A stretch of 64,000 nucleotides of DNA from Lentisphaera profundi. GTDB taxonomy: Bacteria; Verrucomicrobiota; Lentisphaeria; Lentisphaerales; Lentisphaeraceae. The notes beneath the pieces are model-generated. The model was not told the origin of the DNA and searched no databases. It saw only the letters and a program-made list of their open reading frames with translations. Position numbers and translations under genes: made by a program. Below, in pieces: positions 1 through 64,000 of the stretch. Position 1 is the stretch's first letter. Each line of letters begins with the position of its first letter. The stretch lies in the NCBI RefSeq assembly GCF_028728065.1, contig NZ_CP117811.1, forward strand, positions 806,001 to 870,000, given 5' to 3'.

Positions 1-213
1 GAGTTTATTTTTCATTGAGCCAAAAATAAAAATTGGGTAGACTATAGGTAGAATTAAACCTAGGAAAAAATGGATAACATAGGTATGCCCCCGTTTTTCT
101 GCAATTGTAGAAGAAAGGGCCGCGGAGTAAATGATAATAGTTATCATTATAAGAAGGACGATAAGGAGGCCCCAATTGAGATCGTTTATATTAATCTTTT
201 TTAATTCATTCAC
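1..213 (-). CDS. small membrane protein, C-terminus cut by window edge
   Basis: An open frame runs off the left end of the window; at least 71 residues are present. A GTG start at 213 is preceded by a GAGG ribosome binding site about 11 bases upstream; another in-frame GTG at 222 lies too close to that site. The visible protein has a short charged N-terminus (MNELKKININDLN), then a hydrophobic helix of about 20 residues, a short polar loop (AEKRGH) and a second hydrophobic segment (FFLGLILPIVYPIFIF). I do not recognise a named family. The two-helix layout recalls the small membrane segments of the genes at 43226-44441, but I see no clear sequence identity with them. Confidence 0.5.
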   Translation of the reverse strand, partial: MNELKKININDLNWGLLIVLLIMITIIIYSAALSSTIAEKRGHTYVIHFFLGLILPIVYPIFIFGSMKNKL

Positions 214-388
214 TGCTATCACTTCCTCTTCTGTAATCTTATAGATTTAAAATTAACTTCTGCTTAATAAGATACAAGGTTTCGAGCCTTAAATGTTATT
301 TACTTGTCTAAAAATTAAAAAAGAAATCACTTATATTGAGCTAAGTAAGAGTTTTTTACCTCGTCTTGATAAGATTAAAAATAATTTA

Positions 389-1918
389 TCAACTAAACTT
401 TGTACTGAATGCTCGGTGAAATATTTTAAAGGCGATGAAATAAAACAGGCTAAATGAAGCACAAACACAGAGTGTAAATATAAGATTAGTGACAAACTCA
501 AGCGATGGTAGGAGCTGGTTGAAATATTGTTGAATGACGAGATTAACGATAATAAAACTAAGGATCGCTGAAAAAAGTGGTAGCAGAAAAGTTTTTAATA
601 AGGGTTTGAGTTCACTAAGGTAGCTTAGTTTTTTTGCAAAAACCAATAAAATAATGAAGTTAAGAGTGCCGCTCACTACACTAGCCATGGCTAATGAAGC
701 ATGGCTGAGGAGGGGTATAAAACTTATGCCTAAAATCAGATTCAACGCAATCATATAAACCGAAACTTTAAGTGGAGTTTTGGTGTTTTTGTTTGAGTAA
801 TAGAGCGGGAGGATAACTTTTAAGGCTGTGAAAAAAGGAATTCCAGGTAAAAACCATAAAAAGGCTCTGAGGGTGAAGGCAAGGCTATCTAAGTCAAACG
901 CACCTCTTAAAAAAAGTATTTTTAAGAGGCTTTCTCCGATTAGGTAGAATAATAAACTACAGGGTATAGAAAGGAAAAAGGTTTGTGCCAGGGCTTTGTG
1001 GAAGTCTTTTTGAACACTTTCTTGGTCACCTTTGGCTAAGGATTCTGATAGCGACGGTAAACAGACCGAGCCTAATGAAACACCGACTATGCCTACCGGA
1101 AGGTAAATGATTAACTCACTATAACTTAAAGAACTGACAGCGTGTGGGCCAATGAATAAGGCAATGGTTTTGTCTAATGCGGTTGAGATTTGTTGTGCTG
1201 AAGCACCGATAATGACAGGAATAAAACTTTTCCAAAAAGTTTTTAATTCGGGAGCTTTGAGTGAGCAGGTTTTGAATTTTAGACTAATAAATTTTGTGGA
1301 AGACTTTAATAGGATTCCCACTTGTAAGAAGCCTGAGCTGAGGAGGGTGAAAGCTAAGAGATAAATAGTTTGCTCTGGAGTCATTTTTAAAAAAATGGAG
1401 ATGATTGAGGCACTGATTAAACAAGCATTCATGCTTGAAGACATTAAGGCAGGCAATGAAAATTTTCCGTAGAGATTATGAATACTACCAAGTAGGCCTG
1501 CTAAACAAATAAGTGGCAAATAGGGCATCATAATACTGCCGAGGTAGATGAGTGAACTATTTTCTTCTTTTATAATCCCCATGAAACCAAGAGAAAAGAG
1601 AATGACGATGCCTAGTAGTGCTAGAGCGGTATTTAAAATGGTGGTGAGGGTTAATATTTTTGAGGAAAAATCACTGGCTAATTTTTGGTCTTCTTTTTTG
1701 ATGTCTGCAAGAAGAGGAATGAAGGCATTTGCTAGGGCACCCTCGCCAAACATTCTCCTCGCTAAATTTGGCAATGAAGCCGCGTACTTGAAGTAGCCGA
1801 TGAGTGGAGAAGTCCCAAATAGATAGGCATAGAGCATTTCTCTGATGAGTCCACTCATGCGTCCAGTAAGGTTGCCTAACCCCGAGATAATTGCGTTTAC
1901 TGTGTTGCGTTTAGACAT
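389..1918 (-). CDS. murJ: MurJ/MviN lipid II flippase
   Basis: This 509-residue polytopic membrane protein would flip the peptidoglycan precursor lipid II across the inner membrane. The N-terminus carries the family's conserved stretch (SGLGNLTGRMSGLIRE, then YLFG, residues about 12-36) followed by the characteristic NLARRMFGEGALANAFIP block. Hydrophobic helices follow throughout, matching the usual 14-helix MOP-superfamily architecture, and the length is typical. The stop lies 4 bases before the end of the upstream GSCFA gene (1923), so the two are probably cotranscribed. The assignment rests on family motifs; no residue is obviously missing. Confidence 0.95.
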   Translation of the reverse strand: MSKRNTVNAIISGLGNLTGRMSGLIREMLYAYLFGTSPLIGYFKYAASLPNLARRMFGEGALANAFIPLLADIKKEDQKLASDFSSKILTLTTILNTALALLGIVILFSLGFMGIIKEENSSLIYLGSIMMPYLPLICLAGLLGSIHNLYGKFSLPALMSSSMNACLISASIISIFLKMTPEQTIYLLAFTLLSSGFLQVGILLKSSTKFISLKFKTCSLKAPELKTFWKSFIPVIIGASAQQISTALDKTIALFIGPHAVSSLSYSELIIYLPVGIVGVSLGSVCLPSLSESLAKGDQESVQKDFHKALAQTFFLSIPCSLLFYLIGESLLKILFLRGAFDLDSLAFTLRAFLWFLPGIPFFTALKVILPLYYSNKNTKTPLKVSVYMIALNLILGISFIPLLSHASLAMASVVSGTLNFIILLVFAKKLSYLSELKPLLKTFLLPLFSAILSFIIVNLVIQQYFNQLLPSLEFVTNLIFTLCVCASFSLFYFIAFKIFHRAFSTKFS

Positions 1919-1922
1919 TTAA

Positions 1923-2861
1923 TTAAATTAAACTCGATGGGTATTTTACTTGAAAAGCTTCGATTTTCTTTTGGCGAGACTCGATAAATTTTAAGCTTTC
2001 TAGGCTGTCTTGATCGAGTAATCTATGCTTAATCATCTTGGTGATTTTCTCAGCTTCTAAAAAATACTTGAGTGAAGCCGGGTCAAAAGCACTTTCAATA
2101 AATTTTTGTAGGATGTACTCGGTCGCCACTTTATTGGGGTGAGTCATGTCTTCCTCATAAAATCTATAGTCACGTAAATCATCCATCATGATTTCGTATG
2201 AAGGGAAGTAGAAGCAATTTTCATGCTGCTTAATGATTTTTTCGATGGCTAAATGAAGAGTAGATTTACTGACCTGATTCTCACGGTAATTATCCCTGAG
2301 GTGCCTAATGGGGCTGACGGTGAAAACAATTTTAAGTTGAGGATTTAAGTTCTGTAAGTTTTTAACTAATTGAGACCATGAATGAATTATCTCGTCAGTG
2401 TCAAGCATTTTTCGATGAAAGAGTTCTTTGGGCAATTTATGGCAGTTAGCCACTACGTGATCATTACTTTTAAGCTGATAAACCACAGCGGAACCAAAAG
2501 TTATAAATAGAACACTGGATGACTGCAGTTTACCTCTAGTCTGATCTTGAACTTTTTGTATGAACTCAAGAGGGTTCTCGGGGCTTCCTTGAATGAAGGG
2601 TAAAAAACTTTGGTCCTTGTGAATGAGTAAATCGGGTGGGTTCCACTGTTTATTTTTCAAACTGTTTTGAAGCAAGTCAGCTATACTTTGAGGATTATAG
2701 AGAACTCCACTAGGGTTGGATAAAATATTGAGCCCTTTTTTGTCGAAGTACTGGGCGACTTTATCCGCAAAGCATGAGCCCAAAGAAATAAATTGATTCT
2801 GCCAGTTTATTTTGTCCGGAAAGAGCGCATCAGGAGATATTTCTGTTCTGAAAAGTTTCAT
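1923..2861 (-). CDS. GSCFA domain protein
   Basis: This 312-residue protein carries the name-giving motif GSCFA at residues 28-32, inside the context FISLGSCFADKVAQYF, followed by NPSGVLYNPQSI, which is typical of the GSCFA family. GSCFA proteins are distantly related to SGNH/GDSL hydrolases and have mostly been left without a defined substrate, so only a possible esterase-like activity can be suggested. There is no signal peptide, suggesting a cytoplasmic location. The gene lies just upstream of murJ on the same strand with a 4-base gap, consistent with one transcript. Its start is ATG at 2861, in a short intergenic space divergent from hisC. Confidence 0.9.
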   Translation of the reverse strand: MKLFRTEISPDALFPDKINWQNQFISLGSCFADKVAQYFDKKGLNILSNPSGVLYNPQSIADLLQNSLKNKQWNPPDLLIHKDQSFLPFIQGSPENPLEFIQKVQDQTRGKLQSSSVLFITFGSAVVYQLKSNDHVVANCHKLPKELFHRKMLDTDEIIHSWSQLVKNLQNLNPQLKIVFTVSPIRHLRDNYRENQVSKSTLHLAIEKIIKQHENCFYFPSYEIMMDDLRDYRFYEEDMTHPNKVATEYILQKFIESAFDPASLKYFLEAEKITKMIKHRLLDQDSLESLKFIESRQKKIEAFQVKYPSSLI

Positions 2862-2949
2862 GCTTTTTTTGAGTCCTGAGTGAAAGTTAGCAAGTGAGCT
2901 TTATCTTAGAGCAATTTTTCAGAGAATAAACTCAATTTTAGGTAAGGTA

Positions 2950-4059
2950 ATGAAAATACTTGATAAAATCAATGAGCCTGTGAGCAAAGTTAAACCCTAT
3001 CAGCCAGGTAGACCCATAGAAGACGTTGCTAGGGATTTTGGTTTAAATGCAGATGATATTGTGAAGATAGCCTCCAACGAAAGTGTTCTAGGTGTATCTC
3101 CTTTAGCTCAACAAGCCCTTGTAGAATGTATGGCAGACTTACATCGCTATCCCGATGCAGGAGCCTGGGAATTACGAGATAAGCTGGCACAAAAAATGTC
3201 TTTAGATACAGATCAATTTATCTTTGGTGCGGGCTCCAATGAAATATTAGTTTTCCTCGCACAGGTTTTTCTAGCACCAGGAAAATCAGTTGTGGCCTCG
3301 GCGCATGCTTTTGTGATATACAAAATTTTGACGGCCATGATGGGGGCGGACTTTATTGAGGTCCCAGTAAAAGATGGTTTACAGCATGATTTAGAGGCAA
3401 TGGTCAAAGCGATTACTCCTGAAACTTCATTAGTTTTTGTTTGTAATCCAAATAACCCGACAGGAACTTTAATTTCTCAAGAAGAAATAGAGACATTTAT
3501 GGATCAAGTCCCTGACGATGTTTTAGTGGTATTTGACGAAGCGTATGCGGAGATTTGTTTAGGCGAAATGCCCGACACACTATCTTTTGTTAAAAAAGGT
3601 AAAACTTGTATTGTCTTGAGGACTTTTTCGAAAGCCTATGGACTTGCAGGCATAAGGATTGGCTATGGTATGGCCAATGCCGAATTGATTTCTGAATTGA
3701 ATAAACCTAGGCAACCTTTTAATGCAAACTTAGCCGCGCAAAAAATGGCGGTAGCAGCTTTAGATGATGAAGACTTTTTAGAAGCTTCTATCAAAGCATA
3801 TCGCGATGCGAAGAGCTATTATCAAGATTTATGTAAAGAAATGCAATTAGAGTACATACCAAGCTATGCTAATTTCATTATGATCAAGACAGGTAATGGT
3901 GCTGTGATATGTAATAAATTGATGGCCTTAGGAGTCATTGTTCGATCCTTACAGCCTTATTTATTAGATGACTGGATTCGAGTTAGCTTCGGAACGGAAA
4001 CGGAAAATCAAACCTTTGGCAAAGCTATACAAACACTGCGACGCAATAATGAACTTTAA
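2950..4059 (+). CDS. hisC: histidinol-phosphate aminotransferase
   Basis: This 369-residue protein is a PLP-dependent class I/II aminotransferase of the HisC type, converting imidazole acetol phosphate to histidinol phosphate with glutamate. Recognisable landmarks are KIASNES near residue 40, the CNPNNPTGT motif, the VVFDEAY motif and the PLP-binding lysine in TFSKAYGLAG (Lys 228). The ATG at 2950 follows the ribosome-binding-like AGGTAAGG. The end of the gene overlaps the next reading frame by 11 bases. A second histidine gene, hisA, lies at 17.8 kb, so the pathway is scattered rather than in one operon. Aromatic aminotransferase activity is a possible alternative for HisC relatives. Confidence 0.93.
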   Translation: MKILDKINEPVSKVKPYQPGRPIEDVARDFGLNADDIVKIASNESVLGVSPLAQQALVECMADLHRYPDAGAWELRDKLAQKMSLDTDQFIFGAGSNEILVFLAQVFLAPGKSVVASAHAFVIYKILTAMMGADFIEVPVKDGLQHDLEAMVKAITPETSLVFVCNPNNPTGTLISQEEIETFMDQVPDDVLVVFDEAYAEICLGEMPDTLSFVKKGKTCIVLRTFSKAYGLAGIRIGYGMANAELISELNKPRQPFNANLAAQKMAVAALDDEDFLEASIKAYRDAKSYYQDLCKEMQLEYIPSYANFIMIKTGNGAVICNKLMALGVIVRSLQPYLLDDWIRVSFGTETENQTFGKAIQTLRRNNEL

Positions 4060-4561
4060 TTATAAATCAATAGATACCCATAAGCCTAATTCTGAATTTC
4101 AGTTTGATGGTCATAGTGTTTTTCTAAAAGCAAAAACCTACGCAGGTGATTTCATATTTGCTGAAGTGGGAGATGAACATGAAGATCTCTATGTATTAGT
4201 CGATAAGGGAACTAAACAACCCGCTTTGCATTTTCATTTACATCCAGAGTTACCTATGGGTAATCGTGCTGATTTACTTAATTGTCCTTGGCTTTTTGAT
4301 CAAGGGGATTTTGAATCCGATGTGTTCGCTGATAGTCTATTTAATCAAGTAGAAAAACAAGATTTTACTTATGCAAAAGAAGCGGAGTTTAGGGGTTCAG
4401 GAAAAATAGATAGCTGGGAAGGAGAGGGCGAATGTTCCTTTGCCTTTGCACTCTATCATTGTGATGAAAGCCCAAGTTCACCTTATTTCATTGTTTGTGA
4501 ATACGGAGATGGGGCAGATTCTCAGATTTGTTGCATGATTGGAGATCTTATTAATAATTGA
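4049..4561 (+). CDS. hypothetical protein, 170 residues
   Basis: I do not recognise this family. The best start is the ATG at 4049, inside the last codons of hisC, which gives MNFNYKSIDTHKPNSEF and a 170-residue soluble protein; an open frame extends further upstream but lies wholly within hisC. The protein is acidic, with many Asp/Glu residues, a histidine-rich stretch HFHLHPELP near the middle and a C-terminal half rich in Cys and Phe. No signal peptide or membrane helix is visible. The 11-base overlap with hisC suggests translational coupling and shared transcription. A metal-binding role for the His stretch is speculative. Confidence 0.7.
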   Translation: MNFNYKSIDTHKPNSEFQFDGHSVFLKAKTYAGDFIFAEVGDEHEDLYVLVDKGTKQPALHFHLHPELPMGNRADLLNCPWLFDQGDFESDVFADSLFNQVEKQDFTYAKEAEFRGSGKIDSWEGEGECSFAFALYHCDESPSSPYFIVCEYGDGADSQICCMIGDLINN

Positions 4562-4665
4562 AAAAACTTCTTTTTAAGCTAAAAATGGATATATTAGCTT
4601 TAGCATTTGAACCTCGGCAATTACGAGGTAAATAGAGCCTTAAAATAAGATTATTGAATAGAATT

Positions 4666-5748
4666 ATGCAAGCATTAAAAGATATAGAACTCGCTTTAAA
4701 AGAAATAAGAGAAGGTCAGTGTGTCATTGTAGCTGATGAGAAAAAGTATTTTCTTATTTTTGCCGCCGCCGCATGTACTTCTGCGTATGTAAATTTCATG
4801 ATGAATGACTGCCGAGGCCAAGTTCAGATTGCCTTGAAAAAATCGTCTCCCTTAAATTCAAGTTTGAACCGTCAGACCTATGAATTCAATAGCACTTTAA
4901 AAACCGGTATTAATGCCAACGATCGCTGCCACTGTATCTTACGAATGTTGGATGACGCAGCAATGGCAGATGATTTTAGTAGTCCAGGATTTTTGACGGT
5001 TAATTGGATCTCACATGGTGCGGTTCTGGTGAAACCCGGAATAGAAGATGCTGCTTATGATTTAGCACGCTTAGCAGATTATAGTGAAGGTGCGGTGTAT
5101 TGTCAACTATTGGATGAAAAAGCGAATAGTTTAAGTGAAGACCAAGTTAGTGATTTTGCCGAGAAGCATAGTTTTAAACTGATTGATTTAAATGATATTA
5201 TTGAGTACCGCCTTATTAAAGAACCTCTTGTTGAAGCTTTAAATATTGTTAATATGCCTACCGATTACGGTGAATTCAGATTGCATGTCTATAACGTGAT
5301 TTATGACCCCGCACGCGGAATTGATTTAGTGTTAACTTGCGGAAAAGATAAGTTCTCAGAGGATGAAACCGTTTTAGTTCGAGTACATAGTGAATGGTCG
5401 ATAGGCAATATTGTAAATCGCTTAAAAAATGATGAAGGCTCATCTCTAAATAGAGCCATGAAACAAGTGGCAGATGAGGGCAGTGGAGTCATCGTTTTTC
5501 TTAGGAATACACCTGAACAAGCAGCAAATTCTGGTTTGTTTAGTAACTCCAAAAGACCAACTGATATATGGATGGAAAAAGGCGAAGTAAAAACATTGCG
5601 TCCTCAAGGTGGAATGGCCTACGGTTTAGGAGCTCAGATTTTACGAGACTTAGGTGTCAGAAAAATGCGTTTGATGAGCAATAGCCCTTCAGATTTTGTG
5701 GGCATTAATAATTATGGTTTAGAAATTGTTGAACAAGTGAAGTACTAA
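4666..5748 (+). CDS. RibBA-like pseudoenzyme, both active sites degenerate
   Basis: The 360-residue product aligns by eye along its whole length with bifunctional RibBA (3,4-dihydroxy-2-butanone-4-phosphate synthase plus GTP cyclohydrolase II). The fold is retained: EGQCVIVADE at the RibB start, TGINANDR, PGIEDAAYDLARLA, and a RibA half starting near VRVHSEWSIGN. The chemistry appears lost. The acidic RibB loop (usually DDEDRENEGD) reads DEKKYFLIF. The RibB His-Thr in PGHTEA is replaced by IE. The three zinc cysteines of RibA are absent, and the RQEGRGIGL motif is replaced by RNTPEQAANSG. The ATG at 4666 is preferred to a TTG at 4654. The stop overlaps the next start (TAATG), so the two RibBA-like proteins are probably made together. 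A regulatory or structural partner role is inferred. Confidence 0.75.
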   Translation: MQALKDIELALKEIREGQCVIVADEKKYFLIFAAAACTSAYVNFMMNDCRGQVQIALKKSSPLNSSLNRQTYEFNSTLKTGINANDRCHCILRMLDDAAMADDFSSPGFLTVNWISHGAVLVKPGIEDAAYDLARLADYSEGAVYCQLLDEKANSLSEDQVSDFAEKHSFKLIDLNDIIEYRLIKEPLVEALNIVNMPTDYGEFRLHVYNVIYDPARGIDLVLTCGKDKFSEDETVLVRVHSEWSIGNIVNRLKNDEGSSLNRAMKQVADEGSGVIVFLRNTPEQAANSGLFSNSKRPTDIWMEKGEVKTLRPQGGMAYGLGAQILRDLGVRKMRLMSNSPSDFVGINNYGLEIVEQVKY

Positions 5749-6836
5749 TGAATCAGCTTAAAGAAAGACTCCAGAAAAAATTAGACCACCTCCGTCGTGG
5801 AGAAGTTTTGTATTACAAGACTGAAGATTCTAGTGATGTTTACGCTTTTTGTTTTCTTAAAAATAGCTCCGCCCAAAATTTAACCACACTCATGACTTAC
5901 GGAGGCCCCTTATCATTATTGGTGAGTGACCAAAGTGAGATTTGTAAATCACGAGAAAAAATTGCCGATTGTACAGTCTTAGCCTGTGATTTCAGTGCGC
6001 AAGGTCTAATGACACTGGCGTCTAATCCTAAGCAAGAAGGACCCGATAGGATTTTACTTAGAGTCGTAGAAAGTCATGATATCTTAAAAAACCTTTCCGT
6101 AGAGGGTCGCATAGTCGAATTTGCGTCGAATGTGGAAGGAGAAGAGCACTGCCTGATATACACGAAAATTTATAATTCTATTAATGTCGACTCAAGCCTT
6201 TTACTTAATGAAGAAGATATAAGTCTCGCTCGTTTTTTTAATCCCCGACTTATCGATATGACAGGTATGACTGAGGTAGAACTTCAGCAAGGTACTTTCA
6301 AACTTTATTCATTCTATTCAGAAATAGATGGTCGTTATCACTGGGCCTTTGTTTGTAATGATAGAAAAAAAGAGAATGAAACTCCTTTAGTACGTATCGA
6401 ATCTGAGTGTTTAACGGGTCATGTTTTTGGTTCGCTTCTTTGTGATTGTGGCGATCAACTCAGCAAAGGCTTAGAAGAAATAAAAGCCTATGGTTACGGT
6501 GCACTAGTTTATCTGCGTCAAGAAGGTCGTGGGATAGGTTTGAAAGCTAAACTTGATGCCTATTATTTCCAGCAATTTCATGATATGGATACAGTGGATG
6601 CAAATCTGGCGGTAGGAATGCCTGAAGATGCAAGAGATTATTTGATTGGTGCTCAGATTTTGAATTACTTAAAATTTGAACCCTTGAAGCTGCTTACCAA
6701 TAATCCTGCGAAAATCAGTGGTTTGAATCGCTATGGTTTATCGGTAGAACAACAAGTATCACATATTATTCCACCCTCTAAGCACAATAAACGCTATTTA
6801 GATACTAAGCGTGATCGCATGGGTCATAGAATATAA
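5748..6836 (+). CDS. ribA: GTP cyclohydrolase II with degenerate RibB-like N-terminus
   Basis: This 362-residue RibBA-like protein has an intact C-terminal GTP cyclohydrolase II domain. The zinc site CLTGHVFGSLLCDC, the motif RQEGRGIGL, the stretch DTVDANLAVG and the motif IGAQIL are all present, so it should open GTP to the riboflavin precursor 2,5-diamino-6-ribosylamino-4(3H)-pyrimidinone 5'-phosphate. The N-terminal half (about residues 1-190) is far more diverged from RibB and lacks its acidic motif. The start codon overlaps the stop of the preceding, wholly degenerate paralogue. No ribD, ribE or ribH lies nearby. The symbol covers only the RibA half; use in another pteridine or deazapurine pathway cannot be excluded. 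Confidence 0.82.
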   Translation: MNQLKERLQKKLDHLRRGEVLYYKTEDSSDVYAFCFLKNSSAQNLTTLMTYGGPLSLLVSDQSEICKSREKIADCTVLACDFSAQGLMTLASNPKQEGPDRILLRVVESHDILKNLSVEGRIVEFASNVEGEEHCLIYTKIYNSINVDSSLLLNEEDISLARFFNPRLIDMTGMTEVELQQGTFKLYSFYSEIDGRYHWAFVCNDRKKENETPLVRIESECLTGHVFGSLLCDCGDQLSKGLEEIKAYGYGALVYLRQEGRGIGLKAKLDAYYFQQFHDMDTVDANLAVGMPEDARDYLIGAQILNYLKFEPLKLLTNNPAKISGLNRYGLSVEQQVSHIIPPSKHNKRYLDTKRDRMGHRI

Positions 6837-6860
6837 TTCTATAAACGATTGGAGATGATT

Positions 6861-9800
6861 ATGTTTGATTCCTTTACTGCAGATTTTGAAAAAGTTCTCA
6901 ATCATATATCACCAAGTCAATCACTTAAAATTGCAGATCTTGAGCTAACGAGTTTAGCGATCATGAGTCAAATCAAAAATGTCGATCATGCGATCTGTGT
7001 TTTTGAAACTTCTGCACAGGCGGAATCAATATTAAATGAACTTAAAAAATATCAGTCATTAGCTCAATTAAGTGATATTAAACTACTCCATTATCCTGAA
7101 CTCAATTCAGATCAAGTCGAATACGATATTGACTTAGAGCGCTCTCGAACATTAAATAGTATGCTCGAAAGTATAGCTGAAAAAACTTTGTTACTTTCTT
7201 CCGTTGCGTCATTACTAAGTGCGGTAGTTCCTCCTGATAAGCTGAATTCACAAAGTGTTGAGATAGCTCTAAAATCAGAAGCATTTTCCCCTGAAATTCT
7301 TTGTGAATTATTTACCAAAATGGGTTTTGATAATGAAGTTCAAGTGAGCTTGCCCGGAGAGTTTAGCTTACGAGGAGGGATACTGGATGTATTTTCTCCC
7401 GATCAAAAATTACCTGTACGAATCGAGTTTTTTGATAATGAAATTGAATCACTTCGACTTTTTGATGTAGACTCTCAGAAATCAATTGCAGAAATGAAAT
7501 CTTATCAAATTAGTCCCGTTGAAAAAACGGGCTTGGAAGATCGTGGTTTTTTAGATTACTGCCGTGATTATGAACTGATTATTGTTAATGACGTCGCAAT
7601 AGAAAAGCATCTACAGCGCTTCCAAAGCCAAGCGAAACAAGATTTTTGGGGAGAGTTAAAGACTTCTTTGTCTATTCATACAAATATTGATCAGGACCCT
7701 GAGAGTGGGATAAAAGATTTTCCTTTAGTTGCTTTAGCACCTATATATCGCAACTCATTGCCTGAAGTCGAGCGCACGATTCAGCAGGCACATCAGAAGT
7801 TTTTACTTGATAGAGTGAAATCGTGGTTGGATAAATCATGGCAAGTGCACATTCTCTGTGGAAGTGAAGCAGGCAAGCAGCGCTTAGAAGAAGTTTTTGA
7901 TGATAAGCAAGGGGATAATTTAAAGCTCTATCCGCAATCATTGCACTACGGTTTCATTATTCCTGAAATCAAATGTGCCTTTTTAAGTGAGCAAGAGTTA
8001 TTTGGTCGACCCATAGAAGATCTTAAAGATGTTTCTTATTCATCACAACTCCAGAAAAATTTAGAATATGAGCCTGAATTAAATGAAGGGGATTTTGCTG
8101 TTCACGCGAATCATGGGATTTGTCGCTACTTGGGAATAGAGATAAAAAATGGTCAGGAATTCCTCCTATTAGAATTTGCGGAGGATCGGAAATTGTTTCT
8201 CGCCTTAGATTCATCGAATTTATTGATGCGCTATATCGGAGGAAAAAAATCCATGCCTAAGTTAGCGCGCTTAGGAACGAGTTTTTGGCAGAAATCCTTG
8301 GATAAAGCAAAGGATTCAGCACGGGATTACGCGGCTGAATTATTGCGATTACAAGCAGCACGAGAGCATAGTCGAGGCACCATCTTTTCGAAAGATACTC
8401 ATTGGCAAAACCTCTTTGAAGAAAGTTTTCCTTTTGAGGAAACACCGGACCAATTGACTTCGATTGAAGAAGTGAAAGCAGATATGGAAAAACCCAAGCC
8501 AATGGATCGCTTGCTCTGTGGTGATGTTGGTTTTGGTAAGACAGAAGTTGCAATGAGAGCCGCCTTTAAGGCTGTTATGGATTCCTATCAGGTAGCGATT
8601 ATTGTCCCGACAACCGTTTTGGCCCAGCAGCACTTTCATTCATTCTCAAAACGGATGGCTGACTATCCGATTAAAATAGCGACCTTAAGTCGATTCATTA
8701 GTAAAAAAGAGCAGAAGAAAGTGCTCATCGCAATGGCGAATGGTGAGGTCGACATAGTTATTGGTACCCACCGTTTGTTACAAAAAGATATCATATTTAA
8801 AAAGTTAGGCTTGCTGGTTATTGATGAAGAGCAGCGTTTTGGAGTCGAGAGTAAGGAGTCTTTGAAACGCATGAGAGTTAATGTAGATATTTTATCTATG
8901 TCAGCCACTCCCATTCCCCGTACTCTTTATCTATCAATGACTGGGCTACGCGATTTTTCGACAATTCTAACAGCACCACACAATCGTAAGCCAGTGAGAA
9001 CAATCGTCAGTAAAGAGAATGATGAATTAATTGAAATGGCCATTAGCCGTGAGCTTGAGCGGGGTGGTCAAGTTTATTATCTTCATAATCGAGTCGGTAC
9101 CATTGATAAAGTCGCTCTCAAGTTAAAAAGAATGTTTCCAGAAGCAGGTATTTTAGTGGGCCATGGGCAGATGGATGAAGAAGAACTCGAGATGGTAATG
9201 AATGAGTTTACTGATGGTGACGCACAGATACTAGTGTGCACAACAATTATTGAATCTGGTATGGATATACGCAATGCGAATACAATGATAATTGATCGTG
9301 CGGACCGTTTCGGCCTATCTTCATTATATCAATTACGTGGCCGTGTGGGCCGAGAGCATCGTCAAGCTTATTGTTATTTACTGATGCCGGCGGACGAAGC
9401 AATTATGGATAATGCCAAAGAGCGTCTTAGCGCACTTCGCAAACATACACACCCAGGCGCGGGCTTTAAATTAGCCATGCGTGATTTAGAAATTCGTGGT
9501 GCAGGCAATATGCTGGGTTCGCAACAAAGTGGTCATATTGCGGCTGTAGGTTTTGAGCTTTACTGCCAGTTATTGAAAAAATCAGTGGCCGACTTGAAGG
9601 GTACTGTGAAGCAACTGACAACGGCATCATTTAATGCCGACTTTATTCATAATGGTTTTCAGGCTGTAGAGGGAGCGATTTCGGTGGCTTTACCTCCTAC
9701 TTATATAGAATCTGATGATACTCGACTCGAAATGTATAAGCGCTTTTCCACAATGACGACTTATCAAGAAGTAATGAATTTAGAAACGGAACTCAAAGAT

Positions 9801-10049
9801 CGCTTTGGAGCCTTCACTGAAGAAGTTATAGCGTATATTAGTAGCCAAAAAATAAAATTTCTGGCTACTGCACTTGGGTTTTATTCAGCAGAAATTAAAA
9901 AAGGCTTATTCTATTTAGAAGGTGCGGATGGCCTCTTTAGAATGAGTCGAAAAATACCGCAAATTAAAAAGCAAGGACTCGCGGCATTAAAAGAAGCAGA
10001 GCAATTTTTACTAAATTTAGCTAAGCGACAAAAAGTTAAGCTTCTTTAG
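6861..10049 (+). CDS. mfd: transcription-repair coupling factor Mfd
   Basis: The 1062-residue protein has the Mfd domain order. A UvrB-like N-terminal part contains PGEFSLRGGILDVFSP. An RNA-polymerase interaction (CarD-like) domain starts near LNEGDFAVHANHGICRY. A superfamily 2 translocase follows, with Walker A GDVGFGKTE (about residue 554), a DEEQRFG Walker B, SATPIPRTL and a QLRGRVGR motif VI. The C-terminal TRCF domain comes last. Mfd removes stalled RNA polymerase and recruits UvrA. The ATG at 6861 has GGAG seven bases upstream and is preferred to an in-frame TTG at 6849. The last four bases overlap the convergent gene at 10046-10789. uvrB lies in the same window at 47.2 kb but is not linked. 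Confidence 0.96.
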   Translation: MFDSFTADFEKVLNHISPSQSLKIADLELTSLAIMSQIKNVDHAICVFETSAQAESILNELKKYQSLAQLSDIKLLHYPELNSDQVEYDIDLERSRTLNSMLESIAEKTLLLSSVASLLSAVVPPDKLNSQSVEIALKSEAFSPEILCELFTKMGFDNEVQVSLPGEFSLRGGILDVFSPDQKLPVRIEFFDNEIESLRLFDVDSQKSIAEMKSYQISPVEKTGLEDRGFLDYCRDYELIIVNDVAIEKHLQRFQSQAKQDFWGELKTSLSIHTNIDQDPESGIKDFPLVALAPIYRNSLPEVERTIQQAHQKFLLDRVKSWLDKSWQVHILCGSEAGKQRLEEVFDDKQGDNLKLYPQSLHYGFIIPEIKCAFLSEQELFGRPIEDLKDVSYSSQLQKNLEYEPELNEGDFAVHANHGICRYLGIEIKNGQEFLLLEFAEDRKLFLALDSSNLLMRYIGGKKSMPKLARLGTSFWQKSLDKAKDSARDYAAELLRLQAAREHSRGTIFSKDTHWQNLFEESFPFEETPDQLTSIEEVKADMEKPKPMDRLLCGDVGFGKTEVAMRAAFKAVMDSYQVAIIVPTTVLAQQHFHSFSKRMADYPIKIATLSRFISKKEQKKVLIAMANGEVDIVIGTHRLLQKDIIFKKLGLLVIDEEQRFGVESKESLKRMRVNVDILSMSATPIPRTLYLSMTGLRDFSTILTAPHNRKPVRTIVSKENDELIEMAISRELERGGQVYYLHNRVGTIDKVALKLKRMFPEAGILVGHGQMDEEELEMVMNEFTDGDAQILVCTTIIESGMDIRNANTMIIDRADRFGLSSLYQLRGRVGREHRQAYCYLLMPADEAIMDNAKERLSALRKHTHPGAGFKLAMRDLEIRGAGNMLGSQQSGHIAAVGFELYCQLLKKSVADLKGTVKQLTTASFNADFIHNGFQAVEGAISVALPPTYIESDDTRLEMYKRFSTMTTYQEVMNLETELKDRFGAFTEEVIAYISSQKIKFLATALGFYSAEIKKGLFYLEGADGLFRMSRKIPQIKKQGLAALKEAEQFLLNLAKRQKVKLL

Positions 10050-10789
10050 TAGTCCGGAACCCATTTATTACGGATCTGTTTTAAAGTGCCGTTTATTTTC
10101 CACTTCTGATAGATATCTAAAACTTGATTATACAGTTTCCCATTCCCATAATCTACTGCCCATGCTAAAGCGTCACTTTCAGTACCCCAAGTCATTTTAA
10201 TGAGTTCTTTATGGCTTTGTGCATACTTGACGATGCCGGGGCTTTCATGAAGAAAAACATCTATTTCTCCAGATTGAAGAGCACTAATAGCTTGATCTAA
10301 GCCTTCAAATGGAAGATTAGGGTTCTCGGGAAAATCATTTTTGACGAGCTCACCAAAAACAGAGCCTTCTACATAGCCAATTTTAAGCTCTGAACTAACT
10401 TCTTTTAAGGAGGGGTTAATGGAGTTTTCTTTATCCTTTTTAATTAGGATCATAATCCGCGTTTGTATGTAGGGAGGTAAAAATTTGACTTTGAAACTAC
10501 GGTTGTTATTAGAGGTCATTCCCGACATGATAATATCAATTTTATTTTCATTTAAGGCATTAATTAATTCATCAAAGGGTATTTCGACGAACTCGACTTC
10601 TCTATTTAGTTCTTTACCTAAAGCAAGAGCATAATCAATTTCTAAACCAGTATGTTGTCCACTCTTATCTTTGAAAGCTAAGGGAGAGTAATTAGCAGAT
10701 GTACCTACTCGAAGAGTGTTGTTGTAGCTACTACATGAGAATAGGTGAAGAAATAAAACTATAGTGATAAATGCTTTGATAATATGCAT
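10046..10789 (-). CDS. extracellular solute-binding lipoprotein (amino-acid type)
   Basis: The 247-residue protein begins with a lipoprotein signal (hydrophobic stretch ending LFSCSS), so Cys 19 or so should be acylated. The mature part is a family 3 periplasmic solute-binding domain: LRVGTSANYSPLAFKD, GLEIDYALALGKEL, FDELINALNENKIDIIMSGMT and a C-terminal WKINGTLKQIRNKW. Such proteins bind polar amino acids or related ligands for an ABC importer. No permease or ATPase lies beside it, so it may serve a distant transporter or a sensor. It is convergent with mfd, overlapping it by four bases. Confidence 0.88.
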   Translation of the reverse strand: MHIIKAFITIVLFLHLFSCSSYNNTLRVGTSANYSPLAFKDKSGQHTGLEIDYALALGKELNREVEFVEIPFDELINALNENKIDIIMSGMTSNNNRSFKVKFLPPYIQTRIMILIKKDKENSINPSLKEVSSELKIGYVEGSVFGELVKNDFPENPNLPFEGLDQAISALQSGEIDVFLHESPGIVKYAQSHKELIKMTWGTESDALAWAVDYGNGKLYNQVLDIYQKWKINGTLKQIRNKWVPDY

Positions 10790-10934
10790 GATAAGTACTT
10801 GCTTTGTTTATAGATAAATTCTGTTATTATTATAATAGAACCATGTTTTATAAGATATAAAATGATTTAAATTTTTTAATCTGAGAATTACTTAGTATAT
10901 TATTTGAATATATTAGGGGTATAAGAGTGAGATT

Positions 10935-11978
10935 ATGTTGATAGATCAAAAAACAGAAGAGTTAGTGTTAAAAGCTTTGAGTTACTATGCGCAAGGTGGC
11001 GAAAATATAAAACCTTCGCGAGATATAAATTCTGATTGTGCCTATAGCTATACTGATTTCATTCAGAAATGTGAGGGGATAGCAGTTGATGGCTTCTTAT
11101 TATTAGATGAATTAAGAGAAAGAGGTTTTTTACGAAAAATCATTAATGATCGACTTTTTCTATGTGATAAATGTAGTTCATGGCACATTAATTTACGAGA
11201 GGTATGCCCTGATTGTTCATCTCTTGATTGGAAACAAAAAAGACTCTATCATCACTTTAGTTGTGGATATGTGGGACTAGAAGATGAGTTTAAGGTACAC
11301 AGTTATGCTGAGCTTCATTGTCCTAAATGTGAGCAAGTAATGCGCCATATAGGTTTAGATTATGAGAAACCCACACAATCTTTTTTCTGCTATACTTGTG
11401 AACACATTTTTGATGAACATCAAACAAAGTCTTTATGTATAAGTTGCGGTGAGCAAAGTGATCTCGAAAAAATGGAGTTAAAAGAAATTTACTCTTATCA
11501 ACTGACGGCAAAAGCATATCAAGCAATTGAAAAAGGTAGTTTGAAAGAGACGAGTGTTGAAGACCTCATTAAAAATAAAGCTACGGAACTATATACCTAT
11601 GATTTTTTAATATTTTTATTGGATCAGCAACGTCAAATTGCTCAAGAATGTGGAGATCATTTGACCGCATGTATTATTTCTGGTCCAGAAAATAGAGAGT
11701 TCATAGATTATACAAAAACTTTAATTAAACCTAGTTTTTTCTTATCAGAATGGAAAGGGTCTTTTATTATCGTAGCGAGTCGAGGACGCAGTAAAGATCA
11801 CATAAAAGCATTTAAGATTTTATTAGATAACTTCCAAGAAATTAGAAAGCATTCATTAGTTGGATCTACTTTTGATTTTGAGCTAGAACTTGATGCAAAT
11901 AAGCAATTCGATTTATTTTTACAGACAAGTGTGAGTGATCGATCTAAGTTTAAAGAGGGAGGGTTTTGTGAGAATTAG
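10935..11978 (+). CDS. TackOD1-type zinc-ribbon protein
   Basis: The 347-residue protein has an array of Cys pairs: CDKC...WHIN, EVCPDC, HHFSCGYVG, CPKCEQVMRHIGLDY, FFCYTC and CISC. This pattern matches my recollection of the TackOD1 output domain, a metal-binding domain described in thaumarchaeal and bacterial signalling proteins. An N-terminal helical region of about 70 residues precedes it. The C-terminal third (about residues 210-347) has alternating strands and helices (ACIISGPENR, FIIVASRGR, HIKAFKILLDNF) and may be a degenerate signalling domain. It heads a cluster with a TolC-like protein (11-base overlap), an HlyD-like adaptor and a glycosyltransferase, which suggests that it controls glycan production or export. 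Confidence 0.7.
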   Translation: MLIDQKTEELVLKALSYYAQGGENIKPSRDINSDCAYSYTDFIQKCEGIAVDGFLLLDELRERGFLRKIINDRLFLCDKCSSWHINLREVCPDCSSLDWKQKRLYHHFSCGYVGLEDEFKVHSYAELHCPKCEQVMRHIGLDYEKPTQSFFCYTCEHIFDEHQTKSLCISCGEQSDLEKMELKEIYSYQLTAKAYQAIEKGSLKETSVEDLIKNKATELYTYDFLIFLLDQQRQIAQECGDHLTACIISGPENREFIDYTKTLIKPSFFLSEWKGSFIIVASRGRSKDHIKAFKILLDNFQEIRKHSLVGSTFDFELELDANKQFDLFLQTSVSDRSKFKEGGFCEN

Positions 11979-14637
11979 GCTTAGCCTTCTCTTCATTTCT
12001 ATCTTGTTGGCATTTACCTCATGTCAACAAAATTTTAATTCAGATCGTAGTAATGTAAAAACAGAGCTCGATATTGAGTCTGAGGGCTGGAAGCAAGCCT
12101 TGACAAATATTAATACTTCTAGAGGTCAAAAGTACTATTATTTAGAAGAGGGGAAGCTCAATAGGTGGGAAGGAGTAGAGGATGTTCAACAACTAATATC
12201 GATAGTAAAAGAAAAAGAGCTCATTATTCTAGATTTATGGGATCGTAGAAATGAGGAGTGGCAGGTTGAGCAATTGGTTTATAAAGCAGAGCAGGATATA
12301 GAGGACTTTATAGCTTTAAAACATGAAGGTGTTTACCAAATTGCCAAAGTATACATTCAGCTTGAACCCTTAGCAAGCCCCCAAAGTACCTCCGAGCCCT
12401 CCGAGCCCTCCGAGCCCCAAAGTACAGCCAAAATTACTGCAATTAAATTTATAAGTTCCAGTCCGGGAAATAAAAGTTTTCCTGCCTATAACAAAGATAA
12501 GCAAGTTTTATTGTATAATGTAGTAGAGAAATCCAATAATATTGAAAAACTTGATTTAAATTCGGGCTTGACTAAGACTTTAATAAAGAATGGCTCTGGA
12601 CCACGCTGGGTCGATGAGAACCAGTTTGTTTTTACCGATGAAAGCCAGACTCAAAGAGAGCTTTATTTAGCTAATTTGGAAGGTAAAAAAACTAAAGCAG
12701 ATGAAAATCAAGTGAAGCTGGCTTTAGAAGTTGCGGATACTTATACTGGAAAAGCCTATTATGCATTGAAATTGAGTGAATTAAAAGAATATGAAACGGC
12801 CTCTTATAGCTCACTTAAAGACTTGTTGAGAGTCGTGAGTCAGAGGTCTCCACAAATCAAAGTGGCTAAACATGAAGCTTTGACGGTTTTGGCAGAATAT
12901 TTTCTAGAAAGATACAATAAAGGACCAGACCTAGTCGTCGGAGCATCATACACAGGAGCTAGTAATTTGGCTACTGAAGAGGAAGAGCAGAGTGCAGGTG
13001 ATTACAGTAGTTTAAATGATTTCATGAGGATTACTACAGGTCTTAACTTTACTGTGATTCCGAATCGGAAATTCAGGGAGTCATTTAGTGATTATAAACA
13101 CTGGCGTTACGAAGAAGCTATACAAGTATTCTACCAAGCCGCAAATGATGAAATGTTTAGAACATTAAGTAATTTACATAAAATCATACATAAAAGATCT
13201 AAAATTCAAATATTAGAAACCATTATAAATACTTGTGATAAGAGTATGAAAAAATATACCAAGATGGAAAATATTACACTAGATGCACGTTCCAAAGTAG
13301 ATTTTTTTAAAGATCAGAAAGCTTTTTATGAACGTCAACTCGTCTTGGAGGATACCGAACTACTGGCTGCTAGAGACCGCATTCGTCTCAGTTTGGATAT
13401 GCCAGATAATCAAGAACTTAATTTAGCCTTACTCTCCCAGATTATACCTCCTGTAGAACTGAGGTCATTATTTGATTTATTAAATCACTCTGATCTTAAT
13501 AATGCCTATCAACGACAGCTGTATTTTCAGATTATGCAGGCAGCTGCTGAAAGAGATATGGGACACCCTGTATATCGCAGAGATTATTTAAATCTACAAG
13601 TGAATTATGGATTTGGGATACATCATTGGGATAAAGTTATGGATGATTTTGTCAGTGTTTCAGCCAATACGATGGTGCCATTACGTTCGGAAGAATTACA
13701 GTTATCCTATAATCGCCAATGGACAAATCGTGTAAAATCACTTCGTTACCAACATGATCTTTCACAAAAAAATTCAAAAATAAAGATTACGGAGCTTTAT
13801 AGAAAAATCAAAGGTTTTAAGAGTTATCATACGCAATTTCAGCATAACCTTTTAAATATGTATGATAAAATTCGACGCCAAGTAGCTCTGAACAAGCTAG
13901 GGAATTATTCAAAAAAAGAAATGGATGATTTGGACGAAGTTCATTTAGAATACCTCAATGGTCAATTAGAAGAAAGAGATGTAAGTGCGGAGGGAACTCA
14001 GAGTCATTTGGACTTATTAAGAGAGGTTGGTGACTTTCACATGTACCCTAAATGGTTTGCTGACTCAAGTAGAGATGAAGTAAGGGTTTTTCATGCCGCG
14101 AAGTTTAGCGACCTGAATAATGATTTACATATCTTTAAAAACAAAATAAAATCACTTAAAGATTTTGAGCGGTTTTATTTAATTCTAGAAACAAAAGATA
14201 TGACGGAGAATGAATTAGAGATTCAATATGTGTATAAGAAAACTCTTGAAAAGAAGGGTGGGTTTATACCGACGTTTTATAATGATTCATCTTTAGAAAG
14301 TAAAATGAAAAAACTGATTGATTTACAAGATGATTCGAGAGCCTATTTCGATAAAGTTGGGCTTGTTTTTAAAAAAGAAAGTGAGATTAAAGCGGCTTTG
14401 GATTTATGTTTGGAGTACCTAGGGGAAAATCAAGAGCTACACCTATTTCTCCCTCAAGGTATAAAGTCTATTTATATTCCACCTGAGATAACTCAAAAGA
14501 TAAATCTCTATTCAACTGACTATAGCAAAGCAAAGAAAAATGTATTAATACATGATTTTGAAATAAAAAAAATTAATGTTCTTTATAAAGAAAGAACTAA
14601 TAAAACTAAGACAGGTACAGATGAACTTACGAACTAA
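11968..14637 (+). CDS. TolC-like outer-membrane lipoprotein with extended N-terminus
   Basis: A GTG start at 11968, with GAGGGAGGG just upstream, gives an 889-residue protein with lipoprotein signal MRIRLSLLFISILLAFTSC. Residues about 25-130 form an unrecognised domain. A linker of Ser-Glu-Pro repeats follows (about 142-152), then a segment resembling TolB-like propeller repeats (VLLYNVV, LYLANLEGKK). From about residue 280 on, long amphipathic helices with LLRVVSQRSPQIKVAKHEA recall the outer-membrane efflux (TolC) fold; the family repeat is hard to follow to the end. It overlaps the TackOD1 gene by 11 bases and the HlyD-like gene by 17. Its likely role is the outer-membrane duct of a tripartite export machine. 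Confidence 0.65.
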   Translation: MRIRLSLLFISILLAFTSCQQNFNSDRSNVKTELDIESEGWKQALTNINTSRGQKYYYLEEGKLNRWEGVEDVQQLISIVKEKELIILDLWDRRNEEWQVEQLVYKAEQDIEDFIALKHEGVYQIAKVYIQLEPLASPQSTSEPSEPSEPQSTAKITAIKFISSSPGNKSFPAYNKDKQVLLYNVVEKSNNIEKLDLNSGLTKTLIKNGSGPRWVDENQFVFTDESQTQRELYLANLEGKKTKADENQVKLALEVADTYTGKAYYALKLSELKEYETASYSSLKDLLRVVSQRSPQIKVAKHEALTVLAEYFLERYNKGPDLVVGASYTGASNLATEEEEQSAGDYSSLNDFMRITTGLNFTVIPNRKFRESFSDYKHWRYEEAIQVFYQAANDEMFRTLSNLHKIIHKRSKIQILETIINTCDKSMKKYTKMENITLDARSKVDFFKDQKAFYERQLVLEDTELLAARDRIRLSLDMPDNQELNLALLSQIIPPVELRSLFDLLNHSDLNNAYQRQLYFQIMQAAAERDMGHPVYRRDYLNLQVNYGFGIHHWDKVMDDFVSVSANTMVPLRSEELQLSYNRQWTNRVKSLRYQHDLSQKNSKIKITELYRKIKGFKSYHTQFQHNLLNMYDKIRRQVALNKLGNYSKKEMDDLDEVHLEYLNGQLEERDVSAEGTQSHLDLLREVGDFHMYPKWFADSSRDEVRVFHAAKFSDLNNDLHIFKNKIKSLKDFERFYLILETKDMTENELEIQYVYKKTLEKKGGFIPTFYNDSSLESKMKKLIDLQDDSRAYFDKVGLVFKKESEIKAALDLCLEYLGENQELHLFLPQGIKSIYIPPEITQKINLYSTDYSKAKKNVLIHDFEIKKINVLYKERTNKTKTGTDELTN

Positions 14638-15811
14638 GCATAAGGCAGCATCACCATACGTGATGCCGGCCTCTAAAAATTACGCGAAAAGTAAATTGTG
14701 GAAAAAAGTTCGTGTGCTCGCAATTATTAGTGTATTACTATTTTTTGCAATTTATTACTACTATCAAGCTTTTATCAGGATTGACGGTTTAGTTATTGTA
14801 GATTCAAATCAAATCACTCTTGAGAGTCCTGGTAAAGGAGTCGTTGAAAGCATGATTAAAATACGAGAATTTGAAGATATTAAAGAAGGGGAAAAGATAG
14901 CCGTTATTGGTTTACATGTTTCTGATGTTCTGACTCTCGATCAAGAAATTTCCTCTATTCAGGAAAAACTACTTAGTATTGACGAAGAAATTGAACGCCT
15001 TAAAACATCTAATATACGGGAAAGTATTAAGTTTTTACAGAAACTCAGAGATGTAGATAAAGAAATTGAAGCCGCTCGTTTAGAAACGGTCACTCTTAAG
15101 GCTAAAAAAATAACTCAGGATGAGCTATATAAAATTAGTGACTCAGAGCTTACTGGCGCGGCTAAACTTTATAAATTAGAAATTATTAATATTAATCAGT
15201 ATAAAAAATTCCAAAAAGAAGCTTTGACATCTAAAAGTGATTTAAGTGAAGTCAATAATAGAATCGATTATTACGAAAACATTATTAAACATCTGAAACA
15301 TAGAACGGAACTTTTGGGTAATGACAAAGAACAATACTTAGCAGAATATAATAAAGATGTTGAAAGTCAGATAAAAAAGCGGACTTTCTTAGAAAGTAAA
15401 CTCAAAGAATATACGAGCTACGCAAATGGTAAGAGTAGGGCCTTAGAAATCTACTCGCCGATAAATGGACGAGTCCTGCAGAATCATATTACGACGGGAG
15501 ATTCATTAACTGAAGGAAGTCAATTAATTACTCTTTATCGTCCTGAGGTAATGGAACTTAGGGTTTATGTAGAAGAACGCTACATGGATAGGCTTAAGCC
15601 AAGTTCCCGTGCAATTGTTAAAATTTTTGATAAAAAATTTGAAACTAAAATATTACGGATTAATAAAGTAATAACTCATTCACCAAGAGAATTAAGGGGG
15701 CGTCGTCTCGTTCCTGAAGATCGCTATTATTTCACTGTAGATTTAGTGACAGATAATTTACCAGAAGGCTTGTTTCCAGGTAAAACTGGAAGGGTTATTT
15801 TTAAACAATGA
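14621..15811 (+). CDS. HlyD-family membrane fusion protein
   Basis: Starting at ATG 14621, the 396-residue protein has one N-terminal transmembrane helix (VLAIISVLLFFAIYYYY), then a half-lipoyl strand pair (ITLESPGKGVVESM). A long coiled-coil hairpin follows at about residues 110-275, then the second half-lipoyl segment (IYSPINGRVLQNHITTGDSL) and a beta-barrel domain (ELRVYVEERYMDRLKPSSRA). This is the standard periplasmic adaptor layout linking an inner-membrane partner to a TolC-like duct. The start lies inside the end of the TolC-like gene, and the stop overlaps the glycosyltransferase start (ATGA). No ABC, RND or MFS pump is nearby; the neighbouring glycosyltransferase is the obvious inner-membrane partner, as in Alg44-type alginate systems. 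Confidence 0.85.
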   Translation: MNLRTKHKAASPYVMPASKNYAKSKLWKKVRVLAIISVLLFFAIYYYYQAFIRIDGLVIVDSNQITLESPGKGVVESMIKIREFEDIKEGEKIAVIGLHVSDVLTLDQEISSIQEKLLSIDEEIERLKTSNIRESIKFLQKLRDVDKEIEAARLETVTLKAKKITQDELYKISDSELTGAAKLYKLEIININQYKKFQKEALTSKSDLSEVNNRIDYYENIIKHLKHRTELLGNDKEQYLAEYNKDVESQIKKRTFLESKLKEYTSYANGKSRALEIYSPINGRVLQNHITTGDSLTEGSQLITLYRPEVMELRVYVEERYMDRLKPSSRAIVKIFDKKFETKILRINKVITHSPRELRGRRLVPEDRYYFTVDLVTDNLPEGLFPGKTGRVIFKQ

Positions 15812-17121
15812 TGGACTCAATCAGTTTTCTATTTGTTGATGTATGGTTTTACATTACACAGCAATTTCAGACTAGAGAAGCTTTTGATTGGGTACTTTTT
15901 TTCTTTCCTTTTGTAGCTCTGATCGAGGGACCTCGTTATATAATTCCAATTTTTGTACTTCCTATAATGAGGGCCTTTGGTTTGCGTGGAGAAAATAAAT
16001 TTTTGCAAAAAGAGTTTTTACGAAGTAATCCTCGAGTCAGTATTATTGTTGCGGGACGTAATGAGGAAGCGATCATTGGACGGACAATAGATTCTCTTTT
16101 AGAACTTCCCTATGAAAACAAAGAAATTATTGTCATAGATGATGCAAGTGATGATAATATGTACAGCGTTTGTCTGCCCTATGCAAAGAAAGGTCTTATC
16201 CGCCTCTTTAAGAATGAAAGTCAAATGGGCCGTACAGGCAGGCCCGTGGCCTCAAACTTAGGCCTAAAAATGTCTACAGGTGAATTTATCATTAGTGTCG
16301 ATGCCGATACGAGTTATGATCGTGATACTATCGAGCGCATGGTAGGCCCCTTTTATGATCCTGAAGTCGGAGGGGTTGCAGGTAATTTAAAAGCACGAAA
16401 TGCTGGAGAGAGTATTTGGGCCGACTTTCAGGCTCTTGAATACATGATCTCCATTGGTTTATGGAAACGTTGGACAAGTATGATTGGAGCTACTACACAG
16501 GCCTCAGGCGCCTTTGGTTCCTTCCGCAAAAAAGCATTATTGGACTTTGGAGGTTGGGACCCCGAATTAGCGGAAGATGCAGACTTAACTTTAAAAGTAA
16601 TTAAAAATGGTTGGAAAATAACATTCTCACCACATGCCGTGGCCATGACATCCGTGCCAGCAGATTTAAAAACTCTTGTTAGCCAGCGAGTTCGTTGGGA
16701 CAAGGGATCGATTCGAACATACTTTCATAAACACGCGAATATTTTTCGTTTTTGGAAATTTGGTTTTAATCATTTTATTGAGTTGGGCCAAGAATTTTTG
16801 ATATTTTATGTGGCCACTTTAATTTACCCTTTCTATATCATTTACATGTTAATAAATGATTGGAAATTTTTTCTGTTTGCGTATTGTTTTGCTTATTGTT
16901 TATATTCAATTATCAGCTTTTTCTCGATCTTGGTATCAGTTAGTTTTAGTGAAAGAAAACACGAAGAATGGTGGATGCTATGGTATGCCCCCATTTACCC
17001 CTTTTACAAAGAGGTTTTTCGTTGGGTACGTTTACGTGCATGTATTGAAGAGACGTTCAGGTTGGATTATCAAGAAGGTTATATACCAGAATCTGGTTAT
17101 AAAAATTCCGAAAAATGGTAA
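15808..17121 (+). CDS. membrane glycosyltransferase family 2, processive type
   Basis: The 437-residue protein has an N-terminal membrane segment, a GT-A domain opening with PRVSIIVAGRNEE, and C-terminal membrane helices from about residue 325. Catalytic landmarks are DAD at 165-167 (nucleotide and metal), the acid in LAEDADLT (Glu 256-Asp 257) and QRVRW at 293-297. The Q-x-x-R-W motif is the mark of processive synthases of the cellulose/hyaluronan/PNAG type. It would polymerise a sugar at the inner membrane and pass the chain outwards. The ATGA overlap with the HlyD-like gene ties it to the export cluster. The sugar cannot be read from sequence. Confidence 0.88.
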   Translation: MMDSISFLFVDVWFYITQQFQTREAFDWVLFFFPFVALIEGPRYIIPIFVLPIMRAFGLRGENKFLQKEFLRSNPRVSIIVAGRNEEAIIGRTIDSLLELPYENKEIIVIDDASDDNMYSVCLPYAKKGLIRLFKNESQMGRTGRPVASNLGLKMSTGEFIISVDADTSYDRDTIERMVGPFYDPEVGGVAGNLKARNAGESIWADFQALEYMISIGLWKRWTSMIGATTQASGAFGSFRKKALLDFGGWDPELAEDADLTLKVIKNGWKITFSPHAVAMTSVPADLKTLVSQRVRWDKGSIRTYFHKHANIFRFWKFGFNHFIELGQEFLIFYVATLIYPFYIIYMLINDWKFFLFAYCFAYCLYSIISFFSILVSVSFSERKHEEWWMLWYAPIYPFYKEVFRWVRLRACIEETFRLDYQEGYIPESGYKNSEKW

Positions 17122-17829
17122 TTAGAGTACTAACTTTTGATATTCGGGGATCTCAGGGAGTTTGACTGTAGTCTCTTCGACAGTCAAACGGCAAAAGTAG
17201 ATTTCTTGGCTTAGACGTTTCATCTCTTCAAAGCCACAGTCTTTGATATCGACACCTAAGCGGGTCCAAGTAAACTGATTTACATCAAATTTCAATTCTT
17301 CGGCGGCATCATATAAACAGGATTTTAAACGTACGGGACAATGATAGATTAATTGCTTGCATTGACTATATGTATCAGTTGATAGGCGTTCAATAATCTC
17401 ATCAAAAAAAGCTTCAGATTCACGTAAGCGGAGTCTAGAGCCATAACGTGATTTACCTTTTGTTTTCAGATGGTTGAGTTGAGATTTCCCCTGCTTCTTT
17501 CGAACCATGTATTTTCGTATGTTTTTATGCTCAAGAACTTTGCCATCTTCAAAAATACCGATAGCGGCGCGTCCACTCTCCATGAGTAAAACAATGTATT
17601 TAGGAATGTCTAAACTTAAAGTATGCTCTTCAAGGTATGACCAGAGGGGTTCTTGTTTTTTTGGAGTCGGGTAAAATGCTGGCAAACGAAGAGTGAAAAT
17701 CTTCTGATCCGCTTCTTTACATTCAAAACTATGTTTTTCAGGGTCGCCTAAAATTAATAAGCCCGTTTTTGCGAGTTCCGCCAAAAAGTCAGGGCATAAA
17801 TGATGCTGGAATTTATGAAGTCGGCTCAT
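17122..17829 (-). CDS. Vms1/ANKZF1-like VLRF1 domain protein
   Basis: The 235-residue protein resembles the VLRF1 domain of eukaryotic Vms1/ANKZF1, an eRF1-like fold that releases peptides from tRNA on stalled ribosomes. The best evidence is the block KYMVRKKQGKSQ at residues 106-117, followed by a basic loop and YGSRLRLRE. Vms1 has a closely similar RKKQGGSQ segment whose Gln is catalytic, and Gln 117 sits in its place. Strands before it (YIVLLMESGRAAIGIFEDG) and after it (QLIYHCP) fit the domain. The Vms1 zinc finger and ankyrin parts are absent. The start overlaps the end of hisA by 17 bases. A role in ribosome rescue is inferred from the family. Confidence 0.75.
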   Translation of the reverse strand: MSRLHKFQHHLCPDFLAELAKTGLLILGDPEKHSFECKEADQKIFTLRLPAFYPTPKKQEPLWSYLEEHTLSLDIPKYIVLLMESGRAAIGIFEDGKVLEHKNIRKYMVRKKQGKSQLNHLKTKGKSRYGSRLRLRESEAFFDEIIERLSTDTYSQCKQLIYHCPVRLKSCLYDAAEELKFDVNQFTWTRLGVDIKDCGFEEMKRLSQEIYFCRLTVEETTVKLPEIPEYQKLVL

Positions 17830-18580
17830 AGCTTTTATTAAAGTTTACTGCATCATTATATTTGATTTGCGTGCCTCCAAAAATATCTAAGGCACTGCCA
17901 ATGGTCAAATGAACTCGGTTGTTACTTATTTGAGTGATTTGCTCAAGATCGTGCATAGATTTTGCGCCCCCCGCATAAGTTGAAATCAAGGGGGATTTAT
18001 CAGCTAAAAGCTTGACTAGGGACATGTCTACGCCCTTGCACATGCCTTCTACATCTACCGCATGGATGAGGAATTCATCACAGTATTGAGAAAAGAAATC
18101 TAAGCTTTCTTCATTGAGTTCGGTTTCAGTGAATTTTGTCCAGCGGTCAGTAACAATCCAGTATTTGTCATCTTTTATACGGCAAGATAGGTCAAGGATA
18201 AGCTTGTCTTTACCTGTGATTTTCACTAAAGTATCGAGTTTGCTTTGATCAAATTTCCCATTGGAAAAAACATGTGAAGTTACAATCAAATGTGAAGCAC
18301 CTTGATCTAGCCAGTAAGAAGCATTTTGGTCGTTGATGCCTCCACCAATTTGTAAACCACCAGACCAAGTATTTAAGGCCGCTTTTGCAGCTTCATCATT
18401 ACCAGGGCCAAGCTTGATGACATGACCACCTAGCAATTGATCGGCTTTGTAGAGCTTTGCGTAATACGCAGAATTGTTTTCTGAAACAAAATTAGTATCA
18501 GGAGCTTCTGAATCATCAAGAGTTCCTCCGACAATTTGTTTTACTTGGCCATTATGAAGGTCTATGCAAGGTCTGAACAT
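17813..18580 (-). CDS. hisA: HisA isomerase of the eukaryotic (His6) type
   Basis: The 255-residue protein should isomerise ProFAR to PRFAR in histidine synthesis. It resembles yeast His6 far more than ordinary bacterial HisA. Examples are [17 protein letters not shown] at residues 5-21, TNFVSEN, YYAKLYK, HVIKLGP, a GGGIND loop, LILDLSCR, DEFLIHAVDVEG, YAGGAKS and the ending GSALDIFGG. Bacterial HisA usually begins with a different block (IDLxxGxxVRLxQG). The start lies 29 bases inside the upstream kinase gene, and the stop overlaps the VLRF1 gene by 17. hisC is elsewhere in the window (2950). Acquisition from a eukaryote, or an ancient shared variant, are both possible. Confidence 0.9.
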   Translation of the reverse strand: MFRPCIDLHNGQVKQIVGGTLDDSEAPDTNFVSENNSAYYAKLYKADQLLGGHVIKLGPGNDEAAKAALNTWSGGLQIGGGINDQNASYWLDQGASHLIVTSHVFSNGKFDQSKLDTLVKITGKDKLILDLSCRIKDDKYWIVTDRWTKFTETELNEESLDFFSQYCDEFLIHAVDVEGMCKGVDMSLVKLLADKSPLISTYAGGAKSMHDLEQITQISNNRVHLTIGSALDIFGGTQIKYNDAVNFNKSYEPTS

Positions 18581-20591
18581 TTTCTATATCCATATCGTAT
18601 CGTGTTATATTTTCTTGACTCGGGGCATTGTATAAGGGGAGGAAAATAAAGAATTCAGTCCCTTTATCCACTTCGCTTTTAAGGTGTAACCAGCCATTGT
18701 GGCTTGCGGCAGTACCATAAACCATAGAGAGTCCCATACCTGTCCCTTTACCAATAGGTTTGGTAGTGAAAAAAGGCTCGAAAACTTGTTCAATAACTTC
18801 TTGTGGGATGCCGGTACCATTGTCTTTGACTCTGACACAACAGTAGTTATCAGCTCTTAATTCATCGGCGGCATGTTCCCATCCGGGCATATCTTCGTAA
18901 GCTATTTCACATCGAATTGTTATTTTTGCGGAGGCCTGATCTTCTAGTGCATCACGAGCATTAATGAGTAAATTCAAAATCATTTGCTCAAGTTGTGTGC
19001 GGTCACCACGAATATAAATGGGATCAGGAGCATTAAGTAATTTGATTTTAATTTTTTGAGCACAGCTAGGCTTAAATAATTCCCAGCTAGAATTGAGGAC
19101 ATCTTCAATCTTAAGTTTTTTAAGTTCGAAATTACCTTTCTTAGCAAAACTTAATAATTTAGAAGTTAGGTCGGACGCACGTCCAACGGCATAGCGGATA
19201 TTACCGACGACACGTTCTTTTTCACTCGCAGTTGACTTATTGTCAAAAGAATCAAGAGAGCCTTGGATAGAGTGCAGTAAATTATTGAAGTCGTGGGCAA
19301 CACCACCAGCTAATCGTCCTACAGATTCAAGCCTCTGAAGGTGAGAGACTTGATTAGTTAATTGATCCCTCTGGTGAGTTAATTTATGACGGCTAGTAGT
19401 TTCACGCCCTGTCATTAAGATGAGTTTAGTTTTACCTGCATATAAAATAGAGGCAATAAAATCGACAGAAATGAATTCGTTTTCACTTGTTTTTATGATA
19501 GCCTCAAAGTTAAAATCTCGCATGTCAGGCATGTTTTTAGTGCCTTGCCAGATATCTTCAAAAGATAAGCGCTTTTCTAAAATATCTTCGAAGGCATCAT
19601 CTGAGCATCGGTCTCTATCTAAAAGTGTCTCATTCATATGAGTTTCTTGGAGTTGATTAAAAGGGTGCCCTGTTCTAGTTATAAGCCTTTTATTAACATC
19701 AGTAGGGAAGCCTTTGGAATTTACCAAAAAGATTAGGTCGGGGCTATTTTCAACAAATAACGCAAAGCGTCCTTCCCAATCTCGTGAGTGTTGAGTAATT
19801 AAGTTTCCGTAAGAATATGTACTTAACACCGCTCTTAAGAAATCCATTGGGTTACGCTCTTCATCTTCCTTTTTACCGTATTCATTGAGTCTTAGATAAA
19901 TAGTAACGATGACACTAAGCCATATAATGATGAAAGCTCTAGATATGAAAAGCTGATTCATTTTGAGCCAGAATTGGTCCGAGTGATAATTAGAAATTAG
20001 ACTGTAAACATAGGTGTCTACTACTTGTGTTAAGAGGAAAGAAATTACCACACTAAAATAAGTTCCGAAATTACGATTTTTAAAAATTTGAAAAACCACA
20101 GGTAAAACTAATAAATCAGCAATAATAGCTCCTAGTGAAGCCGCGGTATTAATTCGAATTTTCTCAAAAAAGTCAAAATAAAACTGACGCTTGTCAGTGT
20201 CAACAATAAAGCCAAACCATTGAGTTTGTGTTTGGCTAATGGTATTGAGGAGATAAAAACTTCCTGAAACAACTACTGCAGCGACTGTCAAACGTTGAGC
20301 TGCAATGGGTCCATCTAAGGTATAAGTAATGAGTAGTGAGGTCATGAATGTCGTGAGTAATAATGCAGAAGATACATTCATTTGAATATCTAAGAACTCA
20401 TAAGATAGGCTGATGTCCGCAGCATTAATGAGTTGAGCAAAAACGAGAATGAAACTTACCACCATATAATAAGAAGTAAGTCCGATGACTTTTCGCAAGG
20501 AATGCATCGAAATGATTAATACGGCAAGAAAAGTAAGCTCTAAAAAACAAAGACTAAGAGCAGGAAGCATCTCTGTGAAATGATTACTCAT
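18552..20591 (-). CDS. membrane sensor histidine kinase with PAS-like domain
   Basis: The start at 20591 overlaps the mutM stop as ATGA, giving 679 residues; an upstream in-frame ATG at 20609 lies inside mutM. Residues about 1-230 contain at least six hydrophobic helices. A PAS-like region follows ([21 protein letters not shown]), then a HisKA domain with the phosphoacceptor in [17 protein letters not shown]. An HATPase domain ends the protein, with [23 protein letters not shown] and GKGTGMGL. There is no receiver domain and no adjacent response regulator. Parts of the membrane region ([13 protein letters not shown]) recall VUT/YhhQ-type transporters, which I note only as a resemblance. Confidence 0.88.
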
Positions 20592-21421
20592 TTTTGACAA
20601 CCAGGGCAATAGAAGCTTGAACGTCCAGTTTGTACTACTCTTTTGATTACTTTATCACATGTAGTACATTTTTTGCCATTACGGCCATAGACATTGAGTT
20701 GTTGGTGGAACCAGCCTTCACTGCCATCTGGAGCCTGGAAATCAATGATAGTGGTACCTCCTGCAGCAATGGCTTGTTGCAGAACTTCTTGGCTATGGCT
20801 AATTAAATTATGGCAGTCTTTTTTTGTGAGTTTTTGCGTTTTTCGCAAAGGAGATATACCGCATCTAAATAGAGTTTCGCTTGCATATATATTGCCAATA
20901 CCACAAACTGTTTTTGGATCCATGATAAAGCCTTTGACCGCTTTAGTTTTATTCCGAGATAGATTCCATAAGTAAGCTTGATTGAACGCGTCATCAAAAG
21001 GTTCAGGGCCTAAATGCGCTAAAGCTTGAGGATCATCATCTTTATTTAAAGGAGCAGTAATCATTCGAAATTCACCAAAGCGTCTGGGATCACAGTAACG
21101 AAGATCTTGAGTGCCATCACCCAATAACACACTGATGTGTTCGTGTTTTTTCCTGGCTTCAGTACTTGGGCATAGGCGCCAACTACCAGTCATGCCTAAA
21201 TGGGAAAGTATCCATTTGTTATTATCGAGTTCGAAAATCAGGTATTTTGATCTTCGCTTTAAGCGGATGATTTTTGTACCAATGAAAGCATTGTTAAATA
21301 ATTCTTCGTCCAGTTTTTGGCGTAAGCCTGCAGTAAAAAAATGACAGGCTTTAATTATTTTTCCTTGCAAATGTGGGGCAAGGGCATTTTTAACAGTTTC
21401 TACTTCGGGAAGTTCAGGCAT
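20588..21421 (-). CDS. mutM: formamidopyrimidine-DNA glycosylase
   Basis: The 277-residue protein starts MPELPEVETV, with the catalytic Pro 2-Glu 3 pair after Met removal. It contains LIFELDNNKWILSHLGMTGSW, DPRRFGEF and the helix-two-turn-helix block GIGNIYASE. It ends with the zinc finger CTTC...FYCPGCQK. It excises oxidised purines such as 8-oxoguanine and nicks the strand. The gene starts the minus-strand run that continues into the kinase through an ATGA overlap. All expected catalytic and zinc residues are visible and the length is normal. Confidence 0.96.
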   Translation of the reverse strand: MPELPEVETVKNALAPHLQGKIIKACHFFTAGLRQKLDEELFNNAFIGTKIIRLKRRSKYLIFELDNNKWILSHLGMTGSWRLCPSTEARKKHEHISVLLGDGTQDLRYCDPRRFGEFRMITAPLNKDDDPQALAHLGPEPFDDAFNQAYLWNLSRNKTKAVKGFIMDPKTVCGIGNIYASETLFRCGISPLRKTQKLTKKDCHNLISHSQEVLQQAIAAGGTTIIDFQAPDGSEGWFHQQLNVYGRNGKKCTTCDKVIKRVVQTGRSSFYCPGCQK

Positions 21422-21430
21422 GAGCTAAAA

Positions 21431-21940
21431 TTATTTTGCAGAGAGATTAGGGGGGAAATTCAGGAGCATTTCACCAATAATCTGGTCAAATTTTTCTTGG
21501 GAGAAAGTTATAGCATTGAAGCCATAGGCAGTTGATTGCCAGATGACCTCATTTTTCTTTGAATCGACAAATTCAAGAACGAAGTAACGTTCTTGGCTCT
21601 CAACAAAATAGAAGTCCGTGCCCGCATAGTAACTACGATGATACATACCACCGCGAGCTGTAACCATACGTTCGTTGGTCACTATTTGATAACGTGGTTT
21701 AATGACAAGGTCTGCTGGATCACCAGCAGATGCCTTGGGTTTAAATACTAAGTCCTTTCTTTCAAGGCCGTCTATAAGCGACTTCTCGAGTCGTTGCCTA
21801 TTTAAGCTTTTGCTTTTTACGCTAGCAACAAAGGAAAAGTTTTTGTATGAAGAGAAGTCGACTCCCGGTTGAAAGTCGAACTTCACTGAGCTACACGAGC
21901 TAAAAAGAACTAAGCTTAGTATTAAAACTATTGGTTTCAT
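21431..21940 (-). CDS. DUF4136 lipoprotein
   Basis: The 169-residue protein begins with a lipoprotein signal (MKPIVLILSLVLFSSCSS). The mature part opens with VKFDFQPGVDFSSYKNFSF, the pattern of the DUF4136 family, followed by a region that describes itself as strands with Tyr/Arg-rich turns (MYHRSYYAGTDFYFVE). DUF4136 proteins are outer-envelope lipoproteins without a settled function. The start codon overlaps the stop of the upstream SUMF1-like gene as ATGA, and mutM follows ten bases downstream, so all three are probably cotranscribed. Confidence 0.85.
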   Translation of the reverse strand: MKPIVLILSLVLFSSCSSVKFDFQPGVDFSSYKNFSFVASVKSKSLNRQRLEKSLIDGLERKDLVFKPKASAGDPADLVIKPRYQIVTNERMVTARGGMYHRSYYAGTDFYFVESQERYFVLEFVDSKKNEVIWQSTAYGFNAITFSQEKFDQIIGEMLLNFPPNLSAK

Positions 21941-22764
21941 TTTTTGCTAAGTGGCTCGCCTAGAACTATTCTAAAACCTAATACAAAATACTTAGAGTCA
22001 GGAGGATTGATGAAACGAGCAGATGGACGGCAAGCCGCCGGATCTAAAAGCCAGCAGCCGCCCTTAGCGATCTTATTTGCACCATCTTTATTGAATGGAT
22101 TGATGGCATCATCAACATCAACTTTTTGTAGTTGGTGAGCAGGGTTTTCATAGTACTCAAGTTCTTGGAAGTCACAGCCGTCCATGACCCATTCCCAAAC
22201 ATTGCCTTGCATGTCGTAAAAACCCCAGTTATTGGGTTCTTTTGTGCCGACGACATGAGCACGTTCATTTGAGTTTTTAAAGTACCATGAAATTGTTTCA
22301 ATATCTTCAACAAAATCTTCGTCTGAACCACCACGGCAGACGTATTCCCACTCAGCTTCAGTAGGTAGACGGTAGACGTAAGGCTCAGGTAAGCGTCCGG
22401 CTTCACGTTCAACTTCAGTAAGTTTTTTGCAAAAGGAGACAGCGTTATCCCAACTGACTTTCTCTACAGGATAGCTAGGTGCACCTTCATGATCTTTAAA
22501 CATACTAGGATTTTTTTTGATGACTTCCTGATACTGATACTCAGTGATCGGGTGGAGGCTCATCCAGAAAGAACGAGTCATGTGTACACGATGGCGTGGG
22601 CGTTCGTTTACGTGGCCATCATCTTTACCCTTGTAGTATGAACCGGGTAAGATTTTTTTCATCTGAATTTCAACACTTTCCATCTCAAAGAAATCACCAA
22701 AGTCATCTCTTGGGTAATCATCAACAATTGAAGGGCCAATTGGACCGATATTTTCTAGTTCCAT
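21937..22764 (-). CDS. SUMF1/FGE-like domain protein
   Basis: The 275-residue protein has the formylglycine-generating-enzyme-like fold. Landmarks are ERPRHRVHMTRSFWMSLHPIT, YPVEKVSWDNAVSFCKKL, YRLPTEAEWEYVCRGG, NNWGFYDMQGNVWEW and the C-terminal GFRIVL. In true FGE the motif near the end has two Cys five residues apart (MCxxxYC). Here the corresponding segment reads KGGCWLLDPAACRPSARF, so the first Cys is replaced by Leu and only the second aligns. It is therefore more likely one of the many non-FGE members than a sulfatase activator. There is no signal peptide. Its stop overlaps the DUF4136 lipoprotein start. Confidence 0.88.
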   Translation of the reverse strand: MELENIGPIGPSIVDDYPRDDFGDFFEMESVEIQMKKILPGSYYKGKDDGHVNERPRHRVHMTRSFWMSLHPITEYQYQEVIKKNPSMFKDHEGAPSYPVEKVSWDNAVSFCKKLTEVEREAGRLPEPYVYRLPTEAEWEYVCRGGSDEDFVEDIETISWYFKNSNERAHVVGTKEPNNWGFYDMQGNVWEWVMDGCDFQELEYYENPAHQLQKVDVDDAINPFNKDGANKIAKGGCWLLDPAACRPSARFINPPDSKYFVLGFRIVLGEPLSKK

Positions 22765-22888
22765 AATTCTCTATTTAATCCTGTTTTATTTTGAATTTTG
22801 CACACTTTAGCATGAATTAGAAGCAAACCAAATTTCTTAATCGTAATTTAATCAAGTTGAAGGCTTACCCTGTGTAATAAAATTTTAA

Positions 22889-23527
22889 TTATGATTTACT
22901 TATACTCTTTCGTCCATATATGCTGCAGATGGGGCACGCCGATGGGCTGTGGCCACGAGCAGGACAGAACTCCCTGCCAAAGTAAATGATTTGTAAATGT
23001 AGGTCAATCCAAGTTTCTTTTGCGAATAAGCGCTTGAGGTCTGCTTCTGTTTTTTCTACAGATTTACCTGTTGAAAGTCCCCAGCGAAAAGCAAGCCGAT
23101 GGATGTGTGTGTCAACGGCAAAGGCCGGTACATTGAAAGCTTGAGACATAACCACAGAAGCTGTTTTGTGGCCAACACCAGGCAGTTCTTCGAGATAATC
23201 AAAGTCACAGGGAACTTGTCCCTTATGTTTTTCTACTAAGATCCTTGAGAGTTCGCTAATGGCTTTAGATTTGCGTGGAGATAGACCGCATGGGCGAATG
23301 ATGGCTTTGATATCTTCGACGTCTTTATGCATCATATCATAAGGATTGTCGGCCAGTTCAAAAAGAGCCGGTGTGACTGTGTTGACTCGAGCGTCGGTAC
23401 ATTGAGCAGACAAGAGTACTGCGATCAGTAAGGTGTAGGAGTCTTTATGGTCGAGTGGAATGGGTGGCTTTGGATATAATTTCTGTAATATGGATAAAAT
23501 ATCAGCAACTTTCTCAGATTTTTTCAT
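22889..23527 (-). CDS. nth: endonuclease III
   Basis: The 212-residue protein is a DNA glycosylase/AP lyase for oxidised pyrimidines. It has LLSAQCTDARVN, the helix-hairpin-helix ELPGVGHKTASVVMSQAF with the catalytic Lys, and VDTHIHRLAFRWGL with the catalytic Asp. The C-terminal iron-sulfur loop is unusual: REFCPARGHSPSACPICS shows three Cys, the first spacing is longer than usual, and no fourth Cys follows before the end. The start overlaps the tsaD stop by one base (TAATG). A MutY function is unlikely because the length and active-site Lys fit Nth. Confidence 0.93.
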   Translation of the reverse strand: MKKSEKVADILSILQKLYPKPPIPLDHKDSYTLLIAVLLSAQCTDARVNTVTPALFELADNPYDMMHKDVEDIKAIIRPCGLSPRKSKAISELSRILVEKHKGQVPCDFDYLEELPGVGHKTASVVMSQAFNVPAFAVDTHIHRLAFRWGLSTGKSVEKTEADLKRLFAKETWIDLHLQIIYFGREFCPARGHSPSACPICSIYGRKSISKS

Positions 23528-24594
23528 TAGGTGAATACGGGTAGGTTTTCAATTATAGGCGCCCGTCCACTGGCTTCGACAAAGTCAGAGACATGTTCAG
23601 GGTTTTTGAGATAATGGTAGCCCAGGCCTGCAATCATTGCGGCATTATCAGTACAGTATTTAGGTGGAGTCAAAATAAGTTCTTTACCACTTCTGATTGC
23701 CATCTTTTGTACACGTTCACGGATGGCGCTATTACAAGCAACACCACCACAGAGTAAGAGCGTGCGAGCGCCATAGCTTTCGGCCGCCATTTTCATTTTT
23801 GTACTGAGGACATCTACGATCGAGTCTTGATATGAAGCGAGTAAATCAGGAAGGTCTTCGTCGGGTACATGGCCATCTTTCCAGGTTTTTTTAACGAGGT
23901 TCAATAGCGAGGTTTTTACCCCAGAGAACGAAAAGTTGAGTTTATTTTCTTCGCTATAGGAGCGTGTTTTTGGCAAAAAAGACCTAGGGAATTTATACTT
24001 TTCAGGATTGCCAGTTTTGGCGAGGCGGTCAATGATGGGTCCACCAGGATAGGGCAGGCCTAAGATTTTTGCGGCCTTATCAAAAGCTTCACCAGCGGCA
24101 TCATCAATTGTAGAGCCGACTAATTCACAATCGCCACTTTTTTTAATAATGAAGAGCTGTGTGTTCCCACCAGAAATTAACAAAGCGCATAAAGGAAAAG
24201 CCTCAGGCTTGGTGAGGATATCTTGGCGTTCAATAAGACCACCATATATATGAGCCGCCAAATGATTAATGCCACAGACTTTTTTACCAAGAGACAAAGC
24301 AAGCCCATTGGCAAAAGCGGCACCCACTAAGAGGGCGGGTAAAAGTCCTGGTTGAGCAGTGACCGCAATGCCATCAATATCTTCTAATTCTAAGTCTGCC
24401 TGAGCAAGTGCTTGATTAAGAGTGGGACGAACATTATTTAAGTGTTCACGAGCAGCAAGCTCTGGGACGACACCACCATAAGCAGCGTGGTCTTTTATTT
24501 GTGAAGAAATAGCATTCGCTAAAACTTCATGCCCATCTCTTACTAGAGAGATAGCGGTTTCATCACAGCTGGATTCAACTCCTAAAATAATCAT
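23527..24594 (-). CDS. tsaD: tRNA N6-threonylcarbamoyladenosine transferase
   Basis: With the start at 24594 the protein has 355 residues and begins MIILGVESSCDETAIS, the normal TsaD start; a longer reading frame upstream adds an unrelated hydrophobic stretch. The metal-binding HLAAH motif lies in GINHLAAHIYGG. LISGGNTQL, DDAAGEAFDKAAK, FSFSGVKTS and LCGGVACNSAIR follow. The protein transfers threonylcarbamoyl to A37 of ANN-decoding tRNAs together with TsaB and TsaE, neither of which is in this window. It is joined to nth by a one-base overlap. Confidence 0.96.
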   Translation of the reverse strand: MIILGVESSCDETAISLVRDGHEVLANAISSQIKDHAAYGGVVPELAAREHLNNVRPTLNQALAQADLELEDIDGIAVTAQPGLLPALLVGAAFANGLALSLGKKVCGINHLAAHIYGGLIERQDILTKPEAFPLCALLISGGNTQLFIIKKSGDCELVGSTIDDAAGEAFDKAAKILGLPYPGGPIIDRLAKTGNPEKYKFPRSFLPKTRSYSEENKLNFSFSGVKTSLLNLVKKTWKDGHVPDEDLPDLLASYQDSIVDVLSTKMKMAAESYGARTLLLCGGVACNSAIRERVQKMAIRSGKELILTPPKYCTDNAAMIAGLGYHYLKNPEHVSDFVEASGRAPIIENLPVFT

Positions 24595-24791
24595 ATGTAA
24601 CCTTAAAATAATAATAATTACTTCAAGATATAAACAATAACTCATGTGTCAACAAAGTGTCGGCTGAGAATCTTGATTTGAAAAAGACTATATAATCTAT
24701 TAAACAATGAGTATTGAGTAGAGTTTGTTTGTTGACATTATCTTTGTAGGCTTCTACTTTTGAGCTCTTATTATAATAACGTGGAACCATT

Positions 24792-27137
24792 GTGAAGCAG
24801 CCTTTAATTTTCATTAGCTTACTTTTATTTAATTTTACAGTTTTATGCGAGACTCCTGAGGCCATGTGGAAAAGTGCTTTTCAAGAGTTCGATAAAGCTG
24901 AAATACATTTCAAAAAAGCGGAACACTCGAAAGCAGACTCGGCTTTTAGTACTGCCTTAGCCAAGTTTTTAAAAATTTCAGTTGATTATCCAAGTTGGGA
25001 GACGACCTCAGTCAGTTACCGAGTGAATGAATGTAAGGATAAACTCAATGAGATTAAAAACTTGCCATCTAGTAAAAATAATGACGCGATCAAGAAGGGT
25101 AGTGATAAGTCAGACTTGAATAAAATCCGGGCAGAAAGAGACAAATATGCCAAAGCGATGATCATGTCCTATAATAAGAATAAGAAATATAAAAGGGAAA
25201 TGGAGCTTTTAAAAGCTTTGTTAAGTCAGGCACAAAAGTCAGCTGGCAGTAATTCTCAGACTAATTCGGACTTGGAAAATGCAATTTTGGGTAAGCGTAA
25301 GTTAGAGTTGACAATTAAAGGTTTAGAGAGTGAAATTAGTGAACTCAAGATAAAGAAAGCGACTTCGAATGAACAAGAGTTAATTGATCTTCAAAGTAAA
25401 ATGGATACTTTTTTGCTGGACGCGCAAAAAAAACAAAGGGTTTTGGAAGCAAATTTAAATACGTCTCAAAAAACTTTATTGCAAAAAAACAATACTCTTA
25501 TGGATCAAAAGAGACTCTATAAAGAGTTGAAGGCACTCTCTGTTGAGAGTGAATTAGAGAAGAAATTATACTTAGATCAAATGAGTGAGAAAAACACTCA
25601 GATCACTAAGCTAAGTAAAGAAGTGAACTCGCTTAAAGGGCAGAAGATGAATATGAGTAGTTCATTAAATTTAGCCCAGAAATCTTTAGTGGATACAGAA
25701 AATAGAGAGAAGGCAAGTCAAGAAAAACTATTTAAACAAATAGAATCTTTACAAGGAAAGAACATTGCCTTAAATGCCAGACTTTTGAAAATGACTCAAC
25801 AATCATCACAATTATCTAGTGAGAAAATGACGCAGACCAAGCTACAGGTCGATTTAACTAAATCTAATAATTCACTTACCCTTGAGCGTAAAAAAAATGC
25901 TGCCCTGATTACGGAGCATGAGAAGCACTTGCTTTCTGTGAAGAAGTCACAGGATACCCTTGGCAATCAAAAAACTGAGTTAGAGCTGAAAGTTACTGGC
26001 TTAATACTCGAGAATAAAAAATTGTTATTGAGGGCGAGTAAGGCTCAAAGCGAAAAAAATATAGTGGCCTTAAAAAATAGTCAACTGAAAGAACAATTGA
26101 TAGACCGTGAAACGAGTTTCGTTAATCAGTTAAAGATGACTTCAAGTAAACAGGCTGAAGTCATTAAAAAACTCACCAAGGACCTTAAAGACAAATCAGA
26201 ACTTAATAATATTTATGCAGCTAGGTTGGATTCGAGTAGTTTAGCAATGCTCTCTTTGAATGAAAAATTGAAAAAGTTTTTAAAAGAGGAAAATTCCAAA
26301 GAGGGTCAGGGAGATGATCAAGAAAAATTAAATCTCATTAAAAAGTTAGAAGCTAGTGAAGGCCTTAATAAAAAACTGAATGGAGAGCTTATTTCTTTGC
26401 GTGAGCGTTATATAAAACTTAATAAATTTAGTGGTCAAAAAGACGATGAGATTATAGCGCGATATGTAAAGTTAAAAAAAGTTCATAGTGAACTGCAAGT
26501 TGATTTTAAAAAATTAGTGCAAAGAATTCCTAGCGAGGGTGTGCAGGAATCAAACTTCACGGATGAATCTTCAGAAAATATTAACCGTAAAATAGAGACT
26601 CTGATATATGATGCCTATAAAGCCTCCAATGAGGGGAAGCACCAAGTGGCATTAGGCTTGTATGCTCAAGCCTTAGAGTTAGATGATAAAAATCTAGATG
26701 CTCTTATGAGGACAGGGATTCTGTATTATCAGTTGGGGCAACTATCTGAGGCAGAGCGTTACCTCAATCAGGCTTTTTATCAAAATCCTGATGATGCAAA
26801 TATTTTAATTCCGTTGGCTATGTCAGTTTTAGATAAAGCGGACTATCACTTGGGTATTTCATTATTAAGTAGAGCAGTAGCGCTTAAACCTGAGGATGAC
26901 GAACTCAGAGTTAATCTAGGCGTTGCACTACAGGCCTTAGGTTGGGAAAAAGCCGCTTTGCGTGAAATGGAGAAAGCTTATGAGATTAACGACAAGAATG
27001 CGCAGACGGCTCTGAATTTAGCAGTCTTATATTTATCTCAAACTCCAAAGAGAGTTACGCAAGCAAAAGCAATGTATGAGAAAGCTCTGACTATGGGGGC
27101 ACAAAAGTCGCCTTTACTTGAAGAGCTACTCAGATAA
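24792..27137 (+). CDS. secreted coiled-coil and TPR protein
   Basis: A GTG start at 24792 gives 781 residues opening with a signal peptide (MKQPLIFISLLLFNFTVLCE); the next Met would remove the signal. Residues about 25-90 are a short helical domain (AFQEFDKAEIHFKKAEHSKAD) reminiscent of a TPR unit. From about 110 to 590 the protein is a very long Lys/Glu/Leu/Gln-rich coiled coil. The C-terminal part (about 610-781) has four or five TPR units, for example HQVALGLYAQALELDDKNLDAL and LSEAERYLNQAFYQNPDD. It is probably periplasmic or envelope-associated with a scaffold role; the function is unknown. It stands alone between tsaD (divergent) and gltA. Confidence 0.85.
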   Translation: MKQPLIFISLLLFNFTVLCETPEAMWKSAFQEFDKAEIHFKKAEHSKADSAFSTALAKFLKISVDYPSWETTSVSYRVNECKDKLNEIKNLPSSKNNDAIKKGSDKSDLNKIRAERDKYAKAMIMSYNKNKKYKREMELLKALLSQAQKSAGSNSQTNSDLENAILGKRKLELTIKGLESEISELKIKKATSNEQELIDLQSKMDTFLLDAQKKQRVLEANLNTSQKTLLQKNNTLMDQKRLYKELKALSVESELEKKLYLDQMSEKNTQITKLSKEVNSLKGQKMNMSSSLNLAQKSLVDTENREKASQEKLFKQIESLQGKNIALNARLLKMTQQSSQLSSEKMTQTKLQVDLTKSNNSLTLERKKNAALITEHEKHLLSVKKSQDTLGNQKTELELKVTGLILENKKLLLRASKAQSEKNIVALKNSQLKEQLIDRETSFVNQLKMTSSKQAEVIKKLTKDLKDKSELNNIYAARLDSSSLAMLSLNEKLKKFLKEENSKEGQGDDQEKLNLIKKLEASEGLNKKLNGELISLRERYIKLNKFSGQKDDEIIARYVKLKKVHSELQVDFKKLVQRIPSEGVQESNFTDESSENINRKIETLIYDAYKASNEGKHQVALGLYAQALELDDKNLDALMRTGILYYQLGQLSEAERYLNQAFYQNPDDANILIPLAMSVLDKADYHLGISLLSRAVALKPEDDELRVNLGVALQALGWEKAALREMEKAYEINDKNAQTALNLAVLYLSQTPKRVTQAKAMYEKALTMGAQKSPLLEELLR

Positions 27138-27292
27138 AACACTATGTGTTTCTTACGCTTTTGTAAAAAAATATGTATTTTTACATAATAAGGTAAAAAA
27201 CGACTTAAGTTGTGTTCCTATGCAGTTGATTTTATGACAAAACTTTATATCTTACAGAACTTTTTAAATCAAAGACAATTCGAGGAGAAATA

Positions 27293-28546
27293 ATGTCTGA
27301 CTCAGCTACACTAAACCTCGCGGGGAAAACGCTCAATCTACCAATTATTGAGGGTACAGAAAACGAAAAAGCTATTGATATTAGCGCACTTCGCAAAGAG
27401 ACTGGCTATGTAACTTTTGATCCAGGTTATGGTAATACATGCCCTTCCAAGAGTTCTATTACATTTTTAAACGGTGAAGCCGGTGCGCTTCGTTACCGTG
27501 GTTATACAATTGCAGAGTTATGTGAAAAGCATACCTTTGAAGAAGCTTCATATTTGACTCTTTATGGTGAGCTACCAACAACTGAGCAATTAAAAGAATT
27601 TACATCAGCTATTAACGAGCATAGAAAAATGCCGAAACAGCTTGAGAAGATTTTTGATGCTTATCCAGATTCAGTTCATCCGATGGTGATGATCAATGTA
27701 TTGACTTCATCACTATCTGCCTACTACCCTGAAGTAACAGCTATCTCTGATCCTGCACAAGTTGAGAAAGCAACTCAGGTTGCTATTGGCCAGATGCTGA
27801 CTTTTGTGGCTTTTGCTTACAGAAAAAGTATTGGTGCTAGTTTTGAGTACCCAACTGAGCCGTGCTCTACTGCTGCGGGTTTACTTAAGATGATGTTTGG
27901 CAATGACTATGAAGTTGATCCTGATGTAGAAAAAGTTATTGATGAGTTATTAATTCTTCACGTAGATCATGAATTTAACTGCTCAACTTCTGCGGTTCGT
28001 TTAATTGGTTCTTCGCAAGCTAATCTCTTCGCATCAATTTCTGGTGGTATATCGGCTCTCTGGGGTCCTTTACATGGTGGTGCCAATCAAGCTGTTGTTG
28101 AAATGTTAGAGTATATCCATGCAAATAATATTGATCCGCAAGAGTACCTAGAAAAAGTTAAGCGCAAGGAAGATGGTATTCGTCTTATGGGCTTTGGCCA
28201 CCGCGTTTATAAAAACTACGATCCTCGCGCACGAATTATTAAAAAGACCTGTGATAGAGTTATGGCAAAACTTGGTCAAGAAGATCCACTTCTTGCCATT
28301 GCCCAAAAGCTTGAAGCAGCTGCTTTGTCAGATGAGTATTTCACAAGTAGAAAATTATACCCAAATGTTGATTTTTACTCAGGTATCGTTTATAGAGCGA
28401 TTAAAATTCCTACAGAAATATTCACTCCATTATTTGCATTAGGCCGTTTACCTGGTTGGATAGCTCACTGGAGAGAACAAAACTCTGATCCAAAAGCAAG
28501 AATTGGTCGTCCTCGTCAAATCTATACAGGTGAGACTCAGCGCTAG
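27293..28546 (+). CDS. gltA: citrate synthase
   Basis: The 417-residue protein condenses acetyl-CoA and oxaloacetate. It has the catalytic histidines in LHVDHEFNCSTS and GPLHGGANQ, the GFGHRVYKNYDPRA block, and the catalytic Asp in YPNVDFYSG. The N-terminal extension with DPGYGNTCPSKSSITFLNG is typical of Gram-negative hexameric enzymes, though it does not match the E. coli NADH site closely enough to predict regulation. GAGGAGAA sits just upstream of ATG 27293. An intrinsic terminator follows at 28571. Confidence 0.97.
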   Translation: MSDSATLNLAGKTLNLPIIEGTENEKAIDISALRKETGYVTFDPGYGNTCPSKSSITFLNGEAGALRYRGYTIAELCEKHTFEEASYLTLYGELPTTEQLKEFTSAINEHRKMPKQLEKIFDAYPDSVHPMVMINVLTSSLSAYYPEVTAISDPAQVEKATQVAIGQMLTFVAFAYRKSIGASFEYPTEPCSTAAGLLKMMFGNDYEVDPDVEKVIDELLILHVDHEFNCSTSAVRLIGSSQANLFASISGGISALWGPLHGGANQAVVEMLEYIHANNIDPQEYLEKVKRKEDGIRLMGFGHRVYKNYDPRARIIKKTCDRVMAKLGQEDPLLAIAQKLEAAALSDEYFTSRKLYPNVDFYSGIVYRAIKIPTEIFTPLFALGRLPGWIAHWREQNSDPKARIGRPRQIYTGETQR

Positions 28547-28570
28547 TTCTTAATTTAGCTATAAATTTTA

Positions 28571-28600
28571 AAGGCCGACTCATACGAGTTGGCCTTTTTT
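28571..28600 (+). terminator. intrinsic terminator after gltA
   Basis: An 11-base-pair inverted repeat (AAGGCCGACTC / GAGTTGGCCTT) with a four-base ATAC loop ends in a run of six T. It lies 25 bases after the gltA stop and 4 bases before the end of the convergent globin gene, whose transcript it could also end from the other side. Confidence 0.85.
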
Positions 28601-28603
28601 AGT

Positions 28604-28960
28604 TTAAATCGTAACGATATCTTGTCGAGTGGATTCAAGTATAGTAGCGACTTCATTAATAGTTTCGCTATCAACTTTTTGAATCTCTAGTGCCGTAATC
28701 ATATCCTCAACAGTAGCATCGAATCCTTCATGAGTGATTTTTAAATTTAAATGAGACTCACGCAAGGAGAGTCTAGTGTATTCAGGTACGCCACCAAATA
28801 CATAGGAAAGGAAAAAGCTTTGATGAGATTTTAGAGTTACGAGATCGATATTCTTGAAATAATCTTTAACCCTCTCATCAGAAAGGACTATTTGATAAAA
28901 AGAATCAAGAAACTTTTCAATCCCTTCTAAGCCTCCAATTTTGTCAAAAAGTTTTTGCAT
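28604..28960 (-). CDS. group I truncated haemoglobin
   Basis: The 118-residue protein has the two-on-two globin pattern: LFDKIGGLEGIEKFLDSFY, VLSDERVKDYFKNID, LKSHQSFFLSYVFGG and LNLKITHEGFDA, where the His is the expected haem-proximal ligand. The length is typical of group I. Such globins bind oxygen or nitric oxide and often protect against nitrosative stress. It is a single gene converging on gltA; no regulator is adjacent. Confidence 0.92.
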   Translation of the reverse strand: MQKLFDKIGGLEGIEKFLDSFYQIVLSDERVKDYFKNIDLVTLKSHQSFFLSYVFGGVPEYTRLSLRESHLNLKITHEGFDATVEDMITALEIQKVDSETINEVATILESTRQDIVTI

Positions 28961-29049
28961 TTTGCGTCCTTAACAATTCTCTATTAGTCTAAGATATGTT
29001 TTTTGGAGGCAATAATCAAAAAATTAAGAATGTAATTTTGTTTGAAGAC

Positions 29050-30015
29050 TCATTTTTTGTTTTTATTAGCCCATTTTTGGGCAATAAAGCTATCTAGATA
29101 GATTTGTATGAGATGATAAATCATAGTTGCAATTAAAGCAGTAGGAAAACTTTGAGCAAAGTGTGCCGACCAAACGGCTATGGCGAGAGGTAGAGTTTTT
29201 TGACTACAGCAAATGGAAAATGAAATCCCTTGTGGCTTTGTTAGGGAGCTATGTTTACTGAAGAAATGAAAGAGGAATAGGGCCGCTAGATGAATGACGG
29301 CGGATAATAAAGCTATGTAAAGAGCTTCTTTTAATGATACATTAAGTATCTGTTCTTTTTGTCCTCCCGTATTGACGAAAATGACCGTCCCGAGGAATAA
29401 GACGGGTGCATATCTTATGGTGTAGCTAAATTTTTTGCCGACGCACTTTAGTTGTTTTCGTAGGGCCCAGCCACATAAAGCGGGGATGAAAACTGTTAAA
29501 GCTAGTTTTTGCATCATTGAAAGTGTGTTGAATTCGGCACTTGATGAAAGGTATATGCTTATTAATATGGGCGAGATGAGAACGGCACAGCAATTCAAAG
29601 CAATTGTTATAAAGAGTGCAGATCGTCGATCACCCCCTGCTAAGTCTGCAATAACAATTCCTGATACAAGTGTACAGGGCATGCAACTGATGAGCATTAG
29701 GCCGAAATAATTATCTGGGCTGAGATGAGAGAACTCTAGAACTCCGTAGGCGATTAATGGGAAAATAATAAAAGAGGCAATTATACCAAATGAAATTATT
29801 TTTAGATTGTGGGAGAGATCAATTTTTTCTTTTGGATTTAAGCCGAGCCCTTGGCAAAGGAATACACCTGCGATTAACCACGGAGTCATCCCCGCTAAGC
29901 GCCAAGTTTCCGATACTTCTGGAAAGGCTAAGGCGGGTAGGGTCCCTGCGATTACTGAAATGATAATTATTTGCGAGTTGATGAACTTTAGTATTTTATC
30001 TTTACTGGTACTCAC
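29050..30015 (-). CDS. SBF-like (SLC10A7-type) sodium/bile acid symporter homologue
   Basis: The 321-residue membrane protein has about ten hydrophobic helices. GMTPWLIAGVFLCQGLGL, LMLISCMPCTLVSGIVIADLAGGD and SFSICCSQKTLPLAIAVW match the SBF-like branch related to SLC10A7. Relatives carry organic anions or are annotated as bile acid symporters, but the bacterial substrates are largely unknown. It is divergent from the Cu/Zn permease gene, with 77 bases between starts. Confidence 0.87.
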   Translation of the reverse strand: MSTSKDKILKFINSQIIIISVIAGTLPALAFPEVSETWRLAGMTPWLIAGVFLCQGLGLNPKEKIDLSHNLKIISFGIIASFIIFPLIAYGVLEFSHLSPDNYFGLMLISCMPCTLVSGIVIADLAGGDRRSALFITIALNCCAVLISPILISIYLSSSAEFNTLSMMQKLALTVFIPALCGWALRKQLKCVGKKFSYTIRYAPVLFLGTVIFVNTGGQKEQILNVSLKEALYIALLSAVIHLAALFLFHFFSKHSSLTKPQGISFSICCSQKTLPLAIAVWSAHFAQSFPTALIATMIYHLIQIYLDSFIAQKWANKNKK

Positions 30016-30092
30016 TGCAGGCTCTCTTTTATTAATCTGATTGAGGGTGATATTAGTAGAAGATTATTTTAATAAAAGACTGTAGAGGAAAT

Positions 30093-31316
30093 ATGCGAAG
30101 CTTTTTTGAGAGTTTTTGGACTTTAAGTCAGGAGCTTGCCTTTCCTTTGTTTGTCGGCGCGGCCATCGCTGGTGTGCTTCATCTGTTTTTAGATAAGCGG
30201 CATATTACAAAGTATCTATCTGGGAATAAATGCTTAGTAGTGATTAAATCAGTTTTTCTGGGTTTGCCTTTACCTATATGTTCATGTGGAGTATTACCCT
30301 TAGCGGTCTCCTTAAGATCGAAAGGTCTGAGCAAGGGTGGGGTTAATGGCTTTCTGGTGAGTACGCCTCAGACTGGAATAGATTCTTTTTTGGTGGCAAG
30401 TAGTTTTTTCTCTTTACCCTTTGCTTTTGCTAAACTTTTAATAGCTTTAATATTGGGTCTCATTACGGGCATTGGTTCAAATCTAATTGAAGACGAAGAA
30501 ACTTTCCTTATTGATGATGAAGCAGTCGAGTCTGCTAAAGAAAATAAATTTAAATCTTGGTGGCAGCACAGTTTGATGGTTTTGGAGTCTATTTGGCTAT
30601 GGCTCTTTATAGGTATAGCCATTTCATCACTTATTAGTGTACTGGCAGAAAGTTTGGAATTGAGTAAAATAATAGAGCCTTTTACATTGTGGCAACAGAT
30701 GGGGCTAATGCTTTTGATTTCTCTCCCGCTCTATGTATGTGCGACCGCATCTATACCAATTGCAGCGGGCTTTGTGTTAATGGGGGTGCATCCAGCTGCT
30801 GCCTTAGTATTTTTAATTGCAGGTCCCGCGACCAATGCGGCAGTGATTTTACCGATTTCAAAGATACTGGGGTGGAGGCATGTTTTTTTACAGCTCTTTG
30901 TGGTGATAGTAGGTTCTTGTCTTGGGGCTTATCTATTTAGTTTCTTATTACCACAAACTGCAGAGCTGATACCTTGTCATAGTCATCATAATAGTTCATG
31001 GTACAAACAAGTTTCGGCTTTCCTCCTAATGGCTCTTTTTCTTAGGCAGTCTTTGCTCTCTATGCAGGATAAATTTAAAGCCACTGATCAAGGCTTGGGT
31101 AGTAGCTTCGTGACTTATGTATATTCTGTGGAGGGCATCCATTGCCAATCATGTGTAAATAAAATTCAGGCTGCAAGTGAAAGTCTTGATGACTTTGCAT
31201 TAGTTGATATTAATAAAAGCACACAAGAATTTAGTTTTAGATCATCCTTAGAATCGAGATCCGTGTTCTTGGAGAGGATTAAAAAATTAGGCTTCACGAA
31301 TATAAAAGAGAAATGA
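30093..31316 (+). CDS. SO_0444-type Cu/Zn efflux permease with C-terminal HMA domain
   Basis: The 407-residue protein has a DUF318-type permease core with about eight helices. LPLPICSCGVLPLAVSLR contains the conserved CSCG, and STPQTGID and IAGPATNAAVI follow. A soluble loop lies at about residues 145-160 (EDEETFLIDDE). The C-terminal 70 residues form a heavy-metal-associated domain with the metal-binding CQSC in VEGIHCQSCVNKI. The protein probably exports copper or zinc. GTAGAGGAAAT precedes ATG 30093. No metal-responsive regulator is beside it. Confidence 0.86.
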   Translation: MRSFFESFWTLSQELAFPLFVGAAIAGVLHLFLDKRHITKYLSGNKCLVVIKSVFLGLPLPICSCGVLPLAVSLRSKGLSKGGVNGFLVSTPQTGIDSFLVASSFFSLPFAFAKLLIALILGLITGIGSNLIEDEETFLIDDEAVESAKENKFKSWWQHSLMVLESIWLWLFIGIAISSLISVLAESLELSKIIEPFTLWQQMGLMLLISLPLYVCATASIPIAAGFVLMGVHPAAALVFLIAGPATNAAVILPISKILGWRHVFLQLFVVIVGSCLGAYLFSFLLPQTAELIPCHSHHNSSWYKQVSAFLLMALFLRQSLLSMQDKFKATDQGLGSSFVTYVYSVEGIHCQSCVNKIQAASESLDDFALVDINKSTQEFSFRSSLESRSVFLERIKKLGFTNIKEK

Positions 31317-31430
31317 GTAGCTATTCTCAGTTTGCAGCTTTTTGAAGACTTGGGCTCATGAGAGAGCTATGAATTTTAGAAGCCTTATCTATCAAGAAGT
31401 ATAAGAATGGAGCGCAAGTCAGCGTCAGAG

Positions 31431-31459
31431 TTGATATATAGGTGCAAGAAATTTTACAT
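31431..31459 (+). promoter_or_regulatory. possible rRNA promoter
   Basis: TTGATA and TTACAT are separated by 17 bases. This is a plausible sigma-70-type pair about 430 bases before 16S, but such pairs occur by chance in AT-rich DNA. Confidence 0.25.
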
Positions 31460-31768
31460 TTGCGATAGCAACCACTCCGTTCCCAGCTGTAAATTCATCG
31501 TTTTGACTAGAGATGAAGCGCAAAGGTGCATATCATCAAAAAAAAATCCACTGGCCATAAAAGTTATAAGTCGCTGATTTTAAAAGAATAGCCTTGGGAA
31601 TCCCCTAGGGATGAATAGTGAATCCGCATAAAAAGTTAATAAAAGATAGCAAAGAGCTTTGCAGAAAAACGAACTGGGGATATTCTAAGGCCTCGTCAGA
31701 AACGACGGGCAAACAACGGGGCCGAAAGCGAGCTAGTTGAGAGTAAAAAAACGAAGATTTTTGATAGT

Positions 31769-31790
31769 TGAATTATATGATAGTAACGGG
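31769..31790 (+). other. 16S processing stem, 5' arm
   Basis: These 22 bases are perfectly complementary to 33480-33501, beyond the 3' end of 16S. An inner arm, GTAATAAGTCA at 31857-31867, pairs with 33469-33479, which directly adjoins the outer arm on the 3' side. Together they form the long helix that loops out 16S and is the usual RNase III target. Confidence 0.85.
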
Positions 31791-31886
31791 CTCCTAAATC
31801 ATTTATGATTTAAGAGTTAATTTTTTCGAGAGAGAAAACTCAATAGAATAAAAAAAGTAATAAGTCAGAATCAAACACAATCAAAT

Positions 31887-33403
<1,517 letters not shown>

Positions 33404-33479
33404 TAAGGAATGAAAAAAGACTAACCTCTATTTAGAACTTCGGTTCTATAACATGAGTGCTTTTTACATGACTTATTAC

Positions 33480-33501
33480 CCCGTTACTATCATATAATTC
33501 A
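33480..33501 (+). other. 16S processing stem, 3' arm
   Basis: This is the perfect complement of 31769-31790. It lies between the 16S 3' end and tRNA-Ala, so cutting here would free both the 16S precursor and the tRNA-bearing spacer. Confidence 0.85.
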
Positions 33502-33530
33502 GACATTGGAAATCTAATGCTGTAAATTAA

Positions 33531-33604
33531 GGGGCCTTAGCTCAGCTGGCTAGAGCGCCGCCCTTGCAAGGCGGAGGTCAAGGATTCGAATTCCTTAGGC
33601 TCCA
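33531..33604 (+). tRNA. tRNA-Ala (TGC)
   Basis: The acceptor arm GGGGCCT pairs with AGGCTCC. The D-arm GCTCAGCTGGCTAGAGC, the anticodon loop with TGC and the T-loop TTCGAAT are all present. The 3' CCA is not encoded (the next bases are CTT). It sits in the 16S-23S spacer. Confidence 0.97.
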
Positions 33605-33611
33605 CTTAGAT

Positions 33612-33688
33612 ACGCGCATAGCTCAGTTGGTTAGAGCGCATCGCTGATAACGATGAGGTCCCAGGTTCAAATCCTGGTGCGCGTACCA
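33612..33688 (+). tRNA. tRNA-Ile (GAT)
   Basis: The acceptor ACGCGCA pairs with TGCGCGT. The D-arm GCTCAGTTGGTTAGAGC, anticodon GAT and T-loop TTCAAAT are present, and CCA is encoded at 33686-33688. It is only 7 bases after tRNA-Ala. The Ala-Ile order is the reverse of the common Ile-Ala arrangement. Confidence 0.97.
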
Positions 33689-33913
33689 AAACAATTTAGC
33701 ATCCACGAAAGTGTGGAAAAGCTTAGATCATTGAAAGGAAGAAAACAATAGAATGAAAGAGTCAAAGTATAATTGATGTCTTTTGATTTTAATCAAAAGA
33801 CGCAAAGTAAGAAACAATTTATACCAAGATCGCAAACCAAAGAATACAAGATAGAACGACTTAGTAAGAAATAGGTGTGTCGCCGAAAATGTTAATTTTT
33901 TAAGATTTTTGGT
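33689..33913 (+). other. tRNA-Ile to 23S spacer with processing arms
   Basis: No gene is present. A hairpin lies at 33779-33802 (GTCTTTTGATT repeat). AAGATCGCAAAC at 33826-33837 is the perfect complement of 36904-36915 after 23S. GTGTGGAAA near 33711 can likewise pair with TTTCCACAC near 36920, so the 23S flanks can form a processing helix. Confidence 0.6.
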
Positions 33914-36829
<2,916 letters not shown>

Positions 36830-36952
36830 CCTCTTTTTTACTTAGCACTCAAATGCTCAGTAAAAAAGACAATAAGCACACACACAAATTCGAGTTAAGT
36901 CGAGTTTGCGATCTTAATCTTTCCACACTAAGTTTTCTTCCCAACATTTTCC

Positions 36953-37068
36953 GGCTGGTAACCACAGCGGAGGAGCCACACCCGATCCCATCCCGAACTC
37001 GGTAGTTAAGACCTCCAGCGCCGATGGTACTGCAGTTAAGACTGTGGGAGAGCAGGTCGTTGCCAGCC
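36953..37068 (+). rRNA. rrf: 5S ribosomal RNA
   Basis: The 116-base gene is closed by GGCTGG pairing with CCAGCC. It contains CCCGATCCCATCCCGAACTC and the usual loops. A T-run follows directly. It is the last gene of the rRNA operon. Confidence 0.95.
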
Positions 37069-37123
37069 TTTTTTTTTTGCTGCCTATTTATAGGCAGTTC
37101 GGCTAAGACCGGAAACATTCTAG

Positions 37124-37152
37124 AGCGTATATCATTTGATATACGCTTTTTT
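37124..37152 (+). terminator. rRNA operon terminator
   Basis: AGCGTATATCA pairs with TGATATACGCT over 11 bases and is followed by eight or nine T. A weaker hairpin (CTGCCTATTTATAGGCAG, from 37080) precedes it. Confidence 0.9.
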
Positions 37153-37372
37153 TTGTGCCCAGGCGTTGCCGTAGGGGCGGTTGAGGTTGTTAGATCACGA
37201 AAATTCAGAAGCAATACCAAGAATAAATAGTAGGTGAAGCCTCTCTAAGCACATTTTATAAATGATATTTCGCGTAGGACCTTGAGGGAATAGGAGATTC
37301 ATTTTAAAATTGCTGAAAGGTTTTAGTGTGATCTTAAGATTAAGTAGATAAAGCTTAAGTAAAAGGAGTGTT

Positions 37373-38410
37373 ATGAAAAAAATAGTATGTGGTTCTTTGT
37401 TCTTGATTCAAGTGAGCCTCTTTGCTCATATTGATGGATATGTTGAATATACAAAAGCTGCTCAAGAAGATTTTGGGAGCTTAATTTTAGCTATTTCTTC
37501 AGGGAAGCTTGAAAATAAAGTAAAAATCACAAAAGATGATGAGTACATTTATATAGAAACCAATAGTATTCCCAATCATAAATCGACAGGTAGTAGTGGT
37601 CGCAACCCAAATTCTATGCAGGAAACAAATAAATCGTATAGAGTTTCAGCTCAAGCAGAAATTAACGATAACCTTACTCAATCGAATCCAAATTCTTTTG
37701 GTGTGGCACTTAATGGAATTCCTTTTAGGCCCTCTACGGCAGAGACTTGGAATAATAATCGCGATTGGGTAGAAGAAGCAATTAGTAGTCGTGGGAAAAG
37801 GCTTTTGGGTTTGGATAGTAATTATGGTCATGTTGACCATTCGGGTCTTTATCATTATCATGGGAGTCCTACAGACTTCGTTAAACAACAGCAAAAAGCG
37901 ACTCGTCATCGGATGGCCTTAGTCGGCTATGCGGCAGACGGTTTTCCCATTTATAGCGAATACGGATATAAGGATGAAAAAAATTCTAAATCGGGTCTAA
38001 TCAAACTCAAATCATCTTATCAGTTAAAGAAGGGGAAACGTCCATCTGATGAACCACCAGGAAAATATGATGGTAAGTATGCAAATGATTACGAGTATGT
38101 GAAAGGCAGTGGTCATCTTGATGAATGTAATGGACGTTATGGAATTACGCCGGACTTTCCGAAAGGGACTTACTATTATGTAATTACAAAAAGCTTTCCT
38201 TTTGTCTCACGCTATTGGAAGGGGACACCCGATGCGAGTTTTGTTGATCGTAGAGCAATGGGTAATAATGCTCGAGGAAATAAAAATGGACAAGGTCAGG
38301 GAGATCAAGAAGGTCGTCGTCAAGGACCTCCAGGACAAAGTTCAAATAATGACAGGAGACCACCGCCTCCTCATCGTCGACCTCGAGCAGATCAAAACGA
38401 AGAATTTTAA
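37373..38410 (+). CDS. secreted YHYH domain protein
   Basis: The 345-residue protein has a signal peptide ending near SLFAH and the YHYH domain. The name-giving block is GLYHYHGSP, followed by MALVGYAADGFPIYSEYG and, near the end, GRYGITPDFPKGTYYYVIT. YHYH proteins are exported proteins of unknown activity common in marine bacteria. The C-terminal 45 residues are a Pro/Gln/Arg/Gly-rich tail (QGQGDQEGRRQGPPG), probably disordered. AAAAGGAGTG precedes ATG 37373. An intrinsic terminator follows, and IS copy 1 is inserted immediately behind it. Confidence 0.88.
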   Translation: MKKIVCGSLFLIQVSLFAHIDGYVEYTKAAQEDFGSLILAISSGKLENKVKITKDDEYIYIETNSIPNHKSTGSSGRNPNSMQETNKSYRVSAQAEINDNLTQSNPNSFGVALNGIPFRPSTAETWNNNRDWVEEAISSRGKRLLGLDSNYGHVDHSGLYHYHGSPTDFVKQQQKATRHRMALVGYAADGFPIYSEYGYKDEKNSKSGLIKLKSSYQLKKGKRPSDEPPGKYDGKYANDYEYVKGSGHLDECNGRYGITPDFPKGTYYYVITKSFPFVSRYWKGTPDASFVDRRAMGNNARGNKNGQGQGDQEGRRQGPPGQSSNNDRRPPPPHRRPRADQNEEF

Positions 38411-38415
38411 TTGCG

Positions 38416-38443
38416 AGGATCACATTTATTGTGATCCTTTTTT
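38416..38443 (+). terminator. intrinsic terminator after the YHYH gene
   Basis: AGGATCACA pairs with TGTGATCCT across a five-base loop, followed by six T. The IS1634-type element begins two or three bases beyond the T-run, so the target site lies in or next to the terminator tail. Confidence 0.85.
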
Positions 38444-38445
38444 AT

Positions 38446-40308
38446 CGGATATTCTTTGACTGAAACGAACTTAACCTGTTTAATTGCAATGATTTAAGTT
38501 CTGTTCAAAATAAAAAAATACTGGCTACTTGAGTTTCACCCCTAGTAGATTCAGAATTTTTTGCTGTTCTTCATCGGGTTGAGAGACCTCTTTTTTGACA
38601 ACAACGCCGTCAATTAAGTTCTCAGTTATACGTATAGATTTTAAGCGCTCAACGACATGCTGGAAAGTCCAGCGCTTTTCTTTGTACTTTCCGTCTTCGT
38701 CAAATAGTAGCTTTAGTAATTGCGTCGCATTCCACTGTATGTAATACGCTAAGGTAGAAAGAAAAATGTGTGACTTTAAGCGCTCATCGGTTTTGTGGTG
38801 CATTGGCCGCAACTCAAGAGAAACGGTCTTTAGGTTTCTGAAGGCCTGTTCGACTTTTTGTAAGTCTCTATAAGCTAATACCGTCTCATCTTTACCGATA
38901 TTTTCTTTGGGCGCGTCAGTTCGAATTATGTAACAGCCGTCGAATTTTTCTTCTTGCTTCACTTTTTCTTCATTAAGCGACCAGGTTAATTTCCCATTAT
39001 CGTCCACATCCCATTGGAAAAACTTCTCCACTTTACAGCGCTCAAATAAACGGCCTACACTGGCCGCCACTCTCACGCGTTGACGCTTCTGTTTTACGCT
39101 GGACTTCTGAGTTAATTCCTTCTCTATTTTAGCGATAAGAGCTCGTCTAGTTGCATTCTCATCCCTCATTGTATTTTCATTTTTGCACAGCATGTAGCGT
39201 ATATTCTTGTTGTCGTCATCCATTACTTCGAGGATACTCCTGGAGTCAAACAACTCCATTTGGATATTATCTTTTTCGTGCAAAGTTTTAATTTGAGAAT
39301 GAGTTAGAGCCGTGATGGTGCTGTAATCAATTTCATTAACTTCAGCAATTCTTTTCGGGGTGAGCATGCCTCGATCTCCTGTGAAGATGAGGTTTTTAAG
39401 CCCATACTTCTCGGAAAGCTTTTTCACCTCGCCCAATACTGTAGTCTGATCTGAGGTAGAACCCTTAAATATCTCTACGCCAACGGGGCAGCCTTTTTTG
39501 TCGGTGAGCAGGCCGATGGCAATCTGTTTGTAGCCTACCTTGCCACCCTTAGGTTTTCCAAATGCGACTAAATCTGAATCTTCATATTTGCCTTCGAACC
39601 ATGTATTTGTCATGTCGTATAGAACCATACAGCCGTCTTCTAGGTGTTTTTTTGAAAGCTTGCGTTCGATCTTATCTTTTCGCTCGAGTAGCTCATCCAT
39701 GGGCTTGTAGCAATGGGCTTCAACATCTGGACGAACTCCGAGTTCATACCCGGCGAGAGCCCAAAGAAATGTATCTTGGTACATGTTCGTTAGACTGAGT
39801 TTACTGCCTTGATAAACCAGACGCCCCACAATCATCGCCAAAACATCCTCTCGGCACTGAGTTTTTTGAGAGAAAATCATTTTATCGAGCCCGAGATTCT
39901 TAGCGAGCTCCATGAAGACGTAGCTCGCACCAAATTCATAGCTGCGCCCGTGCCGTAAGTCCTCCAGGTTAAAATCACCTTTCTTGCCCTTGAGACTATT
40001 CTTTAGAGCCAATAATTGAGCTGGGGGTAACTTCGAAACATTACTGAGCGTGCGATGCTTGATCTTTCCGTCTTCACGAAAAGTCTCACGAACGAGATGG
40101 CTCACATAGATTTTTCCGTTGCGCTTAGATTTTATGGTCTCGAGATACATACTGGCTACTCTTTTTAGGATTATTTTTGATAAAATAAAGGTAAAAACAT
40201 AAAAATCAATATGGAATAATTATATTTTACTGGCTACACTTTTTAATCAAAATAAGCACAAGCCTATATGGGTGAGGTGCTTGCGCTAAAAAACCAAAAG
40301 AATATCCG
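38446..40308 (-). mobile_element. IS1634-type insertion sequence, copy 1
   Basis: The element is 1863 bases long. Its ends carry inverted repeats (CGGATATTCTTT on the left, the complement AAAGAATATCCG on the right, with the inner base differing slightly). The limits were found by comparing the two copies in this window. The flanks are TTTTAT on the left and TTTAAT on the right, an imperfect six-base target duplication. The copies differ at four positions by eye. The nonamer ACTGGCTAC occurs three times inside (38520, 40151, 40229). The single gene is the transposase. Confidence 0.92.
38525..40150 (-). CDS. IS1634-family DDE transposase, copy 1
   Basis: The 541-residue transposase has an N-terminal region with MYLETIKSKRNGKIYVSHLVRE and a DDE core of the IS4-related type: MVLYDMTNTWFEG (first Asp), IFTGDRGMLT (second Asp), YRDLQKVEQAFRNLKT (the catalytic Glu of the YREK-like motif). 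LRPMHHKTDERLKSHIFL near the C-terminus is the family's usual block. It differs from copy 2 by a single residue (Tyr in AGYELG against His). It appears complete and possibly active. Confidence 0.95.
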   Translation of the reverse strand: MYLETIKSKRNGKIYVSHLVRETFREDGKIKHRTLSNVSKLPPAQLLALKNSLKGKKGDFNLEDLRHGRSYEFGASYVFMELAKNLGLDKMIFSQKTQCREDVLAMIVGRLVYQGSKLSLTNMYQDTFLWALAGYELGVRPDVEAHCYKPMDELLERKDKIERKLSKKHLEDGCMVLYDMTNTWFEGKYEDSDLVAFGKPKGGKVGYKQIAIGLLTDKKGCPVGVEIFKGSTSDQTTVLGEVKKLSEKYGLKNLIFTGDRGMLTPKRIAEVNEIDYSTITALTHSQIKTLHEKDNIQMELFDSRSILEVMDDDNKNIRYMLCKNENTMRDENATRRALIAKIEKELTQKSSVKQKRQRVRVAASVGRLFERCKVEKFFQWDVDDNGKLTWSLNEEKVKQEEKFDGCYIIRTDAPKENIGKDETVLAYRDLQKVEQAFRNLKTVSLELRPMHHKTDERLKSHIFLSTLAYYIQWNATQLLKLLFDEDGKYKEKRWTFQHVVERLKSIRITENLIDGVVVKKEVSQPDEEQQKILNLLGVKLK

Positions 40309-40406
40309 TTTAATGATTAAATCGTGAGTAATTTTAATCGTAAGTGAATTGTTTGCAGAAAAGTAATTAGGCTTTAGGTTTTCTGAACTTTAGTTCAAGG
40401 AAAACT

Positions 40407-40997
40407 ATGTCAGATAAATGGCTCACCAGGAAAACGCTCTTGCAGAGAGTACAAAATTCTGATGACCCACAAGCGTGGGATCATTTTGTTGATTACTATA
40501 AAGATTTTATCTTCATAGTTTTAAAACGTATGGGTCTAAAAACCGTTGAATGTGAAGATCTACGGCAAGAGGTTTTACTCAAGCTTTGGAAAAATCTAAA
40601 GACTTTTGAAATAAATCAAAAACGAGCAAAATTCCGTACTTGGTTAAGTACTTTAATCCGTAATAGAACAATCGATTATTTGAGAAATAAACAACGGCAA
40701 CCCTATATGGAAAGTCTTGATAATGTTAATATTATTTCTCAGTCTGACCTAGATGAAATAGTTAAAAAAGAGTGGGAAAGGTATTTAACACAAAAAGCAT
40801 TGAGCCATGTGAAAGCATTGTTTTCTGGCGTTGCCGTACGGACTTTTGAATTATCTTTACTAGGGAAAAATGCCGAAGAAATAAGTTTAGAATTAGATAT
40901 TAGTAAAGACTCAGTAAGGACTTTAAAAAATCGAGTTAAACTGCGTTTGGTTAAAGAGATCGAATTTTTACGCCAAGAAATGGAACTTAAAAAATGA
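40407..40997 (+). CDS. ECF-type RNA polymerase sigma factor
   Basis: The 196-residue protein has sigma region 2 (DYYKDFIFIVLKRMGL, EDLRQEVLLKLWKNLKTF, FRTWLSTLIRNRTIDYLR) and a region 4 helix-turn-helix (EISLELDISKDSVRTLKNRVKLRL). Its stop overlaps the Ser/Thr kinase start (ATGA), so the two are translationally coupled. This sigma-kinase pairing is a recurrent arrangement in PVC bacteria, where the kinase is thought to control the sigma factor. IS copy 1 lies just upstream and could have separated the gene from earlier regulatory sequence. Confidence 0.92.
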   Translation: MSDKWLTRKTLLQRVQNSDDPQAWDHFVDYYKDFIFIVLKRMGLKTVECEDLRQEVLLKLWKNLKTFEINQKRAKFRTWLSTLIRNRTIDYLRNKQRQPYMESLDNVNIISQSDLDEIVKKEWERYLTQKALSHVKALFSGVAVRTFELSLLGKNAEEISLELDISKDSVRTLKNRVKLRLVKEIEFLRQEMELKK

Positions 40998-43210
40998 GTG
41001 AGAATTCGTCGCATATCGAAGAAGATAAGCTTCATGATGCACTCGCAGGTCTTTATGATTTAAGTTCGAATGAGATAGAAGAGTCAAATCCCGAATCCTT
41101 ACCCATATATTCGAGCTTATCAGCGGAAGAAAATCGTTATCAGGATGAAAGGCTTTTAGCAAGAGGGGGAGTGAAGCTCGTTTATAAAGCTTTTGACCCC
41201 AAAACGGGAAGGTATGTCGCTCTGGCTAAATTAGATGAGAACGCTCCGGAAGAATTATTTGAGCCTTTTTTACGTGAAGCACGATTAAGTTCTTTAATGG
41301 AGCATCCTAATATAATTACTATATACGATATCGGTTTGGATGCATTTAAGAAACCTTATTTCACTATGGAACTGAAGACGGGTAAAAGTTTAGATTTACT
41401 GATAACTGAAGAGTATGAACAAGATAAAAATTTAAGCCAAGAGTCACTGAGGAAGTTGTTGACTTATTATCTACGTATTTGTGATGCAGTGGCTTATGCA
41501 CATTCAATGAATGTATTGCACCTAGATTTAAAAGCGGAAAATATACAGGTAGGAAAGTATGGTGAAGTTATTGTCTGTGATTGGGGCTTGGGTCGACTTG
41601 TCGGAAGTCGTGAATATGATGGGGGTGATTTTGATAGCTTACTGTTAAACCCTGATTTATTGAACAATATGACCTTAAGCGGAGAAATAAAGGGGACTCC
41701 TGGTTATATGTCTCCTGAACAAGTTAATAAGAAGAAGAGTATAATTGATAAGTATAGTGATATATATGCTTTGGGTGCACTGCTTTATACTATTCTCTGC
41801 AATCAGTCTCCGGCGTCTGATTGTAGTTCACTTGAGCAGATTTTAGAGCAAACAATCAAAGGTGATTTTCCAGATCCACAGACAATTAATAAAAATATTC
41901 CACGAGCTTTACAGGCGGTGATCAGTAAAGCAATGGCGCTTGAGCCTAGCAAGCGTTATGGGGACGTAGAAGAATTATATTCAGAGATTGATAGCTATCT
42001 CTTAGGCTATTCACCTACAGCAGAAAATGCCAGTTTGATAAAAGAATTCAGTCTTTTTTATGGAAGGAATAAGACTTCCTGTAAAGTCAGTTTTATTTTT
42101 ATTTTTCTCCTCATGATCTTTACTAGCCTCTCATTTAAAGAAATTAAAGAAAAAGAATCATCTACGAGCCAAGCTTTAATCCTCCTAGAAAAAGAGCAGC
42201 AAGAAAAAGAGCGTATTGGTCGTGAGGCAGCACCCGCATATTTTAAAAAAGCAAGAGAATTATTGAATAGAGGTTTATTAATAGAGGCCTATAGTACTGC
42301 TGAAACGGGGTATTTATTAGATCCTTTAGATCAAGAAAATTTAAATTTGATGGGGCTGATTTTATTTGTTCAAGGAAAGTACGAGTCAGCGCAATTTTAT
42401 TTAGATAAGCCTACTGTTCCACTCTTTAATTCACTCAAAAAATTAAATCAACTTTACCTTACAAATGATTATTCCGAGAAAGATGAAATTCATCAAATTA
42501 AATCTTTGCTTGATTATTGTAAATGGATTTTAGATGATGAAAAAACTTTGACACTTTTTTTATATTGGGCCATCGATCCACGTAAAGAAATTAGGGCTGC
42601 AGTCAAAAAACATATGATTTTTCATTTAGAAGATTGTCAACGTGTGCTTACTTATGCTCGACGCTGCAAGCCTGAATATGCGGAACTACTTTTTCAGATA
42701 GTACTCGATAAACTCAACAAGAAGCAAAGGTGGGTAAGCCGTAGAATAAGTGCAAGGATAGGAGCTAATTGGGCGACTCGTGAGGATCAGAGGATCTCTT
42801 TTAAAAAATTGATACCGGCAAATTTGGCATTGGGGCAAAAAGTAGTCAGCAGTGGTGGAGATGAAAAAGAGCCTGAATTTATGTTGGATGGGAACTATGA
42901 TCATTATAGTAATTGGGCGGCAAGTCCTTATCCAGCTTATGCAACTATCGACCTAGGAGGGATGTATGAAGTGTCTCGTTTTGAAGTCTACTTGCGAGAT
43001 AATAATACCGTCTATCAGTACAATATATATACATCAAATGATGGCATTAGTTTTAATAAAGTTATTGATCAAAGTCAAACACAAGAAAAAAGTAGAAAGG
43101 AAGCATTTGTGCATAAGATAAAGGCTACAATGGCACGCTATGTACGCTTAGAAGTGACTTATCACCACGAAAATATAGGCGTACATATACGGGAATTTGA
43201 AGTCTATTAG
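40994..43210 (+). CDS. transmembrane Ser/Thr kinase with C-terminal F5/8C-like domain
   Basis: The 738-residue protein starts with a Pkn2-type kinase domain (about 55-335): glycine loop ARGGVKLVYKAFD, Lys in VALAKLD, catalytic loop HLDLKAEN from residue 176, metal motif DWG in place of DFG, GTPGYMSPEQ. A single membrane helix lies near residues 360-377. A coiled, TPR-like segment follows (YFKKARELLNRGLLIEAYSTAE). Residues about 610-738 look like a discoidin/F5/8 type C carbohydrate-binding domain (FMLDGNYDHYSNWAAS, ATIDLGGMYEVSRFEVYLRD, RYVRLEVTY). An external sugar signal passed to the partner sigma factor is the natural reading, but it is inferred. HLD instead of HRD is a mild departure. 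Confidence 0.88.
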   Translation: MSENSSHIEEDKLHDALAGLYDLSSNEIEESNPESLPIYSSLSAEENRYQDERLLARGGVKLVYKAFDPKTGRYVALAKLDENAPEELFEPFLREARLSSLMEHPNIITIYDIGLDAFKKPYFTMELKTGKSLDLLITEEYEQDKNLSQESLRKLLTYYLRICDAVAYAHSMNVLHLDLKAENIQVGKYGEVIVCDWGLGRLVGSREYDGGDFDSLLLNPDLLNNMTLSGEIKGTPGYMSPEQVNKKKSIIDKYSDIYALGALLYTILCNQSPASDCSSLEQILEQTIKGDFPDPQTINKNIPRALQAVISKAMALEPSKRYGDVEELYSEIDSYLLGYSPTAENASLIKEFSLFYGRNKTSCKVSFIFIFLLMIFTSLSFKEIKEKESSTSQALILLEKEQQEKERIGREAAPAYFKKARELLNRGLLIEAYSTAETGYLLDPLDQENLNLMGLILFVQGKYESAQFYLDKPTVPLFNSLKKLNQLYLTNDYSEKDEIHQIKSLLDYCKWILDDEKTLTLFLYWAIDPRKEIRAAVKKHMIFHLEDCQRVLTYARRCKPEYAELLFQIVLDKLNKKQRWVSRRISARIGANWATREDQRISFKKLIPANLALGQKVVSSGGDEKEPEFMLDGNYDHYSNWAASPYPAYATIDLGGMYEVSRFEVYLRDNNTVYQYNIYTSNDGISFNKVIDQSQTQEKSRKEAFVHKIKATMARYVRLEVTYHHENIGVHIREFEVY

Positions 43211-43225
43211 GATTTGAGTCTAGCT

Positions 43226-43519
43226 TTACTCTTCTTTTGACAAATCTTCTGGATCGGGGAGTTTATCATGTATCGGCCAAGGAGTAAATGCGAGAGTCCA
43301 AAAAAAGATAAAAGGTCCAATGACTGGAATTAAACAGCAAGTTGCTTTTGAGCTATTGAGTCCAGTCTTCTTACAGGCGATAGAAGAGAGGATGAATAGC
43401 GAAATGCTAAGGCCTACTAAAATGAGCCAAGGTGACCATTGGGCAGGGTTTACAGGTAGGAAATCAATGGCCGTATTGCTAGCGGCTTCGATGCTTTGTA
43501 TAGCTATAATATTATTCAT
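43226..43519 (-). CDS. small membrane protein
   Basis: The ATG at 43519 with AGGAG six or seven bases upstream gives 97 residues; it overlaps the stop of the upstream gene by eight bases. Two hydrophobic segments lie at about 32-50 and 62-82. The second half (CKKTGLNSSKATCCLIPVIGPFIFFW, in pieces) closely matches the C-terminus of the neighbouring 309-residue protein, so the two share a duplicated two-helix module. The function is not recognised. Confidence 0.75.
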   Translation of the reverse strand: MNNIIAIQSIEAASNTAIDFLPVNPAQWSPWLILVGLSISLFILSSIACKKTGLNSSKATCCLIPVIGPFIFFWTLAFTPWPIHDKLPDPEDLSKEE

Positions 43520-44441
43520 CAGCTTCTCCTGCTTGAGCACAAAATTTTGAGTGTAATTGCCAGTTGCTAAAGCAGATGAGCCACATAAATATGAATGGGC
43601 CAATCACTGGGATGAGACAGCTAAAGGCTAGCGTACTAGCAAAACCAGCTTTTTTACATATTGCCATAGCGGGCCAAACTAGCCAAAAACCAAATCCAAG
43701 AATGATGATCCATGCAACAGAAAAAGAACTTTGGAGTTTTTCTTCTATTTCAGCTTTTTCTTCAATACTGACAACTTCTTTTTTATGGCGATCAGAGAGA
43801 TCTAAAGTTTTGACTACATATGCTTTAGGGTTTTTCCAGTCTTGTTCATGACCGACTTCGGAAAAAATAATACGTGAAATCGTATGTTCATCTTTAAGGA
43901 AGTCTTTAAAGGGAATCTTGATTTCCATGTAATTACCCTTCTTAGCATTCATTATACTATCGGATGAATAAGAAGCGATAGGCTTTACGTCAGGGGTACT
44001 AATATCGTATATTTTATAATGGGGGATAGCTTTTTGGTTGATGCTTATGGGGATGACTATTTCAAAACCTGGTACAGGAACATATTTATTGAGGCGTAAG
44101 TCTTTACTTGAACCCGTTGTTTTGTTATTATCAGTATCAACAACTATTTTAAGAAAGGCAGTGTCTTTGATCGCTCCAGCGTGATTTTTTGTGTTGAGTA
44201 AAAGGTATAGATATTCTTTGTCCATAGCGACTTTCAAGGACATTACATCTGTGTAGGGCGGTTTAAGCTCTATACCAAATGGTTTACTTAAAAAAGGAAT
44301 AGCACGCCACTCTTGTGTCTCACCATCAATTTTGATGGATTTGCTAAAGGGTACTTTAAAAGGCTGTTCATCTTCTTTCGCAAAAGAAGACGTATAAATC
44401 ATTAAAAAAGAGAGTAAAAATAGTCTCAAGAAACACTCCAC
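43512..44441 (-). CDS. secreted CBM9-like protein with C-terminal membrane anchor
   Basis: The 309-residue protein has a signal peptide (LFLLSFLMIYTSSFA). Next comes a beta-rich domain of the kind seen in carbohydrate-binding module 9-like or DOMON-type proteins (IKIDGETQEWRAIPFL, LYLLLNTKNHAG, IVVDTDNNKTTGS). After a charged linker (about 215-235) the C-terminus has two hydrophobic helices and the module CKKAGF...FSCLIPVIGPFIF shared with the downstream gene. Sugar binding at the cell surface is suggested by fold resemblance only. Confidence 0.72.
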   Translation of the reverse strand: MECFLRLFLLSFLMIYTSSFAKEDEQPFKVPFSKSIKIDGETQEWRAIPFLSKPFGIELKPPYTDVMSLKVAMDKEYLYLLLNTKNHAGAIKDTAFLKIVVDTDNNKTTGSSKDLRLNKYVPVPGFEIVIPISINQKAIPHYKIYDISTPDVKPIASYSSDSIMNAKKGNYMEIKIPFKDFLKDEHTISRIIFSEVGHEQDWKNPKAYVVKTLDLSDRHKKEVVSIEEKAEIEEKLQSSFSVAWIIILGFGFWLVWPAMAICKKAGFASTLAFSCLIPVIGPFIFMWLICFSNWQLHSKFCAQAGEADE

Positions 44442-44488
44442 ATAGTTCTGATAATTAAAGTGTACATAGATTTCTCAGCTACGCAAGA

Positions 44489-45208
44489 TCAATTTAAGCT
44501 TGAAAAGTCAGTGGCTCGTAAAAAAGGATGATTTTTATCTAATAAATCATCTAATACTTCGCTTTTAATAGTTTTGCGTAAAATTGCTTGTTTATTAGTG
44601 CTTCTGGGGAATTCATAATTGTAATGCTTAGCCAAGTCTTGCCACTCATCATTCTTACCGGTACAAAGGTTGATTCGACAAGAAGAAAAGTTCTTTTTAG
44701 CCAATAAAAAAGTGAGTTCAATGATGTCGTCTATATGGATGAGATTCACAACTTTATCAGGACTTTTAATGAGTCCTTTGAGTAACCAGTTTTTGGGATC
44801 TCGCTGTGGACCAAAAATACCGCACAAAGTAAAAATATTAGCGCCGAGTAGGCGGATCTTTTCTTCAGCACGGAGCCGAACTTTATCAAAATCGAGCGCA
44901 GTAGATTCGGTGATGATTTCTTGATCAACACTGTGTTTATAGACCGAAGTTGTCGAATAAATAATGACTTGCTTAGAGATCGTCTTTAAATATTGATAAA
45001 ACTCAAGTTCTTCGCTTAAGCCCTTACAGGAAAATGTCCATATTACTGTATGAGCATGGGGTAAATTTTTCCAAGTGCTTTTATCACTTAATTCAAAATG
45101 AATCATGTGCTCATTTTTCGGGGTACGACTCGTGATCGCACTATTTTTACTCTTTGTAAAAATGCGAGAACCGCAATAACCATTTCCTAAAATCAGTGAA
45201 TCATACAT
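44489..45208 (-). CDS. NAD(P)-dependent epimerase/dehydratase-like (SDR) protein
   Basis: The 239-residue protein begins with a shortened dinucleotide-binding motif (LILGNGYCGSRIF). It continues with VIIYSTTSVYKHSVDQEIITE, the STS/Y region of extended SDR enzymes, ALDFDKVRLRAEEKI and LCGIFGPQRDPKNWL, all typical of YeeZ-like epimerase relatives. It lacks the usual Y-x-x-x-K spacing in an obvious place, so catalytic activity is uncertain. It stands alone on the minus strand, divergent from the gene at 45304. Confidence 0.78.
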   Translation of the reverse strand: MYDSLILGNGYCGSRIFTKSKNSAITSRTPKNEHMIHFELSDKSTWKNLPHAHTVIWTFSCKGLSEELEFYQYLKTISKQVIIYSTTSVYKHSVDQEIITESTALDFDKVRLRAEEKIRLLGANIFTLCGIFGPQRDPKNWLLKGLIKSPDKVVNLIHIDDIIELTFLLAKKNFSSCRINLCTGKNDEWQDLAKHYNYEFPRSTNKQAILRKTIKSEVLDDLLDKNHPFLRATDFSSLN

Positions 45209-45303
45209 AAATATAAAACTTAAAATATTTTTATTAAAAATGAGGTTTGTAAAAAAGCTTAAAAGAATCAGCTTTCAGTTAAATGTCAATAGGAGACGAA
45301 ACG

Positions 45304-45921
45304 ATGGAAAAACAAGAAGAAAAATCAAATCCCTTATTAAAGATCTTTGGCTTCGGTTGCTTAGGGGTGATGATCCTAGCTGCCTTGGGAACTTGGTACG
45401 TGGTTAGTAATATTAAAAATATTGGAGCTGACCTCGTACAAAAGGGTGTCGAAACCTTAGTAGACCAAACGATGCTGCCTGAAGCAGAAAAAAAGGATTT
45501 AAAGCTAATTTTAGATGAAATCACCAGTGATTTTAAGAACGGTGAAATTAATGAAGACGAATTCAGTGCCATGCTAAAAAGTTTTAGTGACAGTGGTTTA
45601 ATTCCAGCCATGGGGCTCATTAATGAGAAAATTTCAGATGCCAATCAACACTTTGATAAGATAATGGAAATTATTACGATCAAAACTGGTGATAATACAG
45701 AGTTTAAGAAGACGCTGAATAAAGAAGAGCTTTTAGCTGCAGTTAAAATAATGAAAGATGCCGCCGATATAAGTGAGGTCTCCAATGAAACTTACGAGAT
45801 CGATATAGCCAAAGAAATTCGCGGCGTTTTAAAAAAGGCAAAAGAGAGCGTGAAACTAGAAGAGAACACCGTGTCAGAAGAGAACACCGTGTCAGAAGAA
45901 AGTTCTGTTAAAAGCAATTAA
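45304..45921 (+). CDS. membrane-anchored hypothetical protein
   Basis: The ATG at 45304 has AGGAG ten bases upstream and is preferred to an in-frame ATG at 45283 that overlaps that site. The 205-residue product has one helix near residues 13-35 (IFGFGCLGVMILAALGTWYVV) and then a mainly helical charged region. The C-terminus carries a duplicated hexapeptide, EENTVS, encoded by an 18-base tandem repeat from 45859. I do not recognise a family. Confidence 0.7.
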   Translation: MEKQEEKSNPLLKIFGFGCLGVMILAALGTWYVVSNIKNIGADLVQKGVETLVDQTMLPEAEKKDLKLILDEITSDFKNGEINEDEFSAMLKSFSDSGLIPAMGLINEKISDANQHFDKIMEIITIKTGDNTEFKKTLNKEELLAAVKIMKDAADISEVSNETYEIDIAKEIRGVLKKAKESVKLEENTVSEENTVSEESSVKSN

Positions 45922-45950
45922 GCATATACCCTAAACAGAGGAGCTACATT

Positions 45951-47222
45951 ATGCGTTTTATTTTAGTATTATTTATATTTTTAACTTCATGTCAATTTAT
46001 TGAACCTCAAGCGGTATATGAAGAAGATCAACTCAATGCTGAACATCAAAGTTTCGTCGAAAGACGAGCCCGCTTAAAGCAAGAGTCGGAAGAACATACT
46101 CTAGAGGAGAAGGCGGTATTTTTCGAGAATAAGATAAAGAAAAATATGCCCTTAGGCCTCGCTATGATCCCTAAGTATTACGGAGAAAAAGTAGGAGATG
46201 AATTAAGAGTGGACTTAAATTGTCACCTCTTAGCCGCCATGGCTTTTAAGTATGATGTCACAAAGAATAAAGAAGATTTAGAATTTGTTGAAAAGCTATT
46301 TCATAGTTTTATCCAAGTAGATGAAGCCAATGGTATGGATGGCTACTTGCCTGTGAAAGTAAGGTATAATGAAGAACGGGCCGAAATCTTAAACAATGAA
46401 TGTCATGAGAATGTCTATGTGCAATTATTTTTTGCCTATCAAATAGTTTATGATAAAGTTCCTAGCCTGCGTAAAGATGTTACTCAGCATTTGGAAATGA
46501 TTTTTAGACACTTTATGAAAAATGATTTCACCCTCTATGATCAAAATAACGAAGAAGTCCCTTATAGTGATTTGAGTCCTAATGCATGGCAAGTCTATAA
46601 TAATCGTCGTTTATCCTTAATTTCGATGCTAGATCTTGGGCGACGCTGTTTTGGGGGAGATTTAAGAGCTGAATTGGAGTTGGTTTATTTGAAAGTACTC
46701 AATCTCTCTTACCCTTACTTTATTCAAAGACAAGCTTACCGTAGTTTTGGTCTTGAATTCCCAACCCATTCGAGCTCTTGGCTCAATTATATAAAATTAT
46801 ATAATGGCTACAAAGCTTCGGAAGAAAAATACTACCTCAAAACATTTGAAAATCTCGAGAAATTTTACAAAGCTCAAATCAATCCTTTTGGCCAATTAAT
46901 TGGTCTGGAAATGGGGCTTTATAAACAAGAAGATGTAGATCTAATCATTAAGAAGAACTTAGAAAGTTTCCCTTTAGATTTACGTCAATATCCAAGTCTA
47001 GGCTCCATTGATACTAAATCTTTCAGAGGCTCTTACGTGAAATTAAAATCTCGCGAGGAATCAACTACATTTGTCCCTGTTTATGCTCGACCATTTGAAT
47101 CAATTGAATGGAAACATAATCAGTTGCGTTTAGATGGTAATTTCCATTCAAAAGGTGAGAAATGCTACACAGGAGTGGATTATCTGATTCTTTATTGGAT
47201 GTGGAAAAGTTCACAAGATTAA
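45951..47222 (+). CDS. lipoprotein with alpha/alpha-toroid-like domain
   Basis: The 423-residue protein starts with a lipoprotein signal (MRFILVLFIFLTSC). The mature part is rich in helices with aromatic residues (LNCHLLAAMAFKYDV, HENVYVQLFFAYQIVYD, SPNAWQVYNNRRLSLISML), the look of (alpha/alpha) toroid glycosidases and lyases. I cannot place a family or identify catalytic residues. GAGGAGC precedes ATG 45951, and uvrB begins one base after its stop, suggesting cotranscription. Confidence 0.68.
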   Translation: MRFILVLFIFLTSCQFIEPQAVYEEDQLNAEHQSFVERRARLKQESEEHTLEEKAVFFENKIKKNMPLGLAMIPKYYGEKVGDELRVDLNCHLLAAMAFKYDVTKNKEDLEFVEKLFHSFIQVDEANGMDGYLPVKVRYNEERAEILNNECHENVYVQLFFAYQIVYDKVPSLRKDVTQHLEMIFRHFMKNDFTLYDQNNEEVPYSDLSPNAWQVYNNRRLSLISMLDLGRRCFGGDLRAELELVYLKVLNLSYPYFIQRQAYRSFGLEFPTHSSSWLNYIKLYNGYKASEEKYYLKTFENLEKFYKAQINPFGQLIGLEMGLYKQEDVDLIIKKNLESFPLDLRQYPSLGSIDTKSFRGSYVKLKSREESTTFVPVYARPFESIEWKHNQLRLDGNFHSKGEKCYTGVDYLILYWMWKSSQD

Positions 47223-47223
47223 T

Positions 47224-49203
47224 ATGGAAGTCCCTTATCAACTCAAGTCAGATTTTGCACCCGCAGGAGATCAGCCCGAAGCTATTAGAAAGTTGCTGGA
47301 TGGCGTTGAGTCTGGTAAACAGTTTCAGACCCTCTTGGGTGTAACCGGATCAGGCAAAACCTTTACGGTAGCTAATTTAGTAGCTGAATTAGGTCGACCA
47401 GTACTGATCCTGGCTCAAAATAAAACTTTAGCGGCGCAACTCTTTAGTGAATTCAAACACTTTTTCCCTAAGAACCGTGTGGAATATTTTGTTTCTTATT
47501 TCGATTACTATCAACCAGAAGCCTATATTCCACAAACAGATACATACATCGCCAAAGATAGTGCGGTTAATGCTGAAATTGAAAAATTTCGTTTGTCGGC
47601 CACCTGTTCATTATTGGAAAGACGCGATGTTATAGTGATTGCATCAGTCTCTTGTATCTATGGTTTAGGTGATCCTGAAATGCTCTCGCGAATGAGTATT
47701 AAGCTCTCAATTGGGGATGAAATGGATCGTGACGAACTGATTCACCTGCTGATTGATAGTCGCTATGTACGCAATGATACAGCTCCAAGCCGAGGTGAGT
47801 TTTCAGTTAGTGGTGATGTGATTAATATTTTTCCTTCCTATAAAGATGACTATATACGTATAGAGTTTTTTGGAGATGAGATTGATGAGATCAGTTTACG
47901 TGATGAACTTAATCATCATGTGATAGAAGCCATGCCCCAAACATTAATTTTCCCAGCATCGCATTATGCCACCTCAAAAGATCGTTTGGAAAAAATGGTG
48001 CCACAAGTTTTGGAAGAGTTAGATGAACAAGTATCTAAGTTTGAAAATGAAGGCAAGTTAGTAGAGGCCCAAAGGATCTATCAAAGAACTAACTATGACA
48101 TGGAGATGGCTGCCGAATTGGGCTATTGTCAGGGAATAGAAAATTATTCTCGCTATGTAACGGGACGGCCCATTGGTTCAAGACCTTTTACGCTGATAGA
48201 TTTCTTTCCAGATGATTACCTTATGATCGTTGATGAAAGTCACGTGACGATTCCTCAGTTTAAAGCGATGTATAATGGGGATCGTAGTCGGAAAAGTAAT
48301 TTGGTCGATCACGGCTTTCGCTTGCCCTCTGCTTTAGATAACCGACCCATGAAATTTGAAGAGTTCGAATCGAAGATGGGGCAGACAATCTTTGTTTCTG
48401 CAACCCCCGCAAGCTACGAAATCGATAAAAGTGACGAAGTGGTGGAACTCGTTGTACGTCCTACGGGCTTAATAGACCCCGAAGTAGAGATTCGACCTTT
48501 GAAAGGTCAAGTAGATGATCTCTTAGCTGAAATTAGAGATAGAAGTTCAAAAGATGAACGTGTGATAGTGACTTGCTTAACCAAAAAAACTTCAGAAGAT
48601 TTAAGTGACTACTTACAGGATTTAGGAGTTAAATGTACTTATATCCACTCGGGGATTGATACCATCGAGAGGATAGAGATTTTACGGGAGTTACGCTCGG
48701 GAGAAATTGATGCGGTTATTGGGATTAATCTTTTGCGCGAAGGAATGGATCTGCCCGAAGTCTCTTTAGTCGCGGTTCTTGATGCAGATAAAGAAGGTTT
48801 TTTGCGCTCAACGACTGCCTTGTTGCAAATTGCAGGTAGGGCGGCTCGAAACGCTAATGGATCATGTATTCTTTATGCCGATAAAATGACTGGCAGCATG
48901 CGTAAGTTCTTGGATGAAACCGGAAAAAGACGAGAAAAACAAGTTAAGTATAATGAAGAACATGGGATCATACCCCAGACCATCATTCGCAAAGAGCAAG
49001 AAAGTCTTTTCTCAGGGGGAGGCATACCTGGCAAGCGCAAGAATAAAAAAGAAAAATTAGTGGAACTACGTGAAGAAGATATTAGTGAAGAACTCTTACG
49101 TGAACTTAAAACAGAAATGATTAAAGCCGCAGAAGCTTTGGAATTCGAAAGGGCCGCCGAATTGCGGGATAAAATTAAAGAACTCAAAGATAAACTCTAT
49201 TAA
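47224..49203 (+). CDS. uvrB: excinuclease ABC subunit B
   Basis: The 659-residue protein has Walker A GVTGSGKTFT, the beta-hairpin YYQPEAYIPQTDTYI that opens damaged DNA, MIVDESH as Walker B, FVSATPASYE, a helicase C half with QIAGRAARN, and a C-terminal UVR motif (AAEALEFERAAELRDKI) for UvrC contact. It is the damage-verifying helicase of nucleotide excision repair. Its stop shares a base with the start of the DUF3293 gene. mfd, the coupling factor that feeds this pathway, is at 6.9 kb. Confidence 0.97.
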   Translation: MEVPYQLKSDFAPAGDQPEAIRKLLDGVESGKQFQTLLGVTGSGKTFTVANLVAELGRPVLILAQNKTLAAQLFSEFKHFFPKNRVEYFVSYFDYYQPEAYIPQTDTYIAKDSAVNAEIEKFRLSATCSLLERRDVIVIASVSCIYGLGDPEMLSRMSIKLSIGDEMDRDELIHLLIDSRYVRNDTAPSRGEFSVSGDVINIFPSYKDDYIRIEFFGDEIDEISLRDELNHHVIEAMPQTLIFPASHYATSKDRLEKMVPQVLEELDEQVSKFENEGKLVEAQRIYQRTNYDMEMAAELGYCQGIENYSRYVTGRPIGSRPFTLIDFFPDDYLMIVDESHVTIPQFKAMYNGDRSRKSNLVDHGFRLPSALDNRPMKFEEFESKMGQTIFVSATPASYEIDKSDEVVELVVRPTGLIDPEVEIRPLKGQVDDLLAEIRDRSSKDERVIVTCLTKKTSEDLSDYLQDLGVKCTYIHSGIDTIERIEILRELRSGEIDAVIGINLLREGMDLPEVSLVAVLDADKEGFLRSTTALLQIAGRAARNANGSCILYADKMTGSMRKFLDETGKRREKQVKYNEEHGIIPQTIIRKEQESLFSGGGIPGKRKNKKEKLVELREEDISEELLRELKTEMIKAAEALEFERAAELRDKIKELKDKLY

Positions 49204-49613
49204 TGGATGATTTGATTGAAGCCTACAAGGCAACGGATTATCTCGTGCCCGAATTTGATCTTTGTATAAAAATTGATCAGCTTTCGCGTGATTTAAATGA
49301 CTTGTGCGAAAGTCGCAAAATTTCATCCTGGGTATTTATTACGGCTTTTAATCCGCAATCTAAATTATTGGACTTAGAGGATAACCAAGAGCGCAACACG
49401 GCCTTGGAAAATGATATCAAAGACTATGACTTTTACCATGCCCTGGGGAAACCTCATGATCAAAAATGGCCAGTAGAAGAGAGCTTTTTTATTATCAATA
49501 TAAATTTAGAGCAAGCTTTATTATTAGCCAAAAAATATCAGCAAAATGCCATTGTTTTTGGCCTGCAAAATTCTGAAGCGAAGCTTATTTTAAATAAAGA
49601 TTTTAAGATCTGA
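49203..49613 (+). CDS. DUF3293 protein
   Basis: The 136-residue protein matches the DUF3293 pattern: YKATDYLVPEF near the start, WVFITAFNPQS, ERNTALENDI, WPVEESFFIININ, and the closing block AKKYQQNAIVFGLQN. The function of this family is unknown. The start overlaps the uvrB stop (TAATG), implying translational coupling with a DNA repair gene. It is the last gene before the repeat-rich island. Confidence 0.85.
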   Translation: MDDLIEAYKATDYLVPEFDLCIKIDQLSRDLNDLCESRKISSWVFITAFNPQSKLLDLEDNQERNTALENDIKDYDFYHALGKPHDQKWPVEESFFIININLEQALLLAKKYQQNAIVFGLQNSEAKLILNKDFKI

Positions 49614-49770
49614 ATTAGCGATCGAATGATTTCTCTAAAACGATAACTTGATGCAGCTTTTTTTTAGCCTTGGCCTTTAAAAATAATGATTCCTTTACTG
49701 TAAATGTGGTATCGGAATCTATCACCAAAACACATATAGGGTCCCTCTAGTGGATCGTATAAAACTTTTT

Positions 49771-50076
49771 TTAATTTTTGTGTTCGGATAGTTTATTAAT
49801 CGTTTTGCCGGATTTTTGTTTAGGTGAGGGGTCACGTAGGAGAACTTTTTCGACTTGACCTTGATAAGCCATTAAAAACCCTTTGCGATAAAATCGAAAA
49901 ACAAGTTTCTTTTCATAAATGGCACTATCATTTTTTTGAAGCTTATTTACCGGGGTAAAATAGATTTGCTCATTTTTAGCTAAGCTAGCGATATAATCGT
50001 TAAAAAGTTTATCGTGTTGCTCTGAAGCAAAAATCCCGCATGAGAAAATAAATAATATCAGTAGCAATTTAGTCAT
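49771..50076 (-). CDS. small secreted hypothetical protein
   Basis: The 101-residue frame opens with a plausible signal peptide (LLLILFIFSCGIFASE), followed by a basic, Lys-rich mature region (YEKKLVFRFYRKGFLMAYQG). The Cys at the end of the hydrophobic stretch could make it a lipoprotein. I do not recognise a family. The gene lies at the edge of the repeat island, so it may not be conserved. Confidence 0.5.
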   Translation of the reverse strand: MTKLLLILFIFSCGIFASEQHDKLFNDYIASLAKNEQIYFTPVNKLQKNDSAIYEKKLVFRFYRKGFLMAYQGQVEKVLLRDPSPKQKSGKTINKLSEHKN

Positions 50077-50221
50077 AATACACAGAAGCCTTTTTGCCTA
50101 GTATATGTATCTAGCTCTACTACTGGAAGTGCTCTTATGGCAAAGGACTGATAATTAATGATTTCTTAATCATTTTGTAGACCGCAATCCCAAGGATTAA
50201 TCTCAACTAAAACTTTGCGAA

Positions 50222-50940
50222 GCTAGTCCGCCTCTCAAGGTGGGCACACCTTGCAGGGAAGGGGACGGAGTCCCAATACTTCATCCGCCTGCTCAACTCC
50301 CGCTTCATTTTTCCCTGGGACCGCCAAGCACCAGCTTGGCATATTCTTCACCACAGCCCCGCAGACAAAACCCTGGGACCGCAGGCGTCTCGCCTGCTCA
50401 CCTCCCGCGTCACTTTACCCTGGGACCGCCAAGCACCAGCTTGGCATTTTATTCTCCACCACAGCCCTGCAGACCGTTCACTTCGCTCACTGCAGAAAAC
50501 CCTGGGACTGCAGGCGTCTCGCCTGCTCACCTCCCGCGTCACTTTACCCTGGGACCGCCGAGCACCAGCTTGGCATTTTATTCTCCACCACAGCCCTGCA
50601 GACAAAACTCTGGGACCGCAGGCGTCTCGCCTGCTCAAAGACCGTTTCTCCGTCACTCAAAGACCGGCAATAACTTACCTACAAGATCGGGCACAGCCCT
50701 GCAGACCGTTCACTTCGCTCACTGCAGAAAATCCTGGGACCGCCAAGCACCAGCTTGGCATTATCCTCTTCACCACAGCCCCGCAGAAAATCCTGGGACC
50801 GCAGGCGTCTCGCCTGCTTATAGAGCGTGGCTCCGCCACTCAAAGACCGGCAATAACTTACCTACAAGATCGGGCAAAGCCCTAAAGATCGTTCACTGCA
50901 GAAAATCCTGGGACCGCAGGCGTCTCGCCTGCATACAGAC
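50222..50940. repeat. array of two GC-rich inverted-repeat modules
   Basis: Module A contains the inverted repeat GCAGGCGTCTCGCCTGC and starts at 50381, 50510, 50618, 50801 and 50916. Module B contains GCCAAGCACCAGCTTGGC (one copy with G for A) and starts at 50323, 50428, 50557 and 50742. Each is preceded by TGGGACCGC or TGGGACTGC. They alternate with fillers such as CACCACAGCCCTGCAGA and a segment CGTTCACTTCGCTCACTGCAG. Open frames across the array translate to repeated GTAGVSPA-like peptides on one strand and their mirror on the other, and are best seen as by-products. Confidence 0.9.
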
Positions 50941-51340
50941 TACTCAAAGACTGTTTTCTTCTTAATTCTTTAAGCGCAGCGAACGATCTTTCAGGCGTCA
51001 GCCGCTCTTTCCTCTTTAAGCGCAGCGATCTTACTTCTTTCAGGCGGAGCCGTTCATTAAGTTCGCTTGCGAACGTTCTTACTTCTTTCAGGCGAAGCCG
51101 TTCTGCAGGGCCTTGCCCGATCTGCAGTGAGCACCGCGAACGATCTTTAAGCGCAGCGATCTTACTTCTTTCAGGCGTCAGCCGCTCTTTCCTCTTTCAG
51201 CGCAGCGTTCTTACTTCATTAAGTTCGCTTGCGAACGTTCTTACTTCTTTCAGGCGGAGCCGTTCTGCAGGGCTTTGCCCGATCTGCAGTGAGCACCGCG
51301 AACGATCTTTGCGCGCAGCGAACTTTGTGTGACTCATGCT
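50941..51340. repeat. second repeat family: short GC-rich palindromes
   Basis: No gene is seen. Repeated words are CAGGCGGAGCCGTTC (or GGCGAAGCCG), AAGTTCGCTTGCGAACG (itself an inverted repeat), TTAAGCGCAGCGA and CTGCAGGGCCTTGCCCGATC followed by TGCAGTGAGC. The long composite of the first and last words occurs at about 51086-51131 and 51248-51293, and again at 52411-52457 beyond the next gene. Confidence 0.85.
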
Positions 51341-51348
51341 GATCTATT

Positions 51349-52056
51349 TTATGGGGTCGGATCTGGAAATTCATTTGTGAAATTAACTTTGTCTGATTCG
51401 AATCTCCAGCCCTCATTCTCGATTAATCGATGTTCATTAACATGTCCATCTAGAAAAAGAAAAGCCCAAGAGTGTACCCCGGCTTTATGCAGTGTTTTAA
51501 CCCATTGACTAGTGGAGTCCTTTGCATATACCGCGGCATCCTTATCACTGAAGACCGACATATTTACTGGGTCGTTAATATCCTGGATTTTCGGAGCACC
51601 CACACCATAGTTGCCATCCAGATCATGGTGTAAATTGACAAAAGCGGATGCACTGTAATAAGATCCCTTGTCCATATATACATTCGATACTCCCTCGGCG
51701 GTAGGACAATTGGCGACTTTCACCTCAATACCATCCTCATTATAGCCTAAGTAATTGTTGAGCGGCTTTTGTGTCACTTCCAGGTTTTGTGTGCTTCCCT
51801 TTGTGCCCTTTCTTCCCAACCAGGCGTAATTCTGACTTTTATTACTGACTAGTAGCGAACCATCAACAAAAGGAAATTTACTATCATTGTCTCCGGCATA
51901 CATAATCACCGACGTACCAATCTGCTTGAGGTTATTTTTACATACAAGCAGGCGGCTATTTTTTCGAGCTTGTCCTAAAGTAGGCAAGAGCAGGCTGGCC
52001 AAGATAGCAATGATGCTCACAACTACTAATAATTCAATAAGCGTAAAACGTTTCAT
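51349..52056 (-). CDS. prepilin-like protein (DUF1559 style)
   Basis: Starting at ATG 52056, the 235-residue protein begins [25 protein letters not shown], the prepilin cleavage/methylation signal with the Glu at +5 (quoted here in part as [10 protein letters not shown]). The rest is the globular pseudopilin-like domain common in Lentisphaerae and Planctomycetes: [28 protein letters not shown] and near the end [15 protein letters not shown], a short version of the His-to-Asp-Gly signature. Such proteins form very large families in these phyla and their functions are mostly unknown. Repeats flank it on both sides. Confidence 0.88.
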
Positions 52057-52511
52057 AAAAAATCCCAATTATGTTTACAGGCTCGATCAAATAAATACAT
52101 TTACCTAATCATAGGAATATTACCTTAGGGTAATATATTTAATGCTTGTAGTACTAGCAAATTTTCGTCCTCTTTTATTATCAATTTAGATTATAATCAT
52201 CTCTTATTAAGTAGTACGTAGCTAAGTTATCGAATTTTGACAGACACATGACATATAGATGAAAAAAGTTTTTTTGAGCTAGTCTGAGGCGTATTAAAAA
52301 TACGATCTCCGCTCGATACGAGCGTCAACTCCGGCCTCCGGCCGTCAACACACCCGAAGCCGATCTTTCTTCTTTCAGTGCGCTTGCGAACGATCTTTAA
52401 GCGCAGCGATCTTTCAGGCGGAGCCGTTCTGCAGGGCCTTGCCCGATCTGCAGTGAGCAGGGCGAACGCTCTCCGCTCGATACGAGCCTCCCCTCAGTTC
52501 GTCTCCAATAT
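52057..52511. repeat. AT-rich spacer then GC-rich repeats, no intact gene
   Basis: The first 230 bases are AT-rich with no gene and should hold the promoter of the prepilin-like gene. From about 52282 there is a copy of a recurring motif that begins GTCTGAG and ends TAAAAATA. Then come palindromes of the same families as at 51 kb, including the long composite at 52411-52457. Confidence 0.7.
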
Positions 52512-52787
52512 AAAGGACAAGTCACAGGACAAGTCATGATCTTGCTAAAGGTCTGTAAGGGCGAGATGTCACGTCAAGAACTCATGAAAAAATTAAAACT
52601 TAAAGGCAGAGATAATTTCAATAGATTATACCTCAAACCTGCATTAAAAAATCAATATCTCGAAAGAACCATAGCAGACAAGCCTAATAGTCGTCTACAA
52701 AAATATCGTCTTACTCATTTAGGTAAATCTCTTATTTCTTATAATCATTTGCGACGTTCTTGCTCCAAGAGAGGTGAACTCGTCTGA
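52512..52787 (+). pseudogene. C-terminal remnant of a GQV-repeat HTH protein (AlbA_2/Fic-type)
   Basis: The frame reads KGQVTGQVMILLKVCKGEMS (split here) and goes on to a winged-helix-like end: QELMKKLKLKGRDNFNRLYL, AIADKPNSRLQKYRLT-type. Repeated TGQV units followed by this helical end are typical of large ATP-binding (AlbA_2, RecG-like) or Fic-type regulators, whose N-terminal domains are absent here. Upstream is repeat DNA, so this looks like a gene stump. The stop codon lies inside the recurring GTCTGAG motif. Confidence 0.6.
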
Positions 52788-53029
52788 GACGCGCTAAAAA
52801 TAGAGGCAGTAGCTGGGAGCACCGCATTCCATGCGGACTCTATTGTTGGACTGTTCCCATCTTACTTCTTTCAGGCGAAGCCGTTCTTTAAGTTCGCTTG
52901 CGAACGCTCTCAGCTCGGCACGAGCGTAAACTCAGCGCGAAGCGCGTCCACTCAGGCAAAGCCGTTTTTTAATTATAAATTGTCAATTATGAATTGTTGG
53001 TACCGTATAGAGTAAAAAAAAGGTATAAA
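52788..53029. repeat. repeat-rich intergenic stretch
   Basis: No gene is visible. It contains CAGGCGAAGCCGTTC, TTCGCTTGCGAACG and other words of the 51 kb families. Just before the caspase-like gene there is AATTATAAATTGTCAATTAT, which could contribute to a promoter. Confidence 0.6.
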
Positions 53030-54250
53030 ATGACATTTGTAAAATTTTGCTTATTAGTGCTTACGGCATTTGTAGTTAGTGCAAGTGATTTAAGAGTGCT
53101 GAGTATTGGGGTAGAGCCGGACTTATTATCTCAGGGGAAGTTAGATATTTACGCACAAGATGCAGTTTTTGTGGCAAAGGCTTTTGAAAAAAATGCTGGG
53201 CTTAATCATTCTGTTGAGGTCAATACTTTGGCGGGTGCGAATGCGACGAGGGCAAATGTATTCAAATACATTTCTGATATAGCCAAAGAGCTAAAAGCTG
53301 ATGATACGACAATAATATTTTTTTCGACTCATGGACATATGAATAAAGAAGGTGAGTTTTATTTTTCGATGGCGCCAGAAAAACCAAGTGCTAATACTTG
53401 GGGTAAAATGACAGGAAAAGATTTTAATACGGCTTTAAAAGCACTAAAAGGCAGGGTGCTTGTGTTGTTAGATACTTGTGAAGCCGAGGGTATTATTAAA
53501 GCAAGGATAGCAGATAATGTGTCCTATATAGTGGCTTCAAAAATCAATGAAAGTTCTTATGGTCAAGAAAGTAATACGGCTATTCCTCATGGCTACTTTG
53601 TCATTTCTCTATGTGAGGCTCTAAGTGGCTTAGCAGATGCTAATAAGGATAAGAAGCTAAGCTTGAGTGAATGCTATGATTATATTGCAAAAAGAACTTG
53701 TGCTTTGGAAGTTTCTCAAACTACCTGTGCTCATTTACGTCCCTCTCATGAAAAGTTAATTCTATCAAAAATCAGACGCAATTCAAGACCGACTTATATC
53801 CTAGATAAAATTAAGTCACGCAATCCTTTTGGCTGTAAGGATCTTATAGATCCGCAACATGGATCAGTCAAAAATTTTTTAAGAGGTCTCAACTTCACTG
53901 ACAATGCAAAAGATGAAAACGCTAAAGAATGGAATAAACAGAAGCTGCCAAAAAGCGTCTCAATTACGGGCGAGTGGGAGAGCCGTTGGAAATCCGATGA
54001 TGGTGATTGGTTCCTAGGCAATGCATCAATTAAAATTCTTGGAACGCGTAAATTTATACTTTTTAAAGGTACGGAATCCAATTATATATTTGAATTAAAG
54101 GCGCTGGGTAAAAATAAAATAGGCGGGGGCTATATGAATCTTAATGATCAATCGGATTGCGGACCATGGCTAGGTATTATTATATCCGATGAGAGGATTG
54201 ATGGTTTTTGGCCAAGGGGACGTTGGGATTTTAGACGCAAGACTAAATAA
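53030..54250 (+). CDS. secreted caspase-like (peptidase C14) protein
   Basis: The ATG at 53030 gives 406 residues and places a signal peptide at the N-terminus (MTFVKFCLLVLTAFVVSAS); an upstream TTG frame adds only a basic stretch. The caspase-like fold shows RVLSIGVEP, DAVFVAKAFEKN, IIFFSTHGH with the likely catalytic His 101, and VLVLLDTCEAEG with the likely catalytic Cys 150. A Lys/Asp-rich EF-hand-like segment (DANKDKKLSLSECYDYI) follows and could bind calcium, as in metacaspase relatives. The last 90 residues form a separate beta-rich domain. It is alone in the repeat island. Confidence 0.85.
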   Translation: MTFVKFCLLVLTAFVVSASDLRVLSIGVEPDLLSQGKLDIYAQDAVFVAKAFEKNAGLNHSVEVNTLAGANATRANVFKYISDIAKELKADDTTIIFFSTHGHMNKEGEFYFSMAPEKPSANTWGKMTGKDFNTALKALKGRVLVLLDTCEAEGIIKARIADNVSYIVASKINESSYGQESNTAIPHGYFVISLCEALSGLADANKDKKLSLSECYDYIAKRTCALEVSQTTCAHLRPSHEKLILSKIRRNSRPTYILDKIKSRNPFGCKDLIDPQHGSVKNFLRGLNFTDNAKDENAKEWNKQKLPKSVSITGEWESRWKSDDGDWFLGNASIKILGTRKFILFKGTESNYIFELKALGKNKIGGGYMNLNDQSDCGPWLGIIISDERIDGFWPRGRWDFRRKTK

Positions 54251-54535
54251 TTAGCTTGATGCTCGTGTCGAGCCGAGTTAAACTCGTCTGAGTCACCTTA
54301 AAATATTATCTTTACGAGCTGTGGTTTAAGCTCTTTGCTCTTTCAGGCGGAGCCGTTCTCAGAGCGCCGCATTCTACAGGGTTGTCCTGTCTGGGGTTGT
54401 CCTGTCTGAGACACTTTAATAATAACTCGCTAAATCTTTTACCAAAGATTATAAAGAATTGGAGAATGATCACCTCAGTGATTATCAGCCTTTTTGCCAA
54501 AAGCTAAGGTGTGTAAATTTTGATATAACCTGAAT
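54251..54535. other. intergenic stretch, no gene seen
   Basis: Two copies of the GTCTGAG motif (54286 and 54404) lie here, with a CAGGCGGAGCCGTTC word and a short tandem GGTTGTCCTGTCTG. No protein or RNA gene is evident. Confidence 0.6.
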
Positions 54536-55528
54536 TCAAGTAGTAAGTGCAACACCTACTGATTTTCTTAAGTTAATTCCAGTTAAATTTTCAAAAACTT
54601 CATATGGCGTCTTAAATTTCAGACATTTTCGAGGTCTACTATTAAGTTTATCAACCGCAATAATGACTTCATTTTCACTGATACCATCAAGCGCCATAGA
54701 CTTAGGAAAGTATTGCCGTAACAATCCATTAGCATTCTCGTTTTGGCCTCGTTCCCATGAGTGATATGGTTTAGCAAAATAACTATTACATTCCAATTCC
54801 TTGGAGATAGTCTCATGCTGAGTAAATTCTTTTCCATTATCAAATGTAAGAGTATGAACCAAATCTTTGATCGGTGTTAGCAAAGAGATTATTGCATCTT
54901 TCACAAGCGTGGCTTTCTTATGAGACACAGGCAATGCTAGACGCAGTTTTGATTTTCGATCATCCATAGTTACAATGGCTCCTTTATGAGCTTTTCCTAT
55001 AATAGTATCCATCTCCCAGTCGCCTACACGCTCTCGCTTATTAGCTGCCTCAGGTCGTTCGTCTATATCCACACGATTGGGAATCCCATTACGACTATGC
55101 TGGTTGCCATAACGTTTGCGATAAGTTTTATTCTGATGACGTAGAAGCTTATATAGCTCACCTCCTGATTCTTTATCTCTAAGAATATATTGATAAACTG
55201 TTTCATGATGAAGTAAGATGGATTGGTCATCTTTTAGTCGACCTACAATTTGTTCGGGGCTCCAATCCTTGAGTAAATGCTCATCTATATAGTCCTTAAC
55301 TTCTTCAGTTAGTTTAATAGCCTTTGGTTTCACTTTGTGTCTTTCTTGAGCAAAGTCATTGGCTTGCTTGTTTCGATAACCACGGAGACCTTTATTACGT
55401 TTAAGTTCTCGTGAAAGTGTGCTTGTACTACGATTTAAGTTTTTTGCTATTTTAGTGATCGATGTGCCTGCCTTTAATTCAATTTCAAGGTAGTGTCTTT
55501 CTTCAAGACTCAGATGTTCATATGTCAT
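54536..55528 (-). CDS. IS30-family transposase
   Basis: The 330-residue transposase begins MTYEHLSLEERHYLEIEL with an IS30 helix-turn-helix (ITKIAKNLNRSTSTLSREL). The DDE core is seen in GDWEMDTIIGKAHKG, LTFDNGKEFTQHE and ERGQNENANGLLRQYFPK. It ends with LNSRPRKCLKFKTPYEVF and KSVGVALTT. The last codons run through the inverted repeat and the stop is supplied by the flanking DNA. It is intact. Confidence 0.95.
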   Translation of the reverse strand: MTYEHLSLEERHYLEIELKAGTSITKIAKNLNRSTSTLSRELKRNKGLRGYRNKQANDFAQERHKVKPKAIKLTEEVKDYIDEHLLKDWSPEQIVGRLKDDQSILLHHETVYQYILRDKESGGELYKLLRHQNKTYRKRYGNQHSRNGIPNRVDIDERPEAANKRERVGDWEMDTIIGKAHKGAIVTMDDRKSKLRLALPVSHKKATLVKDAIISLLTPIKDLVHTLTFDNGKEFTQHETISKELECNSYFAKPYHSWERGQNENANGLLRQYFPKSMALDGISENEVIIAVDKLNSRPRKCLKFKTPYEVFENLTGINLRKSVGVALTT

Positions 55529-55640
55529 TTCTGACTCCTCTGTTTTAGGTTTGGTCGCTTATAGCAGAGTACATCTGAGTCTTGTTATTCTCAATAGATG
55601 TTTATGCTATAAGCAATTAACAGAAGTGTTGCACTTATTA
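54541..55640 (-). mobile_element. IS30-family insertion sequence
   Basis: The left end TAGTAAGTGCAACAC (54541-54555) matches the complement of the right end (55626-55640, TAATAAGTGCAACAC) at 14 of 15 bases. The element is therefore close to 1100 bases. No target duplication is evident. It lies between the caspase-like gene and a prepilin-like gene. The boundaries are inferred from the repeats and one copy only. Confidence 0.82.
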
Positions 55641-55833
55641 TACGAATGCAGGTAAAAAGACTTTATTCAAATTTAGTATTATTATACAGAAGATAATAAT
55701 GATTATACGGTATCACCCTAAGGAATAAAGTGTTTCCTATTAGTGTAAACAACAAACTATATATTTCTTTAAGCTAAAAAACTCAGTCAACTGAATTTTC
55801 TAGTTTTAATCATCCACATCTAAGGAGATCATC

Positions 55834-56493
55834 ATGGATACAAAGCACCAATTCAAGTTTACCCTCATTGAATTATTAGTTGTAATTGCCATTATTGGCA
55901 TTCTCGCAAGTCTACTTTTACCCGTCTTGGGCAAAGCAAGAAAAACGGCTATACGGTCAGTCTGCCTTAACAATCAAAAACAGTTAGGAATCAGCTTTAT
56001 GTTGTATCTTGATGATAATAAGAGCAGATATCCAAGCGCGAGCGATGGTAACCGGTCTTGGGATGACCAGATTTCAGATTCTCTCACCACGGCAGAAAAA
56101 AACCAAAACCCGCTGGGTGCAGGCATTGACGTCGGTAATGGTGCTGTTCTTATATGTCCTTCTGATAAAATATCTCGCGGCAACTATCAAACACGAAGCT
56201 ACTCTTTAAATGCCGGAGACGGCACCGGCGGTTGGATAGGCGGTGTTGGAAACACTGCCGGCGTTTCTCTCTATGCAAGCGACATCAATTCAGCCTCCGA
56301 TCTAGTACTACTGACAGAACGAGCCAACACAAATAATAGACGAGGAAGGTCAAATTATTCCCATATGGGAAGTGCTTTATACCACTTAGGTGACGCCGTA
56401 CATGGGCGCGACTTTTTCTACAACACTCTCTTTTGCGACGGTCATGTCGAATTCATTCACCGAGGGGAAATTTTACTTAAGCAAGAAAATTAA
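55834..56493 (+). CDS. prepilin-like protein (DUF1559 style)
   Basis: The 219-residue protein has the prepilin signal [20 protein letters not shown], a helix with [33 protein letters not shown], and a C-terminal signature FCDGHVEF after a His-rich segment. AAGGAGATC precedes ATG 55834. It is a paralogue of the protein at 51349-52056, although the globular parts differ considerably. The IS30 element lies upstream and the GTCTGAG motif follows the stop. Confidence 0.88.
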
Positions 56494-56793
56494 CTTAAAC
56501 GGGTGAGCCTGTCTGAGAAGCGTTAAAAATACTGGAAGAACGCTTCGCTAACAGAATGGCACAAAGTACCTGTAGAAAAAGCTGGGAGCACCGGGCACCG
56601 AGCACCAGCTTGGCTAAAAACTCACCACAGATCTAGCAGATAGAACAGATAAATAAACTCAGGCATCAGCCCTTAACTCAGGCGTCAGCCGTAAAACCGA
56701 GGGCTACTCACATTCGTAATATTGTTAGATGATGTAAAAATTAATCATTCTACTAAATTAATATGTGTAAATAAACTGAGGAGGACTAAAGGG
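56494..56793. other. intergenic stretch with repeat fragments
   Basis: It holds the GTCTGAG motif at 56511, a degenerate module B (ACCGAGCACCAGCTTGGC near 56610) and CAGGCGTCAGCC words. No gene is seen. Confidence 0.6.
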
Positions 56794-57003
56794 ATGGATG
56801 CATGGTTTCAGAAATCGGATTTTGAAGGGGATGATTTTAGTATTGAGGGTGAAGCCGATGCATTGGCTAAATGGGAGTCCATTGATGTAGCAGAAGCGGA
56901 TGCTTTGATGCTCAAGCTAGAAGAGCAGGGCGATGACTTCTGTCCCTGGGGGATATCCTTTTATAATGCCGAAGCTATGCAAATTCACATTTGGCGAGAA
57001 TAG
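56794..57003 (+). CDS. small acidic hypothetical protein
   Basis: ATG 56794 has the strong site GGAGG about ten bases upstream, so it is preferred to a TTG at 56722. The 69-residue product is acidic (FEGDDFSIEGEADALAKWES) with a Trp-rich end (CPWGISFYNAEAMQIHIWRE). The last three codons lie inside a 143-base direct repeat. I do not recognise it; small acidic proteins in islands can be immunity proteins, but nothing here shows that. Confidence 0.55.
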   Translation: MDAWFQKSDFEGDDFSIEGEADALAKWESIDVAEADALMLKLEEQGDDFCPWGISFYNAEAMQIHIWRE

Positions 57004-57135
57004 CAAGAAAATGATAGCTACGGAATAAGAATCTCGAAAAATGCCAAAGAAAATACTATTGACGAGGTACCGGTCGCAATGATCCCCGTCATGATCAAAA
57101 CCTTCTTCAGCAAGTGGTCAACGCTATTGCCGTGA
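56993..57135. repeat. 143-base direct repeat, left copy
   Basis: This is nearly identical to 58700-58842, 1707 bases away; two or three substitutions are visible. It carries the last 12 codons of the DJ-1-like gene as a relic (GENSKKMIATE and stop), followed by a segment whose translation reads GRNDPRHDQNLLQQVVNAIAV. Confidence 0.85.
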
Positions 57136-57309
57136 AATAAAGTTCGGCACGGAGTTCCTGAGTTGACGCGCTTCGCACGGAGTTATTAATAATAATAAGC
57201 TCAATCAAAGCAGGTGAGGAAGTCGGCCACTAATAGAAATCACCTGTCTGAGAGGCGCAAAAAATAATGAGGCAGAGAAAGTACTAGGCACATTTTTGAC
57301 CTTTTTTGT

Positions 57310-57813
57310 TTATTCCAAGGCTGATAATAAAACTTTTAGGGCAGAATCTATTTCTTTAAGTTGAGAGTCAGAGAGCTTAGCTAAAATTTGACGCTCATTC
57401 TCGACATGAGATGCTACCGCTTGGTTGATGAGCTCCAGACCAAGAGTCGTTAGTTTTACGAACTTACTACGTGCATCCTTGATGTTTTCGCGTCGTTCAA
57501 TAAGCCCTTTGGCCTCTAAACGTTTAATTCGATGAGTCATTGTCCCTGAACTAATCATCAAAGAAGAAAATAAAGTGGTCGGGACAAGTGAATAAGGCTT
57601 TCCAGAGCGTCGAAGAGTCGCTAAAACATCAAATTCCCATTTTGCTAAATCAAAGTCAGAAAAGGCTTCTTCCAGCCTAGGCAGTACTAAGTGAGTACAG
57701 CGTTTCAGGCGACCAATGGTTTCCATTCCAGAGAGCTCAAGTTCCGGTCGCTCTTGCTTCCATTGCTTTATAATCAAATCGACTTTATCTAATTTTTTCT
57801 TATCCATCTCCAT
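57310..57813 (-). CDS. MarR-family transcriptional regulator
   Basis: The 167-residue protein has the MarR winged helix: WEFDVLATLRRSGKPYSLVPTTL, SSLMISSGTMTHRIKRLEAKGLIER as the recognition helix, and a wing with RENIKDARSKFVKLT. AGGAGTG lies just before ATG 57813. It is divergent from the DJ-1-like gene, and two inverted repeats in the 145-base gap are likely its operators. It probably represses both genes in response to an oxidant or a small ligand. Confidence 0.93.
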   Translation of the reverse strand: MEMDKKKLDKVDLIIKQWKQERPELELSGMETIGRLKRCTHLVLPRLEEAFSDFDLAKWEFDVLATLRRSGKPYSLVPTTLFSSLMISSGTMTHRIKRLEAKGLIERRENIKDARSKFVKLTTLGLELINQAVASHVENERQILAKLSDSQLKEIDSALKVLLSALE

Positions 57814-57850
57814 AGAATCACTCCTAAATTAAATTTGTTATTTTTAATAA

Positions 57851-57872
57851 TTTACCTTGATATCAAGATAAA
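57851..57872. promoter_or_regulatory. likely MarR operator 1
   Basis: A 22-base inverted repeat with one mismatch is centred on CTTGATATCAAG. It lies 38 bases before the marR start, where a MarR dimer could overlap its own promoter. Confidence 0.6.
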
Positions 57873-57888
57873 TCAAGATATAATTATT

Positions 57889-57906
57889 TATCTTGACGTC
57901 GAGATA
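57889..57906. promoter_or_regulatory. likely MarR operator 2
   Basis: TATCTTGACGTCGAGATA is an inverted repeat with one mismatched pair and resembles operator 1. It lies about 50 bases before the DJ-1-like start. A half site, ATCAAGATA, lies between the two. Confidence 0.55.
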
Positions 57907-57958
57907 GTTTGAATATCTGCTAGAATATATCTAGTGGCAACTAAAAAAAGGAGTCTGT

Positions 57959-58735
57959 ATGAAAAGCATATTTAAATCAATAATGGTCGTGCAATTATTC
58001 TTAGCCTTGGGATTAAGTTATGCAGGAAATGCGAAAGTATTAATTGTTTTAACCAGTCATTCTGACCTTGGAAATACCGGAAAGAAAACAGGCGTTTGGT
58101 TGCCTGAGCTGACACATCCTTATTATATACTTAAAGAGTCGGGCTACACCGTTGATATTGCGAGTATTAAAGGTGGCATGGCACCTATTGATATAAAGTC
58201 ATTTGATGAAGTCGACAGAGAGCAAAAACGCTTCTTAAAAGATGCTGTGCTCATGGCTAAAGTAATACGTACAATCCCTTTGGAAAAGGTAGATCCCAAG
58301 GACTATAAGGTCGTTCTATTTAGCGGAGGATCTGGTCCGATGTGGGACTTCCCAAATAATAAAGATGTTAAACGAGTAAGCTCTGCTATTTATGAACAGG
58401 GAGGCGTTGTTTCAGCTCTATGTCATGGCAATGCAGCATTAGTTAATATAAAGTTGTCTAATAATAAATACCTGGTGGCAGGTAAGCGGGTGGCTGCTTT
58501 TACGAATAAAGAAGAAAATATGCTTGGCACCAGCAAGGTGGTTCCTTTCCTTTTAGAGGATAAGTTAATTGAGCGTGGAGCGCTGCATATTGCTGGAAAA
58601 GCCTGGCAGGAAAATGTTATTGTGGATGGTCGTTTAATTACAGGTCAAAACCCAGCATCTGCAAAAAGAGTTGGAAAATATATCATTGAATACTTAAAAG
58701 GCGAGAATCGCAAGAAAATGATAGCTACGGAATAA
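57959..58735 (+). CDS. exported DJ-1/PfpI-family protein
   Basis: The 258-residue protein has a signal peptide (VVQLFLALGLSYAGNA) and a DJ-1/PfpI domain: VLIVLTSHSDLG, GVWLPELTHPYYIL, VVLFSGGSGPMWDFPNN, and the nucleophile elbow SALCHGNAAL with Cys 155. The layout is nearest the Hsp31/glyoxalase III-like branch, which detoxifies methylglyoxal or acts as a chaperone. Export is unusual for that branch. AAAAAGGAG precedes ATG 57959. The 3' end lies inside the right copy of the 143-base repeat. Confidence 0.88.
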   Translation: MKSIFKSIMVVQLFLALGLSYAGNAKVLIVLTSHSDLGNTGKKTGVWLPELTHPYYILKESGYTVDIASIKGGMAPIDIKSFDEVDREQKRFLKDAVLMAKVIRTIPLEKVDPKDYKVVLFSGGSGPMWDFPNNKDVKRVSSAIYEQGGVVSALCHGNAALVNIKLSNNKYLVAGKRVAAFTNKEENMLGTSKVVPFLLEDKLIERGALHIAGKAWQENVIVDGRLITGQNPASAKRVGKYIIEYLKGENRKKMIATE

Positions 58736-58842
58736 GAATCTCGAAAAATGCCAAAGAAAATAATATTGACGACGTACCGGTCGCAATGATCCCCGTCATG
58801 ATCAAAACCTTCTTCAGCAAGTGGTCAACGCTATTGCCGTGA
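58700..58842. repeat. 143-base direct repeat, right copy
   Basis: It begins in the last 12 codons of the DJ-1-like gene and ends in a short frame that may be part of the broken DUF2357/DUF524-type gene. See the left copy at 56993-57135. Confidence 0.85.
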
Positions 58843-59058
58843 TTTATGAAATTAAGCGAAAAAGAATGTCGTGACCCCGTTTTTTAATTTATAGAACACT
58901 TTGTTCACAAATCGTTCGCAGTCGAAACTTTCCTAGCAGAGGGCAATAATAGTCTGACCATGAAGCTTAAGCAGGGCAAAGAACTGCAAATAGCGGGGCG
59001 CTATAATAAAAGGGGGCGCGACTTAAATATACGTTTCTCCTTTAATCGTACTTTTAGT

Positions 59059-60921
59059 CGGATATTCTTTGACTGAAACGAACTTAACCTGTTTAATTGC
59101 AATGATTTAAGTTCTGTTCAAAATAAAAAAATACTGGCTACTTGAGTTTCACCCCTAGTAGATTCAGAATTTTTTGCTGTTCTTCATCGGGTTGAGAGAC
59201 CTCTTTTTTGACAACAACGCCGTCAATTAAGTTCTCAGTTATACGTATAGATTTTAAGCGCTCAACGACATGCTGGAAAGTCCAGCGCTTTTCTTTGTAC
59301 TTTCCGTCTTCGTCAAATAGTAGCTTTAGTAATTGCGTCGCATTCCACTGTATGTAATACGCTAAGGTAGAAAGAAAAATGTGTGACTTTAAGCGCTCAT
59401 CGGTTTTGTGGTGCATTGGCCGCAACTCAAGAGAAACGGTCTTTAGGTTTCTGAAGGCCTGTTCGACTTTTTGTAAGTCTCTATAAGCTAATACCGTCTC
59501 ATCTTTACCGATATTTTCTTTGGGCGCGTCAGTTCGAATTATGTAACAGCCGTCGAATTTTTCTTCTTGCTTCACTTTTTCTTCATTAAGCGACCAGGTT
59601 AATTTCCCATTATCGTCCACATCCCATTGGAAAAACTTCTCCACTTTACAGCGCTCAAATAAACGGCCTACACTGGCCGCCACTCTCACGCGTTGACGCT
59701 TCTGTTTTACGCTGGACTTCTGAGTTAATTCCTTCTCTATTTTAGCGATAAGAGCTCGTCTAGTTGCATTCTCATCCCTCATTGTATTTTCATTTTTGCA
59801 CAGCATGTAGCGTATATTCTTGTTGTCGTCATCCATTACTTCGAGGATACTCCTGGAGTCAAACAACTCCATTTGGATATTATCTTTTTCGTGCAAAGTT
59901 TTAATTTGAGAATGAGTTAGAGCCGTGATGGTGCTGTAATCAATTTCATTAACTTCAGCAATTCTTTTCGGGGTGAGCATGCCTCGATCTCCTGTGAAGA
60001 TGAGGTTTTTAAGCCCATACTTCTCGGAAAGCTTTTTCACCTCGCCCAATACTGTAGTCTGATCTGAGGTAGAACCCTTAAATATCTCTACGCCAACGGG
60101 GCAGCCTTTTTTGTCGGTGAGCAGGCCGATGGCAATCTGTTTGTAGCCTACCTTGCCACCCTTAGGTTTTCCAAATGCGACTAAATCTGAATCTTCATAT
60201 TTGCCTTCGAACCATGTATTTGTCATGTCGTATAGAACCATACAGCCGTCTTCTAGGTGTTTTTTTGAAAGCTTGCGTTCGATCTTATCTTTTCGCTCGA
60301 GTAGCTCATCCATGGGCTTGTAGCAATGGGCTTCAACATCTGGACGAACTCCGAGTTCATGCCCGGCGAGAGCCCAAAGAAATGTATCTTGGTACATGTT
60401 CGTTAGACTGAGTTTACTGCCTTGATAAACCAGACGCCCCACAATCATCGCCAAAACATCCTCTCGGCACTGAGTTTTTTGAGAGAAAATCATTTTATCG
60501 AGCCCGAGATTCTTAGCGAGCTCCATGAAGACGTAGCTCGCACCAAATTCATAGCTGCGCCCGTGCCGTAAGTCCTCCAGGTTAAAATCACCTTTCTTGC
60601 CCTTGAGACTATTCTTTAGAGCCAATAATTGAGCTGGGGGTAACTTCGAAACATTACTGAGCGTGCGATGCTTGATCTTTCCGTCTTCACGAAAAGTCTC
60701 ACGAACGAGATGGCTCACATAGATTTTTCCGTTGCGCTTAGATTTTATGGTCTCGAGATACATACTGGCTACTCTTTTTAGGATTATTTTTGATAAAATA
60801 AATGTAAAAACATAAAAATCAATATGAAATAATTATATTTTACTGGCTACACTTTTTAATCAAAATAAGCACAAGTCTATATGGGTGAGGTGCTTGCGCT
60901 AAAAAACCAAAAGAATATCCG
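59059..60921 (-). mobile_element. IS1634-type insertion sequence, copy 2
   Basis: The 1863-base element has the same ends as copy 1. It is flanked by a perfect six-base target duplication TTTAGT (59053-59058 and 60922-60927). It sits inside the DUF2357/DUF524-type gene in reverse orientation. Four base differences from copy 1 are visible, pointing to a recent duplication. Confidence 0.95.
59138..60763 (-). CDS. IS1634-family DDE transposase, copy 2
   Basis: The 541-residue protein is identical to copy 1 except for His in AGHELG, caused by G at 60361 where copy 1 has A at 39748. All motifs given for copy 1 are present, so both copies look intact and possibly active. Confidence 0.95.
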   Translation of the reverse strand: MYLETIKSKRNGKIYVSHLVRETFREDGKIKHRTLSNVSKLPPAQLLALKNSLKGKKGDFNLEDLRHGRSYEFGASYVFMELAKNLGLDKMIFSQKTQCREDVLAMIVGRLVYQGSKLSLTNMYQDTFLWALAGHELGVRPDVEAHCYKPMDELLERKDKIERKLSKKHLEDGCMVLYDMTNTWFEGKYEDSDLVAFGKPKGGKVGYKQIAIGLLTDKKGCPVGVEIFKGSTSDQTTVLGEVKKLSEKYGLKNLIFTGDRGMLTPKRIAEVNEIDYSTITALTHSQIKTLHEKDNIQMELFDSRSILEVMDDDNKNIRYMLCKNENTMRDENATRRALIAKIEKELTQKSSVKQKRQRVRVAASVGRLFERCKVEKFFQWDVDDNGKLTWSLNEEKVKQEEKFDGCYIIRTDAPKENIGKDETVLAYRDLQKVEQAFRNLKTVSLELRPMHHKTDERLKSHIFLSTLAYYIQWNATQLLKLLFDEDGKYKEKRWTFQHVVERLKSIRITENLIDGVVVKKEVSQPDEEQQKILNLLGVKLK

Positions 60922-61596
60922 TTTAGTGGCGCTCAGTCTTACCCACATGGGGGATCATGGACGAAGCAGATGCGCCCCGATTATACCCTGAGTTTATGGC
61001 CGCAGGGTTTAAATGAAAATAAGAATGATCGTGGCGAACAAGAGGCGGAAATTCAGGAATTGATTTCACATATTCATTTTGATGCCAAATATAAGGTAGG
61101 TTTTCTTAAGGAAGTCTTTGCGGCAAGTCATGATGAAGAAGCTGACTTAAATCAAGAAAAACAAGAGCAGCGTGAAAGCACTTACAAGCGGGCCGACTTA
61201 CTCAAAATGCATGCCTACCGCGATGCTATTCGTAGAACGGCAGGTGCCTACATTCTTTACCCAGGTACAGATGAGAGCAAGCCAATGCAAGGTTACCATG
61301 AGTTATTGCCAGGACTTGGAGCCTTTCCACTTCGTCCTCAAGGTGATGATGGTACTCCGGCAATTCAAAAGTTCCTTGGTGAAGTCATTGATCATGTGAG
61401 TAATCGCGCGAGTCAGTATGAACGAAAATCCTATCACACCTATAATGTGCACAAGGATGAGCCGGGTAATGAGCTACGAGAAAGCTCTAGTGAACTCGTG
61501 GAATATTACTGTAAGCAAGATAAGAAAAATAAACTTGAGCGTATTATACCTTTGCTAGAAAGTTTAGATCAGCTCATGCTAGGGGATATTTGCTAG

Positions 61597-61842
61597 GAGA
61601 TGAACGCTGCGTGGAAAGACCGGTCGTAAACTCACTGAAAGAATATTTCCCTCAACGATTATTAATTGAGGTACAGAAATGATTTTATATATAAAGAAAT
61701 TTTAGAAATGACGGATTATTTCACGTTTGACTTATTTTATTGGAAGTGGAATAGCGCAGTATTCCCAATGAGTCGCCTCTTGGTCGATACTGAACACTTT
61801 GAAGATGAAACCGAGTGATTCATGAAAGACCGAGCTAATAAA
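61597..61842. other. intergenic stretch with one tiny frame
   Basis: A 36-codon frame at 61708-61818 on the plus strand (MTDYFTFDLFYWKWNSAVFP at its start) could be a gene fragment, but it has no clear ribosome binding site and no family I recognise. Nothing else is seen. Confidence 0.3.
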
Positions 61843-61870
61843 AAAGGACTTATATTTCGATAAGTCCTTT
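61843..61870 (-). terminator. intrinsic terminator after tRNA-Arg
   Basis: AAAGGACTTAT and ATAAGTCCTTT form an 11-base-pair stem with a six-base loop. Read on the minus strand it is followed by TTTATT, in the right place to end the tRNA transcript. Confidence 0.8.
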
Positions 61871-61880
61871 ATCATCAAAG

Positions 61881-61954
61881 TACACCCGAGCAGATTCGAA
61901 CTGCTGACCTACGGCTTCGGAGACCGTCGCTCTATCCAGCTGAGCTACGGGTGC
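61881..61954 (-). tRNA. tRNA-Arg (CCG)
   Basis: On the minus strand the acceptor GCACCCG pairs with CGGGTGT. The D-arm GCTCAGCTGGATAGAGC, the anticodon loop CTCCGAA (anticodon CCG) and the T-loop TTCGAAT are normal. CCA is not encoded. A terminator follows. Confidence 0.96.
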
Positions 61955-62068
61955 ATTTTGTATTTATTCTAGGACTTCGATAAAAGAGGTCTTCGAATTA
62001 TGTCTTGAAGGTAATGCTAGCTAAAGAGCTTTCAATTACTCAATACTGATATAAAGCAAAAGAGTGTT

Positions 62069-63238
62069 TTATTTGTCTGCAGGGGGTACTTCTAAACTTA
62101 CTTGGGCAGCTCGATATTCGTCAATGGTTTCAATAAGGAATTCGTCTGTAAGAGCTTTGGTATAGGAGCCATTCTCAAAAGTTTTCATTGAGCCGATACC
62201 ATCCATCAGTACAAAGCGGATTTGACCTGAGCGAACTTTTTTGTCGGTGTACATTTTTTCGACGAGTTTGGCAGTGGTGATTTCTTCTGGTACAATCGTA
62301 GGAAGGCCACATAAGGCAATGAGGGCATCAATGCGTTGGTGTTCTTCATCACTGATGAGTTCGAGCTTGTTAGCGAGCAGCGCTTGGATAGAAAGGCCTA
62401 CGGCAACGCATTCGCCATGGAGCAGTTGGTATTCAAAGAGAGTTTCCATTGCGCGGCCTGCAGTATGACCGAGATTAAGAATCTGACGTAAGTTGGCTTC
62501 TTTTTCATCGCGGCTAACCACATCATATTTGATGCGACAGTTAGCTTCAGCAATGAATTCACAGGCTTCGGCATCGAGCTTCGCGTCTTTGGTAGAAGCA
62601 ATGCGGGTAATATTTTCTTCTAACCAAGTGAAAAATGCGGAGTCAGCAAGGCAGGCATGCTTAATCGTCTCGGCAAGGCCTGCACGGACTTCACGATCTG
62701 GAAGTGTGCTCCAAGTAGCGATATCAATATAGACTTTTTGTGGCTGATTAAAGAGGCCAATGAGATTGGTTGCATGGGGAGTATCAACGGCGGTTTTTCC
62801 ACCTACGGAAGCATCCGCAGCCGAGAGCAGGGTGGTGGAATAATTGATGAAGGGAATACCACGACCGAAAGTTCCGGCAAGGTAACCGGCTAAGTCAGAG
62901 ACAACGCCGCCACCGAGTGCAATGATTGCGGAATCACGTCCGAAGCCCTTGTCGAGCATTTCGTCTTCAATGCGAATTTTAGTTTCACGAGTTTTTGAGT
63001 GTTCGCCCGCAGGCATATCAAAAAGTTCGATATTGAAGCCTTCTTCTTTGATGGCAAGGATGACATTGCTCGCATAGAGGGGGAGGACATTTGAGTCGGT
63101 AATGAGTGCGAGTTTATTGGCTTTTGGAAAGAGGCCATTTTTCAAATCATTGATGAGAGTAGAAAAGAGATTGAAGCCGATTTCGATGTCATAGGAATCA
63201 TCAACGGTTTTCTTGAGGGGTACGTGAAAAGTAGCCAT
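62069..63238 (-). CDS. aroB: 3-dehydroquinate synthase
   Basis: The 389-residue protein converts DAHP to 3-dehydroquinate, step two of the shikimate pathway, using NAD and a divalent metal. Landmarks are ALITDSNVLPLY, PAGEHSKTRETKIRIEDEML, ALGGGVVSDLAGYLAGTFGRG, TTLLSAADASVGGKTAVD, GLAETIKHACL, the metal-ligand region LNLGHTAGRAME and LLHGECVAVG. The start ATG is at 63238. No other aro gene is adjacent. Confidence 0.96.
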   Translation of the reverse strand: MATFHVPLKKTVDDSYDIEIGFNLFSTLINDLKNGLFPKANKLALITDSNVLPLYASNVILAIKEEGFNIELFDMPAGEHSKTRETKIRIEDEMLDKGFGRDSAIIALGGGVVSDLAGYLAGTFGRGIPFINYSTTLLSAADASVGGKTAVDTPHATNLIGLFNQPQKVYIDIATWSTLPDREVRAGLAETIKHACLADSAFFTWLEENITRIASTKDAKLDAEACEFIAEANCRIKYDVVSRDEKEANLRQILNLGHTAGRAMETLFEYQLLHGECVAVGLSIQALLANKLELISDEEHQRIDALIALCGLPTIVPEEITTAKLVEKMYTDKKVRSGQIRFVLMDGIGSMKTFENGSYTKALTDEFLIETIDEYRAAQVSLEVPPADK

Positions 63239-63378
63239 GGTTTAGTGCTCCGAAATTTATTTGCCTTAAGTAAGACAATATGGCTATTTTTTCAAGTGTT
63301 AGAGGATTAAGGAGCGGGACTTTACTTGATGAAATTTACGGTGGAGCCATATTATCTAAATAATTAAAGGGAGAAGAA

Positions 63379-63576
63379 ATGAAGTGTCCACATTGTGAGA
63401 GCCAGAAGTTAGCTCACCTAACGCCTATTACTGATAGTAAAAACGTTACAAAATTTTATCATGCTTTTTGTGAATCCTGTGAGCAGGAAGTTCGCATTGA
63501 TTTGGATGGAAGTGTGAAGAAAGAAGTTGAGCACGATAAGACTTGGTTAGATGACCTCAGTAAGATCATTGAGTAA
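63379..63576 (+). CDS. small zinc-ribbon protein
   Basis: The 65-residue protein has two Cys pairs, CPHC near residue 3 and CESC near residue 31, spaced as a single zinc ribbon, followed by an acidic tail (DKTWLDDLSKIIE). AAAGGGAGAAG precedes ATG 63379. The function is unknown; small zinc ribbons often bind nucleic acid or partner proteins. It is divergent from aroB. Confidence 0.75.
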   Translation: MKCPHCESQKLAHLTPITDSKNVTKFYHAFCESCEQEVRIDLDGSVKKEVEHDKTWLDDLSKIIE

Positions 63577-63608
63577 ATAGATTTAGGATTATAATCCTCA
63601 GCTAAAAA

Positions 63609-64000
63609 GCTGCTTCGCAGAGTTAAGCGAGCGGTTACCTTTTTTAGTATGGCTCCGAGGGCTCCTCGGCCACCGGAGGTATTTATACAGCTGCTTCGCA
63701 GAGTTAAGCGAGCGGTTACCTTTTTTAGTAGGGCCCCGAGGGCTCCTCGGCCACCGGAGGTATTTATACTGCTGCTTCGCAGATGAATATGCTGCTTCGC
63801 AGATGAGAGGACTCCGTCCCTTCAAACTCCCCTGCCAGATACTGCCGTATGGGCAAATGCTTTTTATCCGCCTGTCTGGCAAGACCCTGGACCAGGCGGA
63901 TATTGTGCTTCGCACAGTTAATGAGCTGCTTCGCAGAGTTAACGAGCTGCTAGCTTTTTTAGTATGGCTCCGAGGGCTCCTCGGCCACCGGAGGTATTTA
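63609..64000. repeat. 81-base-period repeat array at the window end
   Basis: A unit of about 79 bases starts at 63609 and again at 63690, and a shortened version starts at 63925 and runs off the window. It opens GCTGCTTCGCAGAGTTAA and ends CCGGAGGTATTTATA. Inside is the inverted repeat CCGAGGGCTCCTCGG. Between the second and third copies are short CTGCTTCGCAGATGA words and a degenerate inverted repeat built on CCGCCTG. No gene is evident. Confidence 0.88.

Follow-up and report, generated by a model that had tools for sequence, protein, structure and literature searches.

A TackOD1–pseudo-GGDEF protein linked to GT2, HlyD-like and TolC-like genes in Lentisphaera profundi and many other bacteria: a putative exopolysaccharide secretion system

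Introduction

Within the 64 000 nt of Lentisphaera profundi DNA analysed here (contig NZ_CP117811.1, positions 806 001–870 000; hereafter the window), a gene for a cysteine-rich protein heads a cluster that encodes a TolC-like channel, a HlyD-like adaptor and a GT2 glycosyltransferase. This raises the question of what such an assembly produces, by which route the product would leave the cell, and what the first protein contributes. An earlier note, made from the sequence alone, had proposed a device that makes and secretes a glycan, headed by a protein of the signalling type, and this is supported by the domain assignments, predicted folds and recurrence described below. The part identities given in that note stand, whilst the pseudo-GGDEF domain, the GH18-like tail of the homologous exporters, the TackOD1–GT2–HlyD core and the fact that the locus forms an islet had been overlooked.

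Within the literature searched (mostly open-access, with preprints outside), TackOD1 is named only in PMC5847659, where its function is called obscure. No description of the TackOD1–GT2–HlyD–TolC combination was found in the same body of work, and a prior description is possible. The components are of known kinds; it is their combination, and the link to TackOD1, that appear new.

Operon layout and genomic setting

Sequence inspection places the four genes on the + strand between 10935 and 17121 (Table 1), with overlaps of 11 nt (TackOD1/TolC-like; GTG start at 11968, gene 1 stop at 11978), 17 nt (TolC-like/HlyD, if HlyD begins with MNLRTK at 14621; beginning at the ATG further upstream, at 14576, would make it 62 nt) and 4 nt (HlyD/GT2), which agrees with the 4–17 bases given previously. 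As had also been observed, the operon genes include no ABC, RND or MFS pump. Scans for promoters and terminators returned counts equal to the shuffled expectation.

Table 1. Coordinates of the operon genes, their domains and the neighbouring islet gene within the window
Feature	Position	Strand	Evidence
TackOD1 protein, 347 aa, regulator	10935..11978	+	PF18551 E=1.5e-44; AF2 pLDDT 90.5
TackOD1 zinc-ribbon domain, residues 8–190, five CxxC + C110	10956..11504	+	PF18551 match, Cys columns
Pseudo-GGDEF C-terminal domain, residues 208–347	11556..11975	+	Foldseek to GGDEF structures, prob 1.00, TMt up to 0.71
TolC-like outer-membrane lipoprotein, 889 aa from GTG	11968..14637	+	AF2 model vs 1ek9; homologues match OEP; lipobox by eye
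N-terminal all-beta TolB-propeller-like segment, residues 55–243	12130..12696	+	DSSP of model; weak TolB match E=7e-5; DUF5050 E=1.9e-4 in homologue L032
TolC core, two beta-hairpin/long-helix repeats, residues 283–687	12814..14028	+	AF2 model, TolC match
TolC-like C-terminal alpha/beta remnant, residues 735–849	14170..14514	+	Position of homologues' GH18-like barrel; LDxEP motif absent
HlyD-like periplasmic adaptor, 396 aa	14621..15811	+	PF13437 E=2.1e-9
Membrane GT2, polymerase-type glycosyltransferase, 437 aa	15808..17121	+	PF13641 E=2.1e-27; PgaC_IcaA E=9.6e-48, below cut-off; motifs
SBP_bac_3 lipoprotein, divergent, same islet	10046..10789	-	PF00497 E=3.4e-32

Together with the divergent SBP_bac_3 gene, the operon forms an islet of ~7.07 kb (10046–17121) between mfd and a bVLRF1 gene. 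Two genomes of the same genus lack this islet, with mfd and the bVLRF1 gene lying about 40 bp apart, and so the operon was either gained in L. profundi or lost in both relatives. Transfer is favoured because of the patchy distribution of the set and the presence of a close GT2 homologue (68 % identical) in another family. The SBP_bac_3 gene is missing from other loci and was rejected as a part of the system.

Elsewhere, the window harbours two nearly identical transposase-like ORFs of 541 aa (38525–40150 and 59138–60763 (-)) and an IS30-like transposase-like ORF (54536–55528). A proline-rich ORF of repeated 'GTAGVSPAHLPRHFTLGPPSTSLA'-like units (50240–50965) is probably a non-coding DNA repeat array, and the ORF at 52994–54250 resembles, by eye, a caspase-like (C14) peptidase (DTCEAEG).

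The TackOD1 protein and its pseudo-GGDEF domain

The suspected resemblance of the first protein to TackOD1 is confirmed by a Pfam profile search, in which it scores 152 bits against PF18551, far above the curated cut-off of 32. The domain is defined by 11 conserved cysteines, arranged as five CxxC motifs and one HxxC (PMC5847659), and all 11 are intact in the window protein (C77/80, C91/94, C129/132, C152/155, C168/171, and C110 with H106/H107). Amongst homologues this Cys/His set is invariant or almost so, a pattern that fits structural zinc ribbons; the earlier proposal of a metal- or redox-sensing controller was consequently dropped, as nothing supports sensing. A sequence search found no solved TackOD1 structure.

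For the C-terminal part of the protein, a Foldseek search with the AF2 model returned 46 PDB matches at E-values up to 0.001, all of them GGDEF-containing structures, and Pfam detects GGDEF from sequence in several TackOD1 homologues (E=3.5e-12 in L082). The GG(D/E)EF motif itself is missing from the window protein and from 59/59 aligned homologues; the domain is therefore a pseudo-cyclase, and an active diguanylate cyclase is ruled out. Database labels for TackOD1 proteins at loci L124–L127 and on plasmids vary between 'diguanylate cyclase', 'response regulator' and 'hypothetical'; labels such as the first are probably misleading, and these are likely misannotations, given that the catalytic motif is missing from the relatives that were aligned.

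The RxxD motif of homologues lies five residues upstream of the position of the lost GGDEF motif, where PleD and PelD have their I-site. Of 34 loci in GGDEF-bearing genomes, 27 retain this RxxD, versus 4 of 15 in genomes without GGDEF (Fisher p=0.0009, in a test that ignores kinship, most GGDEF-less genomes being Bacteroidota). Judged from these sequences, I-site retention tracks the c-di-GMP capability of the genome. As RxxD is also frequent in active cyclases, its presence alone is no proof of c-di-GMP binding; in most lineages, c-di-GMP binding by the pseudo-GGDEF domain has probably been retained at this site. Several Bacteroidota TackOD1 proteins lack the whole pseudo-GGDEF domain, and in the window protein the RxxD is replaced (K265..F268). 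Profile searches of the L. profundi genome (completeness about 96 %) gave no match to GGDEF or PilZ, and with the I-site also lost, c-di-GMP control in this organism is rejected on present evidence.

The TolC-like exporter and its C-terminal tail

The window TolC-like protein has no Pfam OEP match of its own; homologues in the same position do. In its AF2 model, for which the mean pLDDT is 74, ~430 residues match TolC of E. coli (1ek9) with E=1.1e-14 and a TMt of 0.76; the model displays two repeats of a beta-hairpin and long coiled helices, bearing out the TolC-like identity assigned before. An N-terminal propeller-like segment, likewise suggested before, is plausible, this region being all-beta with a weak match to TolB.

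In homologues, the C-terminal domain matches a solved Cellulomonas fimi structure that is labelled a putative glycoside hydrolase (10yv, E=7.2e-10) and, weakly, GH18 (E=1.6e-5; best score 25.2 bits, below the 29.6 cut-off). An xDxEP motif occurs within this domain in 25 of the 31 TolC-like proteins >600 aa near TackOD1, as part of a DGxHLDIEPH signature in which D and E are invariant (the GH18 pattern being DGxDxDxE). Fusion of TolC to a GH18-like domain points to a carbohydrate polymer as the exported product. The C-terminus of the window protein is shorter than that of its homologues and has lost the catalytic D/E motif; it shares with the GH18-like domain position and beta-alpha pattern only, and hhalign on two sequences gave nothing usable. 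This degenerate tail hence provides no support for hexosamine in the L. profundi genome. In the closest relative, the TolC-like gene is split into two ORFs (L106:11013–13591); either a frameshift in the sequencing or a genuinely divided gene could account for this.

The glycosyltransferase, its adaptor and the likely product

The GT2 harbours D112, DAD (165–167), D257/D259 and QRVRW (293–297), with catalytic residues that at least 97 % of 66 homologues share, so that the processive type read earlier from its DAD, ED and QRVRW motifs holds. By its D, DxD, ED and QxxRW signatures, the enzyme is predicted to be of the processive polymerase type; its membrane segments were judged by eye. The window GT2, like each of the eight other GT2s tested, has PgaC_IcaA as its best NCBIfam model, at scores (129–176 bits; 163 for the window GT2) that do not reach the equivalog cut-off of 422, and the GT2 is nearest to PgaC and NodC models. 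The third protein, already recognized as a HlyD-like adaptor, matches HlyD_3 (PF13437) at 38.5 bits versus a cut-off of 22.2. A beta-linked hexosamine polymer, PNAG- or chitin-like, is the most likely product, an N-acetylhexosamine polymer being favoured because of GH18 chemistry combined with a PgaC/NodC-like GT2.

Recurrence and linkage of the gene set

With regard to distribution, TackOD1 scores above cut-off in 10 of 388 genomes of the window's phylum, and phylum loci with flanking sequence have GT2 and HlyD genes beside it. A TackOD1 profile scan of a species-genome collection yielded 71 loci, spanning Lentisphaerota, Planctomycetota, Omnitrophota, Bacteroidota, several proteobacterial classes, Campylobacterota and Desulfobacterota, as well as Nitrospinota, Calditrichota, KSB1, Aminicenantes, Caldisericota and Synergistota, with taxa assigned from the titles of the records; the set recurs across over a dozen phyla of bacteria. 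GT2 and HlyD genes lie within four ORFs of TackOD1 on the same strand in 62/73 distinct loci and in 40/43 long-flank loci. A TolC-like gene is also present in 33/43 of the latter. Neither of the findings named earlier as a refutation, a lack of recurrence or an unrelated family for the cysteine protein, thus applies. No pump gene was found in the conserved core of the surveyed loci. Where a TolC-like gene was undetected, some loci may use a TolC encoded elsewhere.

Using ORFs far from TackOD1 as a control for the general abundance of these families, GT2s account for 66/493 near versus 1/357 far ORFs, with corresponding counts of 65 versus 2 for HlyD and 63 versus 1 for TolC-like genes. The association of all three with TackOD1 is far beyond chance. 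As these neighbours were detected with locally built profiles, trained on genes near TackOD1, Pfam was used as an independent check, and finds OEP, HlyD and TackOD1 in many of the loci. Public plasmid annotation also has TackOD1 followed by GT2 and then HlyD in Plesiomonas, a Rhodobacteraceae and Phyllobacterium; on an Aeromonas plasmid, TackOD1 sits at the record end, with no GT2/HlyD neighbours visible there. When the search starts from the GT2 instead, the nine top matches in the 388 phylum genomes all come from genomes with a TackOD1 locus. The pairwise distances of TackOD1 co-vary with those of the GT2 (r=0.785; highest value in 2000 permutations, 0.176). Gene order varies (TackOD1–TolC–HlyD–GT2, as in the window, TackOD1–GT2–TolC–HlyD, or TolC–HlyD–TackOD1–GT2), and so the linkage has been kept through rearrangement.

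Four loci have TackOD1 without a GT2/HlyD neighbour: L074 (Azospirillum), L080 (an alphaproteobacterial MAG), L081 (Gallionellaceae) and L102 (a Planctomycetota MAG, at a contig end). The neighbours tested there are mostly without a Pfam match, and these cases are possibly another use of TackOD1. L098 and some other loci are cut by contig ends.

Proposed model and alternative explanations

On balance, it is probable that the operon encodes a synthase-dependent exopolysaccharide secretion system under TackOD1–pseudo-GGDEF control, with a product that is probably a hexosamine polymer. From the computed domains, folds, recurrence, co-variation and motif loss, we infer polymerisation, an export route, a product and a direct contact between TackOD1 and the GT2. 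The inner-membrane GT2 would polymerise a nucleotide-sugar and extrude the chain, the HlyD protein would bridge the periplasm between GT2 and outer-membrane channel, and the chain would exit via a trimeric TolC-fold lipoprotein. The cytosolic TackOD1–pseudo-GGDEF protein would switch or assemble the GT2, a role like that of PelD in the Pel system and of BcsE in cellulose secretion. In L. profundi, where the c-di-GMP input appears lost, TackOD1 itself would have to carry the GT2 contact, either gated by another input or constitutive. More broadly, the chances seem about even that TackOD1 is the core of an undescribed, phylum-crossing exopolysaccharide secretion class with GT2–HlyD and, in many lineages, a TolC–hydrolase fusion, wherein c-di-GMP adds an optional input that many Bacteroidota and the present lineage have lost.

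Within the same machine, TackOD1 might instead regulate transcription of the operon or act as its chaperone, rather than switching the GT2 post-translationally. The first account of TackOD1 presents it as an output domain in response regulators of archaea (PMC5847659), zinc ribbons are often nucleic-acid binders, and a REC–TackOD1 protein also occurs amongst these loci (L032). Yet a local transcription regulator need not stay beside the GT2 through many changes in gene order, and strong TackOD1–GT2 co-variation, together with a pseudo-GGDEF partner domain in many phyla, points to protein–protein control as in PelD/BcsE, making this alternative unlikely.

A different role for the exporter is also conceivable, in that HlyD and TolC partners usually work with ABC, RND or MFS pumps; the GT2 might then modify a lipid- or protein-linked acceptor, with HlyD–TolC exporting a small glycoconjugate or serving a pump encoded elsewhere. 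We hold this to be rather improbable, as the conserved core is devoid of a pump gene, the GT2 has the processive QxxRW motif and is closest to PgaC/NodC models, and the GH18-like tails on exporters suggest a polymer substrate. Finally, absence of the islet from the two same-genus genomes, along with loss of the I-site and GH motif, could mark the operon as a decaying acquired islet of little function; four open frames with tight overlaps, intact GT2 catalytic residues and a full complement of TackOD1 cysteines render this very improbable.

If the proposed secretion system is real, it would provide the first functional assignment for the orphan TackOD1 domain, and a natural series in which c-di-GMP input is retained, decayed or deleted. 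It would also add a synthase-dependent exopolysaccharide class, with a TolC–hydrolase fusion, beyond alginate, cellulose, PNAG and Pel. That TackOD1 is tied to one enzyme type across so many phyla makes its role directly testable.

Relation to known systems

A GT2 with a HlyD/MFP-like partner is known from Alg8–Alg44 (alginate) and BgsA–BgsB (mixed-linkage glucan). The Alg44-type parallel drawn earlier for the adaptor is sound, but there are more GT2–HlyD precedents, namely BgsA–BgsB and XcsA–XcsB–TolC. Binding of c-di-GMP falls on a PilZ domain in Alg44 and on the C-terminus in BgsA, the GT2 of the glucan system (PMC5567048), and both systems lack TackOD1 and a TolC–GH fusion. PgaC/IcaA, the PNAG synthase, provides the best NCBIfam model for the GT2, yet has other partners (PgaA, PgaB and PgaD).

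Closest in its parts is the cyanobacterial XcsA–XcsB(HlyD)–TolC model for cellulose, which likewise combines a GT2, a HlyD-like adaptor and a TolC-like channel without a dedicated pump, and which includes an endoglucanase, the TolC route itself being unvalidated (PMC12430437). There, PilZ resides on the synthase, XcsC is separate, TolC lies outside the operon and TackOD1 is absent (PMC12430437), whereas the present system is a single operon with a hydrolase-like domain fused to TolC in many loci, and PilZ is found neither in the operon nor in the L. profundi genome.

Archaeal TackOD1 proteins have the same 11-Cys domain and likewise include REC–TackOD1 fusions, but are known from response regulators and thaumarchaeal pilus loci, with function obscure and a GT2 link undescribed (PMC5847659). 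With regard to control, PelD (Pel) and BcsE (cellulose) similarly possess a degenerate GGDEF domain, with an RxxD I-site in many members, and are encoded beside a polysaccharide synthase (PMC7112168, PMC7439463). Their synthases and exporters are different, and accounts of them do not mention a TackOD1 zinc-ribbon domain (PMC7112168, PMC7439463). BcsE is a degenerate REC–GGDEF regulator of a synthase (PMC7439463), and a loss comparable to that in L. profundi has been published for streptococcal PelD, which no longer has the domain in species without c-di-GMP (PMC7112168).
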